Of a DNA stretch of 64,000 bases, positions 1-64,000 are shown piece by piece. The DNA is taken from NCBI GenBank assembly GCA_026417555.1, contig JAOADA010000004.1, positions 62,001 through 126,000 on the forward strand, in the 5' to 3' direction. Each line of letters opens with the position of its first letter. Positions within the stretch are counted from its first letter, which is position 1. The DNA comes from Brevinematales bacterium. GTDB taxonomy: Bacteria; Spirochaetota; Brevinematia; Brevinematales; Thermospiraceae. The position numbers were made by a program, and so were the translations under genes. Under the pieces are notes generated by a model. The model saw only the letters and a list, made by a program, of their open reading frames with translations, was not told the DNA's origin and made no database searches.

Positions 1-48
1 GTAGAAGGCAAGGTTCTTCCTGGTGTTGCAGCCTTGATGGATAAGTAA
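1..48 (+). CDS. pgk: Phosphoglycerate kinase, C-terminal end (partial)
   Basis: Only the last 15 codons and a TAA stop lie in the window. They read VEGKVLPGVAALMDK, which matches the usual ending of bacterial phosphoglycerate kinase (a glycine-lysine-x-leucine-proline-glycine-valine segment before the terminus). The next gene, 15 bases on, is triosephosphate isomerase, the common partner of pgk in glycolytic operons, which supports the call. The enzyme makes ATP and 3-phosphoglycerate from 1,3-bisphosphoglycerate. The identification rests on a very short segment plus context. Confidence 0.65.
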   Translation, partial: VEGKVLPGVAALMDK

Positions 49-63
49 AAGAAGGAGAAGAGG

Positions 64-819
64 ATGCGGAGAGCATTTATCGCTGGGAACTGGAAGATGT
101 ACAAAACTCCCTCTGAGGCAAAAATCTTTGCCAGGGAGCTTAAGACAGCGCTTGCTGATGTAAAAGACAGGGATATTCTGGTTGGGGTTTCTTTTGTCAA
201 TATTGCCGGAGTAGTAGAAGAACTCCGTGGCAGCAATATCCTGGTGGCGGCTCAAAATATGTACTATGAGAAAGAAGGCGCTTTTACAGGAGAGGTTTCT
301 CCTGTTCAGTTGAAGGATGCAGGAGTAACTCATGTGATCCTTGGTCACTCTGAGAGGCGGCATCTTTTTGGTGAGACAGACGAGATGATCAACAAAAAAG
401 TTCGGGCTGCCCTTGACCATGGGTTATTACCAATTCTTTGTATTGGGGAACTTTTGGAAGAGAGAGAAAAAGGACAGACAGAGAGTGTGTGCAAAAGACA
501 GGTGATTGAGGGATACAAAGGACTTTCCAAAGAAGAGGCCCTCAGGGTTACCATTGCCTACGAACCGGTGTGGGCTATAGGAACAGGCAAGACGGCGACT
601 CCGGAGGATGCCAATCAGGTTCATTCTTTTGTACGCAAGGTTCTCGCTGAACTGTATGACAACGAAGTGGCTGAGAAGACTCGCATTCAGTATGGAGGGT
701 CTGTCAAGCCTGAAAACATTGATGCACTTATGGCACAGGAGCATATCGATGGGGCTCTTGTCGGTGGGGCAAGTCTGAAGCTTGATTCTTTTACAAGGAT
801 CGTGAGGTTTGTAAGATAA
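64..819 (+). CDS. tpiA: Triosephosphate isomerase
   Basis: Interconverts dihydroxyacetone phosphate and glyceraldehyde 3-phosphate in the cytoplasm. The 251-aa length is normal for the family. Catalytic residues are all visible: Lys11 in AGNWKMYK, His95 in LGHSERR, and Glu167 in AYEPVWAIGTGKT, which also begins the phosphate-gripping loop; the C-terminal phosphate loop GGSV and GGASL follow. An AAGGAG ribosome site precedes the ATG. It lies 15 bases after the pgk end, so the two are probably co-transcribed. A GC-rich hairpin follows the stop. Confidence 0.97.
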   Translation: MRRAFIAGNWKMYKTPSEAKIFARELKTALADVKDRDILVGVSFVNIAGVVEELRGSNILVAAQNMYYEKEGAFTGEVSPVQLKDAGVTHVILGHSERRHLFGETDEMINKKVRAALDHGLLPILCIGELLEEREKGQTESVCKRQVIEGYKGLSKEEALRVTIAYEPVWAIGTGKTATPEDANQVHSFVRKVLAELYDNEVAEKTRIQYGGSVKPENIDALMAQEHIDGALVGGASLKLDSFTRIVRFVR

Positions 820-827
820 TTCTTTTT

Positions 828-852
828 CCCGACTCTCCTTGGGAGAGTCGGG
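828..852 (+). other. GC-rich hairpin after tpiA, no U-tract
   Basis: CCCGACTCTCC pairs with GGAGAGTCGGG around a short TTGG loop just after the tpiA stop. No run of T follows on the + strand, and the minus strand has A after the stem. It is therefore not a canonical intrinsic terminator on either strand. It may protect the 3' end of the pgk-tpiA message or act as a U-less terminator. Confidence 0.55.
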
Positions 853-893
853 AGCCCATACTAACGAAAACTCTCTATTTTTTGGAGATTTTC

Positions 894-923
894 TTGACAA
901 ATGGTATGTGGTGTGTGTATTAT
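894..923 (+). promoter_or_regulatory. Promoter for the OmpA-like lipoprotein gene
   Basis: TTGACA at 894-899 and TATTAT at 918-923 are separated by 18 bases. Transcription should start near 930, leaving a leader of about 40 bases with an AAGGAGG ribosome site before the ATG at 971. Confidence 0.75.
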
Positions 924-970
924 AAAAAGCAAAAATAATCTACGAAAAATCCGCAAAAAGGAGGCAAAGG

Positions 971-1534
971 ATGCGTTGGATGTCGTCTGTGATCATGGGT
1001 GTGGTGCTTTTCTTGGCAGGATGTGGAGGAAAGCCTGCAGCAAAACCTGAACCTGCCCCCGTAACTTCCCAACCGGAGCAGAAACCGGTTGTTGTTGAGC
1101 AGAAAAAGGAAGAAGTTCAGGCTCCTGTGGAAACCCCTGAACAAGTGGTAGTGCGTCTGAACCGAGAAGTTATCACGATTCCTATGGTAGGGTTTGGATA
1201 CCGTGTAACGACCCTTCAGGCACAGGCTGTCTCAAATTGGGCCAAGGGAGCTATCCCTCTGATCAAAAAGACACTTGAGGTGATGCCAGAAGGGTATGTA
1301 CTTGAGATTCGTGGGCATGCCACTCCCCCTGATCCTAAGAAAAAGGGAGAGAGAGTCTCTACCATGGAGATTTCTACAAAACGCGCTGAGTTCGTATATG
1401 ATTTTCTGCGCAAGCAGGGAATCAATATGTCTCGTGTGGTAGTACGTGGGGTGGGAGAGTCTGAACCCCTTGATCCTAACAATCCTACTGATCCCAAGAA
1501 TCGTCGGGTAACCTTCCATGTGAGGAAGAAATAA
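971..1534 (+). CDS. OmpA-family peptidoglycan-associated lipoprotein
   Basis: A 187-aa exported lipoprotein. The N-terminus has a short hydrophobic signal ending in lipobox LAGC with the lipidated Cys at residue 18. A Pro/Ala/Glu/Lys-rich linker (about 20-60) is followed by an OmpA-like domain (about 85-187). The latter shows the peptidoglycan-binding pattern EIRGHATPP, STKRAEFVYDFL, VRGVGESEP and the terminal NRRVTFHV. Family knowledge says this domain grips diaminopimelate in the cell wall, so the protein probably tethers outer membrane or inner membrane to peptidoglycan, like Pal. Start chosen by AAGGAGGCAAAGG before ATG. No tol genes are adjacent, so a strict Pal assignment is not made. 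Confidence 0.85.
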   Translation: MRWMSSVIMGVVLFLAGCGGKPAAKPEPAPVTSQPEQKPVVVEQKKEEVQAPVETPEQVVVRLNREVITIPMVGFGYRVTTLQAQAVSNWAKGAIPLIKKTLEVMPEGYVLEIRGHATPPDPKKKGERVSTMEISTKRAEFVYDFLRKQGINMSRVVVRGVGESEPLDPNNPTDPKNRRVTFHVRKK

Positions 1535-1548
1535 GGGATTCTTGAGGT

Positions 1549-1595
1549 GGTATTCCCTCCCTTCAAGGGAGGGAATACCCTTCTTCTTATTTTTC
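1549..1595 (+). terminator. Intrinsic terminator after the OmpA-like gene
   Basis: A 13-bp perfect stem, GGTATTCCCTCCC with GGGAGGGAATACC and loop TTCAA (1549-1579), is followed by the T-rich tract CTTCTTCTTATTTTT. The tract is imperfect but the position, 15 bases after the stop, fits a terminator. Confidence 0.75.
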
Positions 1596-1664
1596 TGGAG
1601 AGTGAGGGCAAAAAAGAGAGCCTTCCTTCCGGAAAGAGGCAAGGCGAAAATCTTTTTTTTTTAC

Positions 1665-1692
1665 TTGACTTTTTTTCAAAAGAGTGTATAAT
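1665..1692 (+). promoter_or_regulatory. Promoter for the 69-aa protein gene
   Basis: TTGACT (1665-1670), 16-base spacer, TATAAT (1687-1692). It lies between the preceding terminator and the small gene starting at 1715, whose AAGGAGA ribosome site is at about 1703-1710. Confidence 0.8.
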
Positions 1693-1714
1693 ATACATAA
1701 AATAAGGAGATGTC

Positions 1715-1924
1715 ATGGGTGGAGTCATGGCAATGACAGCACGATATTTCGATCTCGAGCGTCAGGTAAGGGATGTCATCCACGAGATAGAGGTGTACAA
1801 GTGGTTAGAATCGGAAAAGCGAGGGTATGACATTGGCCTAAGTCAGGCAACCCGTGAATGGATCGAGAAACACTACAATGACTGGTTTATGTACAATGTT
1901 CAACGTTATATCCGTGATGAATGA
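1715..1924 (+). CDS. Small conserved-looking protein of unknown function
   Basis: A 69-aa charged, soluble protein with no signal peptide or membrane segment. It has its own near-consensus promoter and a good ribosome site (AAGGAGA, 5-base gap), so it is very likely expressed. The middle reads EIEVYKWLESEKRGYDIGL followed by a second amphipathic stretch rich in Trp and Tyr, suggesting two helices. The pattern E-x3-Y-K-W-x2-SE-x2-G-x-D-I-G faintly recalls the end of DUF4032 proteins, but that is from memory and weak. The next gene, an AsmA-like protein, starts 44 bases on, so the two may share a transcript. Function is not assigned. Confidence 0.7.
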   Translation: MGGVMAMTARYFDLERQVRDVIHEIEVYKWLESEKRGYDIGLSQATREWIEKHYNDWFMYNVQRYIRDE

Positions 1925-1968
1925 ATCATTGAGATGACGTCGCATTTCTGTATGCCAAGGGGGACTTC

Positions 1969-3951
1969 TTGAAAAGGGTTGTGCTCGCTTTGAGTATGGT
2001 ATTTCTTTTTCTTCTCTCTCTTGTGGTGGGGGGAGTGGTGTATCTCTATCTTCAGTGGCCGGCAGAGAAGGTTCTCAGGATGGTAAATGATTCCCTGGAA
2101 AGAACGTATAGGCTTCGGGTAGAGATTTCTTCAGCCCATATTGATTGGCTGAAGGGGGTCACGCTTCTTTCTCCACGGTTGGTGGAAAAGGGAGGCAAGG
2201 TTCTTCTTGAAGCCAAAGAAATCAGTGCGTATTATGATATCTTTGCTCTTCTTCAAAAGACTGTGAAATTTTCACGATTGACTATTCGTGGGTTATATAC
2301 CACGTCGGAAGATATTCAAAAAGTAGTGACACGATTTCAACCTTTGTCATCATCATCGAAAAAAGCAGAAGGTTTTGATTTTGTGATCCAGCAGATGGTC
2401 TTTGTAGATTCGCAGGTTGTCTACAACGCTATTCCCGTGAGTGTTGATGTGACATGGAATCTAGGATCATTCACTACTCCAGGATCCTATGAGGGCCTTT
2501 TGGTCAGCATGTATGGAAAAGTGAGTTTTCATGGCAGGGGAAAGAACATTCGTTTTCAGGTTGAGGATATGGAAGTAGGGAGGTTTTGGCCTGAAACAAA
2601 GGAAATAGTAGTAAAAAAACTTGGGGGAGAATTATATCTTCAGGGGAATCAGTGGCTCGTCAAGGGATCAACACTTTCTCTTTTGTGGCAGTCCAATCAA
2701 GTAACCTCTTCTCGGTACCAACTCCTTTATGATGTGAAGAGGTCGACTTTTCTTCTCTCGGATACGTCTCTAAAATACAATACTAGCGATATTCAGATCT
2801 CTAATTTTTTTTATGATAGCCGACAAAAGTTGGCCTATGGGGTGGCGGAAGATTTTTCCATCAATGTGAAGGATTTTGTGCCTGGTGGAGAGGGGACATG
2901 TGGAGGGAAAGTTACTTTTCGTTATGAAAATGGTAGCCTCTCTCAATTAGATGGAAGTATATACCTCAAAGGGGTAGCGTACGGTCCCTTGCAAATAGAG
3001 GGAGATTTCCGTGTCTTGGGCTTTTCTCTTGAGGGAGAAGCCTCTCTTCGTTTGGGAAAGAATACGATGGTGCTTCGTTCTTCGCCGATTGGACGACAGG
3101 GTTTGGCTCTTGTGATGAGCGCTGAGACGTTTGATCTTTCTGATGTCTTTCGTCAAAAATGGCCAAAACCAGCACAAAAGGCTCAAGAGCGCTCTTCACC
3201 ACGGGAGACGAAAACCTTCTCTCTTGGGGATCTTCTTGAGGTGTTTCCTCTTGACATAGAGGTGAATCTTCCCCGTGTGGTGTATGAGGACCTTGTGATA
3301 GAGGATGTGTATATGCATCTTGTGCCCAGGGGAAAAGCCTGGGTTATGGAACAGGTGGGTGGTCGTCTTTTACGAGGGAGTATTCGAGGCAACGCTATTA
3401 TAGCGGGAGATTTTCTTCGAGGGACTCTTCAGCTCACAGATATCAAACTTCATGATCTGAATGGTGTTATGTTGAAGGATGGGAAAACTGTGTATGGAAC
3501 CCTAAAAGGAGCGATAGAGTACCAACTCCCCCTCACGAACATTCTTATGGGGTATGTGGGGTTTGGGGTGACGGTGGAGAAACCAGAGTTTCGAGGGCTC
3601 GTGTTACAGAATCAGATCAGTGAGGTCTTGTACAATCTTCCCTTGGAACGGCTGAGTTTTGATGTTCTCACCTTGAATGGGGAGATGAGGGAAGGAAAGA
3701 TATTTATGAAGGATGCTCGTTTGGATAGTTACGATATTCAGGGGCTGGCTCAGGCGGTGTTTTACCTAGAGAAAAAAATAGTGGATACGTCTCTCACTCT
3801 CTCTGTGTCCAAAGAGTATATAAGTGGGCTTCCAAATGTCACCCAGCTTTTGACGGCCGGTTACAGTGAAGGAAATCGGCTTGTTTTTCGTCTGAAGGTG
3901 ACCAATACCTGGGAAAAACCAAAGGTGGTTTTGCTTCCCGCAGGAAAATAG
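1969..3951 (+). CDS. AsmA-like inner-membrane-anchored envelope protein
   Basis: A 660-aa protein with one N-terminal membrane segment (about residues 5-27, LALSMVFLFLLSLVVGGVVY). A long beta-rich periplasmic region follows, with alternating hydrophobic residues. Architecture and the C-terminal block (LSVSKEYISGLP to KPKVVLLP) resemble the AsmA/TamB/YhdP superfamily, large proteins thought to bridge the periplasm and move lipid between membranes. The start is TTG at 1969 with AAGGGGG about seven bases upstream; this is the start that gives a complete signal anchor. The O-methyltransferase gene starts 3 bases after the stop. The family call is by architecture only. Confidence 0.65.
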   Translation: MKRVVLALSMVFLFLLSLVVGGVVYLYLQWPAEKVLRMVNDSLERTYRLRVEISSAHIDWLKGVTLLSPRLVEKGGKVLLEAKEISAYYDIFALLQKTVKFSRLTIRGLYTTSEDIQKVVTRFQPLSSSSKKAEGFDFVIQQMVFVDSQVVYNAIPVSVDVTWNLGSFTTPGSYEGLLVSMYGKVSFHGRGKNIRFQVEDMEVGRFWPETKEIVVKKLGGELYLQGNQWLVKGSTLSLLWQSNQVTSSRYQLLYDVKRSTFLLSDTSLKYNTSDIQISNFFYDSRQKLAYGVAEDFSINVKDFVPGGEGTCGGKVTFRYENGSLSQLDGSIYLKGVAYGPLQIEGDFRVLGFSLEGEASLRLGKNTMVLRSSPIGRQGLALVMSAETFDLSDVFRQKWPKPAQKAQERSSPRETKTFSLGDLLEVFPLDIEVNLPRVVYEDLVIEDVYMHLVPRGKAWVMEQVGGRLLRGSIRGNAIIAGDFLRGTLQLTDIKLHDLNGVMLKDGKTVYGTLKGAIEYQLPLTNILMGYVGFGVTVEKPEFRGLVLQNQISEVLYNLPLERLSFDVLTLNGEMREGKIFMKDARLDSYDIQGLAQAVFYLEKKIVDTSLTLSVSKEYISGLPNVTQLLTAGYSEGNRLVFRLKVTNTWEKPKVVLLPAGK

Positions 3952-3954
3952 TCC

Positions 3955-4557
3955 ATGGATGAGACAAAGCTTTTCTCCGATATCCGTTTGGGATACACTC
4001 CTGAGAAATCTTCTTTGTATCAAAAGGCCCTTGCTCATAACATTCCTGCTGTACGTCCTCAAATGGGGCAGTTTCTGAGTTTTGTGGTGAGTCTTGTTTC
4101 TCCCCGACGTATTCTTGAGATTGGAACGGGAAGTGGGTATTCGACCCTGTGGCTTCTCCGTTATCTTTCCCAGGGGGCTTGTATTGTGACACTTGAGCGA
4201 GATAGTCGCCGTTACCGAGAGGCATTGGCTCTCTTGTATGGGTATCCGGTGGAGGTAGTGTGTGCTGAGGCGTGTGAATTTCTTTCAGGGAGTGAAGAGA
4301 TCTTTGATATGGTTTTTCTTGATGCGGAGAAACGTATGTATCCACGGTTGTTGCCGCTTGTGACTGATCACCTTGCTCAAGGGGGGCTTCTTGTGGTTGA
4401 TAATCTTTTGGGAAAGAATCTCCATCATAGAAGAAGAACCCCTCTTCCTTCGGAAGCAGCTCTGGAGGAGTTCTATGAGGCTGTGGTTTCGTCTTCTTGT
4501 TATCGAGTCTTTGCTTTCTCGTGGGAAGATGGGATCCTTGTGGCTCAACGGGTATGA
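3955..4557 (+). CDS. SAM-dependent O-methyltransferase, class I
   Basis: A 200-aa cytoplasmic methyltransferase of the COG4122 (catechol O-methyltransferase-like) type. The SAM-binding motif I is ILEIGTGSGYSTLWLL (about residues 58-73), followed by an acidic residue in TLERD. The metal/substrate region VFLDAEK and VDNLL are where family members carry the metal-binding aspartates. Substrate cannot be told from sequence. It begins 3 bases after the AsmA-like gene and its TGA overlaps the ATG of the radical SAM gene (ATGA at 4554-4557), so the three are translationally linked. Confidence 0.85.
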   Translation: MDETKLFSDIRLGYTPEKSSLYQKALAHNIPAVRPQMGQFLSFVVSLVSPRRILEIGTGSGYSTLWLLRYLSQGACIVTLERDSRRYREALALLYGYPVEVVCAEACEFLSGSEEIFDMVFLDAEKRMYPRLLPLVTDHLAQGGLLVVDNLLGKNLHHRRRTPLPSEAALEEFYEAVVSSSCYRVFAFSWEDGILVAQRV

Positions 4558-5468
4558 AGTGGGGAAAAAGACCATACTATGCCCTGAAGGTGTATCTAGA
4601 GAAGCGCTTTGGTTTTCCTGTGAAGCGGATTGCCCTTGATGCAGGATTCACCTGTCCTAATCGGGATGGAAAGTTGTCTCGTGGGGGATGTGTGTATTGT
4701 GGGGAAGAGGGAGCACGGGCGTCGTATGTTCAACCAGAGCTTTCTCCACGGGAGCAGCTTCTTTCCCGTATGCGTTTCTGGGAAAAGAGGGGGTTTCGCG
4801 GGGGGTACATTGCCTATTTTCAGGCGTATACCAATACGTATGGAGAACAGCAAAGACTTAGGGCACTCTATGATTCTGTACTTGTTCCTGGGGTTGTTGG
4901 GGTGTTTATTGGGACAAGACCGGATTGTCTGGATGATGGGGTGCTGGAAGTTCTGACGTATCTGGCACAAAAAACCTGGGTAACTGTTGAGGTGGGGGTC
5001 CAATCTACCCATGATCCGACGTTAGCTTTGCTTCATCGGGGGCACAAAGCCTCGGATTCTCGAGAGGCTCTTCGGAGATTGCGAGAGGCCCATGTGGAGA
5101 GATTGGTTCATGTTATCGGTGGGCTTCCTGGGGAAACCCAAGAGATATTTCTCAAGACCATTGCCGATGTCCAGGAATGGGGGTGTGAGGCCATCAAGTT
5201 TCATCATCTTTTTGTAGAGAGAAATACCCTTTTGGAGAAATGGTACCACGAAGAAAAGATTGTTCTTTTGAGTCGGGAGGAATATATCATGTGGCTCGTA
5301 GAGGCCTTGGTTCGTCTTGATCCTGAGATCGTGATCCATCGGTTGTTTGGGGACTGTGAAAAAGATCGCCTTGTGGCTCCCCTCTGGACATTGGAAAAGG
5401 CGAAAAATGTAGCGCTTGTAGAACAATTCATGGGCTTCCGTGATCTCTGGCAGGGAAAATATCGATAG
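4554..5468 (+). CDS. Radical SAM protein, TIGR01212 (YhcC-like) family
   Basis: A 304-aa radical SAM enzyme. The cluster motif is Cys-x11-Cys-x2-Cys in TCPNRDGKLSRGGCVYCG near residues 27-45. Further hallmarks are YFQAYTNTYG, VGVQSTHDPTLALLHRGH and HVIGGLPGET, all typical of the Elp3-like YhcC group. The ATG at 4554 was chosen because it begins the conserved MKWGKRPYYALKVYL segment and overlaps the upstream stop as ATGA; the longer frame from 4497 adds only out-of-family residues. The reaction of this family is not established. It ends 31 bases from the convergent J-domain gene. Confidence 0.85.
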   Translation: MKWGKRPYYALKVYLEKRFGFPVKRIALDAGFTCPNRDGKLSRGGCVYCGEEGARASYVQPELSPREQLLSRMRFWEKRGFRGGYIAYFQAYTNTYGEQQRLRALYDSVLVPGVVGVFIGTRPDCLDDGVLEVLTYLAQKTWVTVEVGVQSTHDPTLALLHRGHKASDSREALRRLREAHVERLVHVIGGLPGETQEIFLKTIADVQEWGCEAIKFHHLFVERNTLLEKWYHEEKIVLLSREEYIMWLVEALVRLDPEIVIHRLFGDCEKDRLVAPLWTLEKAKNVALVEQFMGFRDLWQGKYR

Positions 5469-5499
5469 ATGGGGAATACTTCTGGAGGCGAGAGAGTCT

Positions 5500-5805
5500 T
5501 TATGGTTTCTGGGGTGGGTGAGGGTTTCCCCATACTCCATCGGAGGCGAAACGTTTCATCCAGAATTCTTTGGGACCAAGGGTTTCCAGATCCTCAAGAG
5601 AGACACGATAGACTTTGAAAGCCTCGAAAAGCGTACGATAAGCTGCAATAACCTCTCGTGTTTTTTCTTCACACCCGAGAGCGACTTCTTGGCAATGGTC
5701 AGGGTGATAGCGTTTGAGAAGGGTTCTGTAGGCCTGTTGAAGCTCTTCGAGGGAGAAGGTTTCCGAAAGCCCAAGCACAGAAGCGGCTTCTTTGAGTGAG
5801 GCCAT
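5500..5805 (-). CDS. J-domain protein, short
   Basis: A 101-aa protein made almost only of a J-domain: helix II ELQQAYRTLLKRY, the invariant HPD tripeptide at residues 34-36 (YHPDH), and helix III TREVIAAYRTLFEAF. Such proteins stimulate the ATPase of a DnaK partner; no Gly/Phe or zinc-finger region is present, so it is not DnaJ itself. The start ATG at 5805 lies one base after the TGA of the TrpR-family gene, with AAAAGGAGAT inside the end of that gene, so translation should be coupled. The C-terminal 30 residues have no recognised motif and may target a client. Confidence 0.8.
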   Translation of the reverse strand: MASLKEAASVLGLSETFSLEELQQAYRTLLKRYHPDHCQEVALGCEEKTREVIAAYRTLFEAFKVYRVSLEDLETLGPKEFWMKRFASDGVWGNPHPPQKP

Positions 5806-5806
5806 G

Positions 5807-6067
5807 TCAATCTCCTTTTTTGAGGGTCTGGGCACAGAAGGATGAGGGATTTTTGAGGATTCTGGCACCTCGTGTGATCTTGCAGAGGCTAATATGAAGT
5901 TCTGAAGCCACGGCACGTTGAGATTTGCCTTCGGCGAGTCTCTTGAGGAGCTCCCACCGGAGAGTGAGGTCTTTTTTTTCAGCAGGCGTGAGGATCTCGG
6001 ATAAGAATTGGTGCATGATCTCCGGATCAGTAATGTCACAGAGGATATGGATCAGATCTTTTTCCAT
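5807..6067 (-). CDS. TrpR-family transcriptional regulator (probably leaderless)
   Basis: An 86-aa helical protein with a Trp-repressor helix-turn-helix: LTPAEKKDLTLRWELL, then SQRAVASELHISLCKITRGARILK, close to the TrpR reading-head pattern. The Arg positions that hold the ligand carboxylate in E. coli TrpR (in LRW and TRG) are kept, but the Ser88 position appears to be Ile, so tryptophan binding is uncertain. Two ATGs exist, at 6073 and 6067. The promoter -10 box ends at 6074, so RNA should begin near 6067 and the second ATG is preferred. There is no Shine-Dalgarno sequence. The first gene of a two-gene operon with the J-domain protein. Confidence 0.75.
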   Translation of the reverse strand: MEKDLIHILCDITDPEIMHQFLSEILTPAEKKDLTLRWELLKRLAEGKSQRAVASELHISLCKITRGARILKNPSSFCAQTLKKGD

Positions 6068-6073
6068 ATCCAT

Positions 6074-6102
6074 ATTGTAGGGGAAGGGGGTATTTTTGTC
6101 AA
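6074..6102 (-). promoter_or_regulatory. Promoter of the trpR-like / J-domain operon
   Basis: On the minus strand TTGACA (6102-6097), 17 bases, TACAAT (6079-6074). The -10 box directly abuts ATG at 6073 and sits six bases before ATG at 6067, predicting a leaderless transcript. Confidence 0.8.
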
Positions 6103-6122
6103 GCGGGGGAAACAGGAAACTC

Positions 6123-6151
6123 TTGCAAAAAACTATCGTTGGCTTTACAAT
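6123..6151 (+). promoter_or_regulatory. Promoter of aspS
   Basis: TTGCAA (6123-6128), 17-base spacer, TACAAT (6146-6151). Start of transcription near 6158, then GGAGG at about 6178 and ATG at 6188. It is divergent from, and only 20 bases away from, the trpR-like promoter. Confidence 0.75.
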
Positions 6152-6187
6152 AACATACTTCAAACAAAGAGAATACGTGGAGGCTTT

Positions 6188-7978
6188 ATGATTCGTGTTG
6201 ACCAACAACGGACTCATTTTTGTGGAGAGATTTGCGAGTCTTCTCTTGTCGGAAAACGGGTGACACTGACAGGTTGGGTACAAAATTACCGTGATCATGG
6301 TGGGTTAATGTTTATTGATCTTCGAGACAGGAGTGGCATTGTTCAGCTTGTGTTTGATCCACAGACGAACCCAGCAGCCCACGAGACGGCCAAGAAGGCT
6401 CGTCATGAGGATGTACTTTCAGTGAGTGGGACGGTTCAAAATCGTTCTCAAGAGAATATCAATCCAAAAATCAAAACGGGTGCCTACGAGGTGAAGATAG
6501 ATCGTATCGAATTCCTCAATCGCTCTAAAACTCCCCCTTTCCAAATAGATCAGGAGGAAGTCAGTGAAGAGGTGAGGCTGAAATATCGGTATCTTGATAT
6601 TCGTCGACCTTCGATGTATGATAATCTCTACAAACGTCATAAAATCACACAGACGGTACGCAAATTTTTGGACGAGCATGGATTTCTGGAGGTGGAAACC
6701 CCAATTCTCAACAAATCTACGCCGGAAGGCGCGAGGGATTTTCTTGTTCCTTCTCGACTTTCTCACGGCAAGTTTTATGCGCTTCCTCAGTCACCACAGA
6801 TTTTTAAACAGCTTCTCATGGTTGGGGGGATTGAGAGGTACTACCAGATTGCCCGTTGTTTTCGAGATGAGGATCTCAGGGCTGATCGGCAACCGGAGTT
6901 CACCCAGATAGATGTGGAAATGTCTTTTGTTCGGGAAGAGGATGTTATGAGTCTCATGGAGCAAATGGTGGCGAGAGTGCTTGAGGAAAATTATGGGATT
7001 TCTCTCTCTCTTCCTCTTCCCAAGATGACCTATCAAGAGGCCATGGAAAAATATGGGATTGATCGTCCTGATCTGAGGTTTGGGATGGAACTTGTTGATG
7101 TCACAGACGTAGTAAAGGAGAGTGAGTTCAGTGTTTTTAGAAGTGTTGCAGAAAAGGGAGGGATGATTAAATGTCTCCCTGTTCCTGATGGTGACAGGCT
7201 TTCTCGTAAGGATCTGGATGATCTCATTGCCTTTGTAGGGAAATATGGGGCCAAGGGTATGGCCTGGATGAGGGTAAAAGATGGCAAACTTGAATCCAAT
7301 ATTGTCAAGTATTTCTCTGAGGCTATCCAGAAAAAACTTCTCGAGGTCACCGGAGCGAAGGAAAACTTTACCCTTCTTTTTGTGGGGGATGTGAAGAAAA
7401 AGGTGGTGTATGATAGTATGGCCAACCTTCGTCTTCATCTTGGGGATCGTTTTGGGCTGCGGAAAAAGGAAGACCTCAAGTTTGTGTGGGTGGTTGATTT
7501 TCCACTTTTTGAGTGGAATGAGGAGGAAAATCGCTACGATTCTGTCCATCATCCCTTTACTGCTCCAAAACTTGAGGATATGCCCCTTCTGGAAACAGAT
7601 CCTCTCAAGGTTCGTTCAGATGCATATGACCTTGTGCTTAACGGGATTGAATTAGGGGGGGGATCGATCCGTATTCATGATATGCAGCTCCAAGCAAAGA
7701 TTTTCTCTCTTCTGAAAATTTCTCCGGAAGAGGCAAAGGAGAAGTTTGGGTTTCTTCTGGAAGCCCTTGAGTTTGGGGCTCCTCCCCATGGTGGGCTTGC
7801 TTTTGGGTTGGATCGTATGGTGATGGAGTTTCAGGGGCTTTCTAATATTCGGGATGTGATAGCCTTTCCCAAGACTCAAAAGGGTACGGATCTGATGTGT
7901 GATTCTCCCTCTGAGGTAACCTCAAAACAGCTTGAAGAATTGGGGATCAAGGTAGTGGAATACAGAGCAAATAAATAA
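6188..7978 (+). CDS. aspS: Aspartyl-tRNA synthetase
   Basis: A 596-aa class II synthetase of the long bacterial type. Domains: N-terminal OB anticodon-binding fold (about 15-110, GWVQNYRDHGGLMFIDLRDRSG), then the catalytic domain with motif 1 in EVETPILNKSTPEGARDF, motif 2 CFRDEDLRADRQPEFTQID, a GAD insertion domain (about 285-420), and motif 3 GLAFGLDRMVM near the end. It charges tRNA-Asp; the bacterial GAD-containing form can be discriminating or non-discriminating, which I cannot tell. The ATG at 6188 follows GGAGG; the open frame extends 60 codons upstream but that region holds the promoter. Confidence 0.96.
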   Translation: MIRVDQQRTHFCGEICESSLVGKRVTLTGWVQNYRDHGGLMFIDLRDRSGIVQLVFDPQTNPAAHETAKKARHEDVLSVSGTVQNRSQENINPKIKTGAYEVKIDRIEFLNRSKTPPFQIDQEEVSEEVRLKYRYLDIRRPSMYDNLYKRHKITQTVRKFLDEHGFLEVETPILNKSTPEGARDFLVPSRLSHGKFYALPQSPQIFKQLLMVGGIERYYQIARCFRDEDLRADRQPEFTQIDVEMSFVREEDVMSLMEQMVARVLEENYGISLSLPLPKMTYQEAMEKYGIDRPDLRFGMELVDVTDVVKESEFSVFRSVAEKGGMIKCLPVPDGDRLSRKDLDDLIAFVGKYGAKGMAWMRVKDGKLESNIVKYFSEAIQKKLLEVTGAKENFTLLFVGDVKKKVVYDSMANLRLHLGDRFGLRKKEDLKFVWVVDFPLFEWNEEENRYDSVHHPFTAPKLEDMPLLETDPLKVRSDAYDLVLNGIELGGGSIRIHDMQLQAKIFSLLKISPEEAKEKFGFLLEALEFGAPPHGGLAFGLDRMVMEFQGLSNIRDVIAFPKTQKGTDLMCDSPSEVTSKQLEELGIKVVEYRANK

Positions 7979-8000
7979 AAAGACGAAAGGAGTTTTTTTT

Positions 8001-8990
8001 ATGATGCGTGAAAGGAATAAGCGAAGTCTCCATATACTTCGTCGCGTGATTGTCAGTGTGGTTTTTGTGCTTCTCGCAAGTATCCATTTTGTTCTGTTTG
8101 GGCAATGGGTGACGTTTGTTTTTGCGGCTGTGGCTATAGGACTTCTTTGGCTTTTGGAGGGGTGGCTCTATCCAAAAAGGGGAAATGTCTTGTTGGCTTT
8201 TGGAGGGGTGATTCTGGGGTATTTTGTTGCTCAACTGGTGTGGAATGTCTTGAATCAGATGGTTCTTCTTCGTCTTCCTCAGGCGTATCAGTTTTATTTT
8301 TCGGCTCTTTTGATGTATCTGGGATTCTTTTTGCCCTATACTGCCAAGCGACCGACGTTTGCGGGGATAAGTCTGGAAGAAGAGAAATCGTCCTCTGCAG
8401 ATCTCAAGATCCTTGATACGAGTGTGATTATCGATGGGCGTATAGCAGATGTAGCAGAGACAGGGTTTATTTCTGGGGTAGTGATTATCCCCAAGTTTGT
8501 TCTCAATGAGATTCAGGCTTTAGCGGATTCTCGTGATCCCATCAAACGGAGTCGTGCTCGTCGTGGGCTTGATATCCTCAACAAACTCAAGGAAAACACC
8601 CTCATTGAACTCAGGATTGTATCCAGAGATTTTCCTGAGATTCGTGGGGTGGACATGAAGCTGATTGCCCTTGCCAAGGAGCTTCGTGCCAATATTGTAA
8701 CCAATGATTACAACCTCAACAAGATTGCAAAACTCGATGATATTCGTATTCTAAACATCAATGACCTTGCCAATGCTCTCAAGATGGTGTTTTTGCCGGG
8801 GGAGGAGCTTGAGCTTGATGTTCTCAAAGAAGGCAAAGAGAATAATCAAGGAGTAGGGTATTTGCCGGATGGGACAATGGTGGTGGTAGCGAATGGTCAA
8901 GGCTACATTGGGAAACGGATCCTGGTGAAGGTAACGAGTGTTTTGCAAACGTCGGCGGGTCGAATTGTGTTCACAGAGGTGAAAAAATAG
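8001..8990 (+). CDS. Membrane-bound PIN-TRAM nuclease-like protein (YacL type)
   Basis: A 329-aa protein with about four membrane segments (residues 10-110), a PIN domain (about 134-245) and a C-terminal TRAM domain (about 265-325, with GVGYLPDGTMVVV). PIN acidic residues are visible in LDTSVIIDGRIADV, LNEIQALAD and NIVTNDYNLN. The same architecture is seen in YacL of Gram-positives and in many spirochaetes; the role is probably RNA binding or cleavage at the membrane but is not proven. AAAGGAG precedes the ATG. It lies between aspS and ispF with no promoter seen between. Confidence 0.85.
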   Translation: MMRERNKRSLHILRRVIVSVVFVLLASIHFVLFGQWVTFVFAAVAIGLLWLLEGWLYPKRGNVLLAFGGVILGYFVAQLVWNVLNQMVLLRLPQAYQFYFSALLMYLGFFLPYTAKRPTFAGISLEEEKSSSADLKILDTSVIIDGRIADVAETGFISGVVIIPKFVLNEIQALADSRDPIKRSRARRGLDILNKLKENTLIELRIVSRDFPEIRGVDMKLIALAKELRANIVTNDYNLNKIAKLDDIRILNINDLANALKMVFLPGEELELDVLKEGKENNQGVGYLPDGTMVVVANGQGYIGKRILVKVTSVLQTSAGRIVFTEVKK

Positions 8991-9452
8991 ATGCTTCGTG
9001 TTGGATTGGGGTATGATCTTCATCGTTTGTCTTTTGGGCTTCCTCTTTGGTTGGGGGGGGTACAGATTGAGTCCCCATATGGATGTGTGGCACATTCGGA
9101 TGGCGATGTGGTAGTGCATGCCCTGATTGATGCGCTCGTCGGACCTTTTGCTCATACGGATGTTGGAGAGCTTTTTCCGGACAATGATGAACGGTATCGA
9201 GGGGTGAGAAGTCTTGATCTTCTTCGGGAGGTGAGGCGAACAACCCTGAAAGAGGTGAAAATCCATAATGTTGATATTGTGGTTATTCTTGATAGCCCAA
9301 AGATAGCCCCCTATCGATCTCTGATTCGAGAAAGTTTGGCAGAAGCTCTTGGTATAGATAAAGATATGGTTCATCTCAAGGCCAAAACCTCAGAGCATAC
9401 CGCTTGTGAGAGGGTTGAATGTTATGTGGTGGCCCTTGTGGAAAAAATCTGA
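8991..9452 (+). CDS. ispF: 2-C-methyl-D-erythritol 2,4-cyclodiphosphate synthase
   Basis: A 153-aa enzyme of the non-mevalonate isoprenoid pathway that cyclises CDP-ME 2-phosphate with loss of CMP. Metal ligands are in GYDLHRL (Asp9, His11) and in the AHSDGDVVVHAL motif; DNDERYRG and KTSEHTACERVE near the end match the family CDP-binding segments. The ATG directly follows the TAG of the PIN-TRAM gene. ispD is not in the window; ispH is at 40.4 kb. Confidence 0.95.
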   Translation: MLRVGLGYDLHRLSFGLPLWLGGVQIESPYGCVAHSDGDVVVHALIDALVGPFAHTDVGELFPDNDERYRGVRSLDLLREVRRTTLKEVKIHNVDIVVILDSPKIAPYRSLIRESLAEALGIDKDMVHLKAKTSEHTACERVECYVVALVEKI

Positions 9453-9474
9453 TACAGGAAAAAAGGAGTACTCT

Positions 9475-10524
9475 ATGTTTGGAAAGAAAAAAGAAAAACC
9501 AAAACCCAAGACACTTAAGGAAAAAATTCTCTACAATCTCAGAGAGATTGGGGAAGCGTATGTGATTGTCCTTATTTTGCGGATTTTTCTTTTGGAGGCA
9601 TATCAAATTCCCACCCAATCGATGGTTCCTAACCTTTTGGTAGGGGATATCTTCATGGTATCCAAACTGGGTATGGGTTCGTATGTTCCCTTGATTCATG
9701 GGAAGATACCAGGTATCCGTTCTCCCAAGCGGAATGATATTGTGGTTTTTATCTCTCCGGCATGGAATTCTCCAGGGATATGGGGCGAGGTGGTTTCTCT
9801 TTTTAGTCTCTCTCTTATCAACATTGACAACACCTATGATAATCCAAAGAATCTGGTGAAACGGGTAGTGGCAGAGCCGGGGGATAGGGTGGCTATGTCA
9901 AATACCCAATTGATCCTGAATGGGGATGTCGTACCAACCACATTTGTGATCATGAAAAACGAAAAGGTGTTGGGACCGGACAAACAGGTTTCCTATTATG
10001 ACTTCAATGTGTATGAGGAACAGATTGGTGAGAAAAAACGGATTGTTCAACATCTTGTGGGACGATATTTTCTTTTTCATGTTCCTTCGTATGCTGAGGC
10101 CGTTCAGTTACTTGGAGATGATGGCGTGGTGACCAATTTTGACAAGTATCGGGTTGTGTTGCTTTGGCATTTCCCTGAGGTGTATGTGCCAAGGAAGGGA
10201 GATATTCTGGATCTCACCCGTACTCAAGGTTATGAGAAATATCTTTATCGTCTTTTGGTGGAGCGAGAATCTGGTGAGAAGATAGAGGTGAAAAACGGGA
10301 AATTCTATCTTCGAGGAACAGAACTGACAAAATGGGCTGTGAGGGATGATTACTATCTTTGTATGGGAGACAATAGAGATCTCAGTGAGGATGGGCGGTA
10401 TTTTGGTCTTGTACCAAGGCGAAATATTTTTGGTCAGCCACTTTTGAGGTACTTTCCTTTTACGCGCCTTGGGATATGGAGTTTTAACGAGTCGGCAAAA
10501 TCGATTGTGAAAAGAGAGTTGTAG
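9475..10524 (+). CDS. lepB: Signal peptidase I
   Basis: A 349-aa membrane protease that removes signal peptides from Sec-exported proteins. One membrane segment (about residues 28-42) precedes the catalytic Ser49 in PTQSM. The Lys general base is Lys129 in NLVKRVVAEPGDRV, and the GDNRDLSEDGRYFG box lies near residue 300. There are about 170 residues between the KRVVAEPGD and GDNRD boxes, much longer than in small Gram-positive enzymes; this insertion is beta-rich and resembles the extra domain of Gram-negative LepB. The start ATG at 9475 follows AAAAGGAG; the frame opens upstream inside ispF but that portion is not family-like. Confidence 0.93.
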   Translation: MFGKKKEKPKPKTLKEKILYNLREIGEAYVIVLILRIFLLEAYQIPTQSMVPNLLVGDIFMVSKLGMGSYVPLIHGKIPGIRSPKRNDIVVFISPAWNSPGIWGEVVSLFSLSLINIDNTYDNPKNLVKRVVAEPGDRVAMSNTQLILNGDVVPTTFVIMKNEKVLGPDKQVSYYDFNVYEEQIGEKKRIVQHLVGRYFLFHVPSYAEAVQLLGDDGVVTNFDKYRVVLLWHFPEVYVPRKGDILDLTRTQGYEKYLYRLLVERESGEKIEVKNGKFYLRGTELTKWAVRDDYYLCMGDNRDLSEDGRYFGLVPRRNIFGQPLLRYFPFTRLGIWSFNESAKSIVKREL

Positions 10525-10563
10525 CGGTTGTGTGGTGTGAGGTGGATCTTGGGGAGGAATAGG

Positions 10564-10668
10564 TTGCCCGTTGAAGGGTTTCTCCACGGTGTATGGAGGA
10601 AAAGAAATACGAAAAACCCTGAGAGAGTATCTCAAGAGACAGCCCTAACGAAACGTGAGTATTTTTAG
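10564..10668 (+). CDS. Possible 34-aa small protein
   Basis: A short frame starting at TTG (10564) with GGGGAGGA five bases upstream and ending TAG at 10668. The product would be basic and unstructured. The strong ribosome site in a 171-base gap between lepB and the phosphatase gene is the only reason to list it; there is no homology to cite. Confidence 0.25.
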   Translation: MPVEGFLHGVWRKRNTKNPERVSQETALTKREYF

Positions 10669-10695
10669 GTTGCGAGGAATTTTTATAGGGAGGAA

Positions 10696-11835
10696 ATGAT
10701 GAAAAAGTTTTGGGTTTTGTTGGGAGTGGCTTTCTGTGTTTCGTTGTATGCCAAAACAGGGAAGCAGGGATCCCCTGAACAAACCAAATCTGTCTTGCCG
10801 AAGAATATTATTCTTCTCATTGGGGATGGCTTTGGGGTATCTCATCTTTCGGTACGGGTTTTGTTGGGATCATCCGTGTGGAAACAGTTTTCTTTTGTTG
10901 GTTTAATGGCTACCTATGCAGAGGACAATCTGGTGACAGATTCGGCAGCTGGGGGAACAGCCCTTTCCACAGGGTTTGGGACAAAAAATGGTTTCATTGC
11001 TATGAGTTCTACGGGTGAGAAGCTTACGACGGTCATGGAATATGCCAAAAAACGAAAAAAAGCCACGGGGCTTGTCGTGACCTCAACAGTGACCCATGCG
11101 ACTCCTGCGGTTTTCTATGCCCATGAGAGCTCTCGTGCCAATGAGAATGCCATAGCCCTGTGGGTAACCAATGAAACGATGGATGTGATGGTGGGGGGAG
11201 GGCTCTCCTATTTTGGGTATCGGTTTACGAATGAGGAAATGGTGAAGGCTTATAGCGCATGGGCTGGTGTGGAGACAAACAGTATTTCTCTTGCTCAGTG
11301 GATGGCGTATCGTGGGTGGAAGGTTGTTTCTCAACCGGGAGACTTTTTTGCTCTTCAAAAGGAAAGAAAGATTCTCGCTTTGCTTGCGTATGGGGCTTTG
11401 CCGTCTGTGGCTCAAGGAAGGACCTATAGCCTGGGAGAACTGACTTCCAAGGCATTGGAGCTTCTCTCTCAAGAAACGAATGGATTTTTTCTCATGGTGG
11501 AGGGCTCTCAGATTGATTGGGCGTGTCATGACAATAATGTGACCAACCTTTTTCCTGAAATGGCCGACTTTGAAACAGCGGTAGAGGTGGCCCTTGATTT
11601 TGCCAAGAAAGACAAAAATACCCTTGTGGTGGTGACAGCAGACCATGAGACGGGTGGACTGGCGCTTCTTGGTGGGGTGAGGGAAAAGTTTATTCGGGTG
11701 ACATTTGCTAGCAAGGATCATACGGCGGCTCTTGTGCCAATTTTGGCGTATGGCCCAGGGGCTGATGGTTTTACGGGACTTCTTGAGAATACGGGAGTGG
11801 GACAGAAGCTTATTGAACTGGTGCAGAGAAGATAA
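10696..11835 (+). CDS. Secreted alkaline phosphatase, PhoA superfamily
   Basis: A 379-aa exported phosphomonoesterase. Signal peptide MMKKFWVLLGVAFCVSLYAK, then metal and catalytic motifs: LLIGDGFG (Asp44), TDSAAGGTALSTG with the nucleophile Ser83, the EGSQIDWACHDN metal motif (about 260), TADHETGGLAL and a late HTAALVP histidine. All expected metal ligands are visible. It would release phosphate from organic esters in the periplasm. Two tandem ATGs follow AGGGAGGA; the first is used. No Pho box was recognised. An intrinsic terminator follows. Confidence 0.9.
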   Translation: MMKKFWVLLGVAFCVSLYAKTGKQGSPEQTKSVLPKNIILLIGDGFGVSHLSVRVLLGSSVWKQFSFVGLMATYAEDNLVTDSAAGGTALSTGFGTKNGFIAMSSTGEKLTTVMEYAKKRKKATGLVVTSTVTHATPAVFYAHESSRANENAIALWVTNETMDVMVGGGLSYFGYRFTNEEMVKAYSAWAGVETNSISLAQWMAYRGWKVVSQPGDFFALQKERKILALLAYGALPSVAQGRTYSLGELTSKALELLSQETNGFFLMVEGSQIDWACHDNNVTNLFPEMADFETAVEVALDFAKKDKNTLVVVTADHETGGLALLGGVREKFIRVTFASKDHTAALVPILAYGPGADGFTGLLENTGVGQKLIELVQRR

Positions 11836-11895
11836 CTTTCATTTTTTCCAACAAAGGCGAAGGGTAAAAAATGAGATGTGTGTAGTATGAACGGG

Positions 11896-11933
11896 CAGGG
11901 CTCTCTGAAAAGTATCAGAGAGCCCTGTTTTTT
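11896..11933 (+). terminator. Intrinsic terminator after alkaline phosphatase
   Basis: A 13-bp perfect stem (CAGGGCTCTCTGA with TCAGAGAGCCCTG, 6-base loop) followed by TTTTTT. It lies between convergent genes; only the + strand has a T-tract. Confidence 0.92.
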
Positions 11934-11949
11934 GTACACAAGCCACTCC

Positions 11950-12996
11950 CTAATACCATCGACGAGATGACTTTCCAAGGCCTTGGAGACGGGTGGGATT
12001 GATGGGTTTGCCGTACCGACGGATCTCAAAGTGAAGATGAGTTCCTGTGGAACGGCCGGTATTTCCCATCTTTCCTATGGTTTGTCCTTGCGAAATATAC
12101 TGTCCTTCCTTGACGAGAGCGGAAGCAAGATGGCCATAGACACTTTCGTATCCCATTTGGTGTTTGATGATGATGCAAAGACCGTATCCTCCTTTCCATC
12201 CGACAAAAGTTACCCGTCCTTCTTTGCTGGCCTTGATGGAGGTTCCATAACGGGAGGCAATATCTATTCCTGCGTGGTACCCTCTTCCCCCGCTAAAGGG
12301 ATCAATACGGATACCAAACCCTGAGGTGAATCGCCCTCGAACAGGCTTGAGGAAGAGGTAGCCGAGGGCCTTGGCTCTTTCTTCTGCAGTGAGGGAAGCC
12401 CCTGGCAAAAAGAGGATATCTCCTACTCCAAGGACGTCCTCTTCGACGTCATTATAATCTAGAATATCATCGACAGAGACCTTGTATTTTTTTGCGATCT
12501 TTTCCAGGGAATCGTCTTTTTTGACGACGTAAAGAACCCCATCCAGATTAGGAACAAGGATCTTGTTGCCAGGTTTGAGAAAGTGGGCATTGTCAATACT
12601 ATTGAGGCTGATGAGACTGTCCATCGAGGTGCCCAGTTTTTTGGCTATGCTAGCGAGATTCTCGCCTGCTTTGACTTCGTAGAAGTAAAAATGGAGGTCT
12701 TTGGTGGCATTCGAGGAGATGGGCTCACTTCCTCCAATCCCACGAGGGGAAAGATAATCCTTGATGTGTTGTTCAATGACTAGCTTTCCAATATACGAGA
12801 CACGGTGAGAAGAGTGAGAAAGATGTTTCACGCCTTGGGAGACGAGTACAAGGCTTATGGCGAGTACACACCCGATGCCTATAACCAGCAAAGAAAAAGG
12901 GGTGAGAGAGAAAAAGAAAGGTTTTTGGGATTTGGAGGTGGGTTCTTGGGGGGACGAAAGGCGTTTTCCTGAGAAATAGTGTTTGTAGTCTTTCAT
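11950..12996 (-). CDS. LysM / M23-family cell-wall peptidase
   Basis: A 348-aa envelope protein: cytoplasmic basic start, one membrane anchor (about 33-53), two LysM domains (about 107-150 and 155-197), and a C-terminal M23 (LytM) domain (about 220-340). Zinc ligands are the HAGID motif and HLHFEIRR, with YGHLAS between, so the domain looks catalytically intact. Family members cut or regulate cutting of peptidoglycan cross-links in division and growth. GGGAG precedes the ATG. It is the last gene of a minus-strand run after folP (21-base gap). Confidence 0.9.
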   Translation of the reverse strand: MKDYKHYFSGKRLSSPQEPTSKSQKPFFFSLTPFSLLVIGIGCVLAISLVLVSQGVKHLSHSSHRVSYIGKLVIEQHIKDYLSPRGIGGSEPISSNATKDLHFYFYEVKAGENLASIAKKLGTSMDSLISLNSIDNAHFLKPGNKILVPNLDGVLYVVKKDDSLEKIAKKYKVSVDDILDYNDVEEDVLGVGDILFLPGASLTAEERAKALGYLFLKPVRGRFTSGFGIRIDPFSGGRGYHAGIDIASRYGTSIKASKEGRVTFVGWKGGYGLCIIIKHQMGYESVYGHLASALVKEGQYISQGQTIGKMGNTGRSTGTHLHFEIRRYGKPINPTRLQGLGKSSRRWY

Positions 12997-13017
12997 GGTG
13001 TCTCCCTATGGTATATG

Positions 13018-14244
13018 CTATTTTTCGGCAGAAAGACGTTCATTCTTTATGGCAAGGAGGGTTTTTCGGAGATCGTTATGGGGACGAACATCATGAACAC
13101 GAACGATAGAGGCTCCCTCCATCCAGGCAAAAAAATGAGCACCAAGGGTTCCATATAACCTTTGGTCTGGAGGGAGAGGATTGTCTGGAGAAAGAATTTT
13201 GCCAATGGTGGATTTTCGAGAGGCCCCTATCAGGACAGGAAGTCCAAAACAACAGAAAGCGGAGGTATGCTTGAGAAGGGTGAGGTTGTGTTCTGGTGTT
13301 TTTCCAAAACCGAGACAGGGGTCTATGATGAGATTCTCTCGTCGTATCTTGAATTGAGTGAGTGTTTCGATGCGTGTTGCAAAGTGCTCTATGAGTTCTC
13401 GAAGAACATTTTCATAAACAGCATGGTGTTGCATATCCTTGGGTGTTCCTTTGATATGCCCAATAATACCAAGAGCCTGAGTTTGGGCAAGAACCTCGGG
13501 CATAGCTTTGTCAAAGGTCATTCCACTGATATCATTGATGATGTCTGCTCCGGCCTCAACAGCCCTTCTGGCTACTTCTGCCTTGGTAGTGTCAATGGAG
13601 ATGGGGATAGAGAAATGGTTTCTGATGGCTGTGATAATGGGAAGGGTACGTTGTAGCTCTTCTTCAATGGAAATGGGATCAGAGCCAGGACGGGTGGATT
13701 CTCCCCCAATATCAAGGATATCAGCCCCTTCTTCTATCATGGTTTCTGCTCTTCTGAGGGCTTCATCAGGGGAGAGATATTTTCCCCCGTCAAAGAAAGA
13801 ATCGGGCGTGACATTGAGGATCCCCATGATAAGGGGATTTTCGTAGGAGAGAACTCTTCCATGGGGAGAAGTTTGTGTTGTTACAGGACGTTGAAGATGG
13901 TTGAGAAGCTTTTCAAGCTGAGAGGTGAGTTCCATGAGGGTAGGGTAAGGATGGGTTCGTAGTTTGTTGACAAAGTTACGAAGCACAGAAAAAGACCCAA
14001 GAAGAATAATATCGGTAGTAGGTACTTCACAACTGACACTTCCATGATGGACGACGGCGTCACCTTTTTGGGAGAGCATTTCTTGCTTGATAATGTTTGC
14101 CATCGCTGGTTTGACATCGTGAATGTAGATAGGCACAATATCACTTTTGAGAGCAAAAATACTCACTGCTCGTGGGTCACATCCCACACGAAGGATGTCA
14201 TCCTTGATCGTTTGTCGAGGATAAGCCAAAGGATAGAGGGTCAT
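13018..14244 (-). CDS. folP: Dihydropteroate synthase with N-terminal extension
   Basis: A 408-aa protein whose C-terminal 270 residues are dihydropteroate synthase: MGILNVTPDSFFDGGKY, DIGGESTRPGSD, SIDTTKAEVA, INDISG, the GHIKGTP loop, DPCLGFGKT and GASRKS. It condenses p-aminobenzoate with the pterin diphosphate in folate synthesis. The first 130 residues (starting LAYPRQTIKDDILRVGCD) form an extra domain seen in the long DHPS of some clostridia and other anaerobes; its role is not known to me. The ATG overlaps the upstream TAA by one base (TAATG). Confidence 0.92.
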   Translation of the reverse strand: MTLYPLAYPRQTIKDDILRVGCDPRAVSIFALKSDIVPIYIHDVKPAMANIIKQEMLSQKGDAVVHHGSVSCEVPTTDIILLGSFSVLRNFVNKLRTHPYPTLMELTSQLEKLLNHLQRPVTTQTSPHGRVLSYENPLIMGILNVTPDSFFDGGKYLSPDEALRRAETMIEEGADILDIGGESTRPGSDPISIEEELQRTLPIITAIRNHFSIPISIDTTKAEVARRAVEAGADIINDISGMTFDKAMPEVLAQTQALGIIGHIKGTPKDMQHHAVYENVLRELIEHFATRIETLTQFKIRRENLIIDPCLGFGKTPEHNLTLLKHTSAFCCFGLPVLIGASRKSTIGKILSPDNPLPPDQRLYGTLGAHFFAWMEGASIVRVHDVRPHNDLRKTLLAIKNERLSAEK

Positions 14245-15158
14245 TATTTTATCCTTACGACAGCGTAATCATACACCAGCCACTGACCAGACACATTCTG
14301 GTAGAGTTTGAAGTAGTAACGAAGGATATAACTTTGGCTTCTCACGGCAAACTCTACATCAGAAACAACCTCAGCCTCAGTGCCTTTAATCGTTGCTTCT
14401 TTCACAGTGTACTGGAGAATCCTATCTTGCCAATGGACAGTGAGGTATTTTTTAAACTCCTCCACAATCTGCAAGCGATATCGGCCTGTTCTTGCGGAGA
14501 GATAGGCCTCTTTGTAGTCATCAAAGGCCATGATGAGTTTCTCTGCGTCGATGTGAAAAAGAAACCGTTCCCAATCTTTTTTGCTTTTGGCGTCCCACAT
14601 ATCGGCAATAGCCTCATAAGGGGGGAGTTTCATGAGGGATTGAAACTCTTGTTGACGACGAAGTTCTTCCTTGGCAACACTTTCCTCAATAATCTGAGGA
14701 GGTTTGATAAGAATTTTGTAGGTGAAGGAACGACGTACATCATTGGTGAGATCAGGGCGACGGTAAAAGAGGCCATGAATAGAATAGTAGCCTACCTCCG
14801 AGAGATCAAACCACTCATTGATATTGATATCCCGAGAAAAAGATTCTCCCGGGAGGAGAACGATTTTACGAAACTGGGCTACGTCCGAGGCAAGAGAAGA
14901 CCTCGCAATCTGAAAATCATCTCGTAAACCAACCTGGATGTTTTTTGGTGTACGAATGTCAAAGAAAAATGTCTCATAGACAAGGGGAGAGACGTAGATT
15001 TCTTGGGGACGATCCGAGAGATTGTATACGAGAATTTGAACAGGAATATCTTCGTTAATTCTGTAGGCTTGTTTGTAGAATTTGAGTTCGACCTGGAGAT
15101 CTTCACCGTAGAAACTTGCCACTAGGAAACACAGAAGAGAGAAGAAATATTGTTTCAT
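14244..15158 (-). CDS. Exported two-domain protein of unknown function
   Basis: A 304-aa protein with a signal peptide (MKQYFFSLLCFLVASFYG). Residues 20-150 are beta-rich and read like an immunoglobulin-like or intermolecular domain (QAYRINEDIPVQILVYNLSDRP, then LLPGESFSRDININEW, and GYYSIHGLFYRRPD). Residues 185-304 resemble an NTF2-like fold: a helix pair (YEAIADMWDAKSKKDW), then alternating strands ending YYFKLYQNVSGQWLVYDYAVV. Both assignments are structural guesses. AAGGAGCCCCTCG precedes the ATG. It overlaps folP by one base but no metabolic link is evident. Confidence 0.7.
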   Translation of the reverse strand: MKQYFFSLLCFLVASFYGEDLQVELKFYKQAYRINEDIPVQILVYNLSDRPQEIYVSPLVYETFFFDIRTPKNIQVGLRDDFQIARSSLASDVAQFRKIVLLPGESFSRDININEWFDLSEVGYYSIHGLFYRRPDLTNDVRRSFTYKILIKPPQIIEESVAKEELRRQQEFQSLMKLPPYEAIADMWDAKSKKDWERFLFHIDAEKLIMAFDDYKEAYLSARTGRYRLQIVEEFKKYLTVHWQDRILQYTVKEATIKGTEAEVVSDVEFAVRSQSYILRYYFKLYQNVSGQWLVYDYAVVRIK

Positions 15159-15259
15159 CGAGGGGCTCCTTGCAAGGATTCTGTATATGGTATCGGCTCT
15201 TTTGAAGGTTGGCTTGAATTAGGAGAATGGCTTTTGTTCCGTCTGAAAGGGAGTTTCAC

Positions 15260-15289
15260 TTGACGATTTAGCAAGGGAATGCGTATATT
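15260..15289 (+). promoter_or_regulatory. Promoter of groEL
   Basis: TTGACG (15260-15265), 18-base spacer, TATATT (15284-15289), then AAAAAGGAG and ATG at 15323. No CIRCE inverted repeat (TTAGCACTC-N9-GAGTGCTAA) is present between this promoter and the start codon. Confidence 0.65.
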
Positions 15290-15322
15290 TAAAGCAAAAA
15301 TTCAAGAAAAAGGAGTGATACT

Positions 15323-16945
15323 ATGGCGAAAGACTTACTGTTTTCGAGTGAGGCACACCAGAAGATTTTGGCTGGTGTGGAAAAGCTGGCCCGTGCAGTT
15401 GGGGCTACGCTTGGTCCCCGTGGTCGCAACGTGGTGATCGACAAGAAGTTTGGTGCACCCACGATCACCAAAGATGGTGTGACTGTGGCCAAGGAAATCG
15501 AACTCGAGGACAAGTTCGAGAATATGGGTGCCCAGCTGGTGAAGGAGGTGGCTACCAAGACCAATGATATTGCTGGTGACGGTACCACGACTGCTACCGT
15601 GCTTGCCCATGCGATTATCCGCGAGGGATTCAAGAATGTTACAGCGGGAAGCAATCCCACCCTTATTAAGAAGGGTATTGACAAGGCTGTAGATGCTGTG
15701 GTGGGAGAGCTCAAGAAGCTTGCGAAGAAAGTGGAAACTCGTGAAGAGATTCGAGATGTGGCAGCTATCTCTGCGAACAACGATATGACGATTGGAGAGT
15801 TTATCGCTGAGGCTATGGACAAAGTGGGCAAGGACGGTGTGATTACGGTGGAAGAGTCCAAGTCTCTTGAGACGTATGTTGATGTGGTTGAGGGTATGCA
15901 GTTTGACCGTGGGTATCTCTCTCCCTACATGGTTACGAATGCTGAGAGTATGGTAGCAGAGCTTGATGATCCCTTTATTCTCCTGTATGACAAGAAGATA
16001 TCCTCCATCAAAGAGATTGTGCCTCTTCTGGAAAAGATTGCTCAATCTGGGCGTCCTCTTCTCATTGTGGCAGAGGATGTTGAAGGAGAGGCACTAGCCA
16101 CTCTCATCGTGAACAAGCTCCGTGGTACGCTGAACTGTGTGGCTGTGAAAGCTCCTGCCTTTGGTGATCGCCGCAAGGCTATGCTTGAGGATATTGCTAT
16201 CCTCACAGGGGGGCAGGTCATCTCTGAGGAAAAGGGTATGAAACTTGAAAATGCCACACTTGCTGATCTTGGCCGTGCCAAGAAGGTCAAAGTAGACAAG
16301 GAAAATACGACCATTGTGAGTGGGGCTGGCAAGAAAGAGGCTATTGAGGCTCGCATCAAACAGATCAAAAAGCAGATTGAGGATACTACCTCTGATTATG
16401 ATCGTGAAAAACTCCAAGAGAGACTTGCGAAGCTCGCTGGTGGTGTTGCTGTGATCCGCGTAGGAGCAGCGACAGAAGTAGAACTCAAAGAGAAAAAGGC
16501 TCGCGTGGAGGATGCACTTTCTGCTACCAAGGCAGCTGTTGAAGAAGGGATTGTCCCTGGTGGTGGACTCTCTTTGATTCTTGCTCAGAAGGCCCTTGAT
16601 GGTCTCAAGGGAGAAAACGATGAGGAACAGGTAGGTATCGAGATTGTACGCCGTGCTCTTGAGGCTCCTATGCGCAAGATTGCCGACAACTCTGGAATTG
16701 ATGGTTCGGTGATTGTTCATCGTGCAAAAGAGTCCAAGAGTGGGATGGGGTACAATGCTCTCACCAATGAATGGGTAGATATGATGAAAGCTGGGATCAT
16801 CGACCCAGTGAAGGTAGAAAGATCAGCCCTTCAGAATGCCGCTTCTATTGCTGGTCTTCTTCTCACCACTGAGGTGATGATTACAGACAAACCTGAAAAA
16901 GAGAAACCTGCTGCTCCAAACCCTGGTATGGGAGATATGTACTAA
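15323..16945 (+). CDS. groEL: Chaperonin GroEL (Hsp60)
   Basis: A 540-aa chaperonin subunit of normal length. Nucleotide-binding motifs are [27 protein letters not shown] and the catalytic Asp region; the late GGG run (VPGGGLSL) is also present. The C-terminus ends PNPGMGDMY and lacks the long Gly-Gly-Met repeat. The codon choice (many C-ending codons and CGT/CGC) differs from neighbours and suggests high expression. groES is not adjacent. Bounded by its own promoter and a strong terminator, so it is a single-gene unit. Confidence 0.98.
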
Positions 16946-16952
16946 TGAAGAC

Positions 16953-16983
16953 AAAACGCCCCGCTTGGCGGGGCGTTTTTTTC
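16953..16983 (+). terminator. Intrinsic terminator after groEL
   Basis: ACGCCCCGC pairs with GCGGGGCGT across a TTG loop (9 bp, extended by A-T pairs), followed by seven or more T. A textbook terminator 8 bases after the groEL stop. Confidence 0.95.
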
Positions 16984-17067
16984 TTTTCCTGAAGAAAAGA
17001 TGGAAAAAATTTCCTTTTTCTTTCTTTTTGTGTTATACTTATGGGAGAACTCTTTGAAGGAGTGAAT

Positions 17068-19725
17068 ATGGGAATTCTTACTTCAATAGTGTATGCCATT
17101 ATCGGGACAAAGCAACAACGAGATATCAAGAAGCTTCGCCCTTATGTGGAACAGGTCAATGCGAGAGAAGCGGAAATTTCTGCTCTTTCCAATGATAGCC
17201 TTGCCCGAAAAACGGAAGAATTCAAAAACCGGTTGGCCGCTGGAGAAACCCTTGAAGACATTCTTCCTGAGGCGTTTGCTGTGGTAAGGGAAGTGGCGAA
17301 GCGGACATTGAACATGCGCCATTTTGATGTTCAGATTATGGGTGGCGTTGTTCTCCATCAAGGCAAGATTGCTGAGATGAAAACCGGTGAGGGAAAAACC
17401 CTTGTGGCGACCCTGCCTCTCTATCTCAATGCCCTCACAGGAAAGGGAGTTCATCTGGTGACGGTGAATGATTATCTTGCCCGTCGAGATGCTGTGTGGA
17501 TGGGGCCTATTTATAAATTCTTGGGGCTTTCCGTAGGGATCATCAATCATGAAAAAAGTTACTACGTGGATTGGGAAGATATCAGCCAATGGAAAACCAC
17601 CTATAGAGAGTGTAGTCGGCAAGAGGCCTATCGCTGTGATATTACCTATGGAACAAACAATGAGTTTGGTTTTGATTATCTCAGGGATAATATGGTGTTT
17701 TCCCTTGATCAGAAGGTCCAGCGGGGGCATTTCTATGCTATTGTAGACGAGGTAGATTCTATTTTGATTGATGAGGCACGAACTCCCCTTATTATTTCTG
17801 GTCCGAGTGAAGAGGCTACAGATCTGTATTACAAGGTAGATAGGATTGTCCCACGTCTCACTCAGGCGCAAGTGAATGAGAAGAATGAACCTATTGAGGG
17901 GACAGGGGATTATGCTGTTGATGAGAAGGACAAAACCGTTGTTTTGACAGAGCAAGGGATTGAGAAGATTGAACAATTGTTGGGAGTGAAAGAACTCTAC
18001 TCTCCTCGAAATAGCAAGCTTGTCCACCATATTATTCAGGCTATACGGGCCCACAAACTCTATCATCGTGATGTGGATTATGTGGTAGAGAATGGTGAAG
18101 TCGTTATTGTGGATGAGTTTACTGGGAGAAAAATGCCAGGGCGTCGTTGGTCAGATGGGCTTCATCAGGCTATTGAGGCCAAGGAGAGGGTTTCTATCCG
18201 GCAGGAATTTCAGACCCTTGCGACTATTACGTTTCAGAACTACTTTAGGATGTATACCAAGCTGGCTGGCATGACAGGAACAGCAGAAACAGAGGCTCAG
18301 GAGTTTTATTCGATCTATCATCTGGATGTTGTTGTTATCCCTCCCAATGTTCCTGTGCAACGTCGGGATGATCCAGACAAGATTTATATCAATGAAAATG
18401 CGAAGTTCAAGGCTATCGTCAGGGATGTAGAAGAACACCACAAAAAGGGACAACCTATCCTTATTGGTACTATCTCAGTAGAGAAATCAGAACGTCTCTC
18501 CAAGATGCTTCAGCAACGTCGTATTCCCCACAATGTGCTCAATGCCAAGTACCATGAGAAAGAAGCCGAAATCATTGCCCAGGCTGGGCAGCCATATGCG
18601 GTTACTATTGCGACCAATATGGCTGGTCGTGGAACAGATATCAAACTTGCCCCTGGGGTACGAGAACTGGGGGGACTTCTTGTGATTGGAAGTGAAAGGC
18701 ATGAATCCCGTCGTATCGATAATCAGCTTCGCGGACGTTCAGGACGTCAGGGAGACCCAGGGCGTTCTCAGTTTTATGTGTCGCTTGAAGATGATCTCAT
18801 GCGGCTTTTTGGTATGGATAATCGTATCCAAATGATGAAAAGTCTTGGGTTTAGTGAGGAAGAGGAGATCCAGAGCAAACTCATTTCCAATGCTATTGAG
18901 AATGCCCAAAAACGGGTGGAGAATCGTAACTTTGAAATCCGAAAGCACCTTCTCGAGTATGATAATGTCATGAACGAGCAGCGAAGTTATATCTATCGTC
19001 TTCGCGATGAGATTCTTGATATTGTGCACCATCCAGAGGTGGTGGATGCCATTATCGACATGGTTATAGAGGATAAGGTAAATACCTTTTCTCAGCCTTC
19101 CCGTCCACACACCTGGCCCCTTGATGAACTTAGGAAGTGGTTGAAGCTTCAGTTTGTGGTGGATCTTTCTTCAGAGTGGAATCCCAGAGATGCTGAAGAA
19201 GCGAAAAGGATACTTCATACCCTTATCAAATCCCGTGTGTGGGAGAGGTTCGCGTATGTGCCGGAAACTGTACGTTACGATGCCCTGAAGTATGTGCTTC
19301 TCAGTACCCTTGATAACCGATGGAAGGAGCATCTGAGATCTATTGATTCTATTCAAGAGAGTATCTCTCTTCGTCAATATGCGAGCAAAAATCCCATTGT
19401 GGAATACAAGGTAGAGGCTTTTGAGCTTTTTGCCAAAATGCGCTCACATTTCATGGCAGATGCTCTTGCCATGCTTGCTCATCTTGAAATTCAGTTGCAG
19501 ATGGAAGAAACTCCAATGGAGGTTGGTCCGCAAAAGATTGAAACAAAACATACCGAGTTTGGCCAATTTGGTGCCATGAGAGCATCCAACCCCGCCATGG
19601 AAAAACCCAAACCTGTCCAGAGGGGACCAAAAATTGGGAGAAATGACCCATGTTGGTGTGGGAGTGGAAAAAAATACAAATATTGTCACTATGAGTCTGA
19701 TCAGAGACAGGCAAGATCACAGTGA
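17068..19725 (+). CDS. secA: Protein translocase ATPase SecA
   Basis: An 885-aa ATPase that drives proteins through SecYEG. Walker A is MKTGEGKTLVATL (about residue 103), the DEAD-like box is IVDEVDSILIDEART, and motif VI is in QLRGRSGRQGDPG. The C-terminus has the SEC-C zinc motif GRNDPCWCGSGKKYKYCHY used to bind SecB or ribosomes. The ATG at 17068 (MGILTSIVY) is chosen because GAAGGAGTG lies just upstream; the earlier ATG at 17041 has no ribosome site. A TATACT box at 17034-17039 could be the -10 element, with a poor -35. Confidence 0.97.
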   Translation: MGILTSIVYAIIGTKQQRDIKKLRPYVEQVNAREAEISALSNDSLARKTEEFKNRLAAGETLEDILPEAFAVVREVAKRTLNMRHFDVQIMGGVVLHQGKIAEMKTGEGKTLVATLPLYLNALTGKGVHLVTVNDYLARRDAVWMGPIYKFLGLSVGIINHEKSYYVDWEDISQWKTTYRECSRQEAYRCDITYGTNNEFGFDYLRDNMVFSLDQKVQRGHFYAIVDEVDSILIDEARTPLIISGPSEEATDLYYKVDRIVPRLTQAQVNEKNEPIEGTGDYAVDEKDKTVVLTEQGIEKIEQLLGVKELYSPRNSKLVHHIIQAIRAHKLYHRDVDYVVENGEVVIVDEFTGRKMPGRRWSDGLHQAIEAKERVSIRQEFQTLATITFQNYFRMYTKLAGMTGTAETEAQEFYSIYHLDVVVIPPNVPVQRRDDPDKIYINENAKFKAIVRDVEEHHKKGQPILIGTISVEKSERLSKMLQQRRIPHNVLNAKYHEKEAEIIAQAGQPYAVTIATNMAGRGTDIKLAPGVRELGGLLVIGSERHESRRIDNQLRGRSGRQGDPGRSQFYVSLEDDLMRLFGMDNRIQMMKSLGFSEEEEIQSKLISNAIENAQKRVENRNFEIRKHLLEYDNVMNEQRSYIYRLRDEILDIVHHPEVVDAIIDMVIEDKVNTFSQPSRPHTWPLDELRKWLKLQFVVDLSSEWNPRDAEEAKRILHTLIKSRVWERFAYVPETVRYDALKYVLLSTLDNRWKEHLRSIDSIQESISLRQYASKNPIVEYKVEAFELFAKMRSHFMADALAMLAHLEIQLQMEETPMEVGPQKIETKHTEFGQFGAMRASNPAMEKPKPVQRGPKIGRNDPCWCGSGKKYKYCHYESDQRQARSQ

Positions 19726-19759
19726 TTGTGACTGACAAAAGGAGATACACACATACCCT

Positions 19760-21544
19760 ATGAAACGAAAAGAGGTACAAAAATTTTTAGAAAGCGTGCA
19801 AGAAGCCCCTCTTGAAGTATTGTATAAGGAGTTTCAGGCCACAAACAAAAGTAGCCAGAAAAGACTTCGGCATATCCTGGGTGACCTAGAACAGGAGGGG
19901 GTCGTTGAATTTCGCGAAACCATGGTGGTGATGAGAAGACCAAAAAAATCTCGAGTCTCATCTCGGGTTTTTTCCCCGACGGACAAAGAACCAAAGAACA
20001 AGAAAAGCTATCGTCGTTCTCCTCTTCGTGAAGATGGGAGACGAAAAAACTATGAGGCCACAGACGACTTTGCCTATATTCTTGAGGTTCATCATATTCG
20101 TAACGATTTTCCCCCAAAGGCTCTTGCCCAGGCTGAAGCCCTTCCCATGGATATTCCTGCCAAAGAGAGAGCCCTTCGATTGGATCTCCGCAAGGAGATG
20201 ATTTTTACCATTGATGGTCCAGATGCGAAGGACTTGGATGATGCTGTCTCTATTAAGCGAACGCTTACAGGATGGGAATTGGGGGTTCATATTGCTGATG
20301 TTTCCTATTATGTGCCAAAACATACCCCTCTTGATAAAGAGGCTCTCAGACGGGGAAATAGCTTCTACTTTATCAACCGTGTGGTTCCCATGTTTCCCGA
20401 GAAGCTCTCCAATGGGCTGTGTAGTTTAAATCCCCATGAGGACAAACTCACCATGTCTGTGCTTATGGAGGTCAATCGCAAGGGACAGGTAACGAAATAC
20501 CGTATCGTTCCCAGTATCATTCACTCTCATTATCGGCTCACTTATCCTCAGGTTGAGGAGGTTCTCAAGGGAAAGGTGACTATGCCAGATACGAGGCTCC
20601 AGAAGAGTCTCATGGAGATGAGGGAGCTTTTTCGTCTTCTTCATGACAAGCGAATACAGGAAGGGAGCATTGACTTTGACTTTCGGGAGCAGAAGTGTGA
20701 ACTCAATGAGTGGGATGAACCGGTGAAGTTTTGGCTCAAAGAGAGATTGGATGCGGAACGTCTCATTGAGGAGTTTATGCTGCTTGCCAACCAAACGGTG
20801 GCCAGATTTCTCTCTGAAAAAACGGAGTATGCTATGTATCGTGTCCATGAAGAACCAGAAGAAGAAAAATTGAAATCATTTCTTGCTATGGCCTTGCGGT
20901 TTGGGTACAAATTTCGTACCCATACTCCCCCACCACCGCAGGAGCTTCAGCGACTTCTTGAGGAGGTGAAGGGAAAGCCTTATCAAGAGCTTTTGAATCA
21001 GATGCTTCTTCGGTCTATGCAGCAGGCGCGCTACCAGAATGAGAATTTGGGACATTATGGGCTTGGGTTTGCCTATTATACCCATTTTACGTCTCCCATC
21101 AGAAGGTATGCAGATTTGACAGTTCATCGTTTGGTGAAAAGCCATCTTGGGATAGCAAAAATCTCCTATACTGACAAGGAGTTGGCAAAGATTGCGAGTC
21201 ATATCTCCAAGCAGGAACGTGTGGCAATGGAAGCTGAACGAGAATTCTACAAGATCAAATCAGTTCGTTATATGCAGGGAAAGGAGGGAATGGAGTTTGA
21301 GGCGGTGATTAGTGGGGTGACGTCGTTTGGGTTGTTTGTTTCTATTCGGGAAACGGGTATTGAGGGACTCGTGAGGCTTGCGGATCTTGCGGACTATTTT
21401 GTGTATCATGAGGAAAGCCATAGTGTGGTGGGAAAACGTACCAAAAAGGTATACCAAATGGGACAGAGTGTACGAGTGAGGCTTGTTCGTGTCAATGTCA
21501 AAAAACAACATCTTGATTTTGAGTTAGTGGAGGAGGGGGTATGA
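19760..21544 (+). CDS. rnr: RNase R / RNase II family exoribonuclease, short form
   Basis: A 594-aa 3'-5' exoribonuclease. Order: an N-terminal winged-helix-like segment (1-62), a basic linker rich in Lys/Arg (63-100), the RNB catalytic domain (about 140-470) and a C-terminal S1 domain (about 500-590). Catalytic aspartates are in DGPDAKDLDDAVSI; GLGFAYYTHFTSPIRRYADL is the hallmark RNB signature. The two cold-shock domains that normally precede RNB in RNase R are missing, so the enzyme is about 150-200 residues shorter than usual. The ribosome site AAAAGGAG is rather far (about 14 bases) from the ATG. It overlaps the next gene by ATGA. Confidence 0.88.
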   Translation: MKRKEVQKFLESVQEAPLEVLYKEFQATNKSSQKRLRHILGDLEQEGVVEFRETMVVMRRPKKSRVSSRVFSPTDKEPKNKKSYRRSPLREDGRRKNYEATDDFAYILEVHHIRNDFPPKALAQAEALPMDIPAKERALRLDLRKEMIFTIDGPDAKDLDDAVSIKRTLTGWELGVHIADVSYYVPKHTPLDKEALRRGNSFYFINRVVPMFPEKLSNGLCSLNPHEDKLTMSVLMEVNRKGQVTKYRIVPSIIHSHYRLTYPQVEEVLKGKVTMPDTRLQKSLMEMRELFRLLHDKRIQEGSIDFDFREQKCELNEWDEPVKFWLKERLDAERLIEEFMLLANQTVARFLSEKTEYAMYRVHEEPEEEKLKSFLAMALRFGYKFRTHTPPPPQELQRLLEEVKGKPYQELLNQMLLRSMQQARYQNENLGHYGLGFAYYTHFTSPIRRYADLTVHRLVKSHLGIAKISYTDKELAKIASHISKQERVAMEAEREFYKIKSVRYMQGKEGMEFEAVISGVTSFGLFVSIRETGIEGLVRLADLADYFVYHEESHSVVGKRTKKVYQMGQSVRVRLVRVNVKKQHLDFELVEEGV

Positions 21545-22401
21545 AACGTTTTCTTTCCTTTGGGATAGGGTTTCTCTTGTTTTCTTGTGGGCAAGTGGAG
21601 GTGAGCCACTATCAAGAGACCGTTACTCTGAGATTTTCTCAGACGGTGCTTCGGGTAGTTTTTCCTTCTTCACCCTCTCCTGAGGAGGTGACCTTGTATA
21701 GTGAGTTTTTCCGACGACTGGTGAAATTGGAACAAACGGGTGATGTAGGGGAACTGAGGGTAAGTGGTGATCGATATCAGGATCTTTTCCTCATGGGGAA
21801 TAGGCTTCTCAAAAACTGGAAAAATCTCACCCTTCGTTGGGCATGGATTCAGCAGGTGTGGGAGACTATGCGTTGGGAGGCGGAGAAATCTTCTCTTCCT
21901 TGGGCATCTCTTATGAAGGAGGAAATGCTTTCCTATGCGAGAGTGAGGGACTTTGAGGATCTTTTCCAGAAGTATCGTCTCACGTCGTTACAGATCCGCG
22001 AGGCGAGGAAGTATCTCATCCAGTTTCTTAGTGTCGAGGTGTATTTTGTTTCTTTGCAAGAACTTATGGAAAGGTATGGGCGATATTATACGATGAACGA
22101 TCTTCCGACGGTGTTTTTTCAGATTGTGGTGCTTCCTGAGAGTGTGGAGTGGCTTGAGTTTCTTCAGAAGCGGTATGGAGAGCGAAGGGTAAAGGAACTT
22201 GCTCGTCTTGTCTATGAGAAAAAAACCTGGGAAAAAAGACTGGGAAAACCTGTTTCAGATCTTGAGAGTGAGTTTGTGAAAGGATTGGAAAATCGCAAGT
22301 TTACCCTGGGGATATGGACAAATCTAGACTTTGTTCATGAGTACCAAAATCTTTTGTCTTTCTACAATAGATCAACCAAGTCTACGTTGTTTAAAAAATG
22401 A
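21541..22401 (+). CDS. Lipoprotein of unknown function
   Basis: A 286-aa lipoprotein: basic start, hydrophobic stretch FGIGFLLF and lipobox LLFSC with Cys at about residue 17. The mature part is mostly helical and charged. The segment from about 140 to 240 (LTSLQIREARKYLIQF to RYGERRVKELARLVYEKK) loosely recalls SurA/PrsA-type periplasmic foldases, but I see no clear parvulin core, so function is left open. Its ATG overlaps the RNase R stop (ATGA) and its TGA overlaps the next ATG. Confidence 0.7.
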   Translation: MKRFLSFGIGFLLFSCGQVEVSHYQETVTLRFSQTVLRVVFPSSPSPEEVTLYSEFFRRLVKLEQTGDVGELRVSGDRYQDLFLMGNRLLKNWKNLTLRWAWIQQVWETMRWEAEKSSLPWASLMKEEMLSYARVRDFEDLFQKYRLTSLQIREARKYLIQFLSVEVYFVSLQELMERYGRYYTMNDLPTVFFQIVVLPESVEWLEFLQKRYGERRVKELARLVYEKKTWEKRLGKPVSDLESEFVKGLENRKFTLGIWTNLDFVHEYQNLLSFYNRSTKSTLFKK

Positions 22402-23222
22402 GAATGCGGCATCCCCCTTTTGGCCTCAAGGTCTGGTCTACCAACTGTCTCTATGAACAGCCTATCCGAAATCTCTGGCAGGAAGAGGTGATGCAGTTTC
22501 TTGAGATCTATGTCCTTCCAGGTACAGGGGAAAAGACAGCGTTATTCTGGAGAAGGTTACATCAAGAGCTTCACATTCCTATGATTGTGCATGTCCCCCA
22601 TTATAGCCATGGGCTTTGTCTTGCCTGTAGAGACAGAGAGGGGTCAAACCGGCTTTTGATGGAAGAGAGCCTTCGTTTTGCTGATCACGTAGAGGCAGAT
22701 ATGGTGATTGTCCACCCTGGTGTGAATGGGGATATTATGGAAACAGCGAGACAAATCAGACTTTTCTGGGATGAGAGGCTTCTTTTAGAGAACAAGCCTC
22801 GGTATGGGAATGGGGAAAACCTCCTCTGTAATGGGGCTCTTCCGGAGGAAATAGCCCTGGTGATGGAGGAGACGGGTGTGAGGTTTTGTCTTGATATTGG
22901 TCATGCTATTACGGCGGCCAATGGTTTTGGTCTTTCTCCCTGGGAGATGCTGACGGCCTTTTTTGCGTTGAGGCCATCTCTTCTTCATCTCACGGATGGG
23001 CATTGGAATGGTGTACTCGATGAGCATCTTCACTTTGGGGAGGGTGATTTTCCCATCGAGGAGATTGTTGCTCGTCTCTTTTCGGCTGGGCTTTCTCATC
23101 TTCCTGTGACGAATGAGGCGTATAAAAAATCCGAGGAATCTCTTGATGATTTTAGAGAGGACATGGGATATCTGAGCCGGCTATTTGAAAGGTTGGGAAG
23201 AGACAAGACAACCATGGCGTGA
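22398..23222 (+). CDS. TIM-barrel protein, sugar-isomerase / endonuclease IV-like
   Basis: A 274-aa protein with the xylose-isomerase-like TIM-barrel pattern. Candidate metal ligands occur at expected strand ends: IVHVPHYSHG, VIVHPG, LLLENKPRYG, FCLDIGHA and LHLTDGHWNG. These His, Glu and Asp residues suggest an intact divalent-metal site. The family contains sugar epimerases and endonuclease IV, and the substrate cannot be told. An unusual Cys-containing loop (LCLACRDREG) follows the first metal His. It is co-translated with the lipoprotein through ATGA. Confidence 0.7.
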   Translation: MRMRHPPFGLKVWSTNCLYEQPIRNLWQEEVMQFLEIYVLPGTGEKTALFWRRLHQELHIPMIVHVPHYSHGLCLACRDREGSNRLLMEESLRFADHVEADMVIVHPGVNGDIMETARQIRLFWDERLLLENKPRYGNGENLLCNGALPEEIALVMEETGVRFCLDIGHAITAANGFGLSPWEMLTAFFALRPSLLHLTDGHWNGVLDEHLHFGEGDFPIEEIVARLFSAGLSHLPVTNEAYKKSEESLDDFREDMGYLSRLFERLGRDKTTMA

Positions 23223-23277
23223 GGCTTGGGTAGAGAACGGTGGAGGGTCTCGTTTGATGAGAGAAAAGAGAAGGTTT

Positions 23278-24129
23278 TCAGTTTGAGGCCTTCAAACATT
23301 TTTGAAGGGTTTTTTGCATAATCTCAAGAGGGGCCTTTTCTCCTGTCCATATCTCAAATTGTCGTGTCGCCTGGAAAAGAAGCATTTCAGCCCCGTTAAT
23401 GGTATGGCAGTGTTTCTCACGGGCTATTTGGAGAAGTTTTGTTTCAGTCGGGTGATAGATCAGATCCATTACGGTGATGTGTGGAGGAATGAGATGCGCC
23501 TCAACAGGACTTTGATCCTCGTGAGGAAACATCCCAACAGGGGTAGTGTTTATGAGGATATCTGCCTTGGGAAGGAATGAAGCAAGAGATTCAAAATTGG
23601 CGGTTTCGATACGAGCATGAGAAAATGAAGTGAGAAGACGCTGTCGAAGAGAGTTTCGGTTCTCTTGATTTCTGGCGATGATGGTGAGTTGCGCGGGGTT
23701 GTCATAGGCAAAAAGAGCAAAACACACAGCAAGCGAGGCTCCCCCTGAACCAAGGACGACGACGTGCTTGTCTGTGACGGTAGTGTGACGAGAAAGGGAT
23801 TCATAGAACCCATACGCGTCGGTGTTGTCTCCTTTGAGTTTCCCATCCTCTTGCCAGATAGTATTGATGGCACCTATGTTTTTGGCAAGGTCAGTGATCT
23901 CGTCAAGATAAGGGATAGCATTTACCTTGTGGGGAATGGTAACACTGACACCTGGAATACCAAGAGCCCGGATACCTCGTATAGCATCTTCGATGTTTTC
24001 GACATCAAAAGCCACATAGATAGCATTGAGTCCACAGGCTTGAAAGGCGGCATTGTGGAGAGCGGGAGAGAATGAGTGTCGCACAGGGTGACCAATGATA
24101 CCATAGACATGAGTAGTTGCGTCAATCAC
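23278..24129 (-). CDS. aroE: Shikimate dehydrogenase
   Basis: A 283-aa NADP-dependent enzyme of the shikimate pathway, reducing 3-dehydroshikimate. Substrate-binding SFSPALHNAAF, catalytic Lys in SVTIPHKVNAIP, catalytic Asp in DNTDAYGF, and the nucleotide-binding GSGGASLAV are all present; the C-terminal MLLFQATRQFEIWTG is typical. The start at 24129 is GTG and overlaps the rpiB TGA by eight bases, giving MIDATTHVYGIIGHP. It shares the rpiB promoter. Confidence 0.95.
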   Translation of the reverse strand: MIDATTHVYGIIGHPVRHSFSPALHNAAFQACGLNAIYVAFDVENIEDAIRGIRALGIPGVSVTIPHKVNAIPYLDEITDLAKNIGAINTIWQEDGKLKGDNTDAYGFYESLSRHTTVTDKHVVVLGSGGASLAVCFALFAYDNPAQLTIIARNQENRNSLRQRLLTSFSHARIETANFESLASFLPKADILINTTPVGMFPHEDQSPVEAHLIPPHITVMDLIYHPTETKLLQIAREKHCHTINGAEMLLFQATRQFEIWTGEKAPLEIMQKTLQKCLKASN

Positions 24130-24574
24130 GGCATTCCTCTTGTTCTATTTCATGGATTTTTTCGATCCGGCGAAGATGGCGTCCCCCCTCAAAGTCTGTA
24201 GAGAGCCAAATATCCACCAGAGTTTCGGCCTCTGTGGGTGATGTTCGTCTTCCTCCGAGGACCAAGACATTTGCATCATTGTGACGTCGGCTGTACTCGG
24301 CAGAGTAGGCATCAAGGCATAATGCTGCCCTGATACCGTGGATTTTATTGGCGACAATGGAAGCCCCAATCCCTGAACCACAGAGAACAATACCGTATTC
24401 GGCCTCTTTCTTGGAGACAGCCCGAGCGGCGAGTTTGATGGTATCAGGGTAATCCATAGAGGCTTCAGAATAGGTGCCAAAATCGATGACCTCATGCCCT
24501 TCTTTGGCAAGGTATGCCTTGAGGTGCTCTTTGAGATGATAAGCGGCATGATCAGACGCCATGGCAATCTTCAT
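24122..24574 (-). CDS. rpiB: Ribose 5-phosphate isomerase B
   Basis: A 150-aa enzyme interconverting ribose 5-phosphate and ribulose 5-phosphate. Diagnostic motifs: ASDHAAYHLKEHL at the N-terminus, CGSGIGASIVANK with the active-site Cys, and the RRHNDANVLVLGGR segment with the phosphate-binding Arg/His residues. The ATG at 24574 follows GGGAG; an upstream in-frame extension is ruled out because the promoter -10 box lies only 29 bases away. First gene of rpiB-aroE. Confidence 0.94.
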   Translation of the reverse strand: MKIAMASDHAAYHLKEHLKAYLAKEGHEVIDFGTYSEASMDYPDTIKLAARAVSKKEAEYGIVLCGSGIGASIVANKIHGIRAALCLDAYSAEYSRRHNDANVLVLGGRRTSPTEAETLVDIWLSTDFEGGRHLRRIEKIHEIEQEECRD

Positions 24575-24602
24575 ATGGGGCTCCCTTCTTTTGTGCCGGT
24601 AA

Positions 24603-24631
24603 AGTATACAGAATTTCTTTGAAGATGTCAA
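24603..24631 (-). promoter_or_regulatory. Promoter of rpiB-aroE
   Basis: Minus strand TTGACA (24631-24626), 17 bases, TATACT (24608-24603). It predicts a start near 24596 and a 22-base leader containing GGGAG. Confidence 0.88.
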
Positions 24632-24702
24632 TCAAAAAACGAGAAACGGTGTTCCAGAGGAGAACGAAAGATGTGTGGACTTTTTTGTGACCTTGATGGG
24701 GA

Positions 24703-24740
24703 AAAAGAAAGAATGAAGAAAGATCGTTCTTCATTCTTTT
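24703..24740. terminator. Bidirectional-looking terminator
   Basis: AAAGAATGAAGAA (24708-24720) and TTCTTCATTCTTT (24727-24739) form a 13-bp stem with a 6-base loop. It is AT-rich, with T on one side and A on the other, so it could end transcripts from either strand. On the minus strand it would end the SH3-domain gene. Confidence 0.6.
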
Positions 24741-24792
24741 TCGGGAAACGCTCTTTTTAAAAACGCGGGATGACGTATGCCATCATACACAT

Positions 24793-25611
24793 TCAACGAG
24801 AAGTTTTTCTTTTTAGGTAGGCATCAAAGAGATAGCCATCGTGGCGTTTTTTGCCGAAAACAATAATTCGTGCCCAGTAGCCGGATTTTCCGGCGATTTT
24901 TTCCTTTTTTCCTACACGCCAAAGAAACACAACTTCAGTCCCCTTAGAGAGTTGGGTGACAACCTGAGCATTGGTGGAAGGAAAAGAACGAAGATTGACA
25001 CGATCCCCCGTGAGTTCCCAAAGACTTCCCAGGGAAGAAAAGAGATCATCTTCGTGTGGGAAAAGGATGTGGTTGGTGATGATTTCAAAACGTTGGGCCC
25101 AGGGGACAGAGGCGTTTGTTCCATCATAGTAAAGCATGGTTCTGCCTAGGGAAAAGATGGAATGATACATCTTGAGTTGGTCTTCGTATGTGTGATTTTT
25201 TTCATATGCTCGAATTCTTCCTTGAGTGAGGACATGACAAACAAGCCACTCATGGTCACCAAATTCGACGAAAAGGTACCATTCAGGAATTTTTTTGACC
25301 ATTTGCAGGTCCTTTTCACTAAAGAGATCTTTTGCGTGTACCCACCCTTTTTCCTCATGTTCGTTACCAGATGTGAGGGAGCGGACGAGTACCTGATACC
25401 ACCGTTCATGAGGGGAGAGATTAGTTTTGGCGATGACTTCTACTGACTGAAGAGCAGAAAGTTGTGTTTTTTTCTGGCCGTTGGGTGCATCATAGAGAAA
25501 GGCTTTCCACGAGACAATACTCACAAATCCTACATCGGGAGAAAGATAATCCCTCTCTGTTGCAAAGCAGAAACTCGCTATCATCCAGAGAATGCCAAGA
25601 TATGTTCTCAT
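24793..25611 (-). CDS. Secreted protein with two SH3-like domains
   Basis: A 272-aa exported protein with a signal peptide (MRTYLGILWMIASFCFA). It has a first bacterial-SH3-like region (about 28-95: AFLYDAPNGQKKTQL to GWVHAKDLF) and a second near the C-terminus (about 205-268: RVNLRSFPSTNAQVV, then GYWARIIVFG and GYLFDAYLK). The middle (100-200) is not recognised and is rich in Tyr, His and Trp. Such SH3_3 domains often bind peptidoglycan peptides, so it may act at the cell wall. It has its own promoter and a terminator after it. Confidence 0.75.
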   Translation of the reverse strand: MRTYLGILWMIASFCFATERDYLSPDVGFVSIVSWKAFLYDAPNGQKKTQLSALQSVEVIAKTNLSPHERWYQVLVRSLTSGNEHEEKGWVHAKDLFSEKDLQMVKKIPEWYLFVEFGDHEWLVCHVLTQGRIRAYEKNHTYEDQLKMYHSIFSLGRTMLYYDGTNASVPWAQRFEIITNHILFPHEDDLFSSLGSLWELTGDRVNLRSFPSTNAQVVTQLSKGTEVVFLWRVGKKEKIAGKSGYWARIIVFGKKRHDGYLFDAYLKRKTSR

Positions 25612-25639
25612 TGTATTTCCTCACCCTTTTTTTTGGTAA

Positions 25640-25668
25640 AGTATAGCACAAGAAAAGAATTTTTTCAA
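25640..25668 (-). promoter_or_regulatory. Promoter of the SH3-domain protein gene
   Basis: Minus strand TTGAAA (25668-25663), 17 bases, TATACT (25645-25640). GAGGAAAT precedes the ATG at 25611. Confidence 0.8.
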
Positions 25669-25942
25669 CTGAGGGAGATGATGTGAGACCTTTTCGCTAA
25701 CAATGTTTTGCATGGGGATATGAGAATGTGCTTTTTGGGGAAAAATCCGGGATACAGGCGACGGTTCTGTGACACTTTTTCCCTTGTGTTCGGCAAGGGA
25801 GAGGTGAGAAGGTGAGGAAGGATTTTTCTTTGGGAAACATGGGGAAGGGGTTTCTCCACACATGAAAAAGTCTATATTTTTAAAGGAAAAAGTGAACACC
25901 TTCTCTTGAGGAAGGAACGTGGTTTTTTAAGCTATCGGGGTG
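25669..25942. other. Non-coding gap with small hairpins
   Basis: About 270 bases between the phosphoesterase stop and the next promoter. I see no gene, tRNA or repeat. Two small inverted repeats exist: CCCTTG-TGTTCGG-CAAGGG (25781-25799), and CCTTC-TCTTGAG-GAAGG near 25899-25915. Read on the minus strand, the second leads to a T-rich stretch and could be a weak terminator for the phosphoesterase operon. Confidence 0.4.
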
Positions 25943-26668
25943 TTATCTTCCTACGAGCAATCGATACGCTAGTTCTGGTTGTATCCCCAGGGAAAGCATC
26001 TGGTGAATAGTAGATTCAATATCGTACTCGTAGCGAAAGAAGGTTACTTCCCAGCCGCGACGACGAGACGTGAGAACACAGAAAGAAAGTCGTGGGTCTC
26101 CATCTCTGGGTTGGCCAATACTTCCTGGATTGATGAGATACCTTTTTCCTGTGTGAAGGAAAAGGGGTTTGTCTTTTTCATACCAGAAATTGCCTTGTTC
26201 ATCGATGACACCGGGGTAGTGGGTATGTCCGAAAAGGGCAAAAAAAAGTCCTGTCTCTTCAAGCCTATAGAGGGCAAGAGAGGCTTCTTTGGGTCCCATA
26301 ATATACATATCTGGATCTGAGGGGCTCCCATGGCAAAGCCAGAAGGGGTAGTGTTTGATCTCTTCTGGCCAGAGGGAGAGGACGGCGAGAGATTCAGGGG
26401 AAAGATGCCTTTTGGTCCACAGGATCTGTTCTCGTGCGAGTACATTCATCAGGTGCCTTTCATGAGAATCGAAGAGAGCTCTTTCATGGTTCCCCTGGAT
26501 CACAAGAGAGGCCTTGTCCTTGATCCACAGGACACAGTTTTCTGGAGAAGGTCCGTATCCTACCACGTCACCCAGACAGTAGAGTTCATCATAGTTTGGA
26601 GAGTGTTTCTCAAAGGCTTTCAGGGCTTCATAGTTGCCATGGATGTCACTCATGAGAGCAATACGCAT
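25943..26668 (-). CDS. Calcineurin-like metallophosphoesterase (MJ0936/YfcE type)
   Basis: A 241-aa cytoplasmic two-metal phosphoesterase. The full set of ligands is visible: MSDIHGN, CLGDVVGYG, IQGNHE, LCHGSP and FGHTHYP. The substrate is unknown; relatives act on cyclic nucleotides or small diesters. ATG at 26668 overlaps the upstream TGA by one base (TGATG); a GTG one codon earlier is possible. It is the last gene of a uvrA-propeller-phosphoesterase run. Confidence 0.87.
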   Translation of the reverse strand: MRIALMSDIHGNYEALKAFEKHSPNYDELYCLGDVVGYGPSPENCVLWIKDKASLVIQGNHERALFDSHERHLMNVLAREQILWTKRHLSPESLAVLSLWPEEIKHYPFWLCHGSPSDPDMYIMGPKEASLALYRLEETGLFFALFGHTHYPGVIDEQGNFWYEKDKPLFLHTGKRYLINPGSIGQPRDGDPRLSFCVLTSRRRGWEVTFFRYEYDIESTIHQMLSLGIQPELAYRLLVGR

Positions 26669-27870
26669 CACAAGAACTCCAGATGAAGTCTATAGAAATC
26701 CACCGTTCCATCCATAAAGTTTGAGATGGCAATGAGAGTTCCATCTGGAGAAATGGCAATTCCAATGGGTTGATTTCCCCCTTGTACAACCTCAAGGAGT
26801 CGAGGTACTTCTTCTCGGATGTCGTAGAGTTCTACAGTTCCATCTTCTGGGCTTCGGTAATCGGGCCCCTTTGGATTGTCTTTTCCACGGCAGGTGATGA
26901 TCATGTAGCGATAGTCGGGAGAGAGTTTGAGATTTGAGGGATGAGTTCCACAGGGGTATTCAGGGGAAAGGGTATCTGTTGTGAGGTCGAGCATGTAGAA
27001 TCGTGATCGACGAAGGTTGTTAATATAGGCCCACTTTCTCTTTGGGTGGTATCGAAACCGTCCATTGGAGCCACCTGTTTTGATGACCTTAACCACACGA
27101 TCTTTGTTTTGGAGATCGTACTTCACAATCTCTCCTGAGCCATAGAAGAGCACATAGAGATATTGTCCGTCTGGACTAAAGCCCAATCCCCTGGGTTGGT
27201 ATCCAGAGGTCTGGATGATGCGCTGGATGCGGTACTGAGAACGATCTATCACTGTGACAGTAGCAGAATCCCAGCATGTAACGTAATACCACCTTCCATC
27301 CGGAGAAAACTCTCCAACCTTTGGCATACTCCCTTTGACGTCAATCTCATGGGTAATACTCCAATTTGAGAGAGAGAGGACGAAAACCTTGCCTTTTTTA
27401 TCTACCTGTGTAAACCAGAATTCTGTACCATCGGGTGAGAAAACTCCCTCAACATATCCTACATAACGATGATAGAGGGGAATTCTGACAAAAGAGAGTT
27501 TCTGACTCTGCATATCATAATATCCAATCCCCTGTTCTCCCATAAAGGTGATGAGAAGATATCTTCCATCAGGGGTAAACGTGAGGTCCTTTGGCATGGA
27601 ACCCACTTTCTCTTGTTTAAGAAAGGTGAAGAGGGAGTTAGTGGGAAGCATGCGTACAAAAACCTCTTTTTGTTCGGTGATGAACTGAGTGACAGGTTTA
27701 TGTCCTGCAAGGGAGATTTCCACCATTCCTGAGAGATTGGCAAGGGAAAGGGGGGTCTTTCCTAAAAGGATTCCCCCTTGGCGTACTTCTGCCCCCTGGG
27801 GAGAGCTTTTTATCACCACACCCCATATCATGAGAGGAACTAAGAAGAGACAAAATCCTATTCCTCGCAT
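26668..27870 (-). CDS. Exported PEGA-domain / beta-propeller (YVTN) protein
   Basis: A 400-aa protein with a signal peptide ([17 protein letters not shown]). A PEGA domain follows (about 18-75, [21 protein letters not shown]), then propeller blades marked by repeated FSPDG or similar ([63 protein letters not shown]). About six to seven blades are present, enough for a closed propeller. Such proteins usually bind surface or envelope partners; no enzyme motif is seen. It starts inside the last 13 bases of uvrA. Confidence 0.82.
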
Positions 27871-30692
27871 CGTTTCATATCCTCAAGGTATTTTTTGAGA
27901 TACACCCCGGTATAACTCTCAGGGGAGTGGACAATTTCTTGAGGGGTGCCTTGAAAGACGATCCTTCCTCCTCCACTTCCCCCTTCTGGGCCAAGGTCAA
28001 TAATCCAATCAGCGACCTTGATCACATCCATGTTGTGTTCAATCACTACCACAGTATTGCCACGATCTACCAATTTTTGGAGGACTTCAAGGAGTTTTCG
28101 TACGTCATCAAAGTGAAGTCCCACGGTGGGTTCATCAAGGATATAAAGGGTTCGTCCTGTGCTCACCCGTGAGAGTTCTTTAGCAAGCTTGATACGCTGG
28201 GCTTCTCCCCCGGAAAGGGTGGTGGCTGGTTGTCCGAGATGGATGTATCCAAGTCCCACATCCCGAAGGATCTCAAGTTTGCGCTTAATGGGAGGGATAG
28301 CCTCAAAAAAGACCAGAGCCTCATCAACCGTCATGTCGAGAACATCGGCGATATTTTTTCCTTTGTAAAAAACCTGGAGGGTTTCACGGTTGTAGCGTTT
28401 TCCCTGGCATATTTCACAGGGAACATATACGTCGGGGAGAAAATGCATTTCGATTTTTTTCACACCATCTCCCTGACAGGCTTCACACCTTCCCCCTTTG
28501 ACGTTGAAACTAAATCTGCCTGGAGCATAACCGCGCATCCTTGACTCAGGAAGAGCGGCAAACAAATCCCGAATCAGGGTGAAAAGCCCTGTATAGGTGG
28601 CAGGGTTGCTTCGTGGGGTACGTCCAATCGGGCTCTGATCAATATCGATAATCTTGTCGATAGCCTCAATGCCTGTAATTTTTTCATAAAGGCCTGGTTC
28701 TTCTCGGCTTCCATTGATAATCTTGTTGAGCGCCCGAAAGAGGATGTCGTTGACCAGTGTTGATTTTCCTGAGCCACTGACACCTGTGACGACTACAAAC
28801 TTTCCTAAAGGAAAGGAAACGGTAATATTCTGGAGATTGTGTTCCCGTGCTCCATAGATGGTGATGCTTTCTCCTGTACCAGGCCGCTGTTTTTCGGGGA
28901 CGGGAACACAACGTCTTCCGGAAAGATAGAGTCCTGTGAGGGAAGTGGGGTGACGTCGAATATCCTGTGGGGTTCCCTCTGCTACTATTTGTCCCCCGTA
29001 AATTCCAGCCCCCGGACCAATGTCAATCACCCAGTCTGCTCTGGCAATCATCTCCTCATCATGTTCTACGACAATGACAGTGTTTCCCGTATCTCGGAGT
29101 TTTTCAAGGGTACGGATGAGTTTGTCTGTGTCTCTTGAATGAAGCCCAATGGTAGGCTCATCGAGGACGTAGAGAACTCCCATGAGGCTCGAACCGATCT
29201 GGGTAGCTAAGCGTGTTCTTTGGAATTCTCCTCCAGAAAGGGTGCTTACCTTTCTGTCGAGAGAGAGATAATCTACCCCAACATCGACAAGGAAGGAGAG
29301 TCTCTTGTCAATCTCTTTGAGGATACGTTCAGCGATCATCATCTGATGGGGGGAAAGTTTGACAGGAAGGGATCGAAAAAACTCTTGGGCTTTTGCGATG
29401 GTCATAGCCGTCACATCCATGATACTTTGTCCAGCTACCTTGACGGCCAGGCTTTCCTTACGCAGGCGTTTTCCCTCACAGAGTGGACATGGGACAGATG
29501 TCATGTAGTGTTCAAACCACTCTCTCATTTCCGGGGAATGGGTTTCAAAGTATCGCCGCTTGAGATTAGGGATGATACCCTCGTAGATGGCTGTGCTTCG
29601 TATGTCCATGCGGCTCGAACGATAGTGAATCTCCACCTCGTCTCTATCTCCATAAAGGATGACGTTTTGGATCATCTGTGGAAGATCCTGAAAGGGGGTA
29701 GAAATGTCAAATCCATACTTCTTTGCCAGAGATTCCCACATACTCATCCACGTCTGTTGGGTAGGGGGGTGGGTTTTGATAGCCCCATGGGCAAGCGAAA
29801 GGTGAGGAATCACCAAAAGATCAGGGGAAAACTCCATTTTTTCTCCAAGTCCCCCACATTCGGGACATGCCCCATAGGGCGCATTGAAAGAAAACATACG
29901 GGGTTCGATCTTCCCAAAACTCACCTGATGTTCGGGGCAATAAAAGTTTTCAGAAAAAAGCTTTTCTTGTTGGGAATCCACCTCAAGGATAACCACCAGT
30001 CCTCCGCTTTTTTTGAGGGCAAGCTCTACAGATTCGGCAATTCGTGGCCTTTTTTGTTGTGATACTATCGCTCTGTCAATCACAATGTCTATGGAGTGTT
30101 TTCTGTTTTTGTCCAGGAGAAGGGGTTCTTCGAGAGACTTGATTTCTCCATTCACGCGAACACGAACAAATCCTTCGGTTTTGAGTTCCTCAAGAAGCTC
30201 CTGGTGAGTACCCTTTTTCCCCTGGATAATTGGTGAAAGGATCATGATTTTTGTGTTTTCTGGCATAGCGAGGATGGCAGTGACAATCTCATCCACTGTT
30301 GTCGCTCGGAGTTCTTGTCCACATTCTGGACACGTCGGAGTACCGATGGTGCCCCACAGAAGCCTGAAGTAGTCGTAGATCTCGGTTACGGTTCCCACAA
30401 TAGAACGAGGATTGGCATGGACAGATTGTTGTTGAATAGAGATAGCGGGAGAAAGCCCTTCAATAGATTCCACCTTGGGTTTTTTCATCTCGCCTAAGAA
30501 TTGTCTTGCATAGGTAGAGAGGGATTCAAGGTATCGTCTCTCTCCTTCCGCATAAATGGTATCAAAAGCAAGTGAGGATTTTCCACTTCCAGAGACACCG
30601 GTAATAACCACAAGTTTGTTTCTCGGTATTTCTACGTCGATATTTTTGAGATTATGCTCCTGGGCTCCCTTGACAATAATCTTATCCAGCAT
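27858..30692 (-). CDS. uvrA: Excinuclease ABC subunit A
   Basis: A 944-aa nucleotide-excision-repair ATPase of normal length. Two ABC modules: Walker A in [19 protein letters not shown] (about 32) and [15 protein letters not shown] (about 635), with signature motifs [16 protein letters not shown] and [15 protein letters not shown] and Walker B motifs ending [10 protein letters not shown] and [13 protein letters not shown]. Zinc-binding Cys pairs are seen, for example CPECGQE, ACPECGG and RCEACQGDG. With UvrB it finds bulky DNA damage. No LexA box was recognised at its promoter. Confidence 0.98.
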
Positions 30693-30722
30693 CGGGGTAC
30701 CTCTTTTTTGTGTTAGCCCATT

Positions 30723-30751
30723 ACTATACCATAAGGAGAGACATTTTTCAA
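30723..30751 (-). promoter_or_regulatory. Promoter of uvrA
   Basis: Minus strand TTGAAA (30751-30746), 17 bases, TATAGT (30728-30723); AAAAGAGG precedes the ATG. It is divergent from the alaS promoter about 160 bases away. Confidence 0.78.
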
Positions 30752-30908
30752 GTTTAGGGTCCTCTTTCCTCTACGGTTACGTTGAAAGAGTTTCTCCCAC
30801 GATGATGAGGATATGGGACGGTTTTTCGGTATTCACAAGAGGGCCGTGAAAAAAGTCCTCTTGTCTTTTGGGGTGGGGCAACAGGATGCGGCAGAGGAGA
30901 GACAAAAC

Positions 30909-30937
30909 TTGAGAATTTTTTTGTTTCCTTGTACAAT
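30909..30937 (+). promoter_or_regulatory. Promoter of alaS
   Basis: TTGAGA (30909-30914), 17 bases, TACAAT (30932-30937). GGGAG lies before the ATG at 30973. The leader is short (about 30 bases), so no T-box-like leader fits. Confidence 0.78.
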
Positions 30938-30972
30938 ACTTTATTCTCTGAAAAAGCAAAAGGGAGTCTATC

Positions 30973-33594
30973 ATGACATCACGAGAGCTTCGTCAGGTTT
31001 TTCTTGAGTATTTTCGGTCAAAAGGCCACACAATTGTTCCCTCCAGTTCTCTTATTCCTGATAATGATCCTACCCTTCTTTTTACCACGGCAGGGATGGT
31101 GCAATTCAAACAATATTACTCCCGCGTTGTAGAACCACCGTTTCCATGTGCGGCTACTGTCCAGAAGTGTCTTCGTGCCGGTGGCAAAGGGAGTGACCTT
31201 GAGAATGTTGGGAAAACTCCCCGTCATCATACCTTTTTTGAGATGCTTGGGAATTTTTCCTTTGGAGATTATTTTAAAAAGGAAGCGATTGAATATGCCT
31301 ATGAGTTTGTGACAAAAATCGTGAAAATTCCCCAGGAGAAACTCTGGGTTTCTGTGTATCAGGATGATGATGAAGCCTTTGAGCTGTGGCAAAAGATTGG
31401 GGGCTTTTCTTCTGATCGTATTGTACGGCTTGGAAAAAAAGACAACTGGTGGGGGCCGGCAGGAGATGAGGGGGCCTGTGGGCCGTGCTCGGAGATTTAT
31501 ATCGACCTTCGGGGAGTCATCGAGTATCCCCCCTGTGAGGAGGAAAAACCTGGACCTTGTGATGGTTTTCTGGAGTTTTGGAACCTGGTCTTTAATCAGT
31601 ACAATCAAGACAAAGATGGCAAACTTCATCCCCTTCAGTACACTGGTATTGATACGGGGATGGGATTGGAACGTCTTCTTATGATTCTTCAAGGAAAAAA
31701 GAGCGTTTATGAAACGGATATCTTTGAACCAATCATACGAAAGGCTATCAAGATCTCTGGTCTCAAATATGATGGGAAGAATCGTATTCCCCTGAATGTG
31801 ATTGCTGACCATGCTCGGGCTGTGACTTTTGTTCTGGCCGAAGGGGTATTTCCTTCGAATGAGGGAAGAGGATATGTACTCAGACATATCCTTCGTCGGG
31901 CTATTCGTTATGGCAAAATGATGGGGCTTGAAAAACCATTCTTCTATCAGATGGTGGAAGCGGTTGTTGAGGCTATGGGGGATGTCTATCCAGAGATCAG
32001 AGAACATGCCGCTATGGCAGAGAAGGTTATCTTTTCTGAAGAAGAGGCTTTCTTTAAAACACTCAATCGCGGCCTTGAGAGGCTCAATGATTTCATAAGA
32101 GAGATGCGAGAAACAGGACAGGGAACACTCTCGGGAGAAAAGATTTTCATGCTTTATGATTCCTTGGGGTTTCCTCTGGATTTTGTGCAGGAGATTGCCG
32201 CTGATGAGGGGTTTGGCTTGGATATGGATGGGTTTCAGAATCTCATGGAAGAACAAAAGAAGCGAGCCCGTGCTCACTGGAAGGGAGAGGGGTTTGATCT
32301 GAGGATACTTCAAGGGACACTCCATCCCACCCAGTATGTTGGGGAGGATCTCTTTGAATGTGAAGCGAAAGTCACCAAACTTATCAAAAATGGGCAGATC
32401 GTTGAGAGTGTGTCAGAAAATGACGATGTGATCATCATCACTGACAAAACTCCATTCTATGGGGAAAAAGGGGGCCAGGTGGGAGACCAGGGGGTAATTG
32501 AACATCGGTCCACGAGAATAGTGATTCAAGATACCCGTGTGTATGAGAACACGATTCTTCATTATGGTCGGGTTATTAATGGGACACTACAGGTGGGTGA
32601 TGTCTGTTTGCTCCGGGTAGATGCGGAAAAGAAACAGGCGACCGCTCGTCATCATACAGCGACGCACCTTATTCACAAGGCCTTGAGATCGCTTTTGGGG
32701 GATCATGTGCGTCAGGCTGGTTCGTATGTTTCTCCTGTTTCTCTTCGGTTTGATTTCACCCACCCGCAAGCCTTGACAAAAGAAGAGATAGAGCGTCTTG
32801 AGGAAGAAGTCAATCGTGTTATTCTTGAGAATCGTTCGGTTTATCGTCACATCATGTCTCGGGAAGAAGCAATGAAAACGGATGCCATGGCTATTTTTGA
32901 GGAAAAGTATGGGGATGTTGTACGTGTGATAGAAGTCGAAGGGTATTCCAGAGAACTTTGTGGTGGAACCCATGTGCATCGGACAGGGGATATTGGGTTG
33001 GTGAAAATTCTTAACGAGAGCTCTGTCTCTGCAGGGACACGGCGTCTTGAGGCTGTGGCTGGGATGAAATCTCTTGAACTTCTCCAGACGCTTTTTTACC
33101 GCTCGAAGGAGCTTGCCCTGCTTCTTGCGTCAGAGGAAGAGAAAGTGATAGAACGGGTGAAAGACCTTCAAGAGCAGTTGAGGGAACACGAGAAAACTAT
33201 CCTCGAAAACAAGAAAAAACTTGCTTGGTTTGAGGTAGAGAAGCAACTGGCGTCTTTGCCTGGTGACAAGCCTGCGGTAGTGATGACGGAACTGGATGGA
33301 GACCAAGAGGTGATGCTTGGGGTGGTTGATGCCTTCAAAGCCAAAGTGAAAAGTGGGGTGATATTTCTCTTTCGTGTGGCGTCGGATGACAAGATTCAGA
33401 TGGTGTGCGGAGTGACCAAGGATCTGACCACAACAATCAAAGCTAACGATCTTGTGAAAAAGGCCGCTTCTCAATTAGGTGGTGGTGGGGGAGGACGGCC
33501 GGATCTTGCTCAAGCAGGTGGCAAGGATATCTCCAGACTGTCTCAGGTTATGGCGAGCCTATCTTCTGAGATAAAGGCTCTTTTAGGAGTATAG
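30973..33594 (+). CDS. alaS: Alanyl-tRNA synthetase
   Basis: An 873-aa class II synthetase. The catalytic core begins with FRSKGHTIVPSSSLIP and LFTTAGMVQFK; motif 2 and the RYGKMMGL region follow. The editing domain has its zinc-binding HHTATHLIH (about residue 560) and CGGTHVHRTGDIG (about 660). The C-terminal C-Ala domain carries GGGGGGRPDLAQAGGKD. All four editing-site ligands are visible, so mischarged Ser/Gly editing should work. Confidence 0.97.
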   Translation: MTSRELRQVFLEYFRSKGHTIVPSSSLIPDNDPTLLFTTAGMVQFKQYYSRVVEPPFPCAATVQKCLRAGGKGSDLENVGKTPRHHTFFEMLGNFSFGDYFKKEAIEYAYEFVTKIVKIPQEKLWVSVYQDDDEAFELWQKIGGFSSDRIVRLGKKDNWWGPAGDEGACGPCSEIYIDLRGVIEYPPCEEEKPGPCDGFLEFWNLVFNQYNQDKDGKLHPLQYTGIDTGMGLERLLMILQGKKSVYETDIFEPIIRKAIKISGLKYDGKNRIPLNVIADHARAVTFVLAEGVFPSNEGRGYVLRHILRRAIRYGKMMGLEKPFFYQMVEAVVEAMGDVYPEIREHAAMAEKVIFSEEEAFFKTLNRGLERLNDFIREMRETGQGTLSGEKIFMLYDSLGFPLDFVQEIAADEGFGLDMDGFQNLMEEQKKRARAHWKGEGFDLRILQGTLHPTQYVGEDLFECEAKVTKLIKNGQIVESVSENDDVIIITDKTPFYGEKGGQVGDQGVIEHRSTRIVIQDTRVYENTILHYGRVINGTLQVGDVCLLRVDAEKKQATARHHTATHLIHKALRSLLGDHVRQAGSYVSPVSLRFDFTHPQALTKEEIERLEEEVNRVILENRSVYRHIMSREEAMKTDAMAIFEEKYGDVVRVIEVEGYSRELCGGTHVHRTGDIGLVKILNESSVSAGTRRLEAVAGMKSLELLQTLFYRSKELALLLASEEEKVIERVKDLQEQLREHEKTILENKKKLAWFEVEKQLASLPGDKPAVVMTELDGDQEVMLGVVDAFKAKVKSGVIFLFRVASDDKIQMVCGVTKDLTTTIKANDLVKKAASQLGGGGGGRPDLAQAGGKDISRLSQVMASLSSEIKALLGV

Positions 33595-33611
33595 CCACGG
33601 AAAATTTTGCC

Positions 33612-33649
33612 GATACCTAAAGCGTAGTGTGTGGCGATGGTATCTTTTT
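33612..33649 (+). terminator. Possible weak terminator after alaS
   Basis: GATACC (33612-33617) can pair with GGTATC (33639-33644), followed by TTTTTC. The stem is only six base pairs with a 21-base loop, so it may not be efficient, and the downstream genes may be read through from alaS. Confidence 0.3.
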
Positions 33650-33672
33650 CGCCGACAACAAGGAGAGGATCG

Positions 33673-34293
33673 GTGAAACAATGGGTGATTATTGGTCTTC
33701 TTGGTGTGTGTGTTTCGTGGGGATGGACGGAGAGTAGTGACTATGGATTTAAACCTCTCCGTAATAAAATCCGAACCAAAGAAGATTATTTTAGGCTTTT
33801 CAATCAGTGGCTGTATCAGGATATGGATTCCATAAGCAGGAATATTTTCTTTCTTGAGCTTGCCTATGTGATGCCATATGATCATCCTATCAAGGCCCTC
33901 ACACCTATTACGAATGAGATGCAATATCTTCACTACCAGTATCTTTTGATGATGCAGATATGTCAGTTGTTGACTCAATCGTATATTGATTATGGCTATA
34001 TGTATATGAAGGAGCATATTTATTTCTTTAATGAGGAGTTTAAGACGAATTATCTGCAAGGCTATGAGATAGCTGAATTTTATTTTACCAAGGCAAAGGA
34101 GTATTGGGACCAGACCGTGACGTATGCTATGAAGGCCTATGAAACACGGTGGTACAAAACAGATCTTTTGTATATGGAGGATATGGTGTACCGTATACGC
34201 GATGGGGATCTCAATTACTACAAAGTGATAAACAATCTGATGTTTCGTATTGCACGTAATCGTGAGGAAATAAGACGACGATGGGGAGAATAG
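33673..34293 (+). CDS. Exported tyrosine-rich helical protein, unknown function
   Basis: A 206-aa protein starting at GTG (33673), chosen because AAGGAGAGG lies upstream and because this yields a clean signal peptide (KQWVIIGLLGVCVSWGW). The mature chain is helical and very rich in Tyr, Phe and Met (LHYQYLLMMQICQLL, YIDYGYMYMKEHIYFF). No domain is recognised. It precedes a barrel-like protein and a K+ transporter, and the first two genes of this set overlap or nearly do. Confidence 0.7.
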   Translation: MKQWVIIGLLGVCVSWGWTESSDYGFKPLRNKIRTKEDYFRLFNQWLYQDMDSISRNIFFLELAYVMPYDHPIKALTPITNEMQYLHYQYLLMMQICQLLTQSYIDYGYMYMKEHIYFFNEEFKTNYLQGYEIAEFYFTKAKEYWDQTVTYAMKAYETRWYKTDLLYMEDMVYRIRDGDLNYYKVINNLMFRIARNREEIRRRWGE

Positions 34294-34295
34294 AT

Positions 34296-35093
34296 ATGCG
34301 CTATCGATGGTTTTGGATACTTGTTGTGATGAGGGCTTTGGCATGGGGGGAGTTTGTGATTGATGAACCTGGGAGTGGGGGAAAATCTCCTTCTTCTCCT
34401 CGAGCAGTATTTGGGGAGGGCGGGGGGTTTGGGATTGATATGTTAGGAACAGTCAATACTTTTGATACGTTAGGGAGGGGAGTTTTTGCGGGGAAGGTGG
34501 CGCTTTATGAAAAGGGTGGTTTTGGGTTTCGGTTTCAGGTAGGGATCTTTGATGTCCTGGATATTGGGATTTCTGAGGGTATAGAAAATGTGATAGGAGT
34601 AGGAAATCCAGAATTCTTTATTCCTGGGGCTTATGCTAAACTTCAGATCATCAAAAACCTTTCTCGTTTTCATTGGGCGGTGGGGTTTGATACGTTTGGT
34701 TATGGACGGCGATCTCTGGTGGAAAGTGAGAGTGGCACAAGAGATATGTTGTATGGATTCTATAGTGTGGCAGGATGGAAGTTTTGGGGACTTGGGAGTG
34801 AGGACTATGTGGTGCTTGGGTTGCGGGTACCTCTTCTTCCAGCGTCGATGCGTCGATGGGAGGCTGTGTCTCTCATGGGAGGAGTGAGTATGCATCTAGG
34901 GAAGTATTTTTTCCTTTCAGCCACCGTCGAGCATGTGTATTTTGTTCAAGAGTATGCCCAGCGGCTTCTTCCCACGTTGATAGTGGGTTTTATGCCATCG
35001 GAGAATTTTGAGCTTCAGGTATTGTTTGAATACCTCAGTGAGGTGAATGCTTTTCATCGTTCCCTTATTTTTGGGTATAGGGCTCGGTTCTAA
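34296..35093 (+). CDS. Outer-membrane barrel-like protein, unknown function
   Basis: A 265-aa protein with a signal peptide (MRYRWFWILVVMRALAWG) and a chain of short alternating hydrophobic segments with aromatic girdles (FGFRFQVGIFDVLDIGI, AVGFDTFGYG, FFLSATVEHVYFV) and a terminal aromatic RARF. Family members of this look form small outer-membrane barrels. The ATG at 34296 is preferred over the frame start at 34281 because GGGGAGA lies upstream at normal spacing. Its start lies 2 bases after the stop of the tyrosine-rich gene. Confidence 0.65.
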   Translation: MRYRWFWILVVMRALAWGEFVIDEPGSGGKSPSSPRAVFGEGGGFGIDMLGTVNTFDTLGRGVFAGKVALYEKGGFGFRFQVGIFDVLDIGISEGIENVIGVGNPEFFIPGAYAKLQIIKNLSRFHWAVGFDTFGYGRRSLVESESGTRDMLYGFYSVAGWKFWGLGSEDYVVLGLRVPLLPASMRRWEAVSLMGGVSMHLGKYFFLSATVEHVYFVQEYAQRLLPTLIVGFMPSENFELQVLFEYLSEVNAFHRSLIFGYRARF

Positions 35094-35095
35094 GT

Positions 35096-36850
35096 ATGGT
35101 GAAGGGGATTCGTTGGTTCTGGGTATTGGGGTGGGGAATTTTTCTGGTATGGGCATTCTGGAAGCGGGATCTGTCCGCTATCCATACGTTTTGGCAAGCC
35201 CTCGTATGGGGTTTGGTAGTGATTGAGGGCTATGTGTTTGTGAAGGGTGAATCTTATGTGGCTTTTTCCTCGTTGCTGTTGATGCTGTGGACCTTTTTTG
35301 TGTATTTGGTATATGGGAGATCCAGTGGTGGTATAGAAAAGACTTTTCTTGCCAATGGGGGCACATATAATCTCATTGTGGTTCTCACTATTTCTTTGTT
35401 AGTGGTATGGCTTATCAGAAATTCTGGTTTTTTGGGGTGGATTTCCCGTATGGGATGGCAACCTTATATGGTGATTGTATTTTCCTTTGTGGTGCTGATT
35501 TGGATTGGGACGGTGCTTCTGATGTTTCCTTTTGCTCACTCGTTTCAGGCAAAGGTTTCCTTTCTTGATGCTCTTTTTACGGCGACTTCTGCCGTATGTG
35601 TTACAGGGCTGACGGTGTTGGATACAGGGAGAGATTTTTCTCTTGTGGGGCAACTGGTTATTTTGGGACTTATTCAATTTGGGGGATTGGGGCTCATGGT
35701 GTTTGCGGGGGCATTTGCGTTTATGATGGGGCGGGGACTTTCGCTTCAGAGTGGAGCCACGTTGACTAGTGCTCTGGGGGCGCCGAGTTTTCGCGAGGTG
35801 AGACGGATGATCAAGAGTATTCTTGTGTTTACCTTGTGGTGGGAGTTGTTGGGGGCGGGGATACTTTTTGTGGCTTTTTCAAAGCAATTTTCCTGGCTTC
35901 AGGCGTTCTATTATGGGCTTTTTCATTCAGTGAGTGCCTTTTGTAATGCGGGGTTCTCCCTTTTTTCTGATAGTCTTGTGGGGTTTCGGAAGGATCCTCT
36001 TGTTCTTTTGACAGTAGCCTTTCTGATCATCTTTGGAGGGCTTGGGTTTTCTGTGATGCGAAATCTGTGGTGGTTTTTGCGTCGATATCTGAGTGAAGGA
36101 AACAAAAGAAAAGGGCAAAAAAGTAGCCCAAAAAAGGGACTAGAAAATGAAGAGAAAATGAAGATGATGGAGAGTGAGGGATATCTGAGGCTTCATAGTC
36201 GGGTTGTTCTTGGTATGACAGTGTTTCTTCTTGTTTTGGGAACCGTGGGGGTTTTGGTGTTTGAGTATCAAGGACAATTGGCAGGGCTATCGCTAGGAGA
36301 AAAAATTCTCAATGCGTTTTTTAGTTCGGTGACAGCAAGAACGGCGGGTTTTAATACTTTGGATTATGGACGTGTTCAACCGGTGACACTTTTTTTGACG
36401 ATTGTCCTCATGTTTATTGGGGCTTCCCCTGGTTCTACAGGTGGGGGAATCAAAACAACGACGGCTTTTTTGATTTTTTTGAATACGTATCATGTGCTTC
36501 GAGACACGCTTCGGGTGAGTGTAGGGGAACGAGAGGTCCCTTTTGACAATATTCGCAAGGCGTATCTTATTTTTGTTATGTCGCTTCTCTGGATAGTGGG
36601 GGCTTTGGGAATTTTGCTTGTGGTTCAGCGTGGAGTTTTTGAAAAGATCTTGTTTGAGTTGGTTTCTGCTTTTGGTACGGTAGGTCTTTCTACTGGTATA
36701 ACTCCTTCTCTTTCGGCTCCAGCCAAGATTGTGATTATTCTCACCATGTTTTTTGGTCGTGTTGGGCCTTTGGCTCTTTTTTATGGGATTGGAGTATCGG
36801 CTCAGCGGGTAGTGGTGAGGTATATCCATGAGGATGTGATGGTTGGATAA
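35096..36850 (+). CDS. TrkH/KtrB-type potassium uptake membrane protein
   Basis: A 584-aa membrane protein with about twelve hydrophobic segments. Four K+-filter pore loops are seen: SAVCVTGLTVLDTG, SAFCNAGFSLFSD, TARTAGFNTLDYG and GTVGLSTGITPS, each with the key Gly. It is the pore subunit of a Trk/Ktr K+ uptake system. A charged cytoplasmic loop (about 335-362) is Lys/Glu-rich. No TrkA or KtrA regulatory NAD-binding protein is in the window. The ATG is 2 bases after the barrel gene's stop and has no good ribosome site, so translation likely couples. Confidence 0.9.
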   Translation: MVKGIRWFWVLGWGIFLVWAFWKRDLSAIHTFWQALVWGLVVIEGYVFVKGESYVAFSSLLLMLWTFFVYLVYGRSSGGIEKTFLANGGTYNLIVVLTISLLVVWLIRNSGFLGWISRMGWQPYMVIVFSFVVLIWIGTVLLMFPFAHSFQAKVSFLDALFTATSAVCVTGLTVLDTGRDFSLVGQLVILGLIQFGGLGLMVFAGAFAFMMGRGLSLQSGATLTSALGAPSFREVRRMIKSILVFTLWWELLGAGILFVAFSKQFSWLQAFYYGLFHSVSAFCNAGFSLFSDSLVGFRKDPLVLLTVAFLIIFGGLGFSVMRNLWWFLRRYLSEGNKRKGQKSSPKKGLENEEKMKMMESEGYLRLHSRVVLGMTVFLLVLGTVGVLVFEYQGQLAGLSLGEKILNAFFSSVTARTAGFNTLDYGRVQPVTLFLTIVLMFIGASPGSTGGGIKTTTAFLIFLNTYHVLRDTLRVSVGEREVPFDNIRKAYLIFVMSLLWIVGALGILLVVQRGVFEKILFELVSAFGTVGLSTGITPSLSAPAKIVIILTMFFGRVGPLALFYGIGVSAQRVVVRYIHEDVMVG

Positions 36851-36883
36851 AATTGAGGTTTTTTCTTCCCAAAGAGTGTAAAA

Positions 36884-36912
36884 TTGCATTTCTTTTCTCT
36901 TCGTGATATACT
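36884..36912 (+). promoter_or_regulatory. Promoter of the PHP-domain gene
   Basis: TTGCAT (36884-36889), 17 bases, TATACT (36907-36912). The ATG at 36933 is about 14 bases after the predicted start of RNA, with GGTGAGAG between. Confidence 0.7.
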
Positions 36913-36932
36913 ATATCGGTGGTGAGAGATGT

Positions 36933-37781
36933 ATGCTGGTAGATAGTCATATTCATTCTTCATTTTCTGATGGAGTGTATTCTCCTCAAGAAATCTGGAA
37001 AAAAGTGAAGGAAAAAGACTTGGGGGGATGGGCTTTGACAGACCACGACACCATGGATGGTGTCGAAGAGGCACGTCGTTGGGGAGAAATCTCTCATCCT
37101 GAGAGGCTCTTTGTACCGGGGTGTGAGTTTTCTACCCATCATCCGGTTGTAGGAGAAGTGCATATCTTGGCGTATTTTGCTCATTTTTATGAGAAAATTC
37201 TGCCACTCTTGGAAATCTATCGGCAGTCTCGTTTCCAGAGAGCAAAGGTGATGGTCGATCTTCTTCGTCGAGAGGGGTACCGTCTTGCCTGGGATGAGCT
37301 GGTAATGCGTTATGAAAATAAACCTCTTGGAAGAATGCATATAGCAAGGGCGCTGGTAGAGGCAGGGTATTTTTCTTCCCCTTCCCAGGCATTTCAGGGG
37401 CTTCTTGACAACGGGGGAAGGTGTTATGTGCCTCGGAAAGAAATCCGGACGGAAGATGTGATCATTGCTATCAGGGAGGCCGGAGGATGGCCTGTTTTGG
37501 CCCATCCTGTGTTTCTTGCCGAAGAGGAGAATCATCGGTATGTGAGGGAATGGATTGACCGAGGGATGGTAGGTATCGAGTATCGTCACCCCCGAGTGAG
37601 TGAGTCTGTGAGTGCTTTTCTTTTGGGAGAATATCGCTCGCTCTTTCTTGTGTCGGGAAGTGATTTTCATGATGCAGAAGGGGAGAGGGATCTAGGAAAG
37701 TATGGGGTACCACGGGTTTTCTGGGAAAAGTTTTTTGAAAAATCTCACGAAAAGGGTCCTCGGGATTGTTTTTCCCTCTAA
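36933..37781 (+). CDS. PHP-domain phosphoesterase (TrpH/YciV-like)
   Basis: A 282-aa protein of the PHP superfamily. Metal ligands are visible: VDSHIHSSFSDG, ALTDHDTMDG, CEFSTHHP, PVLAHPV and GSDFHDAEG. Relatives (YciV/RnaAM) remove 5' ends of RNA or dephosphorylate 3',5'-bisphosphonucleotides; which applies here is not visible. The ATG at 36933 starts MLVDSHIH, the normal N-terminus; a frame-start 10 codons upstream is within the promoter and is rejected. Confidence 0.88.
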   Translation: MLVDSHIHSSFSDGVYSPQEIWKKVKEKDLGGWALTDHDTMDGVEEARRWGEISHPERLFVPGCEFSTHHPVVGEVHILAYFAHFYEKILPLLEIYRQSRFQRAKVMVDLLRREGYRLAWDELVMRYENKPLGRMHIARALVEAGYFSSPSQAFQGLLDNGGRCYVPRKEIRTEDVIIAIREAGGWPVLAHPVFLAEEENHRYVREWIDRGMVGIEYRHPRVSESVSAFLLGEYRSLFLVSGSDFHDAEGERDLGKYGVPRVFWEKFFEKSHEKGPRDCFSL

Positions 37782-37825
37782 ATCTTGGATGAGGCAATGA
37801 GCCACAAAGGCAAAAATGCATTTAT

Positions 37826-37854
37826 TTGTATTTTTTTGCCAAAGACCTTATAAT
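37826..37854 (+). promoter_or_regulatory. Promoter of the DAHP synthase operon
   Basis: TTGTAT (37826-37831), 17 bases, TATAAT (37849-37854). RNA should start near 37861; GTGGAGG precedes the ATG at 37890. No leader peptide or tandem stem-loops fit. Confidence 0.65.
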
Positions 37855-37889
37855 AACAGACAAAATGATAGGAAAGTGGAGGAAAAGCC

Positions 37890-38909
37890 ATGATTATTGT
37901 ACTGAAGCCGACAGCAACCCAGGAAGAAATAGACCATATTGTAGAGATGATTCAAGGCTATGGGCTTCGAACCAATGTTTCTCGGGGGGAGTTTCAAACT
38001 ATCATCGGTGTGATTGGAGATGAGAGTAAACTCATGAATGCCCCCCTTATTTCCTTGGCATGTGTCGAAAACGTTATGCCGGTTTCTAAACCTTATAAAC
38101 TTGCAAGCCGTGATTTCCAACCCTACGATACTATAATAGAGGTGGGAGGCGTGAAGATTGGTGGGGGAAATTTAGCCATCATGGCAGGTCCCTGTAGCGT
38201 AGAGAGTGAAGAGCAGATGATGGTGATTGCCGAAGAGGTCAAAAAGGCTGGGGCAAATATTTTACGTGGTGGTGCCTACAAACCAAGAACGTCGCCCTAC
38301 GCCTTTCAGGGTTTGGGGGTAGAAGGGTTGAAGATCCTTCGCAAGGTGGGAGATACCTTTGGTATGCCAGTTATTTCAGAGGTGATGGATACCCAGGATG
38401 TAAAAACGTGTGTGAAATACGTTGATATTCTTCAGATAGGGACAAGAAATGCCCAGAATTTTGCACTTCTTCGTGAAGTAGGCAAGACAAAAACCCCTGT
38501 TCTTCTCAAACGAGGGATGAGTCAGACCATTGAAGAATGGCTCATGTCTGCAGAATATATCATGTCTGAAGGGAATAAGTCGGTGATCCTTTGTGAACGA
38601 GGAATCCGAACCTTTGAAACAGCTACGCGAAACACCCTTGATATTCTTGCGGTACCGGTGGTGAAGGAAAAAACCCATCTTCCTATTGTTATCGACCCAA
38701 GCCATGCCGCGGGGGTATGGAAATATGTGATTCCTATGTCACTGGCAGCCATTGTTGCTGGTGCGGATGGTCTTGAGATTGAGGTTCATCATGATCCTGA
38801 GAAGGCTGTTTCTGATGGGGCTCAATCCCTGAAACCGAAGAAGTTTTCCATGTTGATGGATGAAATCCGCAAGATTGCCCCGGTTGTTGGTAGTGGAAAA
38901 AATTTGTAA
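37890..38909 (+). CDS. aroF: 3-Deoxy-7-phosphoheptulonate synthase (DAHP synthase), class I beta
   Basis: A 339-aa enzyme: an N-terminal ferredoxin-like regulatory domain (1-70, MIIVLKPTATQEEIDHIVE), then the catalytic barrel with IMAGPCSVESEEQM, GGAYKPRTSPYAFQG, LQIGTRNAQNF, KRGMSQTIEEW and IDPSHAAG. It makes DAHP from PEP and erythrose 4-phosphate, the entry to aromatic amino acids. In Thermotoga this N-terminal domain gives Tyr/Phe feedback inhibition. It starts an operon with tyrA, which acts on the Tyr branch, so such control fits. Confidence 0.95.
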   Translation: MIIVLKPTATQEEIDHIVEMIQGYGLRTNVSRGEFQTIIGVIGDESKLMNAPLISLACVENVMPVSKPYKLASRDFQPYDTIIEVGGVKIGGGNLAIMAGPCSVESEEQMMVIAEEVKKAGANILRGGAYKPRTSPYAFQGLGVEGLKILRKVGDTFGMPVISEVMDTQDVKTCVKYVDILQIGTRNAQNFALLREVGKTKTPVLLKRGMSQTIEEWLMSAEYIMSEGNKSVILCERGIRTFETATRNTLDILAVPVVKEKTHLPIVIDPSHAAGVWKYVIPMSLAAIVAGADGLEIEVHHDPEKAVSDGAQSLKPKKFSMLMDEIRKIAPVVGSGKNL

Positions 38910-38921
38910 AACGAGGCATCC

Positions 38922-39773
38922 ATGGAGTGTAAAAAGATAGGGATCTATGGACTGGGATTGATTGGGGGATCTCTTGGACTTGCTATAAAAACTTATCTCC
39001 CTGGTTGTCAAGTCTATGGTTTTGGACGACATAAAGAAAAACTCCAGAATGCGAGAGCCTTGGGAATGATTGATGGCTATGCCACAGATATGGACTTGGA
39101 TCTCATAGAGAGCCTCGATATGTTTGTTATCGCTACCCCCCCAGAGGAGGTTGCGACTATCTTTGAACGGTTTATGCCCTCTCTGAAGGATGAGGTTATT
39201 GTGATGGATGTGGCGAGTATCAAGCGCCATGTGATTGATGCAGTTGAAAAGGTCAATAGCCGTCAACTCACTTTTGTGGGAACACATCCCATGACAGGAA
39301 GTGAAAAATCGGGACTAGAGTTTGCGAGGGCAGACCTTTTTGAGAAAAAGATTGTGGCGATAGTGGGAGACTATCAGGATGAGGTTTTGGAGATAGTACG
39401 GGATTTTTGGAAATCTTTTGGGTCACAAATTGTCCTTGTTTCCGCAGATTTTCATGATGAGATTGTGGCCGCTACGAGCCATGTTCCCCATCTCGTGGCT
39501 TCAGCCTTGTCCTGTTTCCTTGAAAAAGACGGGTGGGCAGAGGTGCGTTTTTTTGGGCTTTATGGCAAGGGACTTCTAGATACCACGCGTATCGCCGCAG
39601 GCAATCCAGCGATGTGGACAGATATTGTTTTCAAAAATGCCGACAATATTGAACGTTCCTTGATGGACTTCTCTCGAGAGATTGATACTCTCCTTCACTT
39701 GATTCGCAATGGCAAGAAAAAAGAGCTAGAGGAGTATCTCCAGAAAGCCAAGGAGTTTCGTGAAACGTTATGA
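38922..39773 (+). CDS. tyrA: Prephenate dehydrogenase
   Basis: A 283-aa NAD-dependent enzyme turning prephenate into 4-hydroxyphenylpyruvate for tyrosine. The Rossmann motif is GIYGLGLIGGSLGLA; catalytic and prephenate-binding residues lie in VGTHPMTGSEKSG and ATSHVPHLVASAL. It has no C-terminal ACT domain, so regulation probably relies on the upstream DAHP synthase. It starts 12 bases after that gene; its TGA overlaps the cmk ATG. Confidence 0.94.
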   Translation: MECKKIGIYGLGLIGGSLGLAIKTYLPGCQVYGFGRHKEKLQNARALGMIDGYATDMDLDLIESLDMFVIATPPEEVATIFERFMPSLKDEVIVMDVASIKRHVIDAVEKVNSRQLTFVGTHPMTGSEKSGLEFARADLFEKKIVAIVGDYQDEVLEIVRDFWKSFGSQIVLVSADFHDEIVAATSHVPHLVASALSCFLEKDGWAEVRFFGLYGKGLLDTTRIAAGNPAMWTDIVFKNADNIERSLMDFSREIDTLLHLIRNGKKKELEEYLQKAKEFRETL

Positions 39774-40426
39774 TTATTACGATTGATGGCCCTGCTGGGA
39801 GTGGAAAATCTACCATGGCCAGACGGCTTGCGAAGCGGCTTGGGTTTGGTTTTCTCAATACGGGGGCTATGTATCGGGCTGTCACCCTGTATATGTTGCG
39901 TGGGGGGGTAAAGGTATCAGAAAAAGAAAAAATCCACAGCCTCTTGCCAAAAATTACCCTGGAATTTTCGGGTGAGAGTATTCTCTTGAATGGTGAGGAT
40001 GTGACGCTTGCCATCCGTTCTCAGGAGGTAGAAAAGTATGTGTCTGCGGTATCAGCTCTTCGGGAGGTGCGGGAGCGTTTGGTTGAGCTTCAACGAGGCA
40101 TAGCCACCGAGGGAGATTATGTGCTTGAGGGAAGGGATACCGGGACGGTGGTTTTTCCAGATGCTTTTTGCAAGTTTTATCTTGATGCTTCTGTTGAAGA
40201 AAGGGCAAGACGTCGTCAAAAGGAACTCGAGGCCAAAGGGGAGTATCATGATCTTGAGTATCTCAAAAGAGAAATTGAACGACGGGATGAGTTGGATAGC
40301 ACCAGAGAGATAGCCCCTCTTGTGAAACCACCTGATGCTGTAGTGATTGATACGACAGGGCTTTCTCCTGAAGAGGTAGAGGAACGTCTCTACCACGAAG
40401 TCATGAAACGGAGGGGACTTTTGTGA
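39770..40426 (+). CDS. cmk: Cytidylate kinase
   Basis: A 218-aa CMP/dCMP kinase. P-loop: IDGPAGSGKSTMARRLA. NTGAMYRAVTLYM is the CMP-binding segment, and VLEGRDTGTVVFPDA is the conserved Gly-Arg-Asp region. The LID region is in RRQKELEAKG. The cmk-ispH adjacency is common in Firmicutes and other anaerobes. It overlaps tyrA (ATGA) and ispH (GTGA). Confidence 0.96.
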   Translation: MIITIDGPAGSGKSTMARRLAKRLGFGFLNTGAMYRAVTLYMLRGGVKVSEKEKIHSLLPKITLEFSGESILLNGEDVTLAIRSQEVEKYVSAVSALREVRERLVELQRGIATEGDYVLEGRDTGTVVFPDAFCKFYLDASVEERARRRQKELEAKGEYHDLEYLKREIERRDELDSTREIAPLVKPPDAVVIDTTGLSPEEVEERLYHEVMKRRGLL

Positions 40427-41259
40427 AGGTAGTCTTGGCAAGAGAGTATGGATTCTGTTTGGGGGTTCGGCGAGTTCTCAAAATGCTCGACAATTCTTTG
40501 ACGAGTGGCAAAAAGGTGTATTCTATTGGGGAGGTTATTCACAATCCTGTGGTGATTGAGCATTATAAACAACGAGGGGTAGAGTTTGTCAATAGTCCTT
40601 TGGAGGCAAAGGATGGGATAGGTGTGGTTCGTGCTCATGGACTGCCCCAATCGTGCATTGATGAGGCGCAAAACAAGGGCTTTGAGATTGTGGATGGGAC
40701 ATGTGTCTTTGTGAGACATATTTCCAAGATTATCACCCAAGAGAGATCGCGTCTTCCAGATATTTCTGTTTTTCTTGTGGGAGAACCCGAACACCCTGAG
40801 GTGATAGCCGCTACGTCAGATCTAGATGGACAGGTAATAGTGTTGGATTATAGGACTTTTGATCCTTCTTCTTTCTCTTTTCCTCAGAAAGCGGTGATTC
40901 TCTCTCAGACCACACTTGAAGAAGAAAAATTTCTTTCTGTTGTTTCTGCCTTTGTGAGGGAAGGGCAGGAAATCTTTGTGTATAACACCATATGTCCCTC
41001 GACGAGACGAAGACAACGGGCCGCTCGGGAGCTTGCCAAACAAGTGGATGCCGTGATAGTCCTTGGAGGCAAAAAAAGTTCCAATACCCGCCGTTTGTAT
41101 GAGATTTGTAGGGCATTCAAACCCTCCTATCTTGTGGAGCGAGTGACAGAACTCCCCCTTGAAGAGATAAAAACCTACCAGGTTGTAGGTATCACCGCAG
41201 GGGCTTCTACCCCTGATGAGGTGATTCAGGAAGCAGTACACTATCTTGAAAAGTTATAG
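40423..41259 (+). CDS. ispH: 4-Hydroxy-3-methylbut-2-enyl diphosphate reductase
   Basis: A 278-aa iron-sulfur enzyme, last step of the non-mevalonate isoprenoid pathway. Three conserved Cys that hold the [4Fe-4S] cluster are visible: GFCLGV (Cys12), DGTCVFVRH (about Cys92) and NTICPSTRRRQ (about Cys192), as is the active-site Glu region in the TTLEEEKF segment and GGKKSSNTRRLYEI. The start is GTG and overlaps cmk. It needs a one-electron donor; the ferredoxin-type gene right after may supply it. Confidence 0.95.
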   Translation: MKVVLAREYGFCLGVRRVLKMLDNSLTSGKKVYSIGEVIHNPVVIEHYKQRGVEFVNSPLEAKDGIGVVRAHGLPQSCIDEAQNKGFEIVDGTCVFVRHISKIITQERSRLPDISVFLVGEPEHPEVIAATSDLDGQVIVLDYRTFDPSSFSFPQKAVILSQTTLEEEKFLSVVSAFVREGQEIFVYNTICPSTRRRQRAARELAKQVDAVIVLGGKKSSNTRRLYEICRAFKPSYLVERVTELPLEEIKTYQVVGITAGASTPDEVIQEAVHYLEKL

Positions 41260-41267
41260 GGAAGAAT

Positions 41268-42392
41268 ATGCCAGAGGTTTATGGGATTGTATGTTCATCG
41301 TATCAGAGAGAAGAGGTTTTTGAGAAGGTAGAACAGGTGTTTGCAAGAGGAGGATTTCTCCCTTTTCTTCATCAGAGGGGGAGAAAGGTCTTACTTAAAC
41401 CGAATCTTCTTTCTTCACAGGTACCAGAAAGGGCTGTGACGACGCATCCAGTGGTTGTTGAAGCGGTGATAAGGCTTCTTCATGAAGCGGGTTTTTTGGT
41501 TGAAGTGGGAGATTCTCCTGCGATTGAGGACATGATGGCTGTAATGAAAAAAATAGGGCTGGATGAGATACTTCGTCGCTATGGAGTGAAACCAGCCAAT
41601 TTCAAAGATACAGTTATAGTAGAAAATCCCAAGGGAAAACTTGTGAAAAGGTTTGAAGTGGTGAGGGCCTTTGTAGACAATGATATGGTAATTTCTCTCC
41701 CAAAACTCAAGACCCATACGCAAATGTTTTATACGGGAGCCATCAAAAACCTCTTTGGGCTTGTTCAGGGTTTGCAAAAATCTCGATTTCATCTTCAGTT
41801 TCCTGAAAGAGAACGCTTTGCCCAGATGATTGTGGATCTCTATGAGATGGTTAACCCTGTGATGAGTCTTATGGACGGCATTGTGGCTATGGAGGGGGAG
41901 GGACCTCAGGGAGGGGATCCACGACAGGTCGGTCTGCTTTTAGCCTCAACAGATACCCTTGCTTTGGATGTGGTGGCAGCTGAGCTTATTGGTTATCGAG
42001 TAGATCAAGTGCCTATTTTGAAGCATGCTGTCGATGAAAGGGGCACGGAATATAGAGGAAACATCACATTGCATGGGGTAAGTTACGAAGAGGTGAAACC
42101 ACAGGATTTTGTCCTTGTCAAAGAGGTGTCAGATATAGGGTTTATCAAGGATAGGTTTCCCTGGCTCTTTGCTTTTGCGAGAAATCTTTTGGTTCCGAAG
42201 CCGGTTTTTCTTCATGAAAAGTGTATTCGGTGTGGACGATGTCTCCAGATCTGTTCTGCACACGCCCTTTCATGGAAGAAAACACAAAAGAGTCAGAGGG
42301 TGAGCATTGATTATCGTCGATGTATTCGATGTTTTTGTTGTCATGAGATATGCCCAGTAGAGGCTATTGACCTTCGCCGGCGGTTTTGGTAG
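41268..42392 (+). CDS. DUF362 protein fused to two [4Fe-4S] ferredoxin motifs
   Basis: A 374-aa cytoplasmic protein: DUF362 domain (about 1-300, VLLKPNLLSSQVPERAVTTHP, SLPKLKTHTQMFYTGAIKN, GPQGGDPRQVGLLLAS) followed by a bacterial ferredoxin region with two Cys-x2-Cys-x2-Cys-x3-Cys motifs: CIRCGRCLQIC and CIRCFCCHEIC, each followed by a Cys-free Pro or Ala. Function of DUF362 is not established; the domain often sits with Fe-S proteins. It lies 8 bases after ispH, so a redox role for that enzyme is possible. It overlaps tsaB tail to tail by 29 bases. Confidence 0.85.
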   Translation: MPEVYGIVCSSYQREEVFEKVEQVFARGGFLPFLHQRGRKVLLKPNLLSSQVPERAVTTHPVVVEAVIRLLHEAGFLVEVGDSPAIEDMMAVMKKIGLDEILRRYGVKPANFKDTVIVENPKGKLVKRFEVVRAFVDNDMVISLPKLKTHTQMFYTGAIKNLFGLVQGLQKSRFHLQFPERERFAQMIVDLYEMVNPVMSLMDGIVAMEGEGPQGGDPRQVGLLLASTDTLALDVVAAELIGYRVDQVPILKHAVDERGTEYRGNITLHGVSYEEVKPQDFVLVKEVSDIGFIKDRFPWLFAFARNLLVPKPVFLHEKCIRCGRCLQICSAHALSWKKTQKSQRVSIDYRRCIRCFCCHEICPVEAIDLRRRFW

Positions 42393-43059
42393 GTGTGGTA
42401 TTTTCGGCTTCGCTTTTTCGGAGGTAAAGGGGTTCCAGGGTCATCATCTCTTCATGGGAAAGGGGGCTTTGAGCAAGGCCGTGGTCACGGAGGACGTGGG
42501 GTGAGATCCAAAGGGGGAGGGTATGGATATGGGACTCACCTAGGAGAGCACGAAATATCTCAAGGTAAGGGTTTTCTCCCACAAACCAGAAAGGACCAGC
42601 AAGGGTAACGAGAAAGTTTGCAAGGTCTTGAGGGAAAATATCGCTTTCTGGGAGGATTTTCTGGCGTTTTTGGTAGACACAGGCGTAGAGTTTTTTCATA
42701 CGAGCATCGGTTGAAGCAACCACAGTGGCTTCAGGGAGACACTGCCAGGGAAAAGAGAGAGCAAGGGTTTCGAGAGAAGACACAGGATAGAGAGGGAGAG
42801 ATTTTGCCCAGGCAAAGCCTTTGGCGAGAGAAAGCCCTATCCGCAATCCAGTAAATGACCCGGGACCAATCCCTATCACGAGGCCATCGAGTTTGTCCAG
42901 GGATGCCTTTATGCTTGTTAGAAGATGATCGATGGCAAAAAGAAGTTTGTCCTGTTGGCTGGAACTGATATCAAGAAGAAGAGAGATCTCTTCATTCTCC
43001 CAGGTGAGGTTAACGACGGTTCTACGGGGATGAGAAGTATCGAAAGAAAGTACTTTCAC
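42364..43059 (-). CDS. tsaB: tRNA threonylcarbamoyladenosine biosynthesis protein TsaB
   Basis: A 231-aa protein of the YeaZ group, partner of TsaD and TsaE in making the t6A base next to the anticodon of ANN-reading tRNAs. The N-terminal ASKHA motif LSFDTSHP and the diagnostic IGPGSFTGLRIGLSLAKGF are present, followed by YPVSSLETLA. The start is GTG and overlaps the rsmD stop by GTGA. TsaD and TsaE are not in the window. Confidence 0.9.
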   Translation of the reverse strand: MKVLSFDTSHPRRTVVNLTWENEEISLLLDISSSQQDKLLFAIDHLLTSIKASLDKLDGLVIGIGPGSFTGLRIGLSLAKGFAWAKSLPLYPVSSLETLALSFPWQCLPEATVVASTDARMKKLYACVYQKRQKILPESDIFPQDLANFLVTLAGPFWFVGENPYLEIFRALLGESHIHTLPLWISPHVLRDHGLAQSPLSHEEMMTLEPLYLRKSEAENTTPTKTAGEGQ

Positions 43060-43595
43060 GACTTCCTCTCAAAAAATGAAAGTTGGCTATCTCCATAAGA
43101 TTTGGTCTCACGATACCCAGGAAAACTCGAGAGATCGTCTTTTGCTCCGTGTTCACATACAAAAAGACCCTCTGGTACGAGAATATGCCACACAAGGTGA
43201 TGAATGATAGCAAACCCATCTTTAATGTCTTCGTAAAAAGGGTCGGCAAAAACGATATCAAACATCCCTTCAAATTGCTCTGGTTTCATAGTAAAAATGT
43301 TGGTTTTGATGGTTTTGTAGAGACTTTTGTCCACACCAAGATTGGCGAGGTTCTGTTTGAGAAAAATGTAGTTTCTCTCGGCTTTCTCTACAAAACAGAC
43401 AAAAGCGGCTCCCTGACTCAGGGCTTCAATACCTACTGATCCTGTTCCGCAAAAGAGATCAAGGAATCGTGCCCCACTGAGACGAGGACCTAGTGAATTC
43501 ATCAAGGCTTGTCTTACTCGTTCGGAGGTGGGACGGATACCCTTCGTTGGGGTGAGAAGAGGTTTGCCCTTGAAGGTACCAGTGGTGATGTGCAT
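43056..43595 (-). CDS. rsmD: 16S rRNA (guanine-966-N2)-methyltransferase
   Basis: A 179-aa SAM-dependent methyltransferase for the small-subunit rRNA. N-terminal MHITTGTFKGKPLLTP and RPTSERVRQALMNSL are diagnostic, SAM motif FLDLFCGTGSVGIEAL follows, and the catalytic DPFY is present (VFADPFYED). Its ATG lies 2 bases after the pyrH stop, with GGAGAATAGAC as ribosome site in the pyrH tail. Confidence 0.92.
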   Translation of the reverse strand: MHITTGTFKGKPLLTPTKGIRPTSERVRQALMNSLGPRLSGARFLDLFCGTGSVGIEALSQGAAFVCFVEKAERNYIFLKQNLANLGVDKSLYKTIKTNIFTMKPEQFEGMFDIVFADPFYEDIKDGFAIIHHLVWHILVPEGLFVCEHGAKDDLSSFPGYRETKSYGDSQLSFFERKS

Positions 43596-43597
43596 GT

Positions 43598-44320
43598 CTA
43601 TTCTCCAGCGTGAATAAGGGTGCCTACAGGTTTTCCCATGATGGCATCTACAATATGGCCAGGTTCGAAGATATTGAGAACCATGATGGGGAGATTGTTA
43701 TCCATACAAAGGGCGATAGCGGTACTGTCCATGACCTGGAGCCGACGATCAAGGACCTCTCGGTAAGAGATATTTTCGAATCGTTTGGCATCAGCGTATT
43801 TCTTAGGATCTTTGTCGTACACACCGTCAACTTTTGTAGCTTTGATCATGAGGTGGGCTTGGATTTCGATGGCTCGGAGGACAGCTGCCGTGTCTGTAGA
43901 GAAATAGGGATTGCCTGTTCCAGCGGCGAAAATGACAATGCGGGATTTTTCGAGATGACGGATAGCCCGTCTCCGGATGAAGTCTTCGGCTACAGAGGAA
44001 ACCTTGATGGCAGATTGAACCCGTGTTTGAAGATTATAGCGTTCCTCAAGAACAGCTTGCAAGGCAAGGGAATTGATGACAGTGGCAAGCATACCCATAT
44101 AGTCAGCGGTGGTTCTTGCAACTCCGAAGTTTTGGGCATCAACCCCACGAATGATATTGCCCCCACCTACGACAAGGGCGAGTTCACAACCTGTTTTGGA
44201 AGCACTGGCTATTTGAGCTGCCACGTTGTTGATAGCTTCATAATCAAGTCCGCCTGATTTTCCACCCAGCACCTCGCCACTGATTTTCAAAAGCACTCTT
44301 TTGTACTTTGGTGAAGACAT
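43598..44320 (-). CDS. pyrH: UMP kinase
   Basis: A 240-aa hexameric kinase that converts UMP to UDP. Motifs: [21 protein letters not shown], the [15 protein letters not shown] helix, [17 protein letters not shown] and [14 protein letters not shown]. The ATG at 44320 is chosen because GAGAAGGGG lies upstream at proper spacing; a TTG two codons earlier is less likely. It follows tsf after a terminator. frr, its common partner, is absent here. Confidence 0.95.
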
Positions 44321-44365
44321 AAACAACCCCTTCTCAAAAGATTTTGGCAGAAGACTCCTGTTGAA

Positions 44366-44406
44366 ATATAAAAAACGGCTGTTCCTGTGTATCAGAACAG
44401 CCGTTT
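44366..44406 (-). terminator. Intrinsic terminator after tsf
   Basis: AAACGGCTGTTC with GAACAGCCGTTT, a 12-bp perfect stem and 10-base loop (44406 to 44373 on the minus strand). It is followed by TTTTATATTT and separates rpsB-tsf from pyrH. Confidence 0.9.
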
Positions 44407-44415
44407 GCTTTTATC

Positions 44416-45234
44416 TTATTGGAGAGAGAGGCGAATAAACTGGTGGACAATCAGGTCAATACCTGTACTTTTCTTCAGTTCAGTGAAGAGGTCTTTGACC
44501 TTTTTCTCTTCATCAAAAATGAAGGGTTGTTCCATCAGAACGACTTCTGCATAGTACTTTTCAAACTTGCCCTTCACGATATTTTCGATCACCTTTTCTG
44601 GTTTGCCGGTAGCACGAGCCTCTTCTTCGAAACTCTTTTGCATCTCAGCACGGACATCGGCAGGAAGGGTGTCGACAGATACGCACAAAGGATTCATAGA
44701 GGTGATTTGCATGGCAATCTTTTTTGCCACATCCTGCACCTCAGATGTATCAGAGAGATTGCCAAAATCCGTGATAGAAGCCACCTTGTTCAAATGGACA
44801 TAGGGGTAGAGGGTTCCTTTGGCTTCAATCCACTTCCAGGAAACAAGGATATTTTCACCAAAATTGGCGATAGCCTCTTTGCGGAGTTGTTCTACATCCT
44901 CAGGAAGACTCTCGGAAGAAGGGTATGCCTTGGAGAATACGACCTTCATGATCTTTTCTGCAAAGGCTTTGAACTCAGGGGTTTTCCCCACAAAGTCAGT
45001 TTCACAGTTGAGACGGAAGAGAAGCCCTTTGTTGCCTTCGCAGGTGTACATCACGATACCTTCAACGGCGGTGCGACCCTCTTTCTTGCTTGCTTTGGCA
45101 AGTCCTTTTTTCTTCAAGATATCAATGGCCTTGGCAATATCGCCGTTGGTTTCCGTGAGGGCCTGCTTGCAATCAACAATGCCGGCACCTGTTTTCTCTC
45201 GGACCTCTTTTATCATAGCAGCAGAAATTTCCAT
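44416..45234 (-). CDS. tsf: Elongation factor Ts
   Basis: A 272-aa nucleotide-exchange factor for EF-Tu. N-terminal UBA-like domain with REKTGAGIVDCKQAL, followed by RLNCETDFVGKTPEFKAFA, the EF-Tu-binding core. A slightly shortened C-terminal dimerisation half ends VHQFIRLSLQ. AAGGAG precedes the ATG. It is 11 bases after rpsB and shares its promoter. Confidence 0.97.
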   Translation of the reverse strand: MEISAAMIKEVREKTGAGIVDCKQALTETNGDIAKAIDILKKKGLAKASKKEGRTAVEGIVMYTCEGNKGLLFRLNCETDFVGKTPEFKAFAEKIMKVVFSKAYPSSESLPEDVEQLRKEAIANFGENILVSWKWIEAKGTLYPYVHLNKVASITDFGNLSDTSEVQDVAKKIAMQITSMNPLCVSVDTLPADVRAEMQKSFEEEARATGKPEKVIENIVKGKFEKYYAEVVLMEQPFIFDEEKKVKDLFTELKKSTGIDLIVHQFIRLSLQ

Positions 45235-45245
45235 ATGTTGGCTCC

Positions 45246-46049
45246 TTATTTTACCAGACTATCTTCATCAACGTCAGTGTATTCATCTTCGATGACGACG
45301 TTTTCTGTTTCTTCACTTTCTTCTTCCACAATAGCGTTTTCTTGTTTGGCGGCCATGGTAGATCCTTCAATGATAGCATCAGCTATAAGAGAGGTGATGA
45401 GTTTGACGGACCGGATGGCATCATCATTGGCAGGGACTGGATAGTCTAAAAGGTCAGGGTCACAGTTGGTATCAGCAATACCAAAAACCTTGATGCCTAA
45501 AGACCGCGCTTCAAGAACCGCATTGATTTCTCGTTTTACATCCACCACCCAGAGGGCTTCGGGGAGACGCTTCATGTCACGGATCCCTTCATAAAACCCC
45601 TTCATCTTGGTGATAGTCCGCTCAATGTCAATAGCCTCTTTTTTGGTCATTTTCCCGCGGTCTGCCTCAAGCTTTGCCTCAAGCTTCTTCATCTTGTCAA
45701 TGGATTTTTTGATGGTGCTGAAGTTGGTCAGTGTTCCACCAAGCCATCGTTTGGTAACATAGGGCATGTTACACCGGGTAGCTTCTTCAAGAATGGAAGC
45801 CTGTGCTTGTTTCTTGGTACCAACAAACAGCATTACTCCATCGTTAGCAGCCAGTTCTTTCGCTGCCTGGTAAGCCTTCTGAAGCATTTCCATGGTGTGG
45901 CGCAGGTCTATGATGTAGATGCCATTTCTTTTGGTGTAGATAAATGGCCTCATCTTGGGATTCCAGCGCTTGGTCTGGTGACCAAAATGTACTCCTGCTT
46001 CAAGCAAGGCGTTCATGAGTTCTTTTTCCTGGTAAATAAGACTCGCCAT
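45246..46049 (-). CDS. rpsB: 30S ribosomal protein S2
   Basis: A 267-aa ribosomal protein. Motifs: EAGVHFGHQTKRWNPKM, YIIDLRHTMEML, FVGTKKQAQ, RWLGGTLTNFSTIKKS, and LGIKVFGIADTNCDP. The C-terminal 30 residues are an acidic tail (EEESEETENVV and beyond) absent from E. coli S2. The ATG at 46049 starts the conserved part; the frame reads on upstream through the promoter and is rejected for that reason. Confidence 0.97.
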   Translation of the reverse strand: MASLIYQEKELMNALLEAGVHFGHQTKRWNPKMRPFIYTKRNGIYIIDLRHTMEMLQKAYQAAKELAANDGVMLFVGTKKQAQASILEEATRCNMPYVTKRWLGGTLTNFSTIKKSIDKMKKLEAKLEADRGKMTKKEAIDIERTITKMKGFYEGIRDMKRLPEALWVVDVKREINAVLEARSLGIKVFGIADTNCDPDLLDYPVPANDDAIRSVKLITSLIADAIIEGSTMAAKQENAIVEEESEETENVVIEDEYTDVDEDSLVK

Positions 46050-46085
46050 ACTCTCTCCTTCTCTCCTTGGGAGTTTTAGTGTAAG

Positions 46086-46114
46086 ATTATAACATACTTT
46101 AGGCACTCTGTCAA
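46086..46114 (-). promoter_or_regulatory. Promoter of rpsB-tsf
   Basis: Minus strand TTGACA (46114-46109), 17 bases, TATAAT (46091-46086), a perfect consensus as expected for a ribosomal protein operon. Confidence 0.92.
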
Positions 46115-46177
46115 ATAAAAGAAGAGAGAAAACCCTCTTTGTCTCAGAGAAAGAATGAGATTTTTTGAGCACGTTTT

Positions 46178-47500
46178 TTACAGCAAGTTAGAAGCGACCT
46201 CAGCCAAAAGAGAACGTTCTCCTTTCTCAAGAGTGATATGGGCATACAGGGAAACGCCTTTCATTCTGTCGATGAGAAAGGAGAGACCATTACTTCGGGA
46301 ATCAAGGTAGGGCGTATCGATCTGGTATGGATCACCCGTGAAGACAATCTTTGTTCCTTCTCCAGCACGAGTAATGATGGTTTTTACCTCGTGGGGGGTG
46401 AGGTTCTGCGCTTCGTCTACGATGAAGTAGAGTTTTGAAAGGCTTCGGCCACGGATATAGGCTAAGGGGGTGATCTTCAGGGTTTCGTTGTCAAGCATCT
46501 TGTTGATGGTGACAAGCTCATGACTCCCTTCACTGAACTGATGTTGGATAACTGCAAGATTGTCGTAAAGGGGTTGCATGTAGGGATCAAGTTTCTCTTC
46601 AATGGAACCTGGGAGGAACCCCATGTCGCGGTTGGAAAGGGGGATGATAGGGCGGGCTAACAGGATTTGCTTGTATGTTCCAAAAGAGGCAAGAGCACCA
46701 GCAAGGGCCATCAGGGTTTTCCCTGTGCCTGCTTTGCCAGCAAGGGTGACGAGCTGGATATTAGGGTCGGTGAGAGCATGAAGGGCAAAGGCTTGTTCGG
46801 CATTTCGTGGGGCAATTCCATAACAGGTGTGTTTTTCGATGAGTTGCCATCCCGGGAAAAAGGGAGAATAGGTGGCTAGGATACTCTTTTGATGGTTGCG
46901 AAGAATAAAAAACTCATTGGGCATAGGGGGAGGTTGTACACTGAGAAACTCGGGAGGAAGGATTTTTTCTTTCTGAAGAGTATAGAGGAGGGTTTCGTTG
47001 ACGTTTTCTATGGTTCGTTTGCCGGTGTAGAGTTCTTCGATACTTTTGATCTTGCCTGTTTCATAGTCTTCGGCAAGAAGTCCAATAGCTCTCGCTTTCA
47101 TTCGGAGATTGATATCTTTGGAGACAATAATGACGGTAGAGGGATCTTTCTCCTGAGCAAGATAATAAGCACAGGCAAGAATCCGGTGGTCTGGTTTATC
47201 TTCCCAGAAGAGTTTTCGGATAGAATCGTCGAGTTGTACATGGGTATCAATCCGTACTGTCCCTCCTGTGGGAAGTCTGGCTGGTTTGTTGAAAGGTATA
47301 TCTTTGAAAAGACGGTCAAGTTCTCGACTGAATTCTCTGGCATTGAAATGAATGATCTCATTGCCTTTTTTGAAGTTATCTACCTCTTCAAGAAGTGTGA
47401 TAGGGATGACTACTTCATGTTCTTGGAAAGAAAAGATGGCTTGTGGGTCATACAAAACAACATTGGTATCAAGAATAAAGGTTTTTCTTTTTTTTGCCAT
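46178..47500 (-). CDS. PIN-domain PhoH-like ATPase (PhoH2 type)
   Basis: A 440-aa protein joining an N-terminal PIN nuclease domain (about 5-140: FILDTNVVLYDP, with acidic residues in LLEEVDNF and IVSKDINLRMKA) to a C-terminal PhoH ATPase (about 215-440: LAGKAGTGKTLMALAGAL Walker A, and YFIVDEAQNLTPHEV Walker B). Relatives are RNA helicases and nucleases. The ATG at 47500 has no ribosome site. The -10 box of its likely promoter ends five bases before the ATG, so the mRNA is probably leaderless. It ends 129 bases upstream of rpsB in the same direction. Confidence 0.88.
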   Translation of the reverse strand: MAKKRKTFILDTNVVLYDPQAIFSFQEHEVVIPITLLEEVDNFKKGNEIIHFNAREFSRELDRLFKDIPFNKPARLPTGGTVRIDTHVQLDDSIRKLFWEDKPDHRILACAYYLAQEKDPSTVIIVSKDINLRMKARAIGLLAEDYETGKIKSIEELYTGKRTIENVNETLLYTLQKEKILPPEFLSVQPPPMPNEFFILRNHQKSILATYSPFFPGWQLIEKHTCYGIAPRNAEQAFALHALTDPNIQLVTLAGKAGTGKTLMALAGALASFGTYKQILLARPIIPLSNRDMGFLPGSIEEKLDPYMQPLYDNLAVIQHQFSEGSHELVTINKMLDNETLKITPLAYIRGRSLSKLYFIVDEAQNLTPHEVKTIITRAGEGTKIVFTGDPYQIDTPYLDSRSNGLSFLIDRMKGVSLYAHITLEKGERSLLAEVASNLL

Positions 47501-47505
47501 ATGCT

Positions 47506-47534
47506 ATGGTAACATAGTTTTTGGGAAAATGCAA
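47506..47534 (-). promoter_or_regulatory. Promoter of the PIN-PhoH gene (leaderless)
   Basis: Minus strand TTGCAT (47534-47529), 17 bases, TACCAT (47511-47506) with an extended TG just before it. The -10 box ends five bases before the ATG. A small palindrome, CTATG-GTAA-CATAG (47504-47517), covers the -10 box and may be an operator. Confidence 0.65.
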
Positions 47535-47601
47535 TTTTTTTGTGGCCGAAGGATGGCGATTTCGAGGTTGTGTTTTCACGGTGGTGAGTGCCATGACAAA
47601 A

Positions 47602-47630
47602 TTGACTTTTTTTCCTCTTTTCTCTAAGAT
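47602..47630 (+). promoter_or_regulatory. Promoter of the flavodoxin-like gene
   Basis: TTGACT (47602-47607), 17 bases, TAAGAT (47625-47630). AAGGAGAGG precedes the ATG at 47649. It is divergent from the PIN-PhoH promoter. Confidence 0.7.
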
Positions 47631-47648
47631 GAATACCAAGGAGAGGTC

Positions 47649-48152
47649 ATGCGGGTGTTGGTACTTTTTTATTCGTATGAAGGAAATACTGAGTTTATTG
47701 CCAAGATCATCGCTGAGGAAGTTCATGCTGAGGTAGAGAGTATAAAACCAGTTGAAGAGAAACACTACCACGGTGTGATGAAGTATGTGTGGAATGGCAA
47801 GGCAGCCTTGATGAGGGAAAAACCCACGCTTATCCCGTTGAAGAAGGATATCCTTGCCTATGATCTCATATTTTTGGGAACACCTGTCTGGGCGGGGACA
47901 TGGGTTCCGGTTTTTAACACGCTTTTCCAACAGAACGATTTTATGGGCAAGAAAGTAGCCTGTTTTTATTGTCATGCGGGAGGGCCGGGGTCGATTGAGA
48001 AGCGTTTTCGCAAGCAGTTGGTGTCGGCTTCACTTTTGGGATTTTGTGGGTTTATAGATCCTTTGTGGAGTAAGTACAAGGAGAAATATGAAAAACAGGC
48101 GCGAGAGTGGGCGAGGGAAATGCTTGCCTTGGCAATGAAGGATAAACGGTAG
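47649..48152 (+). CDS. Flavodoxin-like protein
   Basis: A 167-aa protein with the flavodoxin fold: FMN phosphate loop [12 protein letters not shown] near the N-terminus, and isoalloxazine loop [16 protein letters not shown], then [12 protein letters not shown]. Family members carry single electrons or are WrbA-like quinone reductases. It starts a + strand set ending with the MEMO gene, 14 bases ahead of lpxD. It could donate electrons to IspH or other Fe-S enzymes, but that is inference. Confidence 0.82.
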
Positions 48153-48166
48153 CAAAGGAGGAAGCT

Positions 48167-49177
48167 ATGAAACTCTCAGAAATAGCACGAAGGTTAGGAC
48201 TTTCTATGCATGGAGAGGATGTAGAGATAGAGGGGGTTTCTGGGCTGGATGCTCCTGTGGCGGGGACACTAGGTTTTATTGAGCATAAGCGTATGGTGGC
48301 CGAGGCCAATGCTTCACCTATCGAAGCCTTCATTGTGGGTGAGGGGGTATCCTTGAACAAACCCTTTTTGGTGAGTCCTCATCCCAAGTATAGTTTTTCT
48401 CAGGTGGTAGCGTGGTTTTCCCCGTATACGCCCTATGAGAGAGGAATTTCTCCCCAGGCGTATGTTCATCCTTCGGCAAAACTTGGTGCTGGGGTAACGG
48501 TGATGCCCTTTGCATGTATCATGGAAGATGCCGAGATAGGGGAAAACACCGTGATTTATCCTCATGTTTTTATTGGCAAGGGGGTCAAGGTTGGGCGGGA
48601 GTGTGTGATCAAGGCAGGGGTGAAAATTGATGATCTTACCATCATCGGTGAGAGGGTCATTATCCACCACAATACCGTGGTAGGGGGAGATGGTTTTGGG
48701 TATGTGGTCCATGAGGGGAGAAATGTGAAGATTCCTCAGATTGGGCGTATCCGTATCGGTAACGATGTAGAGATAGGAGCGTGTGTGACCATTGATCGAG
48801 CGGCTCTCGGGGAAACGGTGATAGAGGATGATGTCAAAATTGACAATCTTGTACAAATTGCCCACAATGTTCATATAGGGGCACATTCGATTATTGTTGC
48901 TCAAGTGGGGATTGCTGGGAGCACCTCTTTGGGAGAAGGGTGTATCCTTGCAGGTCAAGTGGGGGTAGCCGATCACGTGACCATAGGTGATCGGGTGGTG
49001 GTTATGGCTCAGAGTGGGATAGAGGACAAGGAGGTTCCCTCTGGCAAGGTTCTCTTTGGTACTCCGGCACGAGATTTTATGGAACAAAAACGGATTTTGG
49101 CAGCCCAGCTTCGGCTTCCTGATCTTGTGAAACGGGTAGGGGAGATTGAGAAGCGTTTGGGTATAGAACGAGAATGA
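48167..49177 (+). CDS. lpxD: UDP-3-O-acylglucosamine N-acyltransferase
   Basis: A 336-aa lipid A biosynthesis enzyme. N-terminal uridine-binding domain (about 1-95), then a left-handed beta-helix with hexapeptide repeats (about 98-290), for example [19 protein letters not shown]. Active-site His in [11 protein letters not shown]. The C-terminal amphipathic helix is present. AAAGGAGG precedes the ATG. Together with LptF and LptG it points to an LPS-type outer membrane. Confidence 0.94.
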
Positions 49178-50004
49178 ACTGGAATCCCCACAAGACCTCA
49201 GAAATCGAGAGGGTACTGCGGGAGAGGGGGCTTTGGTTGGCCCGTTCTCGTGGTCAAAATTATCTTGTGGATAGAGATATAGCCTCTCGTATTGTTTCTT
49301 GTGTTCCCGTTACTCAGCCTGTGCTTGAGGTTGGGTGTGGATTGGGGGCGTTGACAGTTCTTCTTCCCCCTCGAAGGGTGTATGCCCTTGAGGTGGATCA
49401 TGGGATTTTCTCTTTGGTTTCCGAGTTGATTTCTCATCCCTGTATTCAGCTAAGAGAGGCGGATTTTTTGCGTTTTGACCTTGACTCTCTTGGAGAACAG
49501 CGACTTTTCTTTCTTTCGAATCTCCCGTATAGTATTTCGGGGGAAGCTATACGTCGGTTCATTGATGAAAGAGTATTTGAGGAAGGGATTGTGATGGTTC
49601 AAAAAGAGTTTTTTGAGCGTATGATTGTGCCAGTGGGTGAAAAAAACTATGGGGTATTTGCTGTTCTTGTGCAGAGTTTTCTTGAGGTGGACAAACTTTT
49701 TATGGTACCAAAGGGATGTTTTTTCCCTGTACCCTCCGTGGATTCTGTGGTTATTCGGATACGGAAAAAAATGGTAGTGATGGGCAAAAGGAGGGAAGAC
49801 TTTGCCCCTCTTCAGGAGAGTTTTCGGGCCTTTCTTCTCAAGGGGTTTGGATCCAAACGGAAAACTCTTTTCAATAATCTTCGCTCCAAAGAACCAAAAG
49901 AGCGAGTGGAGATGGTTTTGAGAGAGGTTGGGGTTGGTGGAGAGGTTCGCCCAGAAGAGGTCAGTGTTGAGCAGTGGCAGAAACTATTTCTTGCGATGGG
50001 ATGA
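49174..50004 (+). CDS. rsmA: 16S rRNA dimethyladenosine transferase
   Basis: A 276-aa SAM-dependent enzyme (KsgA) that dimethylates two adenines in helix 45 of 16S rRNA. Motifs: [30 protein letters not shown], the [12 protein letters not shown] catalytic loop and [17 protein letters not shown]. The ATG overlaps the lpxD TGA (ATGA). Confidence 0.95.
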
Positions 50005-50007
50005 GAT

Positions 50008-50646
50008 ATGGAACTTCATCTTTTGATAGGGAGCAGAGAGCGAAAACGCTTGGAGCTTTCTCACATAGCCAGAGTGTGGGCTATGCAGAGACTCAAAGAG
50101 TATGTAGGAGAAGAGGTGATATGGGCTGTGGATAGGTGGGGCAAGCCATTCCTTTTCTCTCATCCGACGTGTCATTTTAACCTTGCCCATAGTGCTGAGG
50201 TGGTTTTGTTGGCTATCGATAGTCAACCTGTAGGTGTGGATATTGAGAAAAGCAAACCTCGAGATTATGAGGCGTTGGCTGAACGTTTTTTTCATCCTGA
50301 GGAGAAGGCATGGGTAATAGGAGAAGAAAATCGATTCTACCACATATGGACAGCAAAGGAGGCTTATCTCAAAGCAAAGGGAATGGGGATTCGGATGAGG
50401 CTCTCCTCTTTTTCTGTGGTCAAAGACAAAAAACTCTGCTCTCCAGAAGAGGGATGGTATCTTCTGCCTTTGTTTCTGGGGGAGAGATTGGCTGGCTATT
50501 GGGCATGTCTTTGTGCCAGACACAAGCTACTCACTTCGTTTGTTCTCTGGGAGGAGAAAAAAGAAGACCAGGGAACGTGGTTTTTGTCGGAGAGAATTGA
50601 CACCCATGTTTTTTTGGCTTATGATGAAGAAGGGGAAAGACGATGA
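50008..50646 (+). CDS. 4'-Phosphopantetheinyl transferase, Sfp-like
   Basis: A 212-aa enzyme that attaches phosphopantetheine to carrier proteins. Metal-binding motif QPVGVDIEKSKP (Asp and Glu ligands) and the WTAKEAYLKAKG helix carrying the catalytic Glu-Lys are present, with FNLAHSAEVVLLA ahead. It is the Sfp/AcpT type rather than AcpS. It may prime the fatty-acid carrier or a secondary system; no carrier protein gene is nearby. It overlaps rsmA-side spacing by 3 bases and the next gene by ATGA. Confidence 0.85.
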   Translation: MELHLLIGSRERKRLELSHIARVWAMQRLKEYVGEEVIWAVDRWGKPFLFSHPTCHFNLAHSAEVVLLAIDSQPVGVDIEKSKPRDYEALAERFFHPEEKAWVIGEENRFYHIWTAKEAYLKAKGMGIRMRLSSFSVVKDKKLCSPEEGWYLLPLFLGERLAGYWACLCARHKLLTSFVLWEEKKEDQGTWFLSERIDTHVFLAYDEEGERR

Positions 50647-51788
50647 ATACCTATTTTGATAATGCAGCCACAACGTTTCCAAAACCACATGAGGTAAAGG
50701 AAGCTATAACACGCTGTCTTGAAGCTTTTTCAGCCAATCCTGGGCGGGGTGGGCATCGTTTGGCAAGACAAGCTGAGGCTCTTGTAGAAGAGGCCAGAAG
50801 AGAGGTAGCATCTCTTTTTGGGAGAAGAGACCCTTCTTGGGTTATCTTTACCTTGAATGCAACAGATGCTATAAACATGGCTGTGCGTGGTGTGGTACAA
50901 CACGGGGATAAGGTTCTTACGACTGTCTATGAGCATAATGCGGTGCTTCGGGTACTCTTTGAGTTGGAGCGTGAAGGGATCATTGAGGTGAAGGTGATTT
51001 GTCCAGAGGAAGAGGAGTACACTCCAGAGGATTTTGTACCACATATTGGGAGAGGCGTGAGACTGGTGTGTCTCAATCATATCTCGAACGTGACAGGGAA
51101 GATCCTCCCTGTGGAGGATATTGCCAGAGTGGTCAAAACATATTCGGATGCTTTGGTGCTTGTGGATGTGTCTCAGAGTGCGGGGATGGTTTCTCTTCAA
51201 GGGGAGGATGTAGATCTTATCGCTGGTACAGGACATAAACATCTTTATGGTCCAATGGGAGTAGGGTTCCTTGTCGTGAAGCCAGGAGTGAGCCTTCGTC
51301 CCTGGCGTGTAGGGGGGACAGGGTATCGCTCAGAGGACCTTTTTCAGCCGGAAGAAATGCCCTATCGATTGGAGGCCGGGACACCAAATCTCCCTGGTAT
51401 AGCTGGCCTTTTAGCAGGGATTCGGTGGGTGCGAGATAAGAATGCTTTTGCCCATGACCAAAGCCTTTTGGAGCGTTTTGCCAATGGGATAAAAGATACA
51501 GCCTTTATGTGGTATAGACCAAAGCGAGGGATTGGTGTGGTGAGTTTGCGCCATCCCTTTGTAGGGGTTCAGGAACTGGCAATGATTTTGGATAGTGAAT
51601 ACGACATAGCTTCACGGGCAGGGCTTCAGTGTGCCCCCCTTGTCCATAAGAAACTTGGGACTTTTCCAGAAGGGACACTTCGCTTGAGTTTTTCCCTTTG
51701 GCATACCGATGAAGATATTGATTTCCTTGTAGAAGCTTTGAAAACAATAGATCTGATGTTCAAACAAGGTGGAGGAGGGGTGGTATGA
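50643..51788 (+). CDS. Cysteine desulfurase family protein
   Basis: A 381-aa PLP enzyme of class V. PLP Lys in GTGHKHLYGPMG; N-terminal YFDNAATTFPKP; HNAVLRVL with the PLP-stacking His; catalytic Cys in SRAGLQCAPLVHK. It resembles the TIGR01977 group, desulfurases without a dedicated scaffold. It could supply sulfur for Fe-S clusters or tRNA thiolation. It sits in the overlapping string rsmA-pptase-desulfurase-MEMO. Confidence 0.88.
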   Translation: MNTYFDNAATTFPKPHEVKEAITRCLEAFSANPGRGGHRLARQAEALVEEARREVASLFGRRDPSWVIFTLNATDAINMAVRGVVQHGDKVLTTVYEHNAVLRVLFELEREGIIEVKVICPEEEEYTPEDFVPHIGRGVRLVCLNHISNVTGKILPVEDIARVVKTYSDALVLVDVSQSAGMVSLQGEDVDLIAGTGHKHLYGPMGVGFLVVKPGVSLRPWRVGGTGYRSEDLFQPEEMPYRLEAGTPNLPGIAGLLAGIRWVRDKNAFAHDQSLLERFANGIKDTAFMWYRPKRGIGVVSLRHPFVGVQELAMILDSEYDIASRAGLQCAPLVHKKLGTFPEGTLRLSFSLWHTDEDIDFLVEALKTIDLMFKQGGGGVV

Positions 51789-52633
51789 GAGAGGTGAGAC
51801 GACCTGCCGTGGCCAATATCTTTTATCCAGGGGACAAAATTAATCTGAAGGTCATGGTAAATGAATTTTTAGCCCAGGTGGATGAGCGGTTTATTCAAGA
51901 GATAGGACAAAAGGTGGGATTGCCTTTTGCCCTTGTTTCTCCTCATGCAGGGTATGTGTATTCTGGCCAGGTGGCAGCGTATGGTTACAAACTTATTGAG
52001 AATACCAACTGGGATGTCGTTGTGCTTCTTGGGCCAAGCCATTATGTGCATTTTGAGGGGGTGGCTCTTTCTTCAGCCGTATCTTTTCAGACCCCTTTGG
52101 GAGAAATTGAGGTCGATAGTGGGTATAATGCCGCTTTGATTGAAGAGGATCCACACCTTTTCTCCTATCTCTCGGTGGCTCATGAAAGGGAGCATTGTCT
52201 TGAGACTCAGCTTCCTTTTCTTCAGGATGTTATTGAAGGAGAGTTTCGGATTGTTCCTATGCTGTTGGGGGTTCTTTCTCAAAGTACTATTTCTGACATA
52301 GCACAGATTGTTGTTAACCTCTATCGTCGGAGGAATGAAAGAGTGCTTTTTGTGATTTCTACTGATTTGTCACATTACCATACAGCAAAAGAGGCAGAAG
52401 AAATGGATAGACGACTTATCCGGCATCTTCTCAGGATGGATACAGAGGCACTTTTCAAGGATGCGATGTCCGGAGTTATAGAGGCTTGTGGGATTTTCCC
52501 TCTTCTGGTGATGTGTGAAATGGGGAAAAAATTGGGGAGAACCCAGGTAAAGGAGCTATGTTATCGTCACTCGGGGGAGGTTTCCAAAGATATGAGGCAG
52601 GTTGTAGGGTATCTCTCTGCAGTGGTGTGGTAG
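51785..52633 (+). CDS. MEMO1-family protein (AmmeMemoRadiSam system protein B)
   Basis: A 282-aa protein of the MEMO family, fold related to nonheme iron dioxygenases. Candidate metal or catalytic residues: VSPHAGYVYSG, LLGPSHYVH, EHCLETQLPFL, DLSHYHTAKEAE and CGIFPLLV. In many microbes it pairs with AMMECR1 and radical SAM genes, which are not in this window. The biochemical role is unknown. It overlaps the desulfurase TGA by ATGA. Confidence 0.88.
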   Translation: MREVRRPAVANIFYPGDKINLKVMVNEFLAQVDERFIQEIGQKVGLPFALVSPHAGYVYSGQVAAYGYKLIENTNWDVVVLLGPSHYVHFEGVALSSAVSFQTPLGEIEVDSGYNAALIEEDPHLFSYLSVAHEREHCLETQLPFLQDVIEGEFRIVPMLLGVLSQSTISDIAQIVVNLYRRRNERVLFVISTDLSHYHTAKEAEEMDRRLIRHLLRMDTEALFKDAMSGVIEACGIFPLLVMCEMGKKLGRTQVKELCYRHSGEVSKDMRQVVGYLSAVVW

Positions 52634-52669
52634 CAATCTTGGTATGGTCATGTTTTGGGGATGAAGGTT

Positions 52670-54154
52670 TTACTTGTTGATTTCTGTGATGACAGTCTCT
52701 ACCGTCTGGGCAAAAGTGTTTTTCTTTTCCTGTGAGAGGAGATGGAGGCTGTAGCGACTCTCATTGAATACGGACACAATCCACAAAAGGCTCTCTCTTA
52801 AGGAGGAGAGATTTTGAGAGAGTTTCTCGATATACTCGAGAGGACCATAGGAGGAACGATAGGGGAGGATACGAGTGCTTGCTGCTTCGATGAGCCTCAC
52901 AAAGTATCTCACGATTGTCATGATTTCCTCTTTTTTTTCGTCACTGGTGTTTTCAGCATGTTCAAAGAGGGCATAGAGTTGCTCTTTGAGAACCTCGTTT
53001 TCTTTGAGATTCTCTTTTCGTTTGCTGAGGGCTTTTTGAAGGAGGGAGATTCCTGTGAGTGTGGAAATCACAGTCCAGAAAAGAGAAAGAACAAATCCCA
53101 CTATCTGAAAAAAAACCTTGTTCTTTTCATAAAAACGGATGAGCCACCGGATAAGGGCATTTTTCGGTTTGTAGGACCAAAAACGTTCAAAGAAATATCC
53201 TATAAGTCCAATCACCACATAGAGGAAGAGAAAGAGTCCTGCACCTCGTGCTCCCCATATGAGGAGAGGAGAAGGAGAAGACAGGGGGGGGCTTTCCTGG
53301 GTTTGGTGCTCTTCCGTGAGAGAAGGGATGGATTCCTCCTCGTTTTGATGTTGTAGCTCTATTTCAGTTTGTTTCACGGATTCACGAAACTTTACACCGA
53401 GGGATTCCAAAGAGACAAGCACAAAGCGATGCGGGAGAAGAAAACTTATACCCAGACATCCTACCAAAAGCAAAACCAAAAGTCCATGAGGTATAGTGGG
53501 TTTGGCGTGGTCGGTAGAGAGTCCCTGCATACGCCATCCAAAGAGTTGGAATTGCTCATGGAGAACGCTCCGACTTCCCCAGAATCCCAGAAAGAGAAGG
53601 ACCCATCCTATGGTGAGATGCCCTTGCAGAGAGGGGTGAACAAGAGTAGCCAATCCACTCAAAAGAAGTGAAAAAAACAATGTCCAGAAGAAAAGTTTTT
53701 CTATCGAGTCAAGAGAGGTATTGAGGTTGAGACGGGCTATTTCCTCAGCTGCCCACTTTTCATAGGGGAGGGAACTCTCTTGGGGGTATTTGTTCAAAAG
53801 ATGAAAAAAGAGTCGAGGTTTTTGAGAGAAACCCCACCAAAAGAGTACTCCAAGGAACCACGAAAACCCCAAAAGTCCTCCAAGGGAAGACAATGGAAGT
53901 TGTCCGAAAGGCAAAAGAAGTCCCGCGAGCCAGGTCATAGCTAGGGAGAAGGGGTAGGCGAGAAGAATTCGTGTGAGGGTTGTCCATCGGAGGGGGGAGT
54001 ACATCCTCATGCCAATGACGAGGCTTTGAGAGGCACAACCTATCCAGAAAAAGGGCATGAGGTTTTCTGGATGGGCGATGACAAGCGAGAAAAGGCTTCC
54101 CCCTATTGTAATGGTAAGCCCGCACAAAAGAATCATCCACACCATCTGCCCCAT
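52670..54154 (-). CDS. Multi-pass membrane protein of the MoxR/DUF58 cluster
   Basis: A 494-aa membrane protein with about eight or nine hydrophobic segments (for example IGWVLLFLGFWGSRSV, GLFLFLYVVIGLIGYFF, FQIVGFVLSLFWTVIS). The C-terminal soluble part (about 380-494) is helical with ILPYRSSYGPLEYIEKL, reminiscent of DUF4129 C-termini. GGAGGAAAG precedes the ATG. It is last after moxR-like and DUF58 genes. No transglutaminase domain is seen, so it may be a stripped member of that system. Confidence 0.7.
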   Translation of the reverse strand: MGQMVWMILLCGLTITIGGSLFSLVIAHPENLMPFFWIGCASQSLVIGMRMYSPLRWTTLTRILLAYPFSLAMTWLAGLLLPFGQLPLSSLGGLLGFSWFLGVLFWWGFSQKPRLFFHLLNKYPQESSLPYEKWAAEEIARLNLNTSLDSIEKLFFWTLFFSLLLSGLATLVHPSLQGHLTIGWVLLFLGFWGSRSVLHEQFQLFGWRMQGLSTDHAKPTIPHGLLVLLLVGCLGISFLLPHRFVLVSLESLGVKFRESVKQTEIELQHQNEEESIPSLTEEHQTQESPPLSSPSPLLIWGARGAGLFLFLYVVIGLIGYFFERFWSYKPKNALIRWLIRFYEKNKVFFQIVGFVLSLFWTVISTLTGISLLQKALSKRKENLKENEVLKEQLYALFEHAENTSDEKKEEIMTIVRYFVRLIEAASTRILPYRSSYGPLEYIEKLSQNLSSLRESLLWIVSVFNESRYSLHLLSQEKKNTFAQTVETVITEINK

Positions 54155-54163
54155 GCTTTCCTC

Positions 54164-55345
54164 CTATAAACGATTGAGCTGAATAAGGGTAGCCTCATGT
54201 TCGGCATAGTAACTCTGGAAGCCTATATTCCAGAGACTGAGGTCTTTGGAAATCTCTGGTCCCACCTGGATGATGGTGATAGAATGTCCGCTATGGTAGA
54301 GATTGATGAGGTGTTGGATACATTCTGGGGAGAGTCGGGGAGAGATGACAAAGAGACTCACTCCCCATGAGATACCCTTAAGATGTTTGGCAAGGATTTC
54401 TCGAAAGGGAATACCTCGAGAAGATTCTACGACAGCCAAGTGAGAAAGCATACTGGTGAGGTGAGCATCTCCCTTGCCCAGGTCGTTTGTGATCACCTCA
54501 TCCACATTATCAATCCGACCATTGATCATGAAAGCCATCTCCTGTCTGAGAAGGAAAAGCTCCCTCAAAAGAGAGGCAGCAACCTCTATGGCTCGTTCGA
54601 TATAGTAATCTTTGTTGTGAAAACTGTAGTCTTCATCAGCCAAATTTAAAAGAACAAGACTGGCAGAGGAGATGGCGGGTTGATAGGTATTGACGTAAAA
54701 TTTGCCCTGTTTGGCAGAAACCTTCCAATTAATACGGCGAATTTCATCTCCGATGGTGTACTCCTTGAGCCCTGTGATCAGAGTGGGATCCTCAAAAATA
54801 GGCATGGGGTTTTTGATGACCCCAAAGGGTTGCATACTTCGATACTTATGACCAGCAAGACGAAAAAGTGTAGGGTACACGATGATAGATTTTCTTGTAT
54901 CGTATTCGATCTCTGTATCAAACCATCCCACAAAATCGGAGAGGAAAAGGCGAGTGGGTCCGATAGTGAATTTTCCTCGTCTTCTTCCAGAAAAATTGTA
55001 GGAGAGCATCTGCCGTTGGTGAGGGCTGAGGGTGAGGAGAAAAGGATAGCTTTGACGAGGAGCCAAGTGAATATCGATGGCATCACTTATGAAGAAGTAA
55101 CCAATAGGGAGGAAAGAGGTGTTGCTCACGTGCAGGAAGTTGTCTTCAGAGAGAGTAGAGAATACCTGTGTGGTTTCAAGAAACCGTTTGAGGCTGATCC
55201 AACGAGGGGCATAACGCACATAGAGCCAGTTAATGAGAAGAAAGAGACAAGAAGCATAGAGGACTATCTTGATACCAGGCAAGTCGATCACCAATGAGAC
55301 TATACCCATGAGGATACCAAAGGTTATCCACAAACGTCGTTGCAT
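54164..55345 (-). CDS. DUF58 domain protein
   Basis: A 393-aa protein with two N-terminal membrane segments (about 8-42). It carries the DUF58 hallmark GLKEYTIGDEIRRINWKVSAKQGKFYV (GxxxYxxGDxxRxINW-type) near residue 205 and a VWA-like C-terminal half. Such proteins accompany MoxR AAA ATPases in putative envelope or stress assembly systems. It is 3 bases after the moxR-like gene and 9 bases before the membrane gene. Confidence 0.86.
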   Translation of the reverse strand: MQRRLWITFGILMGIVSLVIDLPGIKIVLYASCLFLLINWLYVRYAPRWISLKRFLETTQVFSTLSEDNFLHVSNTSFLPIGYFFISDAIDIHLAPRQSYPFLLTLSPHQRQMLSYNFSGRRRGKFTIGPTRLFLSDFVGWFDTEIEYDTRKSIIVYPTLFRLAGHKYRSMQPFGVIKNPMPIFEDPTLITGLKEYTIGDEIRRINWKVSAKQGKFYVNTYQPAISSASLVLLNLADEDYSFHNKDYYIERAIEVAASLLRELFLLRQEMAFMINGRIDNVDEVITNDLGKGDAHLTSMLSHLAVVESSRGIPFREILAKHLKGISWGVSLFVISPRLSPECIQHLINLYHSGHSITIIQVGPEISKDLSLWNIGFQSYYAEHEATLIQLNRL

Positions 55346-55348
55346 ACA

Positions 55349-56311
55349 TTATCCCTGGGATTTTGGCTGTTCCATAGGAACAGGGATATTGTTGAGAATT
55401 CTCTCAATAATGGCTTTGGCATCGATATTCTTCAGTCTTGTTTCAGATCTGAGGACAAGCCTGTGTTTCAATACATCGACAGCGAGGCTCTTGATATCCT
55501 CAGGAATCACATAGTCCCGGCCATTCACAAGAGCATAAGCCTGGGCGGCTTTGTAGAGGGCGATACTTCCGCGAGGAGAAGCCCCCAGGAGGATGTTTGG
55601 ATCATGCCTTGTAGCATCCACAATCTGAAGAAGGTACTCTCTCAGGGAAGCGTCCATGTACACATTTGGAACCTCGGCTTGGAGGATGAGAATATCCTGA
55701 ACCTCGACGACCGCTTCAAGGGATTGGATCGGATGGACCTTGTTTTGTCTGAGGATGATCTCGGCCTCTTCATCCCTCTCTGGATAGCCGAGGCCCAAAC
55801 TTATAAAAAATCGGTCCATCTGAGCCTCAGGGAGGGGAAATGTTCCCTCAAACTCGATAGGGTTTTGAGTAGCTATCACGAAAAAGGGTTGAGGAAGAGA
55901 AACACTCATCCCTTCGATAGAGACCTGGCCCTCTCCCATAGCCTCGAGAAGAGCAGACTGGGTCTTGGGAGTGGCACGGTTGATTTCGTCCACAAGAAGA
56001 ATCTGAGAGAAGAGAGGACCTTTGCGAAATTCGAAACGTTTACTGTCAGGATTGTAGATAGAAACCCCAATGATGTCTGCAGGCAACAGGTCAGGTGTTC
56101 CCTGGATGCGCTTAAAAGTCGCATTGATGGTTTTTGCTATAGAACGAGCAAGCATCGTTTTTCCTAACCCTGGGACATCCTCAAGAAGAACATGACCTTT
56201 GCATACAAGACTGACAAGAAGTTTTTCGATCACGGGTCGCTTGCCGACAATAACCTTCTCTACGTTTTTGATAATTTTTTGGGATATTTGCTGAATTTTT
56301 TCGAGATCCAT
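55349..56311 (-). CDS. MoxR-family AAA ATPase
   Basis: A 320-aa AAA+ ATPase. Walker A is in LLEDVPGLGKTMLARSIA (about residue 42), Walker B in LLVDEINRATPKTQSALLEAM, sensor in VIATQNPIEFEGTFPLPEAQMDRF. Family members act as chaperones that load metal or assemble partners with VWA proteins. The ATG at 56311 follows GGAGGGGGT; a longer reading frame upstream crosses the promoter and is rejected. First gene of a three-gene operon. Confidence 0.92.
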   Translation of the reverse strand: MDLEKIQQISQKIIKNVEKVIVGKRPVIEKLLVSLVCKGHVLLEDVPGLGKTMLARSIAKTINATFKRIQGTPDLLPADIIGVSIYNPDSKRFEFRKGPLFSQILLVDEINRATPKTQSALLEAMGEGQVSIEGMSVSLPQPFFVIATQNPIEFEGTFPLPEAQMDRFFISLGLGYPERDEEAEIILRQNKVHPIQSLEAVVEVQDILILQAEVPNVYMDASLREYLLQIVDATRHDPNILLGASPRGSIALYKAAQAYALVNGRDYVIPEDIKSLAVDVLKHRLVLRSETRLKNIDAKAIIERILNNIPVPMEQPKSQG

Positions 56312-56336
56312 ACCCCCTCCTTTTCTGAAGTGTCTT

Positions 56337-56364
56337 ATTATACCATTTTCTGGAAATTTTGCAA
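56337..56364 (-). promoter_or_regulatory. Promoter of the moxR-DUF58 operon
   Basis: Minus strand TTGCAA (56364-56359), 16 bases, TATAAT (56342-56337). Divergent from the cimA promoter 85 bases away. Confidence 0.78.
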
Positions 56365-56448
56365 GTGTTTTTCCCCTATTTAGCAAAGGTTTTCTTGTAT
56401 TTTCCTTTTTTCTTGAAAAGGATTGAAGAGGGGGAGTTTTCTCTTTTT

Positions 56449-56477
56449 TTGACAGAAAGAAATAGCCTATGTATAAT
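56449..56477 (+). promoter_or_regulatory. Promoter of cimA
   Basis: TTGACA (56449-56454), 17 bases, TATAAT (56472-56477), a perfect consensus. AAAAGGAGAGA precedes the ATG at 56502. The leader of about 18 bases leaves no room for an attenuator. Confidence 0.9.
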
Positions 56478-56501
56478 AAATAAGAAAAAAAGGAGAGATT
56501 C

Positions 56502-58067
56502 ATGAAGCGGATTTGGGTCTATGATACTACCCTTCGAGATGGTAAACAGGCAGAGAATGTCAATCTTTCCCTTGGCGATATGCTTGCCATCGCAAAGAAA
56601 CTGGACCAGTTTGGGGTGGATTATATTGAGTGTGGTTGGCCTGCCGCTAACCCGAAAGACAGGACCTTTTTTGAAGAAATTAAAAAAATAGAACTTCAGC
56701 ATGCCCGTGTGGCTGCTTTTGGGAGTACTCGTCATGCCAGACATAAGGTGCACGAGGATCCCAACATTGAAGCCCTTTTGAAAGCGGATACGCCGGTAGT
56801 CACTATTTTTGGCAAGAGTTGGGATCTTCATGTTCGAGAGGTTTTTCATATTCCTTTGGAGGAGAATCTCAAACTTGTGTATGAGTCTATCGATTATCTC
56901 AAGAGCCATAATAAACAGGTTTTTTTTGATGCAGAGCATTTCTTTGATGGGTATCGCTGCAATCCTGAGTATGCCTTGGAGGTTCTTCTCACTGCCCAAA
57001 AGGCCGGTGCAGACGCTATTGTGTTAGCGGATACGAATGGAGGGATGATTCCTTCTATGATCAGAGAGATCATGAGCGTAGTGACCAAAGAAATTAACGT
57101 GCATATAGGGATCCATGCACATAATGATAGTGATTGTGCTGTTGCAAACTCGCTGGAAGCCATTGAGGCAGGTGCTGTTCAGGTTCAAGGAACCATGAAT
57201 GGGATAGGGGAACGGTGTGGGAATGCCAATCTTGTTTCTATTATTCCCAATCTTATCCTGAAGATGGGGTATGACTGTGGGGCTATCACCAGGGAACGGC
57301 TTAAATATTTAACGGAAGTTTCTCACTATGTGTATGAGATGGCCAATATCTCTCCTGACAACAAGCAACCCTATACAGGTCAAAGCGCTTTTGCCCACAA
57401 AGGTGGGGTACATGTGAATGCCGTGGAAAAAAACCCAAAAACCTACGAGCATATTGAGCCAGAACTTGTGGGGAATCGTCGTCGTATCCTGATCTCCGAA
57501 CAATCGGGCAAATCTAACATTCTCGAGAAAGCGAAGGAATTAGGAATTGAGGTGAGAGAGGCCTTTATTCAGCCCCTTCTCCAAAGGGTGAAGGAAATGG
57601 AGAATATGGGTTATGAATTTGAGGGAGCTGATGCCTCTTTTGAGCTGTTAGTGAAACGGATCACAGGTCATTTTATTGAGCGTTTTGAGGTATTGTCTTT
57701 TCATGTGTCCACTTTTGTGAAAACCCATGATTATCGGATGGTGGAAGCCACAGTGAAGCTTCGGGTGGGGGAGATGGAAGAGTTGACAGTGGGAGAGGGG
57801 GATGGACCGGTGAATGCGTTAGATATTGCTTTGAAAAAGGGACTTGCTGTTTTCTATCCGGTGATCAAGGCTGTAAAACTCACAGATTACAAAGTGCGTA
57901 TTTTAAACCCCAAGGCAGGAACAGCGGCGGTGACAAGGGTACTTGTTTCGTTTCAATACAATGGCTATGAGTGGCAAACTGTGGGGGTTTCAGAGAATAT
58001 CATTGAGGCAAGTTGGCAGGCCCTTGTGGATAGTATGCATTATATTCTGATGAAGGTGGAAAAGTAA
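56502..58067 (+). CDS. cimA: (R)-Citramalate synthase
   Basis: A 521-aa enzyme of the LeuA/CimA superfamily (TIGR00977 type) that joins pyruvate and acetyl-CoA, opening a threonine-independent route to isoleucine. Substrate and metal motifs: YDTTLRDGKQAENVNL, IHAHNDSDCAVANSLEAI and GTMNGIGERCGNANL. The C-terminal regulatory domain (about 390-521) should sense isoleucine. CimA rather than LeuA is preferred because of the length and the FFDAEHFFDGY segment. leuCDB are not present nearby. Confidence 0.9.
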   Translation: MKRIWVYDTTLRDGKQAENVNLSLGDMLAIAKKLDQFGVDYIECGWPAANPKDRTFFEEIKKIELQHARVAAFGSTRHARHKVHEDPNIEALLKADTPVVTIFGKSWDLHVREVFHIPLEENLKLVYESIDYLKSHNKQVFFDAEHFFDGYRCNPEYALEVLLTAQKAGADAIVLADTNGGMIPSMIREIMSVVTKEINVHIGIHAHNDSDCAVANSLEAIEAGAVQVQGTMNGIGERCGNANLVSIIPNLILKMGYDCGAITRERLKYLTEVSHYVYEMANISPDNKQPYTGQSAFAHKGGVHVNAVEKNPKTYEHIEPELVGNRRRILISEQSGKSNILEKAKELGIEVREAFIQPLLQRVKEMENMGYEFEGADASFELLVKRITGHFIERFEVLSFHVSTFVKTHDYRMVEATVKLRVGEMEELTVGEGDGPVNALDIALKKGLAVFYPVIKAVKLTDYKVRILNPKAGTAAVTRVLVSFQYNGYEWQTVGVSENIIEASWQALVDSMHYILMKVEK

Positions 58068-58070
58068 TCC

Positions 58071-58889
58071 ATGGATACGCAACAGAAGAAGCCTATTGGT
58101 ATTTTTGATTCTGGGGTGGGTGGACTGACGGTGGTGAGAGCCATGATGGAGCTTTTGCCTTCAGAGTCGTTTGTCTATCTTGGGGATACTGCCAATCTTC
58201 CCTATGGAGAAAAATCTGCTGAGATGGTACGGCAGTATGCCTTTCATAATGCACGGTTTTTGCAAGAGTTTGATATCAAGGTGATGGTTGTGGCGTGCAA
58301 TACCGCCTCTTCGGTGGCTCTCACGGATCTTCAGCAAGCTTTTGATTTTCCGGTAATAGGGGTGATTGAACCCGCTGCCAAGGAAGCAATCAAGGTCAGT
58401 TCCTCGAAAAAGATTGGGGTGATAGGTACCAAACGTACTATCCGCACCCAAATGTATACCCACAAGATTCACGAAATAGAGCCACAAGCCACGGTAGTCG
58501 GCAAGGCCTGTCCCTTGTTTGTTCCCTTGATCGAGGAAGGTTTTCTTCATCACGAGGCCATGACCCTTATTGCTCGAGAGTATCTTGTTCCTTTGAGAGG
58601 CAAGATTGATACGCTTATTCTGGGGTGTACTCATTATCCTTTGATTCGCGATACTATTCAGTCTCTTCTTCCCGAGGTTCATCTGGTTGATTCGGCGTAT
58701 TCCACGGCGCGGGAGCTTCGCCAACTTCTTTTGGAGAGGGGATGGCTCTCTCCTTCGTTGACCCCTTCACGGCTTTTTTATGCAACGGATATTACCGAAC
58801 ATCTCAATACGTTGGCCAGAATGATCCTTCCCGAGATGCCTTTTCTCACCTTTGAAGAGGTTCGTTTGGCCTCAACACCTGTGGTATAG
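58071..58889 (+). CDS. murI: Glutamate racemase
   Basis: A 272-aa enzyme supplying D-glutamate for peptidoglycan. Motifs: GIFDSGVGGLTVVRAM with the catalytic Asp, YLGDTANLPYGEKS, VVACNTASSVAL with the first catalytic Cys, and LILGCTHYPLIRD with the second. Both Cys are present, so it is a cofactor-independent racemase. The ATG lies 3 bases after cimA. Confidence 0.96.
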   Translation: MDTQQKKPIGIFDSGVGGLTVVRAMMELLPSESFVYLGDTANLPYGEKSAEMVRQYAFHNARFLQEFDIKVMVVACNTASSVALTDLQQAFDFPVIGVIEPAAKEAIKVSSSKKIGVIGTKRTIRTQMYTHKIHEIEPQATVVGKACPLFVPLIEEGFLHHEAMTLIAREYLVPLRGKIDTLILGCTHYPLIRDTIQSLLPEVHLVDSAYSTARELRQLLLERGWLSPSLTPSRLFYATDITEHLNTLARMILPEMPFLTFEEVRLASTPVV

Positions 58890-58898
58890 GGGGAAAGA

Positions 58899-59474
58899 GT
58901 GGGAGAAAAATGGCTGAGTCTTGGAAGTGTGTGGTGGCATCCATGGAGAGGGGCGCGGGAAGCTGTTCGTGAACAAGGGATGCCTTTTTGGGGAGTACTT
59001 CTCGTGATAGGACTGGAAATAGCCGCCATGAGTATGGCGAGTCTTCTCTCCTTTGGGGTTCAATTTTCTTCGGTGTTCTCGGTAGTTTTTCTTTTGGGTT
59101 TCTTTTCTGTGGGAACACTTGTGTTCTGGGGTGTTATAGTGAGTGTAATGATGTTTTTTTTGGTGGTTGTTTTTCGGCGGGTGATTGTCCCAGAACGGCT
59201 TCTTTTTCTTGTTGCGGTATCGCATCTCCCTTGGTTGGCTCTGTTTCCTGCCTTTCTTCTTTCTCTTGGGTTTCCGGGTATGGGGAGAGTCATAAGTTTG
59301 GGAGCGATAGGGCTCTCCTTTTGTTGGCTGTGGGAGATGCTTCATCTGGAGTATGCTCTCTCTCGAAAAAAGGCGTTTTTTGTGATGGTTGTGCCATTTG
59401 GTGTTCTTGTTTTGCAGGCGATGGTATGGATTGGCCAGCTTCTTGTGATGATAGGCCTGCAGGGGGTGGCATGA
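58899..59474 (+). CDS. Small polytopic membrane protein (YIP1-like)
   Basis: A 191-aa protein with about five hydrophobic segments and a start of GTG (58899) after GGGGGAAAGA. The N-terminal WWHPWRGAREAVREQ followed by a membrane domain resembles the YIP1 family. The function is unknown. Its TGA overlaps the lptF ATG, so the two are linked in translation. Confidence 0.6.
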   Translation: MGEKWLSLGSVWWHPWRGAREAVREQGMPFWGVLLVIGLEIAAMSMASLLSFGVQFSSVFSVVFLLGFFSVGTLVFWGVIVSVMMFFLVVVFRRVIVPERLLFLVAVSHLPWLALFPAFLLSLGFPGMGRVISLGAIGLSFCWLWEMLHLEYALSRKKAFFVMVVPFGVLVLQAMVWIGQLLVMIGLQGVA

Positions 59475-60802
59475 GGTCGATGGGGGCATGGTTGAGGCAA
59501 TATTTTTGGACGACCTATGATAGGTATTTTTATCAGATTCTGATACCCTCTTTTTTGGTGGGGTTTGTTTTTGTGACCCTTTTCCAGGGGATTGTAGAAT
59601 TGTACAATCTCATTCAACTCTATATTAAATCGAATGTCCCGTTGAAGAATATCTTTCTTATGGCGATCAATCTTGTGCCTTTTCTTGCGACGATTACCCT
59701 TCCATTGGGAGTGCCTTTTGGATATATCTTGGCTATGGGAAGGCTTTCTAGGGACTCGGAGATTATTGCCCTACGTTCGTGTGGAGTGTCCACCTTTCGG
59801 ATTGTGCTTCCTGGTATGGTCTTTAGTGTACTCCTCACTCTTTTTGCCCTCATTTTTAATAATTTTGTGGGGTATCCTGCTACGAGACAATATCTTCTTC
59901 TTCGGGCCAAGTCTGAACGAGAGAAGCCCATTGTTCAATTGAAGAATCAAGCCTTTCTCAATGTGGGGAAGTACCAACTAAAGTTTGACAGAACAGTGAC
60001 TTTTGAGAATCTTGAGATTCTTTTAAATGTCCAGTTGGTAGATTTGCCGGGGAAAAGAACCATTACAGCAGAAAAAGGGCGTTTGTACAAGGATCCTGAA
60101 TCGGCAAATAACTATGTGATTAAACTCCAGAATGGGGGTATCTCTGAGGTTCAGACCATTGAGAATGATGATGGTACGCGAGAGGAAAAGATGTTTATTG
60201 CTTCCTTCAAGTATCTTACGGTGTATATCCCTATTTCTTTGGAGGGGTTTAGTCTCTCTCAGATTCCAGAGAGTATGAATGTGTGGGAGCTTTCTCAGAA
60301 AATTGAAGAAGAGATGAAGAAGAACTTTTCTTGGCAGAATATAACCAATCAGCGATTTCGGCTCAAACAAAGAGAAAAAGAACTTTATCGTGAACTTCTT
60401 GCCTTGAAAAAGACTCTTCAGAATCCTGAAGAGAGAAAAGCCAGAGAACAGCAAATCAAGGCAGAATTGACCCAGATGGAAAAACAAAAAAAGGATCTTG
60501 TGAAACAAGAGAGGGAGTTTTTCCCCCGTGAGCGCATGAGTCTGATGGAAAAATATTCGTTTCCTGTGTCTATTATGGTATTTGCTTTGCTTTGTGTTTT
60601 TTTGGGAATGTTTCTCCCCCGAGGGGGAAGAAACGAGAATCTAGGGATTGCCATGATAGTCATGATTGTGTACTATGGGGTATGGATGGGAATGCGGCGG
60701 TTGATTGAGTCGGGAAATGGAGATCCCTGGCTGGTTTGGTTGCCCAATCTGGCTTATCTCGCGGTAGGGTTGTGGGTGATGATACGCAAGGTGAGGGAGT
60801 AA
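59471..60802 (+). CDS. lptF: LPS export permease LptF
   Basis: A 443-aa inner-membrane permease with six membrane segments in two groups of three around a periplasmic jellyroll (about 100-280). The start LRQYFWTTYDRYFYQILIPSFLVGF and PLGVPFGYILAMGRLSRDSEIIALRSCGVS, with the coupling helix near SRDSEIIAL, mark LptF. A long cytoplasmic or periplasmic charged helix (about 275-345, many Lys/Glu) is an unusual insert. ATG at 59471 overlaps the upstream TGA; a longer frame is not family-like. Confidence 0.92.
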   Translation: MRSMGAWLRQYFWTTYDRYFYQILIPSFLVGFVFVTLFQGIVELYNLIQLYIKSNVPLKNIFLMAINLVPFLATITLPLGVPFGYILAMGRLSRDSEIIALRSCGVSTFRIVLPGMVFSVLLTLFALIFNNFVGYPATRQYLLLRAKSEREKPIVQLKNQAFLNVGKYQLKFDRTVTFENLEILLNVQLVDLPGKRTITAEKGRLYKDPESANNYVIKLQNGGISEVQTIENDDGTREEKMFIASFKYLTVYIPISLEGFSLSQIPESMNVWELSQKIEEEMKKNFSWQNITNQRFRLKQREKELYRELLALKKTLQNPEERKAREQQIKAELTQMEKQKKDLVKQEREFFPRERMSLMEKYSFPVSIMVFALLCVFLGMFLPRGGRNENLGIAMIVMIVYYGVWMGMRRLIESGNGDPWLVWLPNLAYLAVGLWVMIRKVRE

Positions 60803-60808
60803 AACAGA

Positions 60809-62098
60809 ATGAAATTTGCCAAAGAGATTCTTTCGGTGATAGGGGAATGGAAAAAAGAAGTTACGCAACGTATCAGGAGTGGGTGGAAGTATTATAGGCC
60901 TTCGATTTTTGATAGGTATATTCTTCGACAATATGTCCTTGTGAGTGTGTTTGCTCTTTTCTTTATTGTGGTTTTGTATGAGGTGGTGCAGGTTTTTCAG
61001 TTTCTTCGGTGGTTTCCTGAGGGGACAAAGGGATGGGATATTTTTGTTATGAATCTCCATGAGGGTACCTATTGGGCCATGATCTTTCTTCCGTTGGCAC
61101 TGAGTTTAGGGGCTGTGGTGGTGTTTACCCGCCTTGCGAATCACCATGAGCTTCGGGCAATGGTTTCCACGGGGATAAGTCTCAGAAGGGTAATGTTGTA
61201 TCCCCTTCTTGTGACAGCAATGCTTGTCCTTTGTATAGTGTTTTTTTTCCAGGAACAGGTGATTTTTCCCCTGTATCAGCGGTATTTTGCTTATAAAAAA
61301 CGTGTTTTTGAACGTGTTTCTCTGGAGAATATCGATCACTTCAAGGACAATCAGAATGTGGTAGTGTATGGTCCCAACCATACTCTGTACATGGGAGAAA
61401 GGTATTATGCCTTGGCGAAAAAACTTGAGAATGTGGTGATTCTTCTTCTTCTTCCCCCAAAAACGTCTCCCTCTGAGGCTCCTCTTGCGGTTACCAATGA
61501 GTATCTTTTGAGTAATCTTCAGATGATTGAACAGGAGCGCTCCCTTGAGGTGTTACGTCAGGTGAATTTTCGTATGCGAATTGATGCCAAGGCCATGGTG
61601 TGGGATAAGGGATCCTGGGTTTTGTATGATGGGCTTCTCTGGACGATTGATCCAAAAACCTTGACAGTAAAAACAGAGAGATTTTCTTCTTTTTCTACCA
61701 ACATTCTTTCTATTGAACCGTATTATCTTGAGCGTATATGGTATGATGTGAATGCCTTGCGGCCTTCACAATTAGCTGCGCTTATTCGTTTGCGAAAGAA
61801 GTCGGGTCAGTTTTATGCGGATCTTGAAGCAGTGTATTTTTCAAATATCTCTTATGTACTGAATGCTTTTTTTCTTGTGCTTTTGCTTGTAGGGCTTGTT
61901 GATATTTCCAAGAAAAAGGTTTCTCTTATTGAACATCTCGTGATATGTTTTGTGAGTTTTGCTCTCTTCTATGTGATTTTTGCTATGGGAGCCAGTTTCG
62001 CTGCGAATGGGGATCTTCCCTCCCTGTTAGGGGGTTTTCTTGGCACGTTACTTCTTGCGCCGGTGTCTCTTGGCTTTTATAAGCGGCTTCGGACCTAA
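60809..62098 (+). CDS. lptG: LPS export permease LptG
   Basis: A 429-aa partner of LptF with the same six-segment layout. Hallmarks: FDRYILRQYVLVSVFALFF at the N-terminus and LSLGAVVVFTRLANHHELRAMVSTG with the coupling region. A jellyroll follows in 180-310, and the last three membrane segments end SLGFYKRL. The ATG is 6 bases after lptF. The ATPase LptB and bridge proteins LptA/C are not in the window. The gene overlaps the convergent yjbQ stop by 4 bases. Confidence 0.92.
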   Translation: MKFAKEILSVIGEWKKEVTQRIRSGWKYYRPSIFDRYILRQYVLVSVFALFFIVVLYEVVQVFQFLRWFPEGTKGWDIFVMNLHEGTYWAMIFLPLALSLGAVVVFTRLANHHELRAMVSTGISLRRVMLYPLLVTAMLVLCIVFFFQEQVIFPLYQRYFAYKKRVFERVSLENIDHFKDNQNVVVYGPNHTLYMGERYYALAKKLENVVILLLLPPKTSPSEAPLAVTNEYLLSNLQMIEQERSLEVLRQVNFRMRIDAKAMVWDKGSWVLYDGLLWTIDPKTLTVKTERFSSFSTNILSIEPYYLERIWYDVNALRPSQLAALIRLRKKSGQFYADLEAVYFSNISYVLNAFFLVLLLVGLVDISKKKVSLIEHLVICFVSFALFYVIFAMGASFAANGDLPSLLGGFLGTLLLAPVSLGFYKRLRT

Positions 62099-62505
62099 CA
62101 AGGGACGATCTGGAACCATACCTCTCGTGTTCTTGGCCCATCGAATTCACAGAGAAACACACTCTGCCATGTGCCAAGGTGGGCTTTTCCTTCCGAGATG
62201 ATAAGAGAAAGAGATGGTCCCACGAGGATGCTCTTGATATGGGCGTCTGAATTGCCTTCACTATGGTGGAAGTCACCACGTTTGGGGATGATTGTTCTGA
62301 GATGAGAAAGAATATCCCGCTGAACATCAGGATCGGCGTTCTCATTGATAGTAAGTGCAGCTGTGGTATGGGGAACAAAGATAGTACAGATTCCTTCTTT
62401 CACCCCAGAAGTGGCAATTATCTCCTGGATGAGGGCATCAAGAGCAACCATACATTCTCGAGAGGGAGTAGAGAGGTTTCGGCGGATCATTAGAGATTGC
62501 TCCAT
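62095..62505 (-). CDS. YjbQ / UPF0047 family protein
   Basis: A 136-aa small beta-rich protein. Metal-site motifs: FVPHTTAALTINENADPDV and GDFHHSEGNSDAHIKS; IISEGKAHLGTWQSVFLCEFDGPR is also diagnostic (last 20 residues seen as GTWQSVFLCEFDGPR). The family has weak thiamine-phosphate synthase activity reported, but its real role is uncertain. It starts inside the last 16 bases of the metallophosphoesterase gene. Confidence 0.9.
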   Translation of the reverse strand: MEQSLMIRRNLSTPSRECMVALDALIQEIIATSGVKEGICTIFVPHTTAALTINENADPDVQRDILSHLRTIIPKRGDFHHSEGNSDAHIKSILVGPSLSLIISEGKAHLGTWQSVFLCEFDGPRTREVWFQIVPC

Positions 62506-63764
62506 GCTCCGGTAGTCATGTTGATGCGAAGCTCTCTATCGGGTGGCAAAAGGTCTGTTTGGAGTCCACGGATGACGTAGCCCTGATACCACAGGATAAA
62601 TTTTGCCCTGACACCCATGTTTCGACTGTCAGGAAAGAAGCTCACCCCTTCTTCATCCCCTGCATAATGAACAGCAAACCCCTTGGCGACATCTTCTGCA
62701 ATGGGGATACCATCCTTGTCAGGGACCCCATACCTGCGTATAGTTTTGAGAGCCTGGCCTGTGAGGCCGTGAATAAGATATTGGCGGCTAAACTCCTCAA
62801 ACCCTGAAGACAGGGAAATTGTCTTTGTCTGGATGGTGAGCCAATCTCCCTCCAATCGACAGAGACGATACGGAGAGGGATAAGAAACCAGTGATCCTGT
62901 TTCAATATCGTAGAGGGTTTGTTTGTTGACGACTGTTGCCGTGATATCCTGGGAATGATAATGTCCTGTAAAGACAAGGCGGATCCCATGGCGAGCCATC
63001 AGGGTGGCAAGCTCACGTCTATTGTTCAAAAGATACTCGGGGTGGAGCTTGCGCTGGCCTGGCCAGTGTTCAAAAAGCCCATGATGCATCATAAGCAAAA
63101 GGGTGGCGTTTTCTTTCTTGGCTGTAGTGGCAATACTGTCAAGCCAGGAGAGAGTTTGCGGTCTGAGTCTTCCCTCTGTGACGGGGTGTTTGAGCATACG
63201 GTTGGATTCATAAATAGAGGAATCAAGAGCGGCAAGCCAGAGAGAGGGAGTGATCTTCACAGCGTAAGAGAGAGAAGAGGAATCTCGACTGAAAGCCTCT
63301 TTGTAGCCGAACTCTTCATAGAAAGAGGGAAAGTCTTCAGAAGAGAGGAAGTCCACGGGTTCAGTGGTATCGTCTCGATACCGATAGGCCTCAGGGTTAT
63401 TGAGATCATGGTTCCCTGGGATAACAAAAATCCTTGGCCTGTTGGGGTGGGTGTCTTTGAGTTTTTTGAGAGCATTTCTTACCGCAAGGTGATTGATCAT
63501 TTCCCCATCTTTGGTGAGGTCTCCAGGAATGAGAACAAACTGAATGTTTAATTTCATTATGTCACTCATCCATGCCTCAATGAGTTGGGGGCTCTCTCGC
63601 AAGAGTTTCCTATCATCGGCAAGGTAAGCTTCAAAGGCTTTGCCATTGGTACCGAGTTCCGGGCTATAATAATGAAAATCTGAAGCAACAACCCACGTAA
63701 TGGTTTCACACATTCCCCATGAGACAAAGAAAAAAAAGAAAAGAAAAGAGAAAGGGTATTTCAT
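62490..63764 (-). CDS. Secreted calcineurin-like metallophosphoesterase
   Basis: A 424-aa exported phosphoesterase. Signal peptide KYPFSFLFFFFFVSWGMC, perhaps lipidated since Cys follows MC. Metal motifs: VASDFHYYSP, LIPGDLTKDG, IPGNHDLNN, MMHHGLFEH and FTGHYHSQD. This set matches 3',5'-cyclic nucleotide phosphodiesterase or acid-sphingomyelinase-like enzymes, but the substrate is not known. The ATG at 63764 follows GGGGGAAAT; the longer frame crosses the promoter. Confidence 0.86.
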   Translation of the reverse strand: MKYPFSFLFFFFFVSWGMCETITWVVASDFHYYSPELGTNGKAFEAYLADDRKLLRESPQLIEAWMSDIMKLNIQFVLIPGDLTKDGEMINHLAVRNALKKLKDTHPNRPRIFVIPGNHDLNNPEAYRYRDDTTEPVDFLSSEDFPSFYEEFGYKEAFSRDSSSLSYAVKITPSLWLAALDSSIYESNRMLKHPVTEGRLRPQTLSWLDSIATTAKKENATLLLMMHHGLFEHWPGQRKLHPEYLLNNRRELATLMARHGIRLVFTGHYHSQDITATVVNKQTLYDIETGSLVSYPSPYRLCRLEGDWLTIQTKTISLSSGFEEFSRQYLIHGLTGQALKTIRRYGVPDKDGIPIAEDVAKGFAVHYAGDEEGVSFFPDSRNMGVRAKFILWYQGYVIRGLQTDLLPPDRELRINMTTGAWSNL

Positions 63765-63794
63765 ATTTCCCCCTGATTGCTTTTTCTCTCCCCT

Positions 63795-63823
63795 ATTGTA
63801 ATGTGGTAAAGAGAAAAAGGCAA
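63795..63823 (-). promoter_or_regulatory. Promoter of the secreted phosphoesterase-yjbQ operon
   Basis: Minus strand TTGCCT (63823-63818), 17 bases, TACAAT (63800-63795). GGGGGAAAT lies before the ATG at 63764. Confidence 0.65.
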
Positions 63824-63837
63824 GTTTATGCAAAAAA

Positions 63838-63859
63838 CATTTCCAATTTTTGGGAAATG
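63838..63859. repeat. Short inverted repeat
   Basis: CATTTCC and GGAAATG, 7-bp arms with an 8-base loop, just upstream of the phosphoesterase promoter. Its role is unknown. Confidence 0.4.
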
Positions 63860-63883
63860 TTATACCTTCCTTTCAAGAGAAAT

Positions 63884-63929
63884 GAAGCCCCACCTGTGAG
63901 AACGTGACGTGTCAAGAAAGTGGGGCTTC
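63884..63929. repeat. GC-rich inverted repeat near the window end
   Basis: GAAGCCCCAC (63884-63893) and GTGGGGCTTC (63920-63929), a perfect 10-bp stem with a 26-base loop. No T-tract on either side makes a normal terminator. The remaining bases to 64000 hold no gene that I can support. Confidence 0.55.
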
Positions 63930-64000
63930 GAATCTGAGGACTGTGGGTGAAAAAAAGGGAGTTTCTCTATTTCCTTGCTAAAAATTCTTTTTTTCCTTAC

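Follow-up and report, generated by a model that had tools for sequence, protein, structure and literature searches.

The trpR-like gene of this Brevinematales bacterium is predicted to be expressed from a leaderless mRNA. Its own strong sigma-70 promoter would drive transcription from the A of the AUG at position 6067 of the window (the whole stretch of 64,000 nucleotides analysed here), and the ribosome would initiate on the 5'-terminal AUG of an mRNA devoid of leader. The level of TrpR would probably be steady and unregulated, and the protein, together with tryptophan, probably binds a palindrome, GTTTCTA-N4-TAGAAAC, located elsewhere in the genome across the point where trpE transcription would begin. 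Leaderless transcription of trpR is well supported by the arrangement of its promoter in related genomes. We infer where trpR transcription starts, that ribosomes initiate on the terminal AUG, that TrpR binds the palindrome and that it does not regulate its own gene. Taken as a whole, the model of constitutive, leaderless transcription from A6067 and of a tryptophan-bound product acting on the trpE palindrome appears likely to us. The features of the locus are as follows.

6102-6097, minus strand: -35 box TTGACA, identical in both genus relatives.
6079-6074, minus strand: -10 box TACAAT, after a spacer of 17 bases (18 in G002, 17 in G001).
6073-6068, minus strand: six-base discriminator ATGGAT (AAGAGC in G002, AAAGCT in G001).
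6073-6071, minus strand: species-specific ATG inside the discriminator, judged not to be a start.
6067-6065, minus strand: start codon ATG of trpR, with A6067 as predicted transcription start, at +1 relative to the -10 box and at a conserved 6-base distance.
5807-6067, minus strand: trpR-like gene, 86 aa, assigned to the Trp repressor family PF01371 by profile score.
5500-5805, minus strand: DnaJ-domain gene, 101 aa, downstream of trpR, with its own Shine-Dalgarno sequence AAAAAGGAGA.
6123-6151, plus strand: divergent promoter-like site TTGCAA-17-TACAAT from the promoter scan, probably for aspS.
6188-7978, plus strand: aspS, aspartate-tRNA ligase, with a GGAGG Shine-Dalgarno sequence, a leadered contrast to trpR.

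On the minus strand, the window reads TTGACA, 17 bases, TACAAT, ATGGAT and ATGGAAAAAGAT, and a mechanical promoter scan scores 11 box matches out of 12. The sequence thus bears out the initial annotation, which had described these boxes, the end of the -10 box at 6074 and the two ATG codons at 6073 and 6067; the codons at 6067-6065 and 6073-6071 are in the same frame. The absence of a Shine-Dalgarno sequence at trpR was likewise confirmed, the best match there being 3 bases. Nearly all other genes had been said to carry one, in agreement with a match of at least 4 bases in 51 of 57 gene-like ORFs taken from the window by a mechanical procedure, an upper estimate as the choice of starts favoured Shine-Dalgarno sequences. 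The DnaJ-domain gene is probably co-transcribed with trpR, and both relatives have an ORF with a similar start sequence 3' of trpR. An inverted repeat, GGATATGG...CCATATCC, surrounds the trpR start codon (6042-6073, minus strand) in this species only and is absent from the relatives.

The pattern TTGACA-N16-18-TANAAT occurs 64 times in the whole genome to which the window belongs, versus 3 times for the reversed pattern. Downstream of 47 of these 64 strict-pattern promoters, a Shine-Dalgarno sequence and a start codon are found within about 50 bases, and several of the others precede putative tRNA genes, identified as such by appearance only. Hence, the trpR site stands far above chance as a promoter. 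An ATG lies 5-7 bases after the -10 box at 6 of the 64 promoters, at 0-4 bases in 12 and at 8-10 bases in 3; significance from the layout alone was therefore rejected, the 5-7-base distance being not clearly enriched over neighbouring offsets. Because many promoters have an ATG about that near, the trpR layout in one genome alone could be luck, and its significance comes from its conservation in two related genomes. The case against our reading is that the comparison comprises three genus genomes and that the 5-7-base distance also arises by chance at promoters.

These three genomes are that of the window (G000), G001 and G002; a scan of the genome collection found no further member of the genus. 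Both relatives possess trpR (87 and 75% identical to the window copy), and the search for the same layout in related genomes, proposed in the initial annotation, was successful in each. The promoter reads TTGACA-18-TACAAT-AAGAGC-ATGGAAAAG in G002 and TTGACA-17-TACAAT-AAAGCT-ATGGAAAAA in G001, so that in both relatives ATGGAAAA follows six differing bases after TTGACA-17/18-TACAAT. In all three genomes, exactly 6 bases separate TACAAT from the ATG corresponding to 6067, while this hexamer and the greater part of the spacer vary; the boxes are kept as their flanks diverge. Counting from a -10 box that ends at -7, +1 falls on the A of the second ATG, where the initial annotation had expected transcription to begin. 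None of the three genomes has a Shine-Dalgarno sequence before the trpR ATG, the best matches being 3-4 bases without a GGAG-type core. This recurrence of -35 box, -10 box, six bases and ATG in three genomes out of three supports the leaderless mRNA that had been predicted for a TrpR-type regulator.

Start selection by the polymerase can shift by a few bases and the discriminator contains purines, so that a start at one of these would yield a very short leader of 1-5 bases, a near-leaderless mRNA with some other Shine-Dalgarno-independent initiation. However, the base immediately 5' of the ATG is a pyrimidine in all three species, and the A of the ATG, the seventh base after the -10 box, lies at the canonical distance and is the only purine at positions 6-8 in each of them. 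We regard such a short leader as unlikely. A counterpoint to leaderless initiation is that the RNA predicted for this species can pair through its first five bases (AUGGA/UCCAU, -2.8 kcal/mol). Such pairing would be unhelpful to a 5'-terminal AUG; the relatives lack it.

Over codons 1-18 of trpR, the three genomes show 8, 9 and 12 third-position changes versus 1, 2 and 1 second-position changes, and this dominance of third-position substitutions indicates that coding begins at 6067. The TrpR proteins align from this ATG, and the first 17 codons line up with the N-terminal ends of homologues in other families. The initial annotation had also listed the ATG at 6073; we rejected it as a start because it is missing from both relatives and abuts the -10 box, which leaves 6067 as the start. 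The 6073 ATG would also lie outside the predicted RNA. An N-terminal extension upstream of 6067, which had been put forward as evidence against a leaderless mRNA if conserved in homologues, was rejected as well: it has neither a conserved start nor a coding signal, and the protein alignment begins at 6067. The likely start codon of trpR is thereby corrected by two residues.

A second counterpoint concerns an internal ATG at nucleotide 52 (codon 18), preceded by GGAG at three bases in this species and conserved in the genus. Translation from this codon would make the promoter real and the leader an ordinary one of about 51 bases. The Shine-Dalgarno match is, however, of only 3 bases in both relatives, and codons 1-17 evolve as coding sequence in addition to aligning with the homologues mentioned above. 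Loss of the first helix would also take away part of the TrpR dimer fold. We therefore hold an internal start to be very improbable. An equally improbable reading, in which an unrecognised promoter further upstream (possibly of another sigma factor, a type that the scan leaves out) yields a leadered gene without a Shine-Dalgarno sequence and the TTGACA-TACAAT pair plays a minor role or none, is countered by the lack of a sigma-70 site of similar quality in the 300 bases upstream in all three genomes, by the preservation of the boxes but not of their flanks, and by G001, where a different upstream sequence carries a terminator-like GCCGTCC...GGGCGGCTTTTTTT ending directly before the -35 box.

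The product of the gene passes the PF01371 profile (51.7 bits, cut-off 27) and falls below the curated cut-off of the TrpR equivalog TIGR01321 (50.8 bits versus 67.25). Residues T27, R37, R66 and G67 are invariant in the TrpR alignment; we take them to correspond to the tryptophan-pocket residues Thr44, Arg54, Arg84 and Gly85 of E. coli, and their invariance is consistent with tryptophan binding. In G000, G001 and G002, the palindrome GTTTCTA-N4-TAGAAAC comes straight after the -10 box at trpE (L044, L042 and L043, around position 1501), the TrpE of the window's genome scoring 554.6 bits against a curated cut-off of 517.7. In the sister family, trpR precedes a TrpB-like gene (trpB2), and the trpR-trpB2 promoter consists of TATAAT, at once followed by the same palindrome and then by a leader (four loci); a GGAG precedes the trpR ATG in three of the four cases. 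The more distant genome G056 carries the palindrome both at trpR and at a gene that is trpE-like by appearance only. Near trpR of the genus, the palindrome is matched at no more than 9 of its 14 bases in two genomes (G000, G002) and at 8 in G001, and the positions of these matches are unrelated; TrpR autoregulation in the genus was rejected on this ground. We infer that the palindrome is the predicted TrpR operator, that trpE is its target and that trpR of the genus is free of operator control; control of trpE by TrpR is very likely. GTTTCTA-N4-TAGAAAC is thus a probable spirochaete TrpR operator, apparently unlike that of E. coli, as its TTTCTA-N4-TAGAAA core presumably differs from the CTAG-type operator. 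With E. coli TrpR (structures such as 1jhg), the window protein has in common the PF01371 domain, the helix-turn-helix, several tryptophan-pocket residues and a palindrome at trpE; it differs in its score below the TIGR01321 cut-off and in that, within the genus, no operator is seen at the gene encoding it.

Other genes of the genus show related arrangements. In all three genomes, a gene for a calcineurin-like phosphoesterase lacks a Shine-Dalgarno sequence, and exactly 7 bases separate its -10 box from the ATG; it is the second conserved candidate for a leaderless gene. For an ArsR/SmtB-type regulator, likewise a leaderless candidate, TACAAT or TATGAT is followed by TGTATAT and ATG in two genomes, and in G002 a palindrome, ATACAATTGTAT, lies at the -10 box. 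In a gene for a sensor-like membrane protein, the -10 box lies 6 and 7 bases before the ATG in two genomes. The sequence TTGACAGAAATCGATGGAAATGCTACAATATATGATG is identical in three genomes (G000:C29:51017, G001:C1:1262088 and G002:C20:15184) and stands ahead of a Shine-Dalgarno-led start; this site is probably not a leaderless gene. Some strict-pattern matches were rejected as leaderless genes, corresponding to a tRNA, short ORFs or an ATG ahead of a Shine-Dalgarno-led start.

Overall, trpR probably belongs to a small leaderless class, drawn only from matches to the strict promoter pattern and their orthologues, rather than being a lone oddity. More tentatively, and less likely than not, selection may keep a fixed small set of genes (trpR, phosphoesterase, ArsR-type and sensor-like) leaderless in a genome otherwise led by Shine-Dalgarno sequences, trpR having been split from the operator-controlled trpR-trpB2 pair of the sister family type and having exchanged operator control for leaderless, constitutive expression.

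Leaderless repressor mRNAs such as that of lambda cI are classical; cI, too, is a repressor that binds DNA and whose translation begins on an AUG at the 5' end, but it is an unrelated protein encoded by a phage gene. In bacteria, leaderless genes with a TANNNT box some 12 bases ahead of the start codon are widespread without being dominant (PMC3160421). The trpR gene has in common with these TA-led genes (Zheng et al. 2011, PMC3160421) the placement of the -10 box, the lack of a Shine-Dalgarno sequence and the prediction of a leaderless mRNA; that survey is statistical and made per genome, whereas the present case concerns the conservation of one gene, within a small minority in a Shine-Dalgarno-dominated genome. 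Among spirochaetes, Leptospira interrogans commonly makes leaderless mRNAs, the mapped transcription start of about 440 of its genes lying less than 10 bases from the start codon (PMC5243855). Leptospira belongs to another order, and its starts were mapped experimentally, whereas that of trpR is predicted. A literature search of limited coverage turned up no description of a trpR gene that is leaderless. Leaderless genes, including those of spirochaetes, and leaderless repressors are already known; trpR adds a further case and leaves existing knowledge of leaderless translation unchanged. What it offers is a conserved and easily tested candidate for a chromosomal regulator expressed without a leader, in an order of spirochaetes that has received little study, with a probable operator and a probable target named for its product.
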